Of a stretch of 34,845 nt of DNA, positions 1 through 34,845 are shown piece after piece. This stretch comes from a virus: positions 1 to 34,845 of IMG/VR virus record IMGVR_UViG_3300033146_004147; one strand, 5' to 3'. Position 1 is the first letter of the stretch. Every line of letters begins with the position of its first letter. Below the pieces are notes generated by a model. The model worked only from the letters and a program-made list of their open reading frames with translations. It had not been told where the DNA came from and made no database searches. A program made the translations under genes and the position numbers.

Positions 1-1422
1 CGCTAAAGGATATTGCTTTTGGCTCCCGTCATTACTTCCTATTTCGCAAGGAGGAAATTCTAAAGTTGCACCTAAAACATCAAGTCCTATATTAAGTAAA
101 CTTGCAGGTATATTTGGTGCTGTATATCCATACTTCTCTTTAAAGTGATATTCGTTTTGACCGCTCCAACTTACACCGCTTGTTATTGTTCCTGCAATGC
201 TATACGCTGTATCATTATTAACGTCATATACTGTGTTATTTATTCCCTCGCCTATGAATACTAATTTAGCTCCATTTGATAGTTCAACCATTGCTACCCA
301 ACCATCTACATCGGTAGTAAGGTTATCACCACTAACAATAGGTGTAACTCCGCTTTCTGCTACAAAATCAACTACGGTTAAGCCTGTCATTCCTGCTATT
401 GTGTTACTCCCTGCTATGAAGTGAAAGCAACTTGCATTAACAAAATTAACATTTTTAGGTACAACCCCTTTATACCAAGTGTCATAGCTTGCAACTGGTG
501 TGCCATCTATACCTATTGGTATTGCTACGTCAGGATTGGTATTATCTATTGCGAAACCTACGCTGTCAAGGTAGCAAGTTCTTTTTCTATGGTCTATTAC
601 GTGAAAGCCTGTTAAACTTCCGTATATGTCGGCTGTTATAGGTGTAGGGTACTTAGTTGTACTTTGGGATAAATTTCCAGCTCTATCCTCGCAATTATAT
701 ACTACTTCATCTCCCCCGTTAATTGTGTATGAGTAATTGAATAAAGTCATGTTAGCAGGGTAATCAACACTATTTGAATATTGTCTAGCAAAAAACACAG
801 CATTATAATAACTATCTCCTATCCAAGCTCTACTTTGTGTATGACTTTCAGCCACACCGTTAACTGTTATTGTGATAGGGTCTGGAATTAACCCCCCCCA
901 GTCAAATATAAATTCAACATATATATTATTAGGTATTGCGTTAAATGCTAAAAATCTTACATCTGTTCCGTTACTAACCGCTACGTTAATTGAATTGTCT
1001 GCTTTTCTATAAACATAAAAGCCCTGTTCTGTTCCTATACCTCCACAGCTAAATAAACCTTCATATACTGATGAATTAAACACCCCTTTAAACTCAAAAT
1101 GTATAGGTGTCTGTCCTTGCACCTTAACCCCCGTATCAATATAATTATCAGTACCATTAAACTCATAAGCTCTTGACTGTTGCACTTCTCTTGCATCTCC
1201 CTTGTTGAAAGTATCTAAGAGTTGGGTGTCTGATTTCTTTGTTAAGGCTTGTAGTAATCCCTCTTTTGGGAAGCAGAAAAGACTCTTAAGCCAACGTAAA
1301 CCTTTAGTTGTTAGATACAACAATCTATCACCTGTATTAGTTATCTGCTTTAAAATAAAGAAAGTATCTCTTCCTCTATCTAAATACTCATCTTTTACTC
1401 CGAAATATCTTTCAATACTCAT
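1..1422 (-). CDS. Tail fibre / receptor-binding protein with lectin-like domain (partial, C-terminus beyond left edge)
   Basis: An uninterrupted minus-strand frame of 474 codons runs from an ATG at 1422 to the window edge with no stop, so the C-terminus is missing. It starts 1 base after the stop of the upstream gene. The first ~80 residues (MSIERYFGVKDEYLDRGRDT...) look like a helical adaptor. From about residue 85 (YEFNGTDNYIDTGVKVQG) the sequence has the alternating aromatic/glycine pattern of a concanavalin A-like (LamG) beta-sandwich, as found in phage and Bacteroidetes carbohydrate-binding proteins. Its place directly after the muzzle block suggests a distal tail fibre that touches the host surface. 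Base composition is odd: hand-counted lines are about 37-43% G+C, against 20-32% in lines sampled from the muzzle gene, with codons such as GGG, GCG and AGC. This fits recent acquisition of a receptor-binding gene. The fold is inferred from pattern only. Confidence 0.7.
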   Translation of the reverse strand, partial: MSIERYFGVKDEYLDRGRDTFFILKQITNTGDRLLYLTTKGLRWLKSLFCFPKEGLLQALTKKSDTQLLDTFNKGDAREVQQSRAYEFNGTDNYIDTGVKVQGQTPIHFEFKGVFNSSVYEGLFSCGGIGTEQGFYVYRKADNSINVAVSNGTDVRFLAFNAIPNNIYVEFIFDWGGLIPDPITITVNGVAESHTQSRAWIGDSYYNAVFFARQYSNSVDYPANMTLFNYSYTINGGDEVVYNCEDRAGNLSQSTTKYPTPITADIYGSLTGFHVIDHRKRTCYLDSVGFAIDNTNPDVAIPIGIDGTPVASYDTWYKGVVPKNVNFVNASCFHFIAGSNTIAGMTGLTVVDFVAESGVTPIVSGDNLTTDVDGWVAMVELSNGAKLVFIGEGINNTVYDVNNDTAYSIAGTITSGVSWSGQNEYHFKEKYGYTAPNIPASLLNIGLDVLGATLEFPPCEIGSNDGSQKQYPLA

Positions 1423-1423
1423 A

Positions 1424-2092
1424 TTAAATTTCTTTAAATACTAATGTTTTTGGTGATACGGATTCACCTCCGTAATATAACTCAGCTAAATATCCTCCCA
1501 ATTTCTCTGATACAAAAGGAACAATAAAACGACCATGCATCTTATTGTTAGAATTAATAAGAAAAACAAAAGAATTTTCATCTCTATGTAATAAGAAAGT
1601 ATACCTCTTATAATAATCTAACACCTTTATTAAATCAATATGTCTTACTCCATCAATATAATAATAAGCATATATCTCTACACCATTCAATTTAGCAGTC
1701 CAACCAAAACGAAAACTATTTTCATGAATAGAATTCTCAAAGAATCCCCCTACTGTTGTACCAAATAATTTATTTATATGATATTCACTTGTTATGAGAT
1801 GCTTATCAAAAACAAAAGTTTTCTCTATTGTCTTATCCATATTTAATCTATATTTAGGTAAACATAACGGTATCTGTAATAATGGTCTATGAAACCATTT
1901 AAAAATCCTTTTAGTTTTTCTCGCACAATACATATTAGATATACTCTGTAAAAATAAATATATTACAAAACCGATTATAGTATAAACAATTATCATTCCA
2001 ATACTATCAAAACCAAACAATGCAGTAAAAGCTCCTAAAATTACAAGGATAACTAATTGAAAAATTCTATTCTTATATAAAAAATATAACAT
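1424..2092 (-). CDS. Membrane-anchored protein with a C-terminal domain shared with the 159-residue protein at 31716-32195
   Basis: Encodes 222 residues. The first ~55 residues hold two hydrophobic segments (around 10-28 and 31-50), so it is probably an inner-membrane protein with a short hairpin anchor. The rest is a soluble, beta-rich domain with features HINKLFG, NSFRFGW, LNGVEIYAYYYIDG and, near the end, YLAELYYGGESVSPKTLVF. The same landmarks in the same order (HMNRLFG, NSFSF, LNGEVYAQYVI, LRPLYG) occur in the 159-residue protein far to the right, so the two look like diverged paralogues. It lies between the muzzle and tail-fibre genes, 10 bases after the muzzle stop, and is probably co-transcribed with them. 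The function is unknown to me. A membrane anchor is unusual among virion genes and could mean a role in host-envelope alteration rather than a particle component. Confidence 0.75.
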   Translation of the reverse strand: MLYFLYKNRIFQLVILVILGAFTALFGFDSIGMIIVYTIIGFVIYLFLQSISNMYCARKTKRIFKWFHRPLLQIPLCLPKYRLNMDKTIEKTFVFDKHLITSEYHINKLFGTTVGGFFENSIHENSFRFGWTAKLNGVEIYAYYYIDGVRHIDLIKVLDYYKRYTFLLHRDENSFVFLINSNNKMHGRFIVPFVSEKLGGYLAELYYGGESVSPKTLVFKEI

Positions 2093-2102
2093 ATCTTAAA
2101 TT

Positions 2103-5100
2103 TTAATTTAAACTTTGCTCTACAGTAGAGACAACACTATGAATAAAAGTTTTATCTATACCATCATAATTAATTCTTACTTTAATATCTCGTCCTCTTA
2201 TCTCTCTCCAACCATCATCAGTTTTCTTTAACTGAACCTGTATATACATATGATCTTCGATATAATCAGAGTTACTCCTTGTTATATTAATTTTACTAAT
2301 TTTAAGTGTAAAACCAAACAACTGATTGTATATTTCATTGCCCTTAATAGTATCAACATTAAACCAGTTTACACCATCATAATAATTAATAGTGAGTAAT
2401 GGCATCATTATTCCTTCATCTGTTAACATACTTGTTATAGCTACTATCTGATATTGTGTACCATTAATAGCAAAAGTATCATTAATATCTACATGATGTA
2501 CTAAATAATCATTAGTATTAAGATATATCCCAAAATCAGTATTATGAGATAATCCTATCATCTTAACTTCAAATCTTCGAGTTTTAACATCTTGAACTAA
2601 ATCTAAATCATATTCATCACGAACTCTATTCCCTGAAGAATCAAAAGTATCATTAAGATCTCTTTTAATATCTACATCATAAGAAATAGTTACAGGAATA
2701 CGTTCATTAGTTATAAGCATTAAATTCTCTAAAACCTTTTGAAATTGCTGTTCCTGATTAATAACAAACTCAAAACTAAAATTATGCTGTTCATCATAGA
2801 AGAAACAGAAATTAACATTATCTGAATCATGTACATGAATCCTATTTTGATTCTCTACAAGATTCATAGAATAAGTCTTATCTTCTAAAGAAAAAACAAA
2901 ATTAGGATTAAAAGATATTGGTGATACCCACTTAGCTATCCTCTCATTATAATATATACTCGATTGATAATATATAGTTATAGGAGATTTAGATGTAGGT
3001 ATCGGCTCACAATCAATAAATGTAATATTAATAACCTCATCATCAAGACTATTATTCACTTCTTCATTTTCTCTGTCACAACCGAAACCCTGATATGTAA
3101 CATCACAAATATCAATGTATTCCTCGTTATCGTTATTAGGTACAATATCTACATTTTTAATATCACAAGCAGTAATAATATCTTTAACATCCTCATAAAT
3201 ATAAAAAGTAAATATTATATCTCCTGTTAATATATCATAATTAGCCTTTACGTTATAATTAATATATCTATCTCCATTTTCATAAACATCTCTGTAATAT
3301 TCTAATTTAGATTTAAATTCACGTAAAAATGTTTCAACTTTAAATGAAGAAATATCTGTAGGAACAGAACTACCATGAATATTCATTATAGCAAGATTAT
3401 TATGGTCATAGAAATATATACCGGTCTTTGTTTCTTTACAACTATCAGGATGTATTGTACCATTACTCTCAGATAATATAGTAAGTTCTTTACCAAGTAT
3501 ATTTACATTCTCTATATAAACACCACCATCAGCATCAGAAACCTGAGTCTTTTCTCCTAAAGGAATATAAGCTACACCATTCTCAAATATAGCAAACACA
3601 TTATTATTAAAAGATATTATCTTAGATATATAACCGTATTTAGTATCATAATCCTTGTAATTTAAACCAAACAACTCTCTGTAACCATTTTTCAATTCAC
3701 CTTTTACTGCTACATCAGTTATCTCTACTCTTGTATAAAAAGCACGTAAAAGTTTCTCTGCATCTTTAAAAGATGAATTTGAAAGGATACCTTTAAAATA
3801 AGAATAACCTTTATTATAACCTTTGGATTCTATTTGACTACTTCCAAAAACAGAAGGTATATAAGAGTCAATTTTGTTCGAAGAAGAAAGGAATGTCCTA
3901 TCTTTTTGATATTTTGTTTTTTCTTGTGGCGATTTGTATTCTGTAGAACGTAATGCAAGATTATAATTAGACTCATGAATAAGTTCTATCCATAAACCTT
4001 TCTTTATTATTCTTGCACGTTTTATCGCCATAAATTCATTATCTTCAATCCAACTATTAGCTGCAGGATCTTCTTTATTAAACTCTTTATCCTCAAAATC
4101 AGTAGAACCAACACCAGCAGTATATTTCCATATATCAGCATAAGAGTCAAAACTTTGAGAATCATTATTAGACAAGATATTATAATAAGATTTTGAAAGG
4201 AAGCAATCACCACCAAAAAGCAAAAGGTCTTGATCAATAACAATATCTGTAGGTACAGTATAATTACTATCGTTAGGTACTCTTAAATTTCTTTTACTTA
4301 AAGAAGCTCCAGGATTATATACTTCTCCATCATATAAGTTTATAGTTTCTGTTATTGGATAATACGCTCCTTCATTATAGTTACTACTATACAACACTTG
4401 CCAATCGGAATTTTTAATAACGCCATTCTCTTTACGATAAACTCTTGTTAAAAATCCATAAGGTTTATTATTTTGAGAATAATTAGAACTAACAATATGA
4501 GACACTCTGCCTATACCATCATCTATGTCTTCTGTTATACCAATAAAAGATATAGTGTTAAAATTAATATTTGTTTGATCAAGTTTACAGGCAAAACTAT
4601 TAGGAGCTCCCACATCTACACCTTCAGAAACATATATTGATTCTGTATTTAATGATATAACATTGTCTTGACTTAATTCAATATTAGATGAACCAAATAT
4701 CTTAACGAAAGCACCATTAGAACTATCTGTAATATCAAACGAATCATTAATATTTATAGTATTAGGAAAACTAAATTCATTAGCAAGTTTATTTACCATA
4801 TAAAATTTATTCTTACCTTGAAAATCAGCAGCATAATGTTCAGCATCAACAATAAGATCTCCTGAAATAAAACCAAATCTATTTTTTATATCATTCTGTT
4901 TAATTAAAAGATTCCTGATAGAGACTCCATTATCTTTCCCTGCACCTTCAATATCTACATAACCTAAAACATCAAGAGACGTAAATGTTCCACCATTAGG
5001 AACATATTTTTGTATCAAACCGAATGGTGCTATATGATATTTAACTAACTGTTTATTTGTTCCTCCAGGAGATATTAATTCAAGAGATTGAATACCTGAA

Positions 5101-8100
5101 GTGTTTAATGCATTAATATAAGCAGTATCAGTATCAGGTTGTGTAGTCTCAGGTACTCCTGATGAATTATAATTAATTACAGCTCCTGAGCCAATAGGTG
5201 CTTTAAACACAGGAACAGTATATCCTTCAACCAAAACATCTTTTATTCTTTCTTTCTTATATATAGTGTAACCATTAGCTATAGATTTAACTACAGGAGT
5301 ATTAAGAAAATCTTTCATCCCTTCAATAACTAATACAGTATGATTAAAATATTGAGAATTACCTGTGGTTAAATCATCATACATCTTAGTTCTATATACC
5401 CCATAAGGATTTTCTCCTGTAACATTATTAAATCCATTAATACTTACATTGTCACTATAAGAAATATTTCCTGGAATATTATCTAAGCCTCTCGGATTAA
5501 ATATAGGTGTCTCTCCTCCCTTAATCTGACTAAGAGAAAATCCTAATTGATAAGTCTCTCCTTTCCAGTAGGCAATAAAATCTGTAGCATTTTTAGAGTT
5601 TTTATAAAAATCAGTTGAAGTCTTTACATTAACTTCTTTTATTGTTAACATATCAGAAGCTAATCTTTTAATTTCACCATACATAGATATATCACTAAGA
5701 GTAATGTTAGATAATAATAATCTTTTCTTACCTTGAGCTATACTATGAACAGAATCATGATGATTGTAAGATAAAGCTATATCGTTATATTTTGCATCTT
5801 TTAATTCCTCAAATCCAGTATGTATAATAACAAGTTTATTAGATAAAGGAATATCGTATTTTTTATTAATCTTATAATATTTCTGAGCAGTATTTAACTC
5901 ACCTGCGTTATAAACGAAACTAACCTCAATATGCTTATAAGCCATATCAAAACTACTTAATATAAGTTTTACTGAAGCATTAGTATTGACTCCTGCATTT
6001 TCTCCTACATTATCTGCTTCTTCATCTTCTATATTAAATACAGAAATAGGCAATGTATGATTAATTATATCTGTGACATTACCATCAGAATCAACATACC
6101 TAAAATAATAAGTATAGCTTCCTCCATGTAATTGACCTCCTGCCTGTAGATCATCGAACTCAACATTTAAAACTCTTTTCTTTCGTCTTATAAGTTCTGT
6201 AAAATGAATATTTTTATTTTGATAAACATTATCATCATTAAACCCATACTGCTGAGGAATGAAACATCTTTTATTAGAAGGATCGAAACTGAATCGTGAA
6301 TTTATAAGTTTAACTTTAGATTTCTTATCATTAATAATAAGATTAACAGTATTATCATAAGATGCTTCTATCTCTAATTCATAGTTAATATCATTATCTT
6401 TAGTAAAGATATTACTTCTAAAAGGATAATTAGAATTTTGACTATCAATAAAATAAGCATCATCAAGAGACATATCTCCATTAAAATTAAATAAAGGACA
6501 ATATTTATCTTTAAGATGTGAATATTTCTCTTCATTACAATAGTAATATCCTAAAACATTAAATACAGAATTTTCTAAAACATTATCAGTATCACAAATT
6601 ACATTAATATCTAAAGATGTTACATCCGTTTGAATACCTTTAAATAACATCACATAAGTTTCATTAACTGGCCCATTAATATAAACTCTTTCCATAGAAC
6701 CAGTATATAAATATATTGAAGATAACAATATCTTAACTTCATCAGTAATTACACCTCCATTATATTCATAATTAAAAACTAATAACATATTTCTTGTATC
6801 ATTATCACAAGAGCATTCATCTATATTATTTACCGTTAATGTAAATGAAGATCCTTCTGCTGTACAAGACCATATAAGTAACCCATTTTTATTATCACTT
6901 AAATCACCTAATTGAGTTATCTGAGATGGATTATAATACTTAGGTAACACATGACTACTTAGCCATAAAAAATATTCTGAAGTTTTAGCTTCTATACCAT
7001 TATTTGTACTAGGATTAAGATATTTATTATTTACATGAAAATTATTAAATATTTCACTTAGTATAGGTGATTGAGATAAATATGTCCTCATTAAATTATA
7101 ATGATTATTAATTGTACCTAAACTATAATTATAATCTCCACCATCAACCATAAATGTATGAACATAAGGTCTTACTGTTGGATGATAATATGAATCCCAA
7201 AGCATATTATCTGTATAACCAATAAATGAAGTACCATCATAAAATGACATATCATTACTATCAAATTTTTTAAAGAATGTATCAAATATATAAGCTATAG
7301 ATCGTCTATAACCATTATCTGTATTCATTGAATCAATATGATTACTATTATAAAAGTCATTGTAATAACATACAATAAAATCATCTCCAATATTATAAGG
7401 ATCTAATTTTATTATTACAAAACCATCAGTAGTATCACCGTATAACTCATGATTCGAATGAGGAATAAGTCCATGACTATCAATAAAAGGAGAAGATCTT
7501 CGAACAAGTCCTTCTAATTTATTATTATTAAATTCTTCTGGACCATCAATAAACCTTCTAATATGCATAGACAATACTTTATCAAGACCACCTTCATCTA
7601 TTATATTTGTAGTTGTAGGATTTGCATAAACATTATTAGAATCGTATTCATTAAGTTTATTAATAGACTCATTATTATAATCAAAAGGTTCATCACTATT
7701 ATAATTACGCTCTTCTGTAAATAATGGATTAAAAGCAATAAATGGTCTTGGATAATTTAAGTTTCCGTAAAAAGAACATGAAGCATTATTAATCATAGTG
7801 TTTCTTAATCTTTGTCTTGCAAAAATTAATCTTGATTTAGTAGCTGTTGGGTCGGGCTGTATCCCTGTTACTGTATCTAATTGATTTAATACATTAATAT
7901 AATTATTTAATCTATCAAGATAATCAGTATTACTACCAGACCAAGAATCAGGAGCTAAACTATACAAACCTGTAGAAGTATCTAAACGAATACCTTTAAT
8001 AATACCAGCATGCGATCTATCACAACAATCACATCCACCTTTAATATGAGAACTATTTCCTAACACAAAAAATAAATCTTTTTTAATATCACTATCAACT

Positions 8101-9071
8101 TTAACAATAAAAATGAATTTTCGTTCTACTGCTCCATTAGTATTATTTAACCAATGTTTATCAGAACCCTCATTATCGTTAGAAGAATCAAAACAATCGA
8201 AATTACCACCATAATCACATGATTCATAATAAATACTACCACATAAAAAATCTCTAAGGTTTCTTCCACTATAATTAGATTTTTTAGGAGAACCTGACGA
8301 GTCTCTTTTAATTAAAAAATACATATTATAAGATGACGAGTATTCTATAGTAAAATCAGGAGCTATATTTAGTTTTTCATGATCATTACAAACATCAACT
8401 CTAACAATATCTATTAATATATGATTCATAACTTCGTTAGTAATATTATTATAACTACCATCCCAAACATCAAATTGAATATACGAATGAGTTATAGGTC
8501 CATAATGATTAGATCCTGAATGTGTTTCATTATGATCACACCAATTACTATTAGGTGTATTACCAACATTATTTGCAGCTTCATCATTCCATGCAATCTT
8601 AGGATATTCAAACATATAAGGAGTAACTTCAAAACTATATACCCTTTGTAATTCGTCACTATTAATAACATTAAGAGATGTTAATCCTGTTATAGCATCT
8701 TGATTACTATAAACAACTCCTGACACAAAATCAGAAGGATTAAATTCTATCTTATCGGGAAATAAAGCTGACCATTCAGGTGATGGATATGTACCTATCT
8801 CTGTATATTCATAAGCACCATCAGTACCATATTTATTTGAAACAATATAAGCTATACCATTAAAAACCTTTATCGCTTTAGGAAAATAACCTTCGGGCAA
8901 AAAAGCTATAAGTTCATTACCTTTCATATTCTGTAACTCAAAAGAATCACCACCTTTAGGAACTATTACTGCATTAGTAGCATCAGTAATAGTAGTAATG
9001 TTATCCACATCTTTAGCCATATCCATAGATAAGCCACCGTTAAAACTATTTACGTAATTCTTCTTTGGCAT
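2103..9071 (-). CDS. Tail muzzle / tail stabilisation protein (P22 gp10-like), giant
   Basis: Encodes 2322 residues, the largest gene here. The N-terminus (NSFNGGLSMDMAKDVDNITT, then a run mentioning ITDATNAVIVPKGG) matches the opening typical of tail stabilisation/muzzle proteins of crAss-like phages and P22-like podoviruses, in which beta-propeller proteins close the distal end of the short tail. A later segment around residues 1640-1850 (RAFYTRVEITDV, GYRELFGLNYKDY, FAIFENGVAYIPLGEK) has the propeller-blade style seen in these families. Two Cys clusters occur (GGCDCCDRSHAG near 345 and ECSCDND near 750). The start codon overlaps the end of the small IHF-like gene by 26 bases, as in a tightly coupled tail operon. 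It seems longer than typical muzzle proteins, so extra inserted domains in the first half are likely. The family call is confident; the domain borders are inference. Confidence 0.82.
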   Translation of the reverse strand: MPKKNYVNSFNGGLSMDMAKDVDNITTITDATNAVIVPKGGDSFELQNMKGNELIAFLPEGYFPKAIKVFNGIAYIVSNKYGTDGAYEYTEIGTYPSPEWSALFPDKIEFNPSDFVSGVVYSNQDAITGLTSLNVINSDELQRVYSFEVTPYMFEYPKIAWNDEAANNVGNTPNSNWCDHNETHSGSNHYGPITHSYIQFDVWDGSYNNITNEVMNHILIDIVRVDVCNDHEKLNIAPDFTIEYSSSYNMYFLIKRDSSGSPKKSNYSGRNLRDFLCGSIYYESCDYGGNFDCFDSSNDNEGSDKHWLNNTNGAVERKFIFIVKVDSDIKKDLFFVLGNSSHIKGGCDCCDRSHAGIIKGIRLDTSTGLYSLAPDSWSGSNTDYLDRLNNYINVLNQLDTVTGIQPDPTATKSRLIFARQRLRNTMINNASCSFYGNLNYPRPFIAFNPLFTEERNYNSDEPFDYNNESINKLNEYDSNNVYANPTTTNIIDEGGLDKVLSMHIRRFIDGPEEFNNNKLEGLVRRSSPFIDSHGLIPHSNHELYGDTTDGFVIIKLDPYNIGDDFIVCYYNDFYNSNHIDSMNTDNGYRRSIAYIFDTFFKKFDSNDMSFYDGTSFIGYTDNMLWDSYYHPTVRPYVHTFMVDGGDYNYSLGTINNHYNLMRTYLSQSPILSEIFNNFHVNNKYLNPSTNNGIEAKTSEYFLWLSSHVLPKYYNPSQITQLGDLSDNKNGLLIWSCTAEGSSFTLTVNNIDECSCDNDTRNMLLVFNYEYNGGVITDEVKILLSSIYLYTGSMERVYINGPVNETYVMLFKGIQTDVTSLDINVICDTDNVLENSVFNVLGYYYCNEEKYSHLKDKYCPLFNFNGDMSLDDAYFIDSQNSNYPFRSNIFTKDNDINYELEIEASYDNTVNLIINDKKSKVKLINSRFSFDPSNKRCFIPQQYGFNDDNVYQNKNIHFTELIRRKKRVLNVEFDDLQAGGQLHGGSYTYYFRYVDSDGNVTDIINHTLPISVFNIEDEEADNVGENAGVNTNASVKLILSSFDMAYKHIEVSFVYNAGELNTAQKYYKINKKYDIPLSNKLVIIHTGFEELKDAKYNDIALSYNHHDSVHSIAQGKKRLLLSNITLSDISMYGEIKRLASDMLTIKEVNVKTSTDFYKNSKNATDFIAYWKGETYQLGFSLSQIKGGETPIFNPRGLDNIPGNISYSDNVSINGFNNVTGENPYGVYRTKMYDDLTTGNSQYFNHTVLVIEGMKDFLNTPVVKSIANGYTIYKKERIKDVLVEGYTVPVFKAPIGSGAVINYNSSGVPETTQPDTDTAYINALNTSGIQSLELISPGGTNKQLVKYHIAPFGLIQKYVPNGGTFTSLDVLGYVDIEGAGKDNGVSIRNLLIKQNDIKNRFGFISGDLIVDAEHYAADFQGKNKFYMVNKLANEFSFPNTININDSFDITDSSNGAFVKIFGSSNIELSQDNVISLNTESIYVSEGVDVGAPNSFACKLDQTNINFNTISFIGITEDIDDGIGRVSHIVSSNYSQNNKPYGFLTRVYRKENGVIKNSDWQVLYSSNYNEGAYYPITETINLYDGEVYNPGASLSKRNLRVPNDSNYTVPTDIVIDQDLLLFGGDCFLSKSYYNILSNNDSQSFDSYADIWKYTAGVGSTDFEDKEFNKEDPAANSWIEDNEFMAIKRARIIKKGLWIELIHESNYNLALRSTEYKSPQEKTKYQKDRTFLSSSNKIDSYIPSVFGSSQIESKGYNKGYSYFKGILSNSSFKDAEKLLRAFYTRVEITDVAVKGELKNGYRELFGLNYKDYDTKYGYISKIISFNNNVFAIFENGVAYIPLGEKTQVSDADGGVYIENVNILGKELTILSESNGTIHPDSCKETKTGIYFYDHNNLAIMNIHGSSVPTDISSFKVETFLREFKSKLEYYRDVYENGDRYINYNVKANYDILTGDIIFTFYIYEDVKDIITACDIKNVDIVPNNDNEEYIDICDVTYQGFGCDRENEEVNNSLDDEVINITFIDCEPIPTSKSPITIYYQSSIYYNERIAKWVSPISFNPNFVFSLEDKTYSMNLVENQNRIHVHDSDNVNFCFFYDEQHNFSFEFVINQEQQFQKVLENLMLITNERIPVTISYDVDIKRDLNDTFDSSGNRVRDEYDLDLVQDVKTRRFEVKMIGLSHNTDFGIYLNTNDYLVHHVDINDTFAINGTQYQIVAITSMLTDEGIMMPLLTINYYDGVNWFNVDTIKGNEIYNQLFGFTLKISKINITRSNSDYIEDHMYIQVQLKKTDDGWREIRGRDIKVRINYDGIDKTFIHSVVSTVEQSLN

Positions 9072-9357
9072 TTTGTTTTCTTTCTTTAAATCGTTGTACT
9101 CTTATTCTGTTTAACATTTTAAGCTTAGATACTTTTAATTTCTTAATATAATTACTAAAAGATACATCCTCACAAAAAAATACTCCGTCATATTCATCTT
9201 TAGTATGCCCATTAAGTAAAACTTCATTTCCATTATTTAAATGATGAATAGTTTTTCTTATCCCAAAATCAACTAACTCTTTTATAGAAGCTCTTGTAAA
9301 CTCAGGATACTTATCATTCAACCTCTCGATAATATCTTTTTTATATACTACACCCAT
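9046..9357 (-). CDS. IHF/HU-like small DNA-binding-fold protein of the tail module
   Basis: Encodes 103 residues. The N-terminal half (YKKDIIERLNDKYPEFTRAS then IKELVDFGIRKTIHHLNNGN and EVLLNGH) follows the HU/IHF pattern of helix-turn-helix followed by the start of the beta saddle, including the glycine/asparagine turn before the strand. The C-terminal 45 residues are highly basic (KKLKVSKLKMLNRIRVQRFK), unlike a standard HU arm. crAss-like phages carry pairs of IHF-like genes next to the tail tube and tail stabilisation genes. The position here, immediately before the muzzle gene and overlapping it by 26 bases, fits that arrangement. It may be a structural collar component that reuses the fold, or may bind DNA; the sequence alone does not decide. 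Confidence 0.68.
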   Translation of the reverse strand: MGVVYKKDIIERLNDKYPEFTRASIKELVDFGIRKTIHHLNNGNEVLLNGHTKDEYDGVFFCEDVSFSNYIKKLKVSKLKMLNRIRVQRFKERKQNAKEELRK

Positions 9358-9806
9358 TACTTAAAATAATCTTTCACAACTTGCGTATAAGCTTTACCAC
9401 TACCTTTTAATTTTAAAAGTTTAGACCTTATCTTTTTAGAAGGTATAACAAGAAATAATTTATTATCTTTAATATACTCTCCTGTATTTAAATAAATATA
9501 CAACATCTTTCCATTTGCTGTAAGTCTTTCGTATATATCATCATAAGGATTAATATATACATCTTTTTCTTTAAGGTAAAAATTAACTCCTTTATTAAGA
9601 ACAACTACGTTACCATCAGAAACATCTTCTAAAATCATATTAATATAATCTCTAAATATCCTTCTATGTAATAATTCTTTTTTAGAGAAACTATAATACA
9701 ACCTAAAATTAGGAGTATATCCATTTCTGTATCTTAAAAAATCTTGCCCTTTAATAAATATATCAGTAGCATACTTCCAATATCTTGAACTATACTTCCA
9801 ATTCAT
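9357..9806 (-). CDS. Probable second IHF-like tail-module protein
   Basis: Encodes 149 residues. It is coupled at both ends by overlapping stop/start codons: its ATG overlaps the stop of the 245-residue gene and its stop overlaps the ATG of the next small gene. The basic, aromatic-rich N-terminus (MNWKYSSRYWKYATDIF) is followed by a segment RRIFRDYINMILEDVSDGNV then VVLNKGVNFYL. That resembles the HU/IHF helix followed by the turn and first strand of the saddle (compare LNNGNEVLLNGH in the adjacent gene). crAss-like phages usually have two such genes side by side, which is the main support. The C-terminus is basic (KKIRSKLLKLKGSGKAYTQV). The similarity is weak, so it may instead be a short tail-hub or ring protein. 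Confidence 0.5.
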   Translation of the reverse strand: MNWKYSSRYWKYATDIFIKGQDFLRYRNGYTPNFRLYYSFSKKELLHRRIFRDYINMILEDVSDGNVVVLNKGVNFYLKEKDVYINPYDDIYERLTANGKMLYIYLNTGEYIKDNKLFLVIPSKKIRSKLLKLKGSGKAYTQVVKDYFK

Positions 9807-10543
9807 TAACTTCTAAACTTATAATTACTATTATACACTTTCCTGTCCATAGATACAGCTACATTAAGCATTTGATCTATTTGATTCTGAGTTATCTCTT
9901 CAGCAATACCAGCTTTAGCCATAGCAATTTCTGCCTCTTGCTTAAGAAAACTCAACATTTTATCTTTCCCAGGCTCCATATTTAAAGCACTGAAACGAAA
10001 ATCCATATAAGCTACATTTGCAGCAATAGCACTAATCTCATTTTTGTACAGTAAAGGATCACAATTATCATCAACGATAAGTCCTTTATATAATACAGCT
10101 ATACTATTACCACTAAAATCTCCTTGAGGGAAAGTAATAACATTATCCTCTAAAAGATTAAAAGTAACATTCGAGCCATATCTATCTGATAAAGATTTAT
10201 CCATTCTATAACTGTCCCATTCTATATTATCAAAATACATATCATAAAGAACACTTCCATTATAATAATAAAAGTAATTAAGTCCGTAAAGACTATCTTT
10301 TATATATGATGGTAATGTCACAGCAGAAATATATTCAACATTCTCCGGAAGTTCTAATTGATTATCAGCACCAACTTCACCGATATATACATGAGCAGAT
10401 GTATGTCTGTCAGGTAAATCAAGCCAAGTGATATACGCTTTTTCAATAAATCTATCCTCTGACATTTTTACTGGATAAAGATTTTCCATTCGTGCTCTCG
10501 CATGAAGGAAAGTATATTTAGGGTATTTTGCTACATTCTCCAT
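9806..10543 (-). CDS. Ring/collar tail structural protein (crAss-like)
   Basis: Encodes 245 residues. The most recognisable stretch, near residues 155-185 (IAVLYKGLIVDDNCDPLLYK then NEISAIAANVAYMDFRF), has the form of a conserved crAss-like tail/collar structural family: a strand ending in a 'future/past layers' loop, then a helix rich in small residues. The N-terminal part (MENVAKYPKYTFLHARARME) is helical. The gene starts 2 bases after the stop of the preceding 234-residue gene and its stop overlaps the next start, so translation is probably coupled. It most likely forms one of the rings between portal and muzzle. Which ring it is cannot be told without a structure comparison. Confidence 0.62.
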   Translation of the reverse strand: MENVAKYPKYTFLHARARMENLYPVKMSEDRFIEKAYITWLDLPDRHTSAHVYIGEVGADNQLELPENVEYISAVTLPSYIKDSLYGLNYFYYYNGSVLYDMYFDNIEWDSYRMDKSLSDRYGSNVTFNLLEDNVITFPQGDFSGNSIAVLYKGLIVDDNCDPLLYKNEISAIAANVAYMDFRFSALNMEPGKDKMLSFLKQEAEIAMAKAGIAEEITQNQIDQMLNVAVSMDRKVYNSNYKFRS

Positions 10544-10545
10544 AA

Positions 10546-11250
10546 TTAAGATTTAATGTCTGTTAGTGTATTTGGAAAATCAGGTATATTAAGTTTTCTG
10601 TAATAAGTAACATAATAATCAACCATCTTTCTTAAAATAATATCTTGCATCTCATTTGGAGCAGGAAACTCATCATCAAAAATATCTTCACAACAATCAT
10701 TACCTATAAGTATAGAAGGATCATCAAAAATACCTTTAACAGTAAGATACTGTCTATCTTTAAATTTTCCAAGGTTATAAAGATAACCTTTTATCATCCC
10801 ATTAGAATCAGCATCAATATCAACATATACATAAGGTCTCTTACGTATTCTACTCATATTATAATCATGTGTCGAATGTGTATCATCATAATAAATCATA
10901 AAACTTTTAGCTTCTTTATCTTTATTATTCATACCAATATACTCTAAAGATATATCACCAAAGATACTTGCAATTTTAGGAAACTCAATATAACTTGTAC
11001 ATATCCCACTACGTATTACTGTTTGTTGATTAGATATATCTATTTCATGTATAGGAATACTATCTATCGTCTGATAAAAAGCTGTTAGAGATTTCTTCGA
11101 TTTAGTAGCTCGTTCATCAAGAAGCCTACTACGTACAAGAAAACTTTCAGCTATAAGTTGTGCTCTACTATAAGAGAAATCAGCCACAAGACCTTTAAGT
11201 CCATCGACAACATTATTCCTTACAGCATCAGCCAATCCATTTATAGTCAT
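10546..11250 (-). CDS. Ring / head-completion protein, P22 gp4-like (tail tubular position)
   Basis: Encodes 234 residues. The N-terminus (MTINGLADAVRNNVVDGLK then FSYSRAQLIAESFLVRSRLL) matches the helical opening of crAss-like ring proteins, which fill the role of P22 gp4 below the portal. After about residue 60 the protein is beta-rich (QQTVIRSGICTSYIEFPKIA). The last 40 residues return to helix (MQDIILRKMVDYYVTYYRKL), an arrangement typical of connector-binding proteins. It opens a new transcription segment: a strong terminator (11298-11326) precedes it, and a copy of the recurring TTAGTATTATTAATA leader motif lies at 11264-11278. It is followed within 2 bases by another ring-type gene. 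The assignment rests on pattern and position. Confidence 0.6.
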   Translation of the reverse strand: MTINGLADAVRNNVVDGLKGLVADFSYSRAQLIAESFLVRSRLLDERATKSKKSLTAFYQTIDSIPIHEIDISNQQTVIRSGICTSYIEFPKIASIFGDISLEYIGMNNKDKEAKSFMIYYDDTHSTHDYNMSRIRKRPYVYVDIDADSNGMIKGYLYNLGKFKDRQYLTVKGIFDDPSILIGNDCCEDIFDDEFPAPNEMQDIILRKMVDYYVTYYRKLNIPDFPNTLTDIKS

Positions 11251-11263
11251 AATACTCTATTTT

Positions 11264-11278
11264 TATTAATAATACTAA
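11264..11278 (-). promoter_or_regulatory. Leader motif A (TTAGTATTATTAATA), before ring gene
   Basis: One of five copies of TTAGTA(A/T)TATTAATA. It lies 13 bases before the ATG of the 234-residue gene. Confidence 0.5.
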
Positions 11279-11297
11279 ATTAAGCAAAAATTTTAAA

Positions 11298-11326
11298 TAA
11301 AAAAAGGGAACCAAATTGATTCCCTT
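11298..11326 (-). terminator. Intrinsic terminator after the probable auxiliary capsid gene
   Basis: Stem AAGGGAATC / GGTTCCCTT (9 pairs with one G-U), loop AATTT, then seven T on the minus strand, 25 bases after the gene's stop. It separates the capsid segment from the ring-protein segment. Confidence 0.85.
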
Positions 11327-11350
11327 CTAATATTATAATTAAGACTAATC

Positions 11351-12304
11351 TTACTTCCAAGCTTCATAAACAAAAATCTTACCAATAGTTCCATCAGCAT
11401 ATTGCTCATGCTGTGTGTCAGTTGCAGCTTGAGAACCTCCTGCAGCACCTCCTGATGGAGCAGCATCGTCAAACATCGATGTAGCTGTTGCACCGTTAGT
11501 AACAATTTTTGCACCTGTAGCTACAGTAAGATCAATATCTTCATCAATCCAAACCTCATACTTAACTGTTTTAGCAGCAGGAGAACCATTAATAACTCCA
11601 GAGTTACCAACAATAGAATTCACATAAACATCCATAGATAATAATGTATAACGAGTATTATCATTTAGTTGATTCTCGTTTTTCATACCATAAGCAGATG
11701 TATTTGCAAAAGTATTTGCAGCAACAACCTCTCTAAGATATTTAGGTAAACCACGACCTTCAAAAGGTTTAATTACTACAGTTCTTGTAATAGTTAAATT
11801 AACAGAACTACCAACAGCATCATCAATTTTTAATAAATCTAAATAAACGCTCCATTCTGTCATTGTAATAGTAAAATTAGTTCCACCTGTATTTGTGATA
11901 GCAGACAAAAAATATCTCTCCTTATCTTCAGCACTTAAAGCGTTAAAAGCATTCTCTATACCATCAACGATTCCTGCAGCATTACCAGCTACAGCAGTAC
12001 ATTGTAAAGCTAATTGATCTGAATTATTATATCTATTACCAAAGAAATTACCTTGATTTCTATACGATTTAACCTGAAATACAGCCACAAACTCTTCTCC
12101 TGCAGAAATAGCAGTAGTAGCAGCAATAGCATATCCATACTGTCCTGGAACAGCATCATGTGGTTCTTCTATAGATAATTTTAAGATGTTATTAACATCT
12201 ATCACTGGTAATCCTTTTATTTTTAGTTCAGCATCCAGAGTAGCATAAGTTGTTATATCTACTGCGTTGTTCACAATTAATTGTTTTATTCCTGTTGTTA
12301 ACAT
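11351..12304 (-). CDS. Probable auxiliary capsid (decoration) or other abundant structural protein
   Basis: Encodes 317 residues, rich in Ala, Thr, Val and Gly, with an amphipathic beta pattern throughout and a flexible Gly/Ala linker near the C-terminus (APSGGAAGGSQAATDT, about residues 278-293). The final segment (YADGTIGKIFVYEAWK) looks like a docking strand. No enzyme motif is visible. In crAss-like phages an auxiliary capsid protein is encoded a few genes after the major capsid gene, and this gene is in that position. It is followed by a strong intrinsic terminator at 11298-11326, which suggests a gene made in quantity. A tail-tube or cargo protein is possible. I infer 'structural' with fair confidence and 'auxiliary capsid' with low confidence. 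Confidence 0.5.
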   Translation of the reverse strand: MLTTGIKQLIVNNAVDITTYATLDAELKIKGLPVIDVNNILKLSIEEPHDAVPGQYGYAIAATTAISAGEEFVAVFQVKSYRNQGNFFGNRYNNSDQLALQCTAVAGNAAGIVDGIENAFNALSAEDKERYFLSAITNTGGTNFTITMTEWSVYLDLLKIDDAVGSSVNLTITRTVVIKPFEGRGLPKYLREVVAANTFANTSAYGMKNENQLNDNTRYTLLSMDVYVNSIVGNSGVINGSPAAKTVKYEVWIDEDIDLTVATGAKIVTNGATATSMFDDAAPSGGAAGGSQAATDTQHEQYADGTIGKIFVYEAWK

Positions 12305-12343
12305 AATAAAAAATTTATATAATTAATAATTAAAAAATTAAAC

Positions 12344-13531
12344 TTATTTCTGTTCTCTGGCAACTTTATTAGCATCATTAACAACACCAAATGTTTGCAC
12401 CCTTGGATTAGAATGTCTTTCTAAAAACATTACTACAACCTGTTCAACGATTTCTTTACATATATAATCCTGAAATTCCAAACTCTCTGTAGTATCTGTT
12501 TCACTATTGACATCTTCATCTGTAAGAACATATCGCTTCGGCTCTTTTAAGTATTCAACCTCCACTTGCTTTAATAATACTAAATCTTTCTCTTTCTGTT
12601 CTGCATAACTTATTTCAAAGTCAGGATAAACAGAATCTAATCTATTCATCTCTTTAAAATAATTATTTCTATATTTAAAAGAAGGCTTTAACCAACCATT
12701 AGTTTTAATAGCTGCACGTACTTGTGATGTTAACCTTTTAACTTCAACATTACTAACAAAAGTCTTTTCGCATTCAATACTATTCTTACTTTCAATAATA
12801 TTCATCATCCCTGTAGCATGCCAATAATCATTAGGCGAATGTAACAATATACGTATATCATCTATCTGCGTATAACCACTACCATAAATAAAAGTAAACA
12901 TTTTAGTAGAACTGTTATAATAAAAATATTTAGGTTCTGTACTTGTTATATTAACTGTAGAACCATAGCCTCCTAAATCAAAACCAAAAGGTAGATAATT
13001 AGTATTTGAACCGTATCTATAATCTCTTATTTTCATAGGAGTTTTTATAGATATAATTATACCATCTTCTATTCCTTCTAAAACAAGAACATCTAATATA
13101 GATGTAGCATTAAATGTACCGGAAACTTCAAATGAAGAGTTACGTGCTATAGTCAATAACGAATTATCTGATGTAGCTCTATACTGATAAGCTGTATCAC
13201 AATTTAAATTGTTATATAAAGCATTATTAAAAGATGTTCCATTATGTTCAATATATGAAGTGTCATAAAATTTAACAAAAGGAGTACCATCAATATACTT
13301 AATATTAAAAGGAAAAGGTACATTGTCATCAATATCGATGACAACATGCCTTGACAAATTCTGTAAATCATCAGAAAGTAACTGAGTCTTTTCGTAATTC
13401 TTATATAAATCATTACACCTATCGATAACAGCATTATTAAGAAATATAGTAAAATCTTCTGCATAAAACGATGCAGCTTTTTTCTTACCTAAACGTGTTA
13501 AACTCTCTTGGTAACTTTCTAAAACAGTCAT
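12344..13531 (-). CDS. Virion structural protein, probable tail/collar adaptor
   Basis: Encodes 395 residues. The N-terminus (MTVLESYQESLTRLGKKKAA then FTIFLNNAVIDRCNDLYKNYE) has the form of a conserved crAss-like adaptor family: an opening helix, then an 'F..FLN.A...C...Y...E' segment, then a region that defines contacts with the portal ring. The middle is beta-rich and the last 60 residues are helical and acidic (VLTDEDVNSETDTTESLEFQ). It starts 6 bases after the stop of the 347-residue gene and is transcribed with it from the promoter near 14620. No catalytic motif is visible. I infer a connector or collar role from position after MCP and before the other ring genes. Confidence 0.5.
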   Translation of the reverse strand: MTVLESYQESLTRLGKKKAASFYAEDFTIFLNNAVIDRCNDLYKNYEKTQLLSDDLQNLSRHVVIDIDDNVPFPFNIKYIDGTPFVKFYDTSYIEHNGTSFNNALYNNLNCDTAYQYRATSDNSLLTIARNSSFEVSGTFNATSILDVLVLEGIEDGIIISIKTPMKIRDYRYGSNTNYLPFGFDLGGYGSTVNITSTEPKYFYYNSSTKMFTFIYGSGYTQIDDIRILLHSPNDYWHATGMMNIIESKNSIECEKTFVSNVEVKRLTSQVRAAIKTNGWLKPSFKYRNNYFKEMNRLDSVYPDFEISYAEQKEKDLVLLKQVEVEYLKEPKRYVLTDEDVNSETDTTESLEFQDYICKEIVEQVVVMFLERHSNPRVQTFGVVNDANKVAREQK

Positions 13532-13537
13532 TATTTA

Positions 13538-14581
13538 TTATTTATACTTATACATTTCGGCTAAAATTTCCTTCTTAGTCATTAAAGACTCAACATCAGA
13601 TTCTTCAGCTCCCATTTTAATAGCTTCTTTTCTTAATGTTACTAAATTAATGTTCTTCAATACATCTTTAGTATAAAGCTCTATATTATCTAATAAAACA
13701 AATTCATCTGATAAATCATCCTCTTTTGCTTCATCAACCTTCTTACTACTAAGTTTAACCTTTTTGCCACTAAGAACTTCAATATCATTCTCTAAGTTCT
13801 CAAGGATAGATTTATGTCTTTTATCTTTGAGATACATTAATGCAGCATCTTCACTAACACCCATTGGTTGATGACCATAAGTATATAATCCTGATTTCTT
13901 ATCATGAGTTATAATATTAAGATCTAACGCCTTTAAAAATAATAATTTTACAGACATTAAATTACCATCATATAATTCAATAATCTTTTTAGCTCCAGAT
14001 AATGTCTCAGCTTTCATTAATAGTATCTCTTGAATAGTTTCAACTTTATCTTTTTCCATATTAAGACCAAGTAACCTTGCTCTATAAATAAGTTCTTCTT
14101 TAGTATCATTTAATATTAACGATTCAGCTTTATTTAAAATACGTTTCTTATCAATATTATTCTTGCTTTCTAACTCAGGTATCTCAACATACCATAATGC
14201 ATCACCATCAACTAAAGCCGCATCTTTAGTAAATTTTAATGTAGGATTAAATTTACACATATCCCAATGAGCTCTATCAACTTCCAAATCTAAATGAAAT
14301 GTTTTACTCTCTTTTATTACAGTATTCGCATACTTATCCAAGAAAAATCCTTCTGCTTTTTCTTGTTCAAACTTATTATAATTAGGTATACCTAAAAATT
14401 TATTATACTGAGTACTAAACGTAGGCCTTATATCTGTAGCTCCTGCTGTTTTTCCATTAATACGTACAATAGTTACTACACCATTTTCTTCAATCTTTTC
14501 AAGAATACTTACTTCTTGATCAGTAAATACATCATAATACTTACTGTAATCAATAACTTTACCTTCAATTTCTTTTTCCAT
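13538..14581 (-). CDS. Unrecognised structural-module protein with a C-terminal SAP/HeH-like helical motif
   Basis: Encodes 347 residues of unknown function. It is the first gene after the MCP terminator (14639-14672) and has its own promoter-like box (14617-14624) and a leader motif GTTTAATGTAAATG at 14599-14612. Residues ~80-130 are rich in aromatic and charged residues (FHLDLEVDRAHWDMCKFNP), residues ~160-230 look alpha-helical, and residues ~270-300 are Lys/Glu/Ser-rich. The C-terminal 40 residues (NINLVTLRKEAIKMGAEESD then VESLMTKKEILAEMYKYK) resemble the helix-extension-helix/SAP motif found in DNA-binding and phage head proteins (pattern 'L...A...G.....TK.EI...'). It may help head maturation or DNA retention, but that is a guess from the motif and position. 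Confidence 0.55.
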   Translation of the reverse strand: MEKEIEGKVIDYSKYYDVFTDQEVSILEKIEENGVVTIVRINGKTAGATDIRPTFSTQYNKFLGIPNYNKFEQEKAEGFFLDKYANTVIKESKTFHLDLEVDRAHWDMCKFNPTLKFTKDAALVDGDALWYVEIPELESKNNIDKKRILNKAESLILNDTKEELIYRARLLGLNMEKDKVETIQEILLMKAETLSGAKKIIELYDGNLMSVKLLFLKALDLNIITHDKKSGLYTYGHQPMGVSEDAALMYLKDKRHKSILENLENDIEVLSGKKVKLSSKKVDEAKEDDLSDEFVLLDNIELYTKDVLKNINLVTLRKEAIKMGAEESDVESLMTKKEILAEMYKYK

Positions 14582-14598
14582 AATACATTAATTAAATT

Positions 14599-14612
14599 CA
14601 TTTACATTAAAC
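14599..14612 (-). promoter_or_regulatory. Leader motif B (GTTTAATGTAAATG), 347-residue gene
   Basis: Sits between the TATATTTG box and the ATG, so it would be in the 5' untranslated leader. Confidence 0.45.
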
Positions 14613-14616
14613 AGTA

Positions 14617-14624
14617 CAAATATA
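14617..14624 (-). promoter_or_regulatory. TATATTTG promoter-like box (Bacteroidetes -7 type)
   Basis: Matches TAnnTTTG on the minus strand, 35 bases before the ATG of the 347-residue gene and just after the MCP terminator. I see no well-spaced TTG -33 element, so phage-specific or activator-dependent use is possible. Confidence 0.5.
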
Positions 14625-14638
14625 GTATTTTTTTTAAC

Positions 14639-14672
14639 AAAAAAAAAGTCTACAAATTAATGCAGACTTTTT
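14639..14672 (-). terminator. Intrinsic terminator after MCP
   Basis: Stem AAAAAGTCTGC / GTAGACTTTTT (11 pairs with one G-U), loop ATTAATTT, followed by a 9-T run on the minus strand, 22 bases after the MCP stop. The next promoter-like box is only 15 bases further. Confidence 0.88.
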
Positions 14673-14693
14673 AAAAATATGAAAATGAAAATA

Positions 14694-16109
14694 TTATATT
14701 ACATTTTGTTTAAAGATATGAGATCTATAAGGATTGAATAAGCCAATTCCTGAATAACCTGCAATATGAAATTCTGTTCCAGTAAGACCTGTAGCGATAA
14801 TACCTGATGTTTTACCATCTTTGTTACCTAAACCAGGAACTATACCTGTTAACATCTCTGATCCTTCTAAAGTGAAAGATTGTACAGCAGGACGACCATT
14901 AGCATCAGGAGCCATATCTAACATGATACCATAACCATAATTAGGATGTTCTTGAGTTAACGCTAAATCAATCATAAACACCATCTTATTTCCTTGATAT
15001 TCGAAAGAAGCAAAAGTAGCTCCAATATCAACTTTACCTTCAGATTCAGAATACAAGAAAGTATTACCTGTAGTTCTTGCTACAGTATAATCCATTAATG
15101 CATCACCTACTTGATTGTAAAGTTCTTTATTACAAATAACAACAAAAGTATTTCCTTCTACATCATCAGATTTTTCTGTCATTGTATCTAAAGCTGTCTT
15201 GATAACCCCTACATCCATTACTGAATATAAAGAACGTGAAGCATAAGCTTCTGATTGAGGAATAAGACCTGCTCCAATAGGAACATCTTGTCCGTTTTCA
15301 TCCTGGTCTAAACAAACGCCATGAACATCAAAGTTCGTTATAGCCCATAATTGAGAATTATCACGAGACTGTAAAAACTCATCTAAGATAACTTTCTCAC
15401 CATTAATAAAACCATAATAAACTTTCTTACGTCTACCTTCGTCACCTTCTACTGACTCTAAATACTTCTTACTTGTTGCAGCAGCTTGCTGAGAAATAGA
15501 CTTAGAATGTCTGTGTAAAGAAATATAATTACGATGTAACTCAGTATCCATAACAAACTTACTATAACCTCTCTCTGATAATTCAGGATAGTAGTTAGAA
15601 CGATAGATAGTCTCTTTTCCCATGCTGACGTAATTAAGATCAACTTGTAAAGCAAGATCATTATTTACTAAAACAACTCTATAAGACCACTTATTAGCAG
15701 TAATACGTACTGGAGTTGCCACAACTCTACATTGTGTTTTATTATCTAAAGCAAACGTATCGTTTACATTATAATACTTCTCTGCAAGAAACATTGTGAA
15801 TATCTCACGATTATCACCTAATCCTGCACTAATATCAGCATCTTGTACAATACGAATTTTCTTAATGTAGTTCTTATCCAAACGCCATTGAAAAGCCATT
15901 TTGTTTATTGGGTTATACTTATCAACCTTAGATGACTTTGCATAAACATTACCTAATGCTTCTGTTATTGCAGAAGTAACAAGTTTCTTGTTCATTGTTG
16001 TGTAAAGTCCAAGGTTCTTAACATCCTTTCCGAAAAATTCTGAAAGATGTTGCTCGGTTACAGTGTTTCCGTTATTCTGTAACATTGTATGTTCATCAAC
16101 TATTCTCAT
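14694..16109 (-). CDS. Major capsid protein (HK97 fold, crAss-like)
   Basis: Encodes 471 residues, close to the usual size for a crAss-like major capsid protein. It starts with a helical N-arm (MRIVDEHTMLQNNGNTVTEQ) and continues with segments typical of the family: VDKYNPINKMAFQWRLDKNY, IKKIRIVQDADISAG and, late, FEYQGNKMVFMIDLALTQEH plus GIMLDMAPDANGRPAVQSF, which correspond to the A-domain/P-domain strands. It ends with HIAGYSGIGLFNPYRSHIF, a typical closing segment. It follows the scaffold-like gene and is followed by an intrinsic terminator with a 9-T run, consistent with very high expression. A leader motif TTAGTAATATTAATA lies at 16126-16140, 16 bases before the ATG. Family recognition is by pattern and gene order. 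Confidence 0.88.
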   Translation of the reverse strand: MRIVDEHTMLQNNGNTVTEQHLSEFFGKDVKNLGLYTTMNKKLVTSAITEALGNVYAKSSKVDKYNPINKMAFQWRLDKNYIKKIRIVQDADISAGLGDNREIFTMFLAEKYYNVNDTFALDNKTQCRVVATPVRITANKWSYRVVLVNNDLALQVDLNYVSMGKETIYRSNYYPELSERGYSKFVMDTELHRNYISLHRHSKSISQQAAATSKKYLESVEGDEGRRKKVYYGFINGEKVILDEFLQSRDNSQLWAITNFDVHGVCLDQDENGQDVPIGAGLIPQSEAYASRSLYSVMDVGVIKTALDTMTEKSDDVEGNTFVVICNKELYNQVGDALMDYTVARTTGNTFLYSESEGKVDIGATFASFEYQGNKMVFMIDLALTQEHPNYGYGIMLDMAPDANGRPAVQSFTLEGSEMLTGIVPGLGNKDGKTSGIIATGLTGTEFHIAGYSGIGLFNPYRSHIFKQNVI

Positions 16110-16125
16110 AATATTCTAATTTATG

Positions 16126-16140
16126 TATTAATATTACTAA
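16126..16140 (-). promoter_or_regulatory. Leader motif A (TTAGTAATATTAATA), before MCP
   Basis: Lies 16 bases before the MCP ATG and 11 bases after the scaffold stop. It could be a promoter, an RNA processing site or a translation signal. Confidence 0.5.
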
Positions 16141-16151
16141 TTATTTTTTTC

Positions 16152-17198
16152 TTATTGCTCACCAAACACTCTTGGCTTCTCTTTACCGCTTGGTTGTTGC
16201 TCTTCACGACTGCTATTTTTTGAAAACCCTTCACGTCTACCTTCCTCTCCGTTAACACCAAGAGCAGCTTTTTTAGCTTCTGCTACAGCAAGATTTAAAT
16301 TCTTCCTGTGAGTTGCTTCCTGTTTGTTAAATAAATGATTTCCAAATTTATATAAATAAGCTGCCTCAAACATTCTTTCAGGATCACCAAGAATCTCATT
16401 AACGAATTTAGAATTACCATTATCGTCAATTTCTAATAATCCTTCTAATATCGCATTCTTATCTTCATCACTAACTCTCCATCCTGCAACTTTATCTAAC
16501 AAAACAACTTTATCAGTTATAATTTTTCTGTCTTTATCTATCTGAGTTTCATTCTCTTTTGCTATATCATCAGCTATTTTCTTAAGTTTCAAAGCTTGTT
16601 TATCCTTAAAACTATCTCTAACAATAGCAACCTTCTTATCATGACCTTCAATATCCTTTTCTATTGTATATCTCTCGTTTATCTCATCTTCTGATTCTTC
16701 TGTATATTTTTCTGATAAATACTTTTTGTAAAGAATATCATCAGGCATCTTATCGTAATCTTCTGATTTAGATTCATAATAATCAGTAACTTTACTAACT
16801 TCTCTCTCTATCTCTGCATTCATCATATCTTCAAAAGAAACTTCTTTCTCTCGTAAAGTTGTGATAAGCTTAGACTCTTCTTCAGATAATTCAAATTTAC
16901 CTTCAGTAGTGCTATCAGTTAAAGTTTTTAACACATCATATTTCTCCGAATCATCTAACTCATCAAATTTACGCCCAATAGTTTTAACTACTTCTTTTCC
17001 ATCCTCCTCAACTGTCTCTTCAAAAGGAACAACTCCATCGACATAACCAAAGTCAGCTAAAAATTTTTCTACTCCGGCATACTCTCCGTTATTACTTTCA
17101 TTATTGTTCTCGTTACCTTCATTATTTTCTGAAGGATTTCCTGTTTCTGTTGATTCAGGTTCTAAACCTTTTTCAACTTGCTCTCCAAATTTTGGCAT
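16152..17198 (-). CDS. Scaffold-like prohead protein
   Basis: Encodes 348 residues. The N-terminus is low-complexity and acidic, rich in Glu and Asn (EPESTETGNPSENNEGNENN). The middle is highly charged and predicted helical/coiled coil (FELSEEESKLITTLREKEVS, DIAKENETQIDKDRKIITDK). The C-terminus is basic and polar (KNLNLAVAEAKKAALGVNGE, then RREGFSKNSS and the last ~20 residues). An acidic, helical protein with a basic C-terminal tail encoded just before the major capsid protein is the classic layout of a capsid scaffold, whose tail binds the shell. It has its own TATATTTG promoter-like box (17241-17248) and a GTTTAATGTAAATGTAG leader (17205-17221). No protease motif is visible. The scaffold role is inferred. 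Confidence 0.68.
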   Translation of the reverse strand: MPKFGEQVEKGLEPESTETGNPSENNEGNENNNESNNGEYAGVEKFLADFGYVDGVVPFEETVEEDGKEVVKTIGRKFDELDDSEKYDVLKTLTDSTTEGKFELSEEESKLITTLREKEVSFEDMMNAEIEREVSKVTDYYESKSEDYDKMPDDILYKKYLSEKYTEESEDEINERYTIEKDIEGHDKKVAIVRDSFKDKQALKLKKIADDIAKENETQIDKDRKIITDKVVLLDKVAGWRVSDEDKNAILEGLLEIDDNGNSKFVNEILGDPERMFEAAYLYKFGNHLFNKQEATHRKNLNLAVAEAKKAALGVNGEEGRREGFSKNSSREEQQPSGKEKPRVFGEQ

Positions 17199-17204
17199 TT
17201 CTAT

Positions 17205-17221
17205 CTACATTTACATTAAAC
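17205..17221 (-). promoter_or_regulatory. Leader motif B (GTTTAATGTAAATGTAG), scaffold gene
   Basis: Longest copy of the motif, 6 bases before the ATG and 19 bases after the TATATTTG box. Confidence 0.5.
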
Positions 17222-17240
17222 ATTAATTAATTATCTTTAT

Positions 17241-17248
17241 CAAATATA
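17241..17248 (-). promoter_or_regulatory. TATATTTG promoter-like box before the scaffold gene
   Basis: TATATTTG on the minus strand, 42 bases upstream of the scaffold-like gene's ATG. It lies in the 60-base gap between the head-fibre and scaffold genes and is followed by the GTTTAATGTAAATGTAG leader. Confidence 0.5.
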
Positions 17249-17258
17249 CCTCAGTATA

Positions 17259-20021
17259 TTATCTCATTATTCTTTCTATCTCTACATCTATATTACAATC
17301 AATAGTACCTGATGTAGTAACCAATAATAAACTTAATCTATTAACACCAACAAGAAACATATTACCTGAAGTCTCATCTATATTAGTACTATTATCAACA
17401 CCACTCAAAGAATGTACTACTGTATTAGGTCCCGAATCATCTAATACTATATGAATATCCTTGTAATAATGTTTTGTTCCTACAGTATCCTCTACTGCAA
17501 CTTTTAATTTAATAGCACTATTAGCGATAAAATTACCTATATCAAAAGTGCTTGCTACTGTAGCTGTTGCTAATGGAATGGTTACTCCTGTTCTACGTAT
17601 ATGATCATGATTAGATAAATGTCTTAATAATCCAATATCAACTTTACTATTACATTCATTACTATTATACAATTCATCAGAATCTATACCAAGAACATAA
17701 GTCGAATCATTATCTGATTCTTTTCCATCAGCAGGAGTATATGTTAATACATTATCAAACTTTTCATTACCACTCGAATATAAATGGATACTATCTGAAT
17801 TTATTAATAATAAATGAGTAACATCAATCATCCTTATTTTAGATCCTTTTTTTGAATCAAAAATATTTGTATGATTCAAGAAAGCCATTACACTATCTGA
17901 ATTCTGATCAACATTAGTTATTGTACCATAATTAACTATATTGTCATGATGTAACACAATACCATCAATACTTATAAGTCCATAGTTTATTAAAGAACCT
18001 CCAGCATTAACATATTTAGATATTACAGCATTATTATTTACAATTAATGAAGTATGGCTTGCTAATGAATTATTTGCTGTAAACTCATTCACTGTAAGGT
18101 TACCAAATTCAATTATATTATCATTAAGAGATAATTCTCTTACTCTTGTTACCGAAGTAGATAAGTTACATCTCAAACCATCAAGAGATAATCCTTCAAA
18201 TTCAACAATACCTGTTCCAAAATCTACAGTAACAGCATATTGCTTAATATCAAAAACTCCATTAGTTAAATGTTTTGGGGTTACAAAAACTTCATTAGCA
18301 GTAGAACCACCATTTGTTAAGATGCCAGCATTACCAACAAAAGGAGAATCATCTATAATATAATAACCCGAAGCTAACGCTGTGCTAATATCATTTAAAG
18401 ATGTTAAAACTGTGCTTGCTACACTACCATTGATAACAGTAACACTTGCATCAGTAATAACCTTACCTGAGCCTATAAATGAAATATATTTTAAATCTGT
18501 TTTTATAATATATTCATCAAGTACAGTTCCTATAGTAAATGTTGTTGATGTAGTCGAACTTAAATCTAAAGTTAAATATTTTATTTTATATCCTTGTAAA
18601 ATAGCAAGAACTCTTGTGATTGTTTTAACTCTCTGAGAAGATATTAATCCAGTATTAGAATCATCACCATTATTAGGATCTATATATATTGTTAAAGACT
18701 CTTGTACTACGGCTGTTAAATATCCATAAACTTCCTCATCAACATGATACTTTTCAGTTAACGTTCCACCTTGTATATTCTGAGCATTATTATGATCAAG
18801 CAATCTATTAACACCTTTATCTAAAAATGCACCAATAGAAGTGCTATTTTTGTCGTAATAATAAACATGACCATCATCTTCATTAAACACTTCAGTTCTT
18901 TCTGTAATAGCAGGCTGAAGAGTCCATGTTCCTCCAATTAACTCATACAATTTCTCTCCAACAGCAGAAGCAGGTTCAGAATTAACAATAACATAATCAC
19001 CATTAACTTGAGGGGCATAAGATATTGCAGCTACATTAGCTACAACTTCCTTAACACTACCAACACCTAAATAAATAGAAGGATTAGTTGCACCAATAGA
19101 TGCAAACTGAGCAGCATTAACATGAAACCTTTCGGTTGGTGTACCTCCTTGTAATCCCTGCATTTCATTATGATTAACAGCTATATTTTTGCCTATATCT
19201 TTAAAAATTTCATTAGTAACACTTCTATCCTGCATATAGTTATGCTTATCTGATTCACAATAAACAATAACATTATAAGGATAAGAAGATAAATTTACAG
19301 CAGTATATGAACTAGCAGCACTATCCCAATAATATAACAAATAAGAATTAGAACCTAATGGAGATTGTTCCTGTAAATAATAAGCATTACCTCCACTTGG
19401 AGTAGTACTTCCGTAAGCTTTTGTGCTATCAACTACAGATACAAAATAAGATAAATTTTTATTTTTCAAATTAGAAAATAAATTATGCTCTTCTTCTGTA
19501 GCATGATAATATTCATCAGTTGTACCTCCTTGTAAATAAATAGAATAATTGTGAGGAAACACATCTGTATTACCTAAATTAGTCCATTTATCAGATAATA
19601 AATCTGTATTACTATATAACCATACATTACCTTTACTTACAGGTGTACCTTGTATATAAACTAAATAATCTTTTGTTCTGTCAAATCCTGTTGCTGTATC
19701 CCAAACAGAACTAGTAGCATTCCATTGAACAATATCAAGATATTCTCCATTAACATTAGGACATGAAGCAGGAGGAGCAGTACACCATCCTTGTATATAT
19801 ATATCACCATCATTAGGAGATCCTGGCTCTGCTACTGGATAGCCTAAAACCTCTTCAGGAAAACGCAAGGTTTTCATCCTTTGATTATACCATATAGCAG
19901 AATCCATAACTTCTCTAAAAGTTGTTCCTCCTGCTGTTCCTGTTATAGCTTGTGCTCCATTAGCATTATATTGTCTTGCTGTTAAATTACTATCAAATGT
20001 AGCTTTCGTTACCTTACTCAT
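17259..20021 (-). CDS. Head fibre / appendage protein with three ~127-residue repeats and a beta-helix domain
   Basis: Encodes 920 residues. The N-terminus (TFREVMDSAIWYNQRMKTLR) is a helix suitable for attachment to the capsid. Three copies of an 'HN...LQGGT..E.YH' box occur at residues ~157-174 (LQGGTTDEYYH), 285-302 (LQGGTPTERFH) and 410-428 (IQGGTLTEKYH), about 127 residues apart. The segments between them hold the 'NGDY.I.....W...' type of small beta modules common in phage fibres. At ~445 a right-handed beta-helix probably starts (IYIDPNNGDDSNTG) and runs to ~720. The C-terminal ~120 residues (HIRRTGVTIPLATATVA) look like a compact beta-sandwich tip. The position between portal and MCP matches the head fibres of crAss-like phages. 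Host-surface or mucus glycan binding is an inference. Confidence 0.72.
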   Translation of the reverse strand: MSKVTKATFDSNLTARQYNANGAQAITGTAGGTTFREVMDSAIWYNQRMKTLRFPEEVLGYPVAEPGSPNDGDIYIQGWCTAPPASCPNVNGEYLDIVQWNATSSVWDTATGFDRTKDYLVYIQGTPVSKGNVWLYSNTDLLSDKWTNLGNTDVFPHNYSIYLQGGTTDEYYHATEEEHNLFSNLKNKNLSYFVSVVDSTKAYGSTTPSGGNAYYLQEQSPLGSNSYLLYYWDSAASSYTAVNLSSYPYNVIVYCESDKHNYMQDRSVTNEIFKDIGKNIAVNHNEMQGLQGGTPTERFHVNAAQFASIGATNPSIYLGVGSVKEVVANVAAISYAPQVNGDYVIVNSEPASAVGEKLYELIGGTWTLQPAITERTEVFNEDDGHVYYYDKNSTSIGAFLDKGVNRLLDHNNAQNIQGGTLTEKYHVDEEVYGYLTAVVQESLTIYIDPNNGDDSNTGLISSQRVKTITRVLAILQGYKIKYLTLDLSSTTSTTFTIGTVLDEYIIKTDLKYISFIGSGKVITDASVTVINGSVASTVLTSLNDISTALASGYYIIDDSPFVGNAGILTNGGSTANEVFVTPKHLTNGVFDIKQYAVTVDFGTGIVEFEGLSLDGLRCNLSTSVTRVRELSLNDNIIEFGNLTVNEFTANNSLASHTSLIVNNNAVISKYVNAGGSLINYGLISIDGIVLHHDNIVNYGTITNVDQNSDSVMAFLNHTNIFDSKKGSKIRMIDVTHLLLINSDSIHLYSSGNEKFDNVLTYTPADGKESDNDSTYVLGIDSDELYNSNECNSKVDIGLLRHLSNHDHIRRTGVTIPLATATVASTFDIGNFIANSAIKLKVAVEDTVGTKHYYKDIHIVLDDSGPNTVVHSLSGVDNSTNIDETSGNMFLVGVNRLSLLLVTTSGTIDCNIDVEIERIMR

Positions 20022-20036
20022 CTCGTTTATTTTACT

Positions 20037-20051
20037 TATTAATAATACTAA
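20037..20051 (-). promoter_or_regulatory. Leader motif A (TTAGTATTATTAATA), before head fibre
   Basis: Lies 15 bases before the head-fibre ATG, inside an 86-base intergenic gap that holds nothing else I can recognise. Confidence 0.5.
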
Positions 20052-20107
20052 AAGGTTATAAATTCACTACCGCTTCTTCTTGATGGTTTAAAAATAATAA
20101 TACAATT

Positions 20108-21139
20108 TTAACAATACGAACTATTAACTATATGATCAGTTATTTCAAATTTCGCTATATCACTAAGTTTAACACCTGTAAGTACTGTTCTTAAATATGT
20201 AGTGCCAATTCTAATGTCATATTCTACAGAATAAATAGTATCATAAAATTCATCTCCATCATTATTAGTAACTACGATAGAAGAAAAATTAGGTATATAA
20301 GAGTGATCTCCAGACAGTCCGTAAAATCTCCCGAATAAAGAAGCATATGCTATAGTTGGCGTAAATAATACATTATATCTAACACTATCAACTATCATTA
20401 AATTTCTATATCCTTCATAAGATAACACATTTCCCGATAATGTCAATCTATGACTAACAATTTCAGTTATAGTAAATACTTTACTCTCATAAGTACTATC
20501 ATCTAAAGAGTGACCTAATTCAACGTTCATACCAACAGATAATCCATTCACGTCACTTAATATTACTTGATTGGCTGAAAGATCTGAAAAGTCAATATGA
20601 TAAACAGTATCACAAATAATCAAAGACTTAGGAACAGAATTATCATTACAAACTTCAGTAAAATAATCATTATTATAATCATTATTATAATCTCCAACGA
20701 TACATCCATCATCACCATTGGATCCTGAATTATAAACAGTTTCACATCTTTCAATAATAAACTGCTTATCTATACCCTTTTTACAAGTTTTAATACTATC
20801 TATAGTAGTTCTTAAACATGAAAATAATTTATTAAAATAACCAACATATTTCTCTTCAACATCTGTATCTATTACTACAGGCAAATATTCTTCATCAGTA
20901 ATTGATATATCACATGCATAAATAGGATTATCATTAAATAACTCAGTTAATGTCTCTATAATAACATACAGTTTAGTCATTTGGTTATACAAAACATCTA
21001 ACCTTCCAGTTCTTCCAACAAACATTGTATCATTAGAAAATCTATGAGTTAAACATGCATGTAACTCCTTAGCGTAAAGATATTCTGTATAAATGTCTTT
21101 ATATGAATAATATTGAGGGATATTTGAAGTTATAATCAT
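20108..21139 (-). CDS. Unrecognised structural-block protein, helical N-half and beta C-half
   Basis: Encodes 343 residues and I do not recognise the family. Residues 1-130 are mainly helical with several Cys (YLYAKELHACLTHRF, KLFSCLRTTIDSIKTCKKG). A short Asn/Asp/Tyr-rich linker follows (GDYNNDYNNDYF). Residues ~180-230 form a small beta domain that reads like a tail-tube or hub OB-type fold (LSANQVILSDVNGLSVGMNV). It ends in a Cys (VNSSYC). It sits 17 bases after the 463-residue gene, with the TTAGTAATATTAATA leader motif at 21142-21156 only 2 bases upstream of its ATG. Since it lies between portal and head fibre, it may be a vertex or head-fibre base protein, but that rests on position only. 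Confidence 0.5.
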   Translation of the reverse strand: MIITSNIPQYYSYKDIYTEYLYAKELHACLTHRFSNDTMFVGRTGRLDVLYNQMTKLYVIIETLTELFNDNPIYACDISITDEEYLPVVIDTDVEEKYVGYFNKLFSCLRTTIDSIKTCKKGIDKQFIIERCETVYNSGSNGDDGCIVGDYNNDYNNDYFTEVCNDNSVPKSLIICDTVYHIDFSDLSANQVILSDVNGLSVGMNVELGHSLDDSTYESKVFTITEIVSHRLTLSGNVLSYEGYRNLMIVDSVRYNVLFTPTIAYASLFGRFYGLSGDHSYIPNFSSIVVTNNDGDEFYDTIYSVEYDIRIGTTYLRTVLTGVKLSDIAKFEITDHIVNSSYC

Positions 21140-21141
21140 TA

Positions 21142-21156
21142 TATTAATATTACTAA
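21142..21156 (-). promoter_or_regulatory. Leader motif A (TTAGTAATATTAATA), before the 343-residue gene
   Basis: Fills almost the entire gap between the stop of the 463-residue gene and the ATG of the 343-residue gene. Confidence 0.5.
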
Positions 21157-22548
21157 TTAATCACAGTTTTTACATCTCTGGTCCACAGTACTCATAATTC
21201 TTGCAGTCTCTTGTAAATTATTATTACAGAAAGCTACGCCTGCAGCCATTTTCTTTTGTTTAAGAGCTACCCATGTATCAAAACTAAACTTCTCGCAAGG
21301 GACCTCACAATTATTAATACTATCGATAATAGCATCACGTAATTGATAAGTAATTAAATGAGCATCTTCAGCCATATAACCTTCAATAACAGTAGAACCT
21401 GCAGGATTAACAACATTTCTAAATGTTCCTATATTTTTAAGATAATCAATAGCGCTTACTTCACTAAAATATCGCAATACGAAATTACGTTTATCAGTTA
21501 TATTTGTAAGATCATAATACTGAACACCTCCAGATACAATTACATTAGTATAAGTAGTATAATCAACTATTATATCTGATGTTGTCTGTCTATACTCTTC
21601 AACTAAATTACCATCTTCATCAATATATTGAAAATAGAAAATAGAACCTTTCATAAATGTACTTGTCCCTGGCATAGCACTCATCATTTCTGTAAGATAT
21701 GGTATATCATAATAATAAGTTTTGTATACGCCATCTAATTTAACTTTACCATCAACAATATTAATTAGTCGCTGATACAGCAAAGGGTAAGTAACTTCTG
21801 TTTGAAAATTGAATCCTAAATCATTTACATATTCAACAACAACAGTTATATCTGTATATATTTCTGTTTCATTACAATCACTATCACCATGATGACAAGG
21901 CAATGAAGTTAAATCATATTCCCATATACCATCACTCTCATGATCACCATCAAAAATAATCTGTTCAATAAATTTACCATTATCAATATCAAAGCCAACA
22001 TAAGTCATAATAAGCTTCTTTCTATAATAAGAAGGATTGAGATCTAATAAAGAACTATTATATGGCGGATGAACTTTAGAATGTTCGTCACTAATATAAA
22101 GAATATCATTAGCTTCATTATATTTAAGCTGCATAACATATTCTCTACTATAATTATTATCTAAATAACCATTATTAGTTAGTACTCCATATTTTCTTTT
22201 GCTCATAACATTCTTGCCATCAAGACATCTATCGTCACAAGCACAATGACCATTATCATCACAAGAACTTTTATAAAACTCATATTCATAACCAAATAAT
22301 TCATAAGCTAACACAAGTTCGTATTCAGTATATGCATCTATAACTACTGTTGCATCTGTCCATACAGATGTGCATGTTCCAGCATTTAAAGTATGAGGGT
22401 TAACAAATATATCATCAAGACAAGTATCTGTTAAATTATAATCAGGAGCACTTTCGTCAACTAATATACTATATAATGATAAAATATTATCATAAGTTCC
22501 ACTATCATAAGCAGTAATTACATCTGCTATTGGTCTTTTATAAGCCAT
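21157..22548 (-). CDS. Unrecognised Cys-rich structural-block protein directly downstream of portal
   Basis: Encodes 463 residues of a family I do not recognise. It starts 3 bases after the portal stop, so it is probably co-translated. A Cys cluster at ~105-125 (SCDDNGHCACDDRCLDG), a second at ~225 (PCHHGDSDCNE) and a closing CKNCD suggest metal binding or disulphides, odd for a cytoplasmically assembled virion protein. A similar CDCCDR string occurs in the muzzle protein. The middle has beta-rich segments with 'FYFQYIDEDGNLVEEYR' style, like immunoglobulin/fibronectin-type virion modules. The C-terminal 60 residues are helical (FDTWVALKQKKMAAGVAFCN). The position suggests a head-vertex or fibre-attachment protein; no function is shown by the sequence. 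Confidence 0.55.
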   Translation of the reverse strand: MAYKRPIADVITAYDSGTYDNILSLYSILVDESAPDYNLTDTCLDDIFVNPHTLNAGTCTSVWTDATVVIDAYTEYELVLAYELFGYEYEFYKSSCDDNGHCACDDRCLDGKNVMSKRKYGVLTNNGYLDNNYSREYVMQLKYNEANDILYISDEHSKVHPPYNSSLLDLNPSYYRKKLIMTYVGFDIDNGKFIEQIIFDGDHESDGIWEYDLTSLPCHHGDSDCNETEIYTDITVVVEYVNDLGFNFQTEVTYPLLYQRLINIVDGKVKLDGVYKTYYYDIPYLTEMMSAMPGTSTFMKGSIFYFQYIDEDGNLVEEYRQTTSDIIVDYTTYTNVIVSGGVQYYDLTNITDKRNFVLRYFSEVSAIDYLKNIGTFRNVVNPAGSTVIEGYMAEDAHLITYQLRDAIIDSINNCEVPCEKFSFDTWVALKQKKMAAGVAFCNNNLQETARIMSTVDQRCKNCD

Positions 22549-22551
22549 CTT

Positions 22552-24843
22552 TTATACTTTTAAATTTCTTACTTCTTTTGCATTACCATCAGACATTAAT
22601 AATTGAGCTTGCTCCAATTTAGTTCTTTGTTTAACTTCTTGAATAGTATCTTCTTTATATTCTTTATCGTTTTGAGTTTTCTCTTTATCATTAGCGATTT
22701 TAGCAGCTACTTCTCGCTCTTTAATATCTATCTTTCGTTTTTCATTATCAAGCATTTTATTTTCTAACAATTCTAACTTCTTAGCCATCTCTTTATTTTG
22801 CTCTGCAAGATCTTGTGCCTGCTTCATAGTCTGATCTAACTGCTGTCTTGTTTTTTCAAGGATATTATCTTCCTCTTCTTTTTCTTTTATCCCTTCTTCA
22901 GCAATGCGGTTAAGCTCATACGTACTTGTAGCACTACCAGCCTCCAAAGCTCTCATTGGTTTCATTATACCATTAGAAGCAAAATTATCTATCATAGAAA
23001 TTAATTTTTGCTTATTAACAGTATCCATATCATCTCTACGTATAGAAACAATAAATTGTGAAGGTAGATACGATTCAGGCAGATGATTAAAAACAACTTT
23101 ATTTGCACCATTATAATAAGCACCACTAAAACCATCAGGGAAAGCTATCTTTGTATTATCTAACAATAAAGTCAATGCCTTTCCAATAACATTATCAAGA
23201 GCTTTAAAATAATGTTTATTAGAATAACTTATCATAGTTACTCCTGTTTTAACATTACTAACAGCTTCTCGTTGTTCAACGATACCTCTCATCGTTGGAT
23301 TAATACCTGCAATCAAATCAGCTTCCTGATCAAGTTTCATTAATATTGTATCAATAGCGTTAAGCATATTTCCATCAACGCCACCATCAGAACTTCCATA
23401 ATGCTGAAAAAGATTAGCTCCAGGCAATGTAGGATCAACCAAATCTTTACCTTGCTTACTTATAGCTATCCATGATTTTACTCGTTCCATCATATCTTTA
23501 CCAAGAAATGTAGGAATAGCTGCAACATTCAATCGTGATGAATTTACACTTGAATTAGCTATAAGATTCTCTCTATGGAATTTAATTATATCTATAAAAT
23601 CCTGAACATCTAACATCTTATATGCTATAGATGTAGGTTTTCTCATATATTCATTAAAACTAACACCATGATAAGTAAACTGTACTTTTGAAGGATTTAA
23701 TGTATTACGTTTAGCATCTTTGTCAAGACCTACATTTACATAATAATAATTACCTATTCTATATCCTGAGTATCTTGCTTCAACAAAACGTGTCTCTTTT
23801 TTCTTCTTACCTAAAGAATGTAATACTTTATCAACAATATTATTAAAATCTAATTTTACCTCTTTAGCCTCTTTATATTCAACATGAACAACCTCAACTA
23901 TATCACCCATAAACTGACCGTAATTCTCATAAAAGAATTCACCATCATAGAAAGAAGTATTCCCTGCATTACCATAATCAACAGCATTTATAGGCATAAC
24001 TCTACCTTGTAATCTTTGCTGTGCAGCTCCAACAAGTTGTTTGTCTGTAAGAAATTCAATTTTCTGTTCTCTATTCATATACTGACCAAGCTCAATTAAT
24101 ATCTGATGTTTAGTCATATAACGTCTATGAACAATAGCAGGAGATGTCTCTATGTCTCTTGACTGTTTACTTTTTCTGTAAAAAGTATCTTCAGATAAAC
24201 ATATATCAAATCCAGGATATTCACCTTTTCTATTTTTTGTTTCTTTAAAAACAGATTCAGCATCAGTTAATATATTTCGAAAAAACTCTTCTTTAAATAA
24301 ATCAAAATTAAAGTCAGTATTTTTCATATACATATTAGAAATATCTTGTGCAGACTTCTGAAAAGAACTAATAAAATCAGTACCATCTTTTAATTGATTA
24401 AAAGTATCTTTTAATATTTTATTCTCCTCCTCTTTATCAGAAGTATTTATATACCTACTAAGCATAGAATCGATCTTACTTTTTCTAAAGTTTAAAGCCT
24501 CTTCCGTTTCTTTGTCAATAGTATCTTTATCTATAGGGAAAACCTGAGCATCTAAATCTTGACTAAGCATTAATCCAGTAAGAATATCTATGCGTGAAGA
24601 TATTGTTGGGGTGAATTTTAATGCTGCAGGTGTACCTATACCATAGTTATCCTCTAAATATGCATAATCTTTATTATTCCTGTACCCGAAATAATAACCT
24701 CTTGCTTTTCGTATATCAGCCTTATCATAAACATATCGACCAATATAATAATCCATCTTTTGTTTTATAGCCTCAACAGAAGAACTGCTTTTAGAATTAA
24801 CTTTAGCTGGCTCTCCGTATATTTTATTCTTATCTTCACGCAT
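22552..24843 (-). CDS. Portal protein (crAss-like)
   Basis: Encodes 763 residues, the large size usual for crAss-like portals. N-terminal segments YYIGRYVYDKADIRKARGYY, KFTPTISSRIDILTGLMLSQ and a conserved wing region match that family. The stem/crown part includes RGIVEQREAVSNVKTGVTMI, which is typical of portal proteins near the tunnel loop. After about residue 650 the chain is a long charged coiled coil (KEEEDNILEKTRQQLDQTMK ... REVAAKIANDKEKTQNDKEY) forming the barrel/tail end. It forms the dodecameric channel for DNA entry and exit and the docking site for terminase and the ring proteins. It lies 11 bases after the double-GroES gene and is followed at 3 bases by the 463-residue gene, all in one operon. 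Confidence 0.88.
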   Translation of the reverse strand: MREDKNKIYGEPAKVNSKSSSSVEAIKQKMDYYIGRYVYDKADIRKARGYYFGYRNNKDYAYLEDNYGIGTPAALKFTPTISSRIDILTGLMLSQDLDAQVFPIDKDTIDKETEEALNFRKSKIDSMLSRYINTSDKEEENKILKDTFNQLKDGTDFISSFQKSAQDISNMYMKNTDFNFDLFKEEFFRNILTDAESVFKETKNRKGEYPGFDICLSEDTFYRKSKQSRDIETSPAIVHRRYMTKHQILIELGQYMNREQKIEFLTDKQLVGAAQQRLQGRVMPINAVDYGNAGNTSFYDGEFFYENYGQFMGDIVEVVHVEYKEAKEVKLDFNNIVDKVLHSLGKKKKETRFVEARYSGYRIGNYYYVNVGLDKDAKRNTLNPSKVQFTYHGVSFNEYMRKPTSIAYKMLDVQDFIDIIKFHRENLIANSSVNSSRLNVAAIPTFLGKDMMERVKSWIAISKQGKDLVDPTLPGANLFQHYGSSDGGVDGNMLNAIDTILMKLDQEADLIAGINPTMRGIVEQREAVSNVKTGVTMISYSNKHYFKALDNVIGKALTLLLDNTKIAFPDGFSGAYYNGANKVVFNHLPESYLPSQFIVSIRRDDMDTVNKQKLISMIDNFASNGIMKPMRALEAGSATSTYELNRIAEEGIKEKEEEDNILEKTRQQLDQTMKQAQDLAEQNKEMAKKLELLENKMLDNEKRKIDIKEREVAAKIANDKEKTQNDKEYKEDTIQEVKQRTKLEQAQLLMSDGNAKEVRNLKV

Positions 24844-24854
24844 ATTATAGACTT

Positions 24855-25475
24855 TTAAGGTCTGTATTCAAATTTTATATACATAGGTTTAATAATTCTA
24901 TATTGTCCTACTCCTTTTAGTTCATCAATACTAAGACCTACATCTTTAGGGTAATAAATAACATCCCCTTCTTTATATCCTGCTTTCTTAGCATCTTTAC
25001 TTAACCTTACAATTTTTCCTTTACTTAAATCTCTCTCGGTTCCATAATTAACATCTGCATCATCAGGAATATATACTCCTTTTGATTCTAATTCTTTTTT
25101 CTCTTCAGTCTCATCAACTAAAATTCTATCACCAAGAGTCATTACACTTTCTACTTTCATACCTGACATTTTTGAATAAACACTTACATTATCTTCATCT
25201 ACTAATTTATATGTATTCTTTTCATCTTTTGTAAGAACAATATAATCTGCAGCCATGCTATATAACACATAGTCACCTTTTTTAATCTGAGTAACATCAG
25301 GCCCAATAGCAATAACTTTTCCAAAATAATTCAAAGGATTATTCGGATCATGTTTAAAATCATTTTTGTTAGGCATAAAAACACCTCTTTCTTTAGAATT
25401 AGGAATTTTCATTAACTTAACAAGCACCATACTCTGTTTAGGTACAATACTTTTTACATCTACTTTATTTACCAT
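24855..25475 (-). CDS. Tandem GroES-like co-chaperonin (two Cpn10 domains)
   Basis: Encodes 206 residues, about twice a normal GroES (~97). Domain 1 (residues ~8-101) has LVKLMKIPNSKERGVFMPN, FGKVIAIGPDV and IKKGDYVLY. Domain 2 (~109-201) has TLGDRILVDETEE, SKGVYIPDDAD, SKGKIVRLS and YKEGDVIYY, ending YRIIKPMYI. Each shows the Cpn10 order: first strand, mobile loop with a hydrophobic tripeptide (VFM and VYI, where E. coli has IVL), G-x-V-x-x-x-G strand, then K-x-G-D-x-V-x-Y. Tandem Cpn10 proteins are known in chloroplasts (Cpn20); phage co-chaperonins such as T4 gp31 are single-domain. The gene lies between small membrane genes and portal in the virion operon, and a GroEL gene lies 3 kb away, so it likely serves capsid folding. 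It carries both leader motifs upstream. The name groES is by similarity only. Confidence 0.88.
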   Translation of the reverse strand: MVNKVDVKSIVPKQSMVLVKLMKIPNSKERGVFMPNKNDFKHDPNNPLNYFGKVIAIGPDVTQIKKGDYVLYSMAADYIVLTKDEKNTYKLVDEDNVSVYSKMSGMKVESVMTLGDRILVDETEEKKELESKGVYIPDDADVNYGTERDLSKGKIVRLSKDAKKAGYKEGDVIYYPKDVGLSIDELKGVGQYRIIKPMYIKFEYRP

Positions 25476-25476
25476 A

Positions 25477-25490
25477 CTACATCTACATTT
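25477..25490 (-). promoter_or_regulatory. Leader motif B (AAATGTAGATGTAG), double GroES gene
   Basis: Variant with GAT in place of AAT, 1 base before the ATG. Confidence 0.4.
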
Positions 25491-25494
25491 AATA

Positions 25495-25509
25495 TATTAA
25501 TATTACTAA
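25495..25509 (-). promoter_or_regulatory. Leader motif A (TTAGTAATATTAATA), before double GroES
   Basis: Lies 19 bases before the GroES ATG and directly upstream of a motif B copy, the only gene with both. Confidence 0.5.
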
Positions 25510-25517
25510 AATCAACT

Positions 25518-25964
25518 TTATTTAAATGACAATATACCTACAATTAAAATAGCAGAACCAATACCTCCATAAAGAATTACATTTTTCTTTATTTTAAGTT
25601 GTTCATTCAACCACTGATTCTCAGCATATATTATATTGTATTTATCTTCACTATTATTAATAATAATAGAAGCATCCTTACATTTCTTAACATACTCTTT
25701 GTTAGCTTTTAAACTATAAAACAAAGCTTTACTTCTCATTTTATCTACAGAATCTAACCTCAAATTCTCTTTTGTAAGATAATGAAGTTTTACAAATTTT
25801 TTATTAGCATTAATAATACTTCTATAATCCGTGAGAATAAATGTATCTTTTTTATAAAAAATAATTTTATTGGATACAGGATTATTAATCAATAGTTTCT
25901 TCTGTCCATAAGTTAATGTTATCATCAATAGTACCATTAACAATACCGTCAATACCTTTCTCAT
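25518..25964 (-). CDS. Small exported membrane protein, possible spanin partner
   Basis: I chose the ATG at 25964 (148 residues) because it begins a clean signal-like sequence (MRKVLTVLLMVLLMITLTYG, then QKK). An in-frame ATG at 26021 would add 19 basic residues. The mature part is charged and predicted helical, with repeated Lys/Asn and the pattern expected of a coiled coil near 95-120. A second hydrophobic segment closes the protein (VILYGGIGSAILIVGIL). A signal sequence plus a C-terminal membrane segment recalls one-component spanins such as T1 gp11, but no lipobox cysteine is present. It overlaps the end of the 116-residue gene by 80 bases in another frame, as Rz/Rz1 pairs often do. A lysis role is inference. 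Confidence 0.55.
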   Translation of the reverse strand: MRKVLTVLLMVLLMITLTYGQKKLLINNPVSNKIIFYKKDTFILTDYRSIINANKKFVKLHYLTKENLRLDSVDKMRSKALFYSLKANKEYVKKCKDASIIINNSEDKYNIIYAENQWLNEQLKIKKNVILYGGIGSAILIVGILSFK

Positions 25965-26235
25965 AATCTTCTTTATTTTGTTTACCTTGTTCTTTATCAT
26001 ATGCATCAACCATCGATACATAAAAAATCATTGAATCTTTATATTGTTTTATTAAAGAGTCTCTTAATAACATATCTTTTTTATTTACAGCAATAATAGA
26101 ATCTTTTTCAGCAATAGCTTTATTTAATTTATCTTCTCTATTTGCACCATATCTCGTATCATAAATAATAATTAATACAGATACAATAATCAATAATACT
26201 ACGCAAATCTTTAATATTTTATAAAATCTATTCAT
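25885..26235 (-). CDS. Small N-terminally anchored coiled-coil protein, possible i-spanin-like
   Basis: Encodes 116 residues. A single membrane segment near the N-terminus (ILKICVVLLIIVSVLIIIYD, residues ~7-26) is preceded by few positive residues. A hydrophilic, coiled-coil-like region follows (EDKLNKAIAEKDSIIAVNKK, LLRDSLIKQYKDSM) with an acidic end. This is the layout of an inner-membrane spanin subunit. It starts 10 bases after the TerL stop and its 3' part overlaps the next gene in a different frame. The pair between terminase and GroES could be a two-gene lysis cassette, but no holin or endolysin is visible nearby, so another envelope role is possible. Confidence 0.58.
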   Translation of the reverse strand: MNRFYKILKICVVLLIIVSVLIIIYDTRYGANREDKLNKAIAEKDSIIAVNKKDMLLRDSLIKQYKDSMIFYVSMVDAYDKEQGKQNKEDYEKGIDGIVNGTIDDNINLWTEETID

Positions 26236-26245
26236 AATAATTAAT

Positions 26246-28327
26246 TTAAAATAATTCGTCTTTCATTACATCAAGTAACTCATCATCAAATCGTGGCTTA
26301 CCTGTTTCATCAATCCATGTTATATCACTCATATAAGTATATTTTTGTACAGTAGTTTTATTATCCTGCTTCTCTCCAAACTTCTTTTCTCCATCAGTAT
26401 TCCTTGAAAAACTAAAAGCATCTTTAGTCATACCTGTAGAAGCATATTCTCTTTCAACTTTAGCTCCTATACCAATATAATCTTCATCAGCAAGTTCACA
26501 TAACCCCATAGCAATAACAAGGTCATAAGGTGTTCTATCTTCCCTATGATAATCTCTTAACTGTTCTAATAATGGCAATATAAATATTTGTTGAGAATAA
26601 TCATTTACATAATCAATAATCTTTGCATCTTGATGATCTATCATATCTGCAGTAGCAGGAGTACCAATAAGGGTACTTTTTTTATCTCCATCAATATTCC
26701 CTAAAGCTATAGTTGGACGTTTCATAAAATAACGAGACATATGTTTTTCTCTAAAATAAGATAAAATATTAAACTTGGTATACTCTAAATTTATCTTACA
26801 TCTATAATATAATGTCATCATCAATACATTTTCGTAATCATCACGTACTTCTGGATGACGTTCATTATACCAACAAACATAAATACTTCTTGTAGATTTA
26901 TTATCACCAGTAATAATACGTTTCTTGACAAGAGCAGCTAATTTAGATCCTTCATCAGTAGTACTATCATTACCACCCATATCTATACTATCAAGTCCCA
27001 TAACGTATAAATCCTCATAATATTTCCCTTCAGGACTCTTTTGTACTTCCTCTATCATAAATATTGGACCAATACCATTATTTATAAACTCAACACCTGT
27101 AATTACATTATCATCAGTTTTAGTATATTGGAAATAACCTTTTTTAACCTTCATAGAAACCTCAACAGTATCAACTATAGATATTTGTTGTGCAATTTTA
27201 TCCTGATTAAATCTATTCGTTCCTTTCTTTAAAAATACTTCTCTTGTATTTTGAGGATATTCTTGGCAATAATTTTGTAAAGATACAAATTCACCTGCAT
27301 CTTTAAGTTTTTGTCTTTCTTTGTTATTTATTTTAAGAGCCTTCTCTATATCAGGAACACCATTCTTTTCCCATGTACCTGCTAATTTATATTGTACCGG
27401 AATAAACAAAGCAGTTTTCATTCCATCCCATTCGTTTATAGCAAGAAAATTATAAGCATCAGGTTTATGGAAAATCTCTTTCGCATGATCGTTAGATATA
27501 GAACCTCCTGTACCCATAAGCATCATAAAGTTCTTCATAATAGTACCACCAATAAGATTTGATCCTCTTGATTGTGCTAACACATCTTTTAAGTTACCTA
27601 ACCCTGTAGACGGAAACGCTCCGAACTCTTCAACAAGCTGAATATTAGGTCGTCTTGAACGTGTCTTTCCTGGAGACTTACCATAAAGAATTTTTTCGTA
27701 AGTACATAAATAACCTCTTTCTTCTTTTCCATAATCAGTATCAACTTCTTCACCACTTTTTAATTTAGTGTTCGAATTAGTTATCCTTTTTTGTTTTAAC
27801 GCTGGATGCTTCTTTTCAAAAGCTCCTAATGTTTCTATAACTTTATCCCATGCAGTATCAACATGAGTTTTCATACTCGCAGAAACAATTATATCACTTT
27901 TAGGAAAAAAATTATATCTCCTATTCATTATAGATGTAGCGATATAGGATTTGCCCAACCCTCTAGAGCCCAATAAAGCTATATGTTGAGAGCTATTCAT
28001 AGCTTCCCACATCTTATCAAATATATATTCATCTATACGTGAGAAAAGAGGCATTCCTGGTTCATCATAAGACTGAACTTCTCCAGTTTTTCTATCTATA
28101 TACTGAACAGGAAAATAATAAAAATTAAGGAAATGATATATTAACGGATTCCAAAACTTACCATTAATAGTTATACCATTCAGAACATAATCAATCTGTT
28201 CTTCATACCATTCTCTAACCAACGGAGAATACATTGGTGCATCAATAATATCTCTACCTGATAATAATTTTGAAGGAACTTCTATTGGTTCAAGATAATC
28301 ATTTATAGTTAAAATCTTTCTGCCCAT
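26246..28327 (-). CDS. terL: Terminase large subunit (packaging ATPase/nuclease)
   Basis: Encodes 693 residues. The ATPase domain has a Walker A loop GSRGLGKS (residues 120-127) after the strand HIALL. Walker B is IQLVEEFG (229-236), with the catalytic Glu after the hydrophobic strand, followed by a coupling segment MLMGTGGS near 270-276. The C-terminal nuclease shows the RNase H-like first strand with acidic residues YVMGLDSIDMGG (D446, D449), and a late acidic strand TPYDLVIAMGLCELADED (D602). It packages DNA into the prohead through the portal. It is the first gene of the minus-strand virion operon, with a TATATTTG box at 28347-28354 and a leader TAATGTTAATGTAG directly before the ATG. It diverges from groEL. 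No small subunit is recognised with confidence. Confidence 0.92.
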   Translation of the reverse strand: MGRKILTINDYLEPIEVPSKLLSGRDIIDAPMYSPLVREWYEEQIDYVLNGITINGKFWNPLIYHFLNFYYFPVQYIDRKTGEVQSYDEPGMPLFSRIDEYIFDKMWEAMNSSQHIALLGSRGLGKSYIATSIMNRRYNFFPKSDIIVSASMKTHVDTAWDKVIETLGAFEKKHPALKQKRITNSNTKLKSGEEVDTDYGKEERGYLCTYEKILYGKSPGKTRSRRPNIQLVEEFGAFPSTGLGNLKDVLAQSRGSNLIGGTIMKNFMMLMGTGGSISNDHAKEIFHKPDAYNFLAINEWDGMKTALFIPVQYKLAGTWEKNGVPDIEKALKINNKERQKLKDAGEFVSLQNYCQEYPQNTREVFLKKGTNRFNQDKIAQQISIVDTVEVSMKVKKGYFQYTKTDDNVITGVEFINNGIGPIFMIEEVQKSPEGKYYEDLYVMGLDSIDMGGNDSTTDEGSKLAALVKKRIITGDNKSTRSIYVCWYNERHPEVRDDYENVLMMTLYYRCKINLEYTKFNILSYFREKHMSRYFMKRPTIALGNIDGDKKSTLIGTPATADMIDHQDAKIIDYVNDYSQQIFILPLLEQLRDYHREDRTPYDLVIAMGLCELADEDYIGIGAKVEREYASTGMTKDAFSFSRNTDGEKKFGEKQDNKTTVQKYTYMSDITWIDETGKPRFDDELLDVMKDELF

Positions 28328-28341
28328 CTACATTAACATTA
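28328..28341 (-). promoter_or_regulatory. Leader motif B (TAATGTTAATGTAG), terL
   Basis: Directly abuts the terL ATG, downstream of its TATATTTG box. Confidence 0.5.
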
Positions 28342-28346
28342 AAATA

Positions 28347-28354
28347 CAAATATA
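28347..28354 (-). promoter_or_regulatory. TATATTTG promoter-like box for the terL operon
   Basis: TATATTTG on the minus strand, 19 bases before the terL ATG. It faces an identical box on the plus strand 22 bases away. Confidence 0.55.
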
Positions 28355-28376
28355 TTAAAATTTAATTTAAAATGAT

Positions 28377-28384
28377 TATATTTG
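28377..28384 (+). promoter_or_regulatory. TATATTTG promoter-like box for the groEL operon
   Basis: TATATTTG on the plus strand, 25 bases before the groEL ATG, divergent from the terL box. Confidence 0.55.
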
Positions 28385-28395
28385 TCGTAATTAAT

Positions 28396-28409
28396 AAATG
28401 TAAATGTAG
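28396..28409 (+). promoter_or_regulatory. Leader motif B (AAATGTAAATGTAG), groEL
   Basis: Directly abuts the groEL ATG. The same motif on the opposite strand precedes terL. Confidence 0.5.
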
Positions 28410-29981
<1,572 letters not shown>

Positions 29982-29983
29982 TC

Positions 29984-30169
29984 ATGGATAATCATTTTAA
30001 AATAAATAAAAACGTAAAATATTTTATTATAAATAAAAACAAAACAATAAAAGAAAATATAAATATTTTAGCTAAAAAATACTCATTGCCAAACAATGTT
30101 AAAATAGCTATTGAAAAAATAGCGAATGAATCATTCATTAAAGGAGCTAAATCAATGAAAGACAAATAA
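29984..30169 (+). CDS. Small basic protein of the groEL operon, unknown function
   Basis: I prefer the ATG at 29984 (61 residues, MDNHFKINKNVKYFIINK...) because it begins 2 bases after the groEL stop; an in-frame ATG at 29963 would overlap groEL. The protein is Lys/Asn/Ile-rich, predicted helical in the second half (NILAKKYSLPNNVKIAIEKI) and ends in a basic stretch (FIKGAKSMKDK). The 'ILAKKYSLPNNVKIAIEKI' part could form a small helix-turn-helix, but the evidence is weak. It sits 1 base before the next gene, so the three genes are probably translated from one message. The family is not recognised. Confidence 0.6.
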   Translation: MDNHFKINKNVKYFIINKNKTIKENINILAKKYSLPNNVKIAIEKIANESFIKGAKSMKDK

Positions 30170-30170
30170 T

Positions 30171-30791
30171 ATGAAATTCACAATAGACCAAAAATTCAAT
30201 CTTGATATAGATATTAACGTATTAATGATAGAAGAGTTTAAAGCTATAGTTAATTATGATAAAAAAGATCGTAATAGAAAAAGAGCTAAACAGTTATTAT
30301 TATATGTATTTATTAGAGAAGAATTAACAAATGCTAATCCTTTTAATACTATGGAGTATACTGAAAGGATAAAACAAGCTGAACATGTAGCTTTTGGAAA
30401 AAACAGTGAAGAATCTAAACTTTCAAAAAAAGAAATAGAATTAGTCGAAAATGCTATACATGCTTACGTTAAATATTCATCAACATCAGAAGAACGACTA
30501 CTCTTTGAAATAGACATTCAAATAGATGAACAAAACGCTTTACTTAAAACAACAAAAAGTACAATAATAGTAAAAGATGAAAAAACAGGAGAAACAAAAG
30601 AGGTTACAGATGCTAAATATAGTGACAAACTAAAGAAGATCCTTGATAATGTAGAGAAACTTATAGAACGTAAAAAGAAAATACGTAATATAGTTAAAGG
30701 GACTGTCGAAGGAAGAATGAGAGCAGATAAAGAAAGTTCTTTATTAGAACTTGGAACATTTAGAAATATTAAAAGCAAAACAGGAAAATAG
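30171..30791 (+). CDS. Unknown helical protein of the groEL operon; small-terminase candidate by position only
   Basis: Encodes 206 residues and starts 1 base after the previous gene. It is strongly charged and mostly helical: KKDRNRKRAKQLLLYVFIRE, a segment ANPFNTMEYTERIKQAEHVA, a middle IDIQIDEQNALLKTTK, then a long helix (KLKKILDNVEKLIERKKKIR) and a basic tail (SLLELGTFRNIKSKTGK). The size, helical content and position one operon away from terL would fit a small terminase or other packaging/assembly accessory, but no diagnostic motif is present. Sharing a message with groEL could equally mean a chaperonin client or adaptor. The operon ends at the terminator 30832-30866. Confidence 0.6.
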   Translation: MKFTIDQKFNLDIDINVLMIEEFKAIVNYDKKDRNRKRAKQLLLYVFIREELTNANPFNTMEYTERIKQAEHVAFGKNSEESKLSKKEIELVENAIHAYVKYSSTSEERLLFEIDIQIDEQNALLKTTKSTIIVKDEKTGETKEVTDAKYSDKLKKILDNVEKLIERKKKIRNIVKGTVEGRMRADKESSLLELGTFRNIKSKTGK

Positions 30792-30831
30792 GAAGATTAA
30801 ACTATCTACGATTGATTTCGGAACAGATAGC

Positions 30832-30866
30832 AAGCTCTTGTCATTTATTTGGTAAGAGCTTTTTTA
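30832..30866 (+). terminator. Intrinsic terminator of the groEL operon
   Basis: Stem AAGCTCTT / AAGAGCTT (8 perfect pairs), 14-base loop, then a T run on the plus strand, about 40 bases after the last stop. The hairpin overlaps the final codons of the convergent membrane-protein gene. Confidence 0.85.
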
Positions 30867-31164
30867 GTATCTCTATCCATATATAATTAAGACCTATAAA
30901 AAGTAATATATTAAAAGAAAATTCAAAGGTTATTAAATAGAAGAATATAGCTATATAAACACTAAAGCAATAAATACATAACCCTACAGGTTTAAGAAAA
31001 AACCTTTTCCAACGATCCTTCTTTCTCCACCAATGTATCCAATGATATATTAGTCTTAGATAATACCTTCGAAAAATCATTCCTGGCTCCATACATTTTA
31101 CTATGAACAATGATAGCGATGCCGTCATTAGGGAGTATAATACGTACAGAACAGCCTCTTCCAT
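30841..31164 (-). CDS. Small membrane protein with a KP-x-G-x-C-x-x-C motif
   Basis: Encodes 107 residues. A hydrophobic N-terminal helix (LYVLYSLMTASLSLFIVKCM) is followed by EPGMIFRRYYLRLI, a basic Trp-rich loop, then FLKPVGLCIYCFSVYIAIFF and a second and third membrane segment ending GLNYIWIEILKKLLPNK. The order 'PGMIF ... KPxGxCxxC ... GLNYI' recurs in small membrane proteins of Bacteroidetes phages as I remember them; their function is unknown to me. The CxxC pair could bind metal or form a disulphide. I chose the ATG at 31164 because a TATTTTTG box at 31194-31201 would give a 5' leader of about 20-25 bases, like other genes here. The last codons overlap the groEL-operon terminator hairpin on the other strand. 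Confidence 0.6.
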   Translation of the reverse strand: MEEAVLYVLYSLMTASLSLFIVKCMEPGMIFRRYYLRLIYHWIHWWRKKDRWKRFFLKPVGLCIYCFSVYIAIFFYLITFEFSFNILLFIGLNYIWIEILKKLLPNK

Positions 31165-31193
31165 TACAAGAATTTTTAATTATTTTCATAACA

Positions 31194-31201
31194 CAAAAAT
31201 A
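31194..31201 (-). promoter_or_regulatory. TATTTTTG promoter-like box for the 107-residue membrane protein
   Basis: Matches TAnnTTTG on the minus strand, 29 bases before the chosen ATG at 31164 and downstream of tRNA-Ser. It helps decide the start. Confidence 0.4.
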
Positions 31202-31239
31202 AAATTCACTATTAATTAAAACAATGACTTTTATCATAG

Positions 31240-31323
31240 CGGAAGAAATAGGTCACGATCCCAATACCTTTCGGTACAATCAGTTTAGCAAACTGTTCTC
31301 CGGCCAACCAGAGTTTATCTTCC
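31240..31323 (-). tRNA. tRNA-Ser(GCU)
   Basis: An 84-base cloverleaf with acceptor GGAAGAT/TTCTTCC (six pairs plus a T-T at position 7) and discriminator G73, which is characteristic of serine tRNAs. The anticodon loop is TTGCTAA (anticodon GCT) on a short stem, and a long variable arm TACC-GAAA-GGTA marks a class II tRNA. The T loop reads ATCGTGA, so the usual T54-A58 pair appears as A54-T58. The D arm is CTC...GAG. CCA is not encoded. Confidence 0.72.
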
Positions 31324-31365
31324 TTTAGCGGTAAAGAAGGGAATCCAAACCCCAATAAGCCAAAG

Positions 31366-31439
31366 TCTAACTGGTACGACTCGAACGTACAATAACCCTC
31401 ATTCCAAGTGAGGTAACCACACCAATGGATCGCAGCTAG
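31366..31439 (-). tRNA. tRNA-Pro(UGG)
   Basis: A 74-base cloverleaf: acceptor CTAGCTG/CAGTTAG with one G-U, anticodon stem CCTCA/TGAGG with loop CTTGGAA (anticodon TGG), T stem GTACG/CGTAC with a canonical TTCGAGT loop, and discriminator A. The D stem is weak (ATCC/GGTT with a T-T mismatch) and position 8 is C rather than T. CCA is not encoded. It lies 20 bases after the terminator of the upstream mini-ORF. Confidence 0.75.
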
Positions 31440-31458
31440 ATATATTAAAAAAGAACAT

Positions 31459-31492
31459 AAAAAAAGCCTCTCCAAATTAATGAAGAAGCTTT
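31459..31492 (-). terminator. Intrinsic terminator after the mini-ORF, before tRNA-Pro
   Basis: Stem AAGCTTCTTC / GGAGAGGCTT (10 pairs with two G-U), loop ATTAATTT, then seven T on the minus strand. The loop is the same eight bases as in the MCP terminator. Confidence 0.75.
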
Positions 31493-31517
31493 ATAGGTTA
31501 GTTTATATTATTATAAT

Positions 31518-31592
31518 TTACCCTACGACAGATCCTCCATTCTTCATGTGAAGCGGTTGACGATCATTCGTATGTAAATTATTTATTCTCAT
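31518..31592 (-). CDS. Candidate mini-gene of 24 residues between tRNA-Met and a terminator
   Basis: An ATG 14 bases after the tRNA-Met 3' end opens a 24-codon frame: MRINNLHTNDRQPLHM then KNGGSVVG and a TAA stop. An intrinsic terminator begins 25 bases further on. A frame this short can arise by chance. The composition, however, is unlike the AT-rich background (CGT, CAA, CCG, CAC, GGA, GGG codons). The stretch has no other evident content: I could not fold it into a tRNA. Placement between a tRNA and a terminator suggests it is co-transcribed with tRNA-Met. The function is unknown. Confidence 0.4.
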   Translation of the reverse strand: MRINNLHTNDRQPLHMKNGGSVVG

Positions 31593-31605
31593 AATTAAAT
31601 TTTTG

Positions 31606-31677
31606 TAGCGAGAGACAGACTCGAACTGCCGACCTGATGGTTATGAGCCACCCGAAATACCACTTTTCCATCTCGCA
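31606..31677 (-). tRNA. tRNA-Met(CAU), initiator-like
   Basis: A 72-base cloverleaf: acceptor GCGAGA/TCTCGC with an unpaired T1-T72, D stem GAAA/TTTC (A11-T24), anticodon stem GGTGG/CCATC with loop CTCATAA, variable loop AGGTC, T stem GGCAG/CTGTC with loop TTCGAGT, discriminator A. The missing 1-72 pair, the A11-U24 pair and the AGGTC variable loop match bacterial initiator tRNA. Of the three G-C pairs normally at 29-31, the first is T-A here. CCA is not encoded. Confidence 0.8.
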
Positions 31678-31706
31678 CTGCAATATTACAAAAAATATTT
31701 TAATAT

Positions 31707-31714
31707 CAAAAATA
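31707..31714 (-). promoter_or_regulatory. TATTTTTG promoter-like box for tRNA-Met / mini-ORF
   Basis: Matches TAnnTTTG on the minus strand, directly after the stop of the 159-residue gene and 29 bases before the tRNA-Met 5' end. A near-copy with one extra T lies at 31689-31697. Confidence 0.4.
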
Positions 31715-31715
31715 T

Positions 31716-32195
31716 TTAACTAAATTTCTCTAACTTAAATTTTATATCTTTTTTTGCATAACTTTTTATACCATACAAAGGACGTAAAATTACACCATAA
31801 TCTGATACTGGTATATATGTTACTCTAAACGAACTAACAATTTCCGAACCTTCTAATTTTGCCTCAAATTCTACTCCATAAGATTTTTCTATTATAGATA
31901 AAAATACAGGTTCCTTTTTTGTGTTATATATACGCATATTATGAAGCTTTAATTTACTATTAATAACATACTGAGCATATACTTCACCATTAAGATCATT
32001 ATATACAAAAGAAAAACTATTCTTACGAGAACTAAAACCAATAGAAAAACCAAATAATCTATTCATATGATTTTCCCATCCTAATGTTTCTATATTATGT
32101 GTAAACTTATATTTTAAATTTAAACCTTTAATTTTTATAATCTTTGGCAAATGAAACTTATCTTTACATTTACCTTTCTTTATTATCACTTCCAT
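31716..32195 (-). CDS. Soluble paralogue of the 222-residue membrane protein, unknown function
   Basis: Encodes 159 residues with no membrane segment. A basic N-terminus (MEVIIKKGKCKDKFHLPK) is followed by HMNRLFGFSIGF, KNSFSFVYN, DLNGEVYAQYVINSK and, near the end, VILRPLYGIKSYAKKDIKF. The same landmarks in the same order occur in the C-terminal ~140 residues of the protein at 1424-2092, so I infer one family, probably a beta-sandwich ending in a 'PY/LYGG...AP' strand. It starts 5 bases after the 696-residue gene, with the leader TAATGTAG directly before its ATG, and is followed by the tRNA segment. Two diverged copies at the two ends of the virion block suggest different partners or compartments. 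No function can be assigned. Confidence 0.65.
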   Translation of the reverse strand: MEVIIKKGKCKDKFHLPKIIKIKGLNLKYKFTHNIETLGWENHMNRLFGFSIGFSSRKNSFSFVYNDLNGEVYAQYVINSKLKLHNMRIYNTKKEPVFLSIIEKSYGVEFEAKLEGSEIVSSFRVTYIPVSDYGVILRPLYGIKSYAKKDIKFKLEKFS

Positions 32196-32210
32196 CTACA
32201 TTACCATTTA
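32196..32210 (-). promoter_or_regulatory. Leader motif B variant (TAAATGGTAATGTAG), 159-residue gene
   Basis: Abuts the ATG but overlaps the last codons and stop of the 696-residue gene, so part of the match may be coincidence. Confidence 0.3.
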
Positions 32211-34291
32211 TTTGTTTTTAAATATTTACGCATAGCATTATAAGAGTCGTATATATCCTTCTGAGAAAATATCTCGTTTTTTATATCCTTCCAATATCTT
32301 GCTTTTTTAAAATCTTCTTCAGATCCTTCAAACATTAAATTACGTATCACTCCATCAATATAATTTTCTTTAAAATGTTCGTATCCATCATTAACAGAAT
32401 GTTTTTTACTCTCATTTTTCCAGTCTCTTTCAATATCACCCTTATAAGGGCTATCCATATATGCTTTAGAAAACCTATCATATAGCATTTTATATTTAGG
32501 ATCACTCTTCATTCCATGAGATACAACATCTAAAAATATAGCTTGATTAATTTCTCCTGGACCATCAAAAGCATCAGGATTATACACTATAGTCTTTTCT
32601 CCTTTAAAAGGATTATTATAACTATAATCATCACTATATGTTACCTTATCTCTATCCATAAATTCTATATCGCCAAAACCATACTCTTTAGCTCTATACT
32701 CTTTATCAGGATAAATATTTATTTTCCCTGCATTTATTAATGCTGGATAATCCTCGTAAAAATCAGAAATATTTTCTTTTTTTCTCTCAACCTCACTTAA
32801 ACCACCCTTTTGTTTTGCTTTCACTTTATTTGCTCCGTATAATGTTGCTACTCCTGTTGCCATATATGGTGTTTTATTTAAAATATTTAAAAACTTACGA
32901 GTATCCGTTATGTAAGGTTTGTATATATTGTATATTTTAGAACCCTTAATATCAGCTTGCTTTAAAATACTAGGCGTTATCTTATCATGTACGGCATTAA
33001 TTAATCCTAAATCAACAAGCTCATCTTTTAAATTCGTTCCTGCATAAGACATAAATTCTGTAGGTGATGTAAAATATTCGAAATCACTAAGATTGTTTAT
33101 CTTATCAATACCTTTACTTATTCCATTATCTTTAAAGACACTACTTAATTCATTTCTATACTCTCTACTTATATAAGCTCCTGCTGAATTTATATTGTGT
33201 TTTAACTCATGATTAATAAGCCTACTTAAACTCTTATGCCCTTTTACTGCACTTTTACTGTTAATTAAAACCTCACGTTTAATTGGATCTATCCCATTAC
33301 TTAAATACTCTTGCTGTAAAAACATTATCCAATCATTAAAATCTTTATCTCCAGTATATATGTCAATTAATTTAGCTTTAACAGCATCTTCATTAATAAT
33401 ATTCTTCTCTTGTAAATACTTTAATACATATTTATGATTTAAATCATCTAAAGAAATATCATACCTACTTAATCCTCCCATTTTTAAATCATCAAAAACA
33501 ATCTTATCTCTTATTTTTAAATATTCAGGAGAATTATAATCATTATTTTCAATCCATTTACTAACAGATTTAACATTTAATCCATTTGTAGTTTCTGCAT
33601 CAAGTCTAGCATATTTTTTTAGATTATCAGGATGAGACATTTTATCGAAATAATCCTTACGACTAAATTCTGATAGTTTATTTATTAATTTCTTAGCTTC
33701 TTCTTTATTTTTTCTAACATTTCTCTCAGCCTCTTCTTTTGTAATATTTATCGCAGGATTATCCTTTAATATTTTCCTTCCTTCAAATAGATCAACCTTT
33801 TTATTACTCTTTAAAGCTTTCATTATACCTTCAATATCTTTCTCTGTAGGTTCTCTATCAACTAACATAGCAACTTTTCTTACTTTACCTAATTTACCTA
33901 AAGCAAACTCAGGAGCGAAAGCTAATAACGCCTCTCCTGTTATTGTTTCGGTCTTATCTATAACACTTTTATCATCCCACTCTTTACGCATACCTAACTG
34001 TTTACGCATTATAATTTCTAATTGTTTTCTATCCTTGTAATTTACAGTAGAAAAACTACTGTTTTGTACTGACTTCCATTTCTTATCAACCTCTTTCTGA
34101 AACTTATCTTCTTTAATCTTGTCTTTTCTTTTGCGTGATACAGCTTCTCCTTTAGTTTCGGGATGATACTTATAACTATTAGCAATAGAAGTGTTATCTG
34201 TTTTAATTGTTAAATCAGGTAATAATGATTTAAATTTACCTTTTTGTGCAGCTTTTATTAATAAGCCTTTACGTGATAATGTATTTAACAT
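32201..34291 (-). CDS. Large probable virion cargo protein with a zinc-metalloprotease (HExxH) motif
   Basis: Encodes 696 residues. Residues ~1-110 are very basic (KYHPETKGEAVSRKRKDKIK). A helical region covers ~150-330. At 361-365 the motif HELKH lies in SRLINHELKHNINSAGAY, and E412 in FTSPTEFMSYAG could be the third zinc ligand of a gluzincin-type protease, in the manner of metallopeptidase domains of polyvalent phage proteins. A short hydrophobic segment follows near 476-486. Residues ~505-696 form a separate domain (YNPDAFDGPGEINQAIFLDV, HSVNDGYEHFKENYIDGVIR) of a type I associate with phage ejected or internal proteins. It lies upstream of the tRNA cluster and shares no promoter box with terL. 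Ejection into the host with the DNA is inferred; protease activity needs the motif to be intact, which it is. Confidence 0.62.
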   Translation of the reverse strand: MLNTLSRKGLLIKAAQKGKFKSLLPDLTIKTDNTSIANSYKYHPETKGEAVSRKRKDKIKEDKFQKEVDKKWKSVQNSSFSTVNYKDRKQLEIIMRKQLGMRKEWDDKSVIDKTETITGEALLAFAPEFALGKLGKVRKVAMLVDREPTEKDIEGIMKALKSNKKVDLFEGRKILKDNPAINITKEEAERNVRKNKEEAKKLINKLSEFSRKDYFDKMSHPDNLKKYARLDAETTNGLNVKSVSKWIENNDYNSPEYLKIRDKIVFDDLKMGGLSRYDISLDDLNHKYVLKYLQEKNIINEDAVKAKLIDIYTGDKDFNDWIMFLQQEYLSNGIDPIKREVLINSKSAVKGHKSLSRLINHELKHNINSAGAYISREYRNELSSVFKDNGISKGIDKINNLSDFEYFTSPTEFMSYAGTNLKDELVDLGLINAVHDKITPSILKQADIKGSKIYNIYKPYITDTRKFLNILNKTPYMATGVATLYGANKVKAKQKGGLSEVERKKENISDFYEDYPALINAGKINIYPDKEYRAKEYGFGDIEFMDRDKVTYSDDYSYNNPFKGEKTIVYNPDAFDGPGEINQAIFLDVVSHGMKSDPKYKMLYDRFSKAYMDSPYKGDIERDWKNESKKHSVNDGYEHFKENYIDGVIRNLMFEGSEEDFKKARYWKDIKNEIFSQKDIYDSYNAMRKYLKTNKW

Positions 34292-34292
34292 A

Positions 34293-34706
34293 TTATTTAA
34301 TTAATAAACGATTACGTTTAGTCATAGTGTCATCATAAACAGGTACATTAGTATCAAAATCTAACATATAATCAGGACGATCATCTTTAATGAAAGTCTC
34401 AGCTCTACTCTTAGGTCCGGAAAAAGTAGCTTCTTCTTGTAAAAAAGTATATTTATTAGGCTTGTATACTAAACCATTATTTTTAGCATAAACATCAACA
34501 GTTACACCGTTAGGGTTCGTTTTTCTATATGCACCATACCGACTAAATAAATCAATATCATTTTTTTCTATTGGCCCATTAGCTTTACTGAAATCATCAT
34601 ACTTATGTCCTGGATAAAGATATGTTAAATCATTAGTATGCAAATAACGATAACCTCTTTTCAAAGGGGTTCCTTGTCCTGTATTATTTCCTATTAGTAA
34701 TCCCAT
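34293..34706 (-). CDS. Unknown small protein, probable virion/cargo-associated
   Basis: Encodes 137 residues of a family I do not recognise. It begins with Gly-rich MGLLIGNNTGQGTPLKRGYR, then HTNDLTYLYPGHKYDDFSKA and YRKTNPNGVTVDVYAKNNGL. It is Tyr/Asp/Asn-rich without membrane segments or obvious catalytic motifs and ends basic (TMTKRNRLLIK). It lies 1 base before the 696-residue gene and 18 bases after the stop of the partial gene to the right, so these are probably one operon. A role with the cargo protein is inferred from position alone. Confidence 0.55.
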   Translation of the reverse strand: MGLLIGNNTGQGTPLKRGYRYLHTNDLTYLYPGHKYDDFSKANGPIEKNDIDLFSRYGAYRKTNPNGVTVDVYAKNNGLVYKPNKYTFLQEEATFSGPKSRAETFIKDDRPDYMLDFDTNVPVYDDTMTKRNRLLIK

Positions 34707-34724
34707 AATATTATTTTTATTTTA

Positions 34725-34845
34725 TTAAAATCCTTTAACAGTTTTGCCTTGAGGATTATTTTTTAAATACTTAGCATTATAATCAATACCTCGTACATTA
34801 TTTAAATTATCTTGTATGTTTCTATCAGAAGCTTTATTATAATCA
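34725..34845 (-). CDS. C-terminal end of a gene cut by the right edge
   Basis: An open minus-strand frame enters at the right edge and ends with TAA at 34727-34725. The 39 visible residues are polar (YNKASDRNIQDNLNNVRGID then YNAKYLKNNPQGKTVKGF). No start is in the window. It is too short to identify. The direction and 18-base spacing to the next start suggest it is the upstream gene of the same operon as the 137- and 696-residue proteins. Confidence 0.6.
   Translation of the reverse strand, partial: DYNKASDRNIQDNLNNVRGIDYNAKYLKNNPQGKTVKGF

What the first reader, a model, noticed from the sequence alone, without database searches (positions are those of the whole stretch)
31606..31677. Phage-encoded initiator-like tRNA-Met
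The mismatch at 1-72, the A11-U24 pair and the AGGTC variable loop are hallmarks of bacterial initiator tRNA, while one of the three anticodon-stem G-C pairs is replaced by T-A. A phage that supplies its own initiator tRNA could bias translation starts, which is notable beside the unusual leader motifs.
Basis: partly seen in the sequence, partly recalled or inferred. Interest (0 to 1): 0.55.

Follow-up and report, generated by a model that had tools for sequence, protein, structure and literature searches.

The report
Initiator tRNA gene in a crAss-like phage
This bacterial virus carries its own copy of the special tRNA that starts bacterial proteins; the gene is real and built like a working initiator, but many phages have one and its one odd base pair is common, so it is mostly an ordinary example.

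Summary
A complete tRNA(CAU) gene lies at 31606-31677 on the minus strand. It has U1xU72, A11-U24, AGGUC, U29-A41 in place of one of the three anticodon-stem G-C pairs, and no encoded CCA. Covariance models built here score it 80.0 bits (initiator), 59.6 (elongator Met) and 51.4 (Ile2), so the proposed refutation fails.

The contig is a crAss-like phage fragment (Crassvirus-type capsid, crAss-type terminase), so the host is probably Bacteroidota. A near-identical sister contig has an identical initiator gene with seven more tRNAs. The window keeps only tRNA-Met, a diverged tRNA-Pro and half a tRNA-Asp.

The T-A pair is not an anomaly: the Prevotella initiators fetched have A29-U41; 27 of 45 Patescibacteria matches and 67 of 100 viral initiator-type tRNAs have A-U or U-A there. 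In those 100, position 1-72 is never G-C or C-G and shows 12 base combinations, although the search pattern left it free. That indicates selection for initiator use.

The likeliest role is topping up formylatable initiator tRNA during infection. That it biases start choice, or resists tRNA nucleases, is untested. New member of a known kind.

The parts
31606..31677 (-). phage initiator-type tRNA-Met(CAU), positions 1-73; anticodon at 31643-31645, U29 at 31650, A41 at 31638; CCA not encoded
31365..31439 (-). tRNA-Pro(UGG) of the same cluster; not listed by Rfam at its gathering score; 44 identities in a 76-column alignment with the sister's tRNA-Pro, although its flank towards tRNA-Met is nearly identical
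31323..31364 (.). junction of a deletion of about 1.3 kb relative to the sister contig (L010 positions 2229 to 3564), with a remnant of the 5' half of tRNA-Asp at about 31331-31361; the sister has Asp, Gln, Thr, His, Arg and Asn tRNAs here
   Evidence: that it is a loss in the window and not a gain in the sister is inferred from the half Asp gene
31463..31492 (-). terminator-like hairpin followed by a T run, between tRNA-Met and tRNA-Pro
   Evidence: consensus scan: 2 found in 31150-32300 against 0.4 expected; the other lies inside tRNA-Pro
31716..32195 (-). 159-aa ORF that ends 38 nt before the tRNA; no PHROG or Pfam match at E 0.001
26246..28327 (-). terminase large subunit, crAss-type; places the contig
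14694..16109 (-). major capsid protein, Pfam PF23898 Crass_capsid; places the contig

Best explanation
The gene encodes a working initiator tRNA (tRNA-fMet class) of a crAss-like phage that probably infects a Bacteroidota host. Shown from sequence: it carries what MetRS and Met-tRNA formyltransferase are known to read (CAU, A73, unpaired 1-72, G2-C71, C3-G70, G4-C69, R11-Y24) and two of the three G-C pairs that matter in the ribosomal P site. Inferred: during infection the transcript is processed, host enzymes add CCA, methionine and formyl, and the initiation factors load it into the P site, enlarging the initiator pool. The U29-A41 pair is a tolerated variant of the 3GC motif, not a defect. 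The tRNA belongs to a phage tRNA array, most of which this phage has lost.
For: Class: initiator 80.0, elongator Met 59.6, Ile2 51.4 bits; positional profiles 47.6, 25.2, -5.1. Control: the elongator-type CAU tRNA of phage L023 at 2165-2238 scores 33.9, 79.8, 79.8 with the same models. Selection: of 100 viral A11-U24 CAU tRNAs found by a pattern that leaves 1 and 72 free (94 distinct), 0 have G-C/C-G there and 81 (76 of 94 distinct) form no standard pair, in 12 base combinations; of 12 Y11-R24 CAU tRNAs in the same loci 8 have G-C/C-G. With the other phage loci, some of them fetched by BLAST with this tRNA or being the sister, it is 0 of 120 against 13 of 23. 29-41 variant tolerated: the Prevotella initiators fetched are A29-U41, one of them the only initiator-type match on a 1.77 Mb replicon; 27 of 45 Patescibacteria matches are A-U or U-A. 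The tRNA is identical in the sister contig. Formylation and methionine determinants: passages of PMC9976931 and PMC7949028.
Against: No expression, charging or formylation data. The tRNA is diverged: its margin over elongator Met (22.4 bits in the positional profile) is smaller than for any reference initiator (minimum 31.2), and without the ten diagnostic positions the margin is 4 bits. With Patescibacteria left out, 15 references give 34.6 against 30.0. Four of the 25 sequences in the initiator model share the window's anticodon arm, which helps its score. Host phylum is inferred from the phage's relatives only. Retention while neighbours were lost is one deletion and could be chance.
Confidence: 0.75

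Rival explanations
1. The phage initiator replaces a host initiator cut by anticodon nucleases of the VapC kind; its changed anticodon stem makes it a poor substrate.
For: VapC homologues cut tRNAs between anticodon stem and loop, and one was shown to cut tRNA-fMet (PMC8522696, abstract and passages); phage tRNAs often carry loop mutations thought to escape anticodon nucleases (PMC10264068, one section and passages). The stem here differs from E. coli and Prevotella initiators at 27-43, 28-42 and 29-41. LoVEphage, a Bacteroides phage, has an initiator-like tRNA with a changed loop, AUCAUAG.
Against: The window's loop is CUCAUAA, identical to the E. coli and Prevotella initiators, so there is no loop change of the reported kind. 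Cellular initiators vary the same stem pairs. PMC10264068 reports that phages facing VapC-LT2 generally avoid encoding tRNA-fMet.
Confidence: 0.15
2. It steers initiation towards phage mRNAs, for example by tolerating SD-less leaders or other start contexts.
For: 0 of 24 gene starts have an SD-like motif; U29-A41 and G28.U42 could alter P-site scrutiny.
Against: Bacteroidia ribosomes fail to recognise SD sequences anyway (PMC9976891, abstract start and passages), so the host needs no such help; the same 29-41 variants occur in cellular initiators. Nothing found here links tRNA and leaders.
Confidence: 0.07
3. It is an elongator Met or an Ile2 (lysidine, AUA-reading) tRNA with a chance resemblance.
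For: CAU is shared by all three; the phage uses AUA heavily (415 AUA, 237 AUG codons in 24 ORFs), so an Ile2 tRNA would be useful. Without diagnostic positions the elongator score is close (34.7 against 38.7).
Against: The three models and the diagnostic positions favour the initiator; Ile2 comes last with covariance models and with the full positional profile.
Confidence: 0.03
4. A passenger left after the array was lost, without use.
For: The rest of the array is deleted and tRNA-Pro has diverged.
Against: No mispaired stem position except 1-72; identical to the sister's copy; 1-72 kept weak across phages.
Confidence: 0.05

Closest known systems
Bacterial initiator tRNA-fMet (E. coli metZWV/metY; Prevotella)
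   Same: CAU, open 1-72, G2-C71, C3-G70, A11-U24, G26, G30-C40, G31-C39, CUCAUAA loop, A73; 49-52 of 72 positions identical to the initiators compared
   Different: U1xU72 instead of C1xA72; U29-A41 instead of G29-C41 (E. coli) or A29-U41 (Prevotella); G28.U42; A-U rich D stem; no CCA encoded (the Prevotella genes also lack it)
Phage initiator-type tRNAs (Lak-B1, huge phages LR745206 and LR756504, Crassvirales cr125_1, cr114_1 and Bohxovirus; 11 IMG/VR contigs with the same anticodon-arm 21-mer, the sister among them)
   Same: open or weak 1-72, A11-U24, G30-C40/G31-C39 in the six named; LR745206 has the same anticodon stem and U1xU72
   Different: Lak-B1 keeps the full 3GC motif; LR756504 and Bohxovirus are A29-U41; cr125_1 and cr114_1 have U1-A72 and a shorter variable region (read by eye from the sequences); three of the 11 contigs have C11-G24 and a fourth has U1-A72
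tRNA-fMet of phiLM21-like prophages of Sinorhizobium meliloti (PMC12429752, passages)
   Same: a phage-borne gene called tRNA-fMet(CAU) by tRNAscan-SE
   Different: temperate alphaproteobacterial phages; phiLM21's own tRNA-Met (L031) has A11-U24 and U29-A41 but encodes CCA
Initiator-type tRNAs of four MAG contigs, L014-L017 (three titled Patescibacteria or Kerfeldbacteria, one 'bacterium')
   Same: 24-base anticodon arm identical; one initiator-type match per MAG, MAGs possibly incomplete
   Different: C1xA72, different T and D stems; probably convergence in three variable pairs

Membership tests
Bacterial initiator tRNA (tRNA-fMet) | CAU anticodon in a complete cloverleaf | tested here: met
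Bacterial initiator tRNA (tRNA-fMet) | unpaired or weak 1-72 | tested here: met
   U1xU72
Bacterial initiator tRNA (tRNA-fMet) | R11-Y24 (A11-U24) | tested here: met
Bacterial initiator tRNA (tRNA-fMet) | minor formylation determinants G2-C71, C3-G70, G4-C69, A73 | tested here: met
   determinants from a passage of PMC9976931
Bacterial initiator tRNA (tRNA-fMet) | three consecutive G-C pairs 29-41, 30-40, 31-39 | tested here: inconclusive
   two of three; 29-41 is U-A. Cellular initiators fetched here also vary at 29-41, so the strict E. coli form does not define the class in these groups
Bacterial initiator tRNA (tRNA-fMet) | best model score among CAU classes | tested here: met
   80.0 / 59.6 / 51.4 bits
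Bacterial initiator tRNA (tRNA-fMet) | formylated in vivo and used at start codons | not testable with these tools
   needs experiment
Elongator tRNA-Met | paired 1-72 and Y11-R24, as in the references | tested here: not met
   U1xU72, A11-U24
tRNA-Ile2 (lysidine) | G1-C72 and C11-G24, as in the references | tested here: not met
   lysidine itself cannot be seen in DNA
Crassvirales (the phage) | crAss-type major capsid and terminase | tested here: met
   PF23898, 48.2 bits against cut-off 27; terminase similar in 110 records, at most 27.0% identity in the 40 rows listed; order or family placement was not tested by a tree

The most novel reading that the evidence does not exclude
Many phages carry a dedicated initiator tRNA kept under selection for a weak 1-72 but free at 29-41, and use it to hold or retune translation initiation while the host's tRNA-fMet is depleted or cut; in some crAss-like phages it sits upstream of terL.
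Probability: 0.2. Interest if true: 0.6.

Novelty: new member of a known kind. Interest (0 to 1): 0.33.

Why it matters
A phage-borne initiator tRNA is a direct handle on who controls the start of translation in an infected cell. The survey gives two testable points: phage initiator-type tRNAs keep 1-72 weak through varied bases, and neither they nor the Patescibacteria and Prevotella sequences fetched here keep the full 3GC motif that a review calls highly conserved in all domains (PMC7949028, passage). A crAss-like phage of a group without Shine-Dalgarno use would be a good place to test what such a tRNA does.

Tried and rejected
Elongator Met and Ile2 identity were tested and rejected. The T-A pair as a sign of special P-site use was rejected, because it is common in cellular initiators. 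Loop mutation for nuclease escape was rejected for this tRNA (loop unchanged). Patescibacteria as host, raised by the identical 24-mer arm, was set aside: three variable stem pairs can coincide, and capsid and terminase point to crAss-like phages. Searches for further relatives in viral contigs found one sister by terminase and none by capsid. Megablast of 14.8 kb against phage records found nothing.

Limits of counts. One search parsed 129 CAU tRNAs from those loci and counted the 100 with A11-U24 and G30-C40/G31-C39; 29 were left out. Six of the 100 are exact repeats. Some contigs may carry host flank, so not all need be phage genes; the 30 from loci with three or more tRNAs look the same (21 of 30 lack G29-C41). 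One search took 167 viral CAU tRNAs, of which 161 parsed: 120 A11-U24, 23 Y11-R24, 18 other; the 120 include the sister and loci fetched by BLAST with this tRNA. One search found 45 matches in 44 of 96 Patescibacteria genomes, so 52 genomes have no initiator of that strict pattern and are not in the tally. One search used a fixed T-arm length and misreads positions 66-73 of L021, L022, L026 and L028. Two phage initiator-type tRNAs score level or slightly better with the elongator model (L012 76.8 against 80.0, L023 79.4 against 79.3). Classes of Patescibacteria, Prevotella and Acetoanaerobium references were set by me from pattern and stem, only E. coli's by annotation; 41 entries were labelled 'x' and left out. 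In one search, 25 of 36 initiator references were aligned, 17 of 18, 9 of 10. The 24 ORFs used for leaders and codons are my choice out of 35 listed; the 11 dropped overlap others or start with TTG/GTG, so 'all ATG' is partly by choice. MT835839 (L028), a terminase relative, has a tRNA-Met with U11-A24, so not every crAss-like tRNA-Met is initiator-type.

Full report
What is there. The window is a whole IMG/VR record of 34,845 bases, classed so that it is probably a fragment. ARAGORN finds tRNA-Met(cat) at 31605-31677 and tRNA-Pro(tgg) at 31365-31439, both on the minus strand. Rfam confirms the first at 31606-31677 with 55.2 bits; the second is not listed at Rfam's threshold. The tRNA-Met folds as a clean cloverleaf with 1-72 open.

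Which CAU tRNA. I collected bacterial references: E. coli K-12 initiator, elongator Met and Ile(CAU) genes as annotated, Prevotella sp. oral taxon 299 and P. nigrescens, Acetoanaerobium, Nonomuraea and Cetobacterium, and Patescibacteria genomes. Identity to the window tRNA is 49-52 of 72 for the initiators compared, 42-47 for elongator Met and 36-42 for Ile2. Three covariance models on one common structure score it 80.0, 59.6 and 51.4 bits. Positional profiles agree, 47.6, 25.2 and -5.1, with 63 of 64 labelled references correct on leave-one-out. The weak point is told by the same call: without the ten diagnostic positions the lead over elongator Met is 4 bits, so the verdict rests on the functional positions. 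Those are the ones that matter: open 1-72, G2-C71, C3-G70, G4-C69, A73 and R11-Y24 are the formyltransferase determinants named in passages of PMC9976931 and PMC7949028.

The replaced G-C pair. PMC7949028 calls the 3GC motif highly conserved in all domains (passage). In the sequences fetched here it is not: the Prevotella initiators are A29-U41, and 45 matches from 44 of 96 Patescibacteria genomes split 17 G-C, 16 A-U, 11 U-A and one mismatch (the pattern fixed 30-31 and 39-40). Among 100 viral initiator-type tRNAs, 46 are A-U, 32 G-C, 21 U-A and one mismatched. So U29-A41 is ordinary. The same anticodon-arm 21-mer occurs in 11 IMG/VR contigs, one of them the sister, and the 24-mer in four MAG contigs, three titled Patescibacteria or Kerfeldbacteria and one only 'bacterium'.

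Evidence for use. The pattern leaves positions 1 and 72 free. Yet of the 100 viral A11-U24 tRNAs it found (94 distinct), none has G-C or C-G there and 81 form no standard pair, in 12 base combinations; of 12 Y11-R24 CAU tRNAs in the same loci 8 have G-C or C-G. Adding the other phage loci, which were partly chosen by similarity to this tRNA, gives 0 of 120 against 13 of 23. Changing bases with the weakness kept is what selection for initiator function would leave. Relatedness among the sequences was not corrected for beyond removing exact repeats.

The phage. The capsid matches PF23898 Crass_capsid and the terminase matches 110 phage records, at most 27% identical in the 40 listed, largely 'cr' crAss-type genomes and phages of Bacteroides and Flavobacterium. 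A groEL gene and a groES-like gene are present. None of the 24 ORFs that I took as genes (of 35 listed) has an SD-like motif before its start, which fits Bacteroidota ribosomes (PMC9976891, abstract start and passages). Sister contig IMGVR_UViG_3300005264_000340 is 95-99% identical over the aligned stretches and has eight tRNAs in the part held; the window lacks about 1.3 kb with most of Asp to Asn, keeps an identical tRNA-Met and has a different tRNA-Pro. In cr125_1 and cr114_1 an initiator-like tRNA lies 90-150 nt upstream of terL (initiator model 67.0 and 62.4 bits against 43.0 and 41.2 for elongator Met). Here and in L009, whose terminase is a distant relative, the tRNA lies about 3 kb upstream of terL. 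This is not general: in Bohxovirus terL and tRNA-Met are some 16 kb apart.

How it most likely works. It adds formylatable initiator tRNA during infection. Charging, formylation and P-site use are inferred, not shown. Nuclease escape and start-site bias remain possible and untested.

Novelty. Phage genes called tRNA-fMet are in print (phiLM21-like prophages, PMC12429752, passages). Another paper says phages facing VapC-LT2 generally avoid encoding tRNA-fMet (PMC10264068, one section and passages), and Shigella phage Sf14 is said to have none (PMC12482277, passages). The huge-phage paper reports many tRNAs, initiation factors and ribosomal proteins; the term fMet does not occur in its main text (PMC7162821, term search and passages). 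Ten paper searches listed no study of phage initiator tRNAs as a class; several listings showed only the top rows, and the library covers open-licence papers only.

Noticed in passing
31365-31439 (-) and L002 5563-5637: tRNA-Pro differs between the two sister contigs (44 identities in 76 columns) while the flank towards tRNA-Met is nearly identical; the window's copy still folds as a cloverleaf with the UGG anticodon. A recombination tract covering Pro and part of Asp is likely.
   Followed up: partly
11264-11278, 16126-16140, 20037-20051, 21142-21156, 25495-25509 (-): Five exact copies of TTAGTAWTATTAATA, 3-20 nt before the start codons of five ORFs, among them the capsid and groES-like genes (7 matches with one mismatch allowed, 0.26 expected): perhaps a promoter or leader element.
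   Followed up: partly
28410-29981 (+) and 24855-25475 (-): groEL-like and groES-like genes in a crAss-like phage.
   Followed up: no
31518-31592 (-): 24-codon ORF (MRINNLHTNDRQPLHMKNGGSVVG) between tRNA-Met and the terminator-like hairpin; one base differs in the sister contig.
   Followed up: no
L004 4494, L007 247, L013 3031: Viral-contig CAU tRNAs with C1xA72 and the same anticodon arm but C11-G24 and a TGCAATT T loop (G at position 55): odd mixtures of initiator and elongator features.
   Followed up: no
L256 700-773: LoVEphage (Bacteroides phage) initiator-like tRNA-Met with a changed anticodon loop AUCAUAG, about 350 nt from terL.
   Followed up: no
G001-G099 loci, e.g. L181-L210: Patescibacteria initiators often lack G29-C41 (27 of 45 matches A-U or U-A), a relaxation of the 3GC motif in cellular genomes.
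   Followed up: partly
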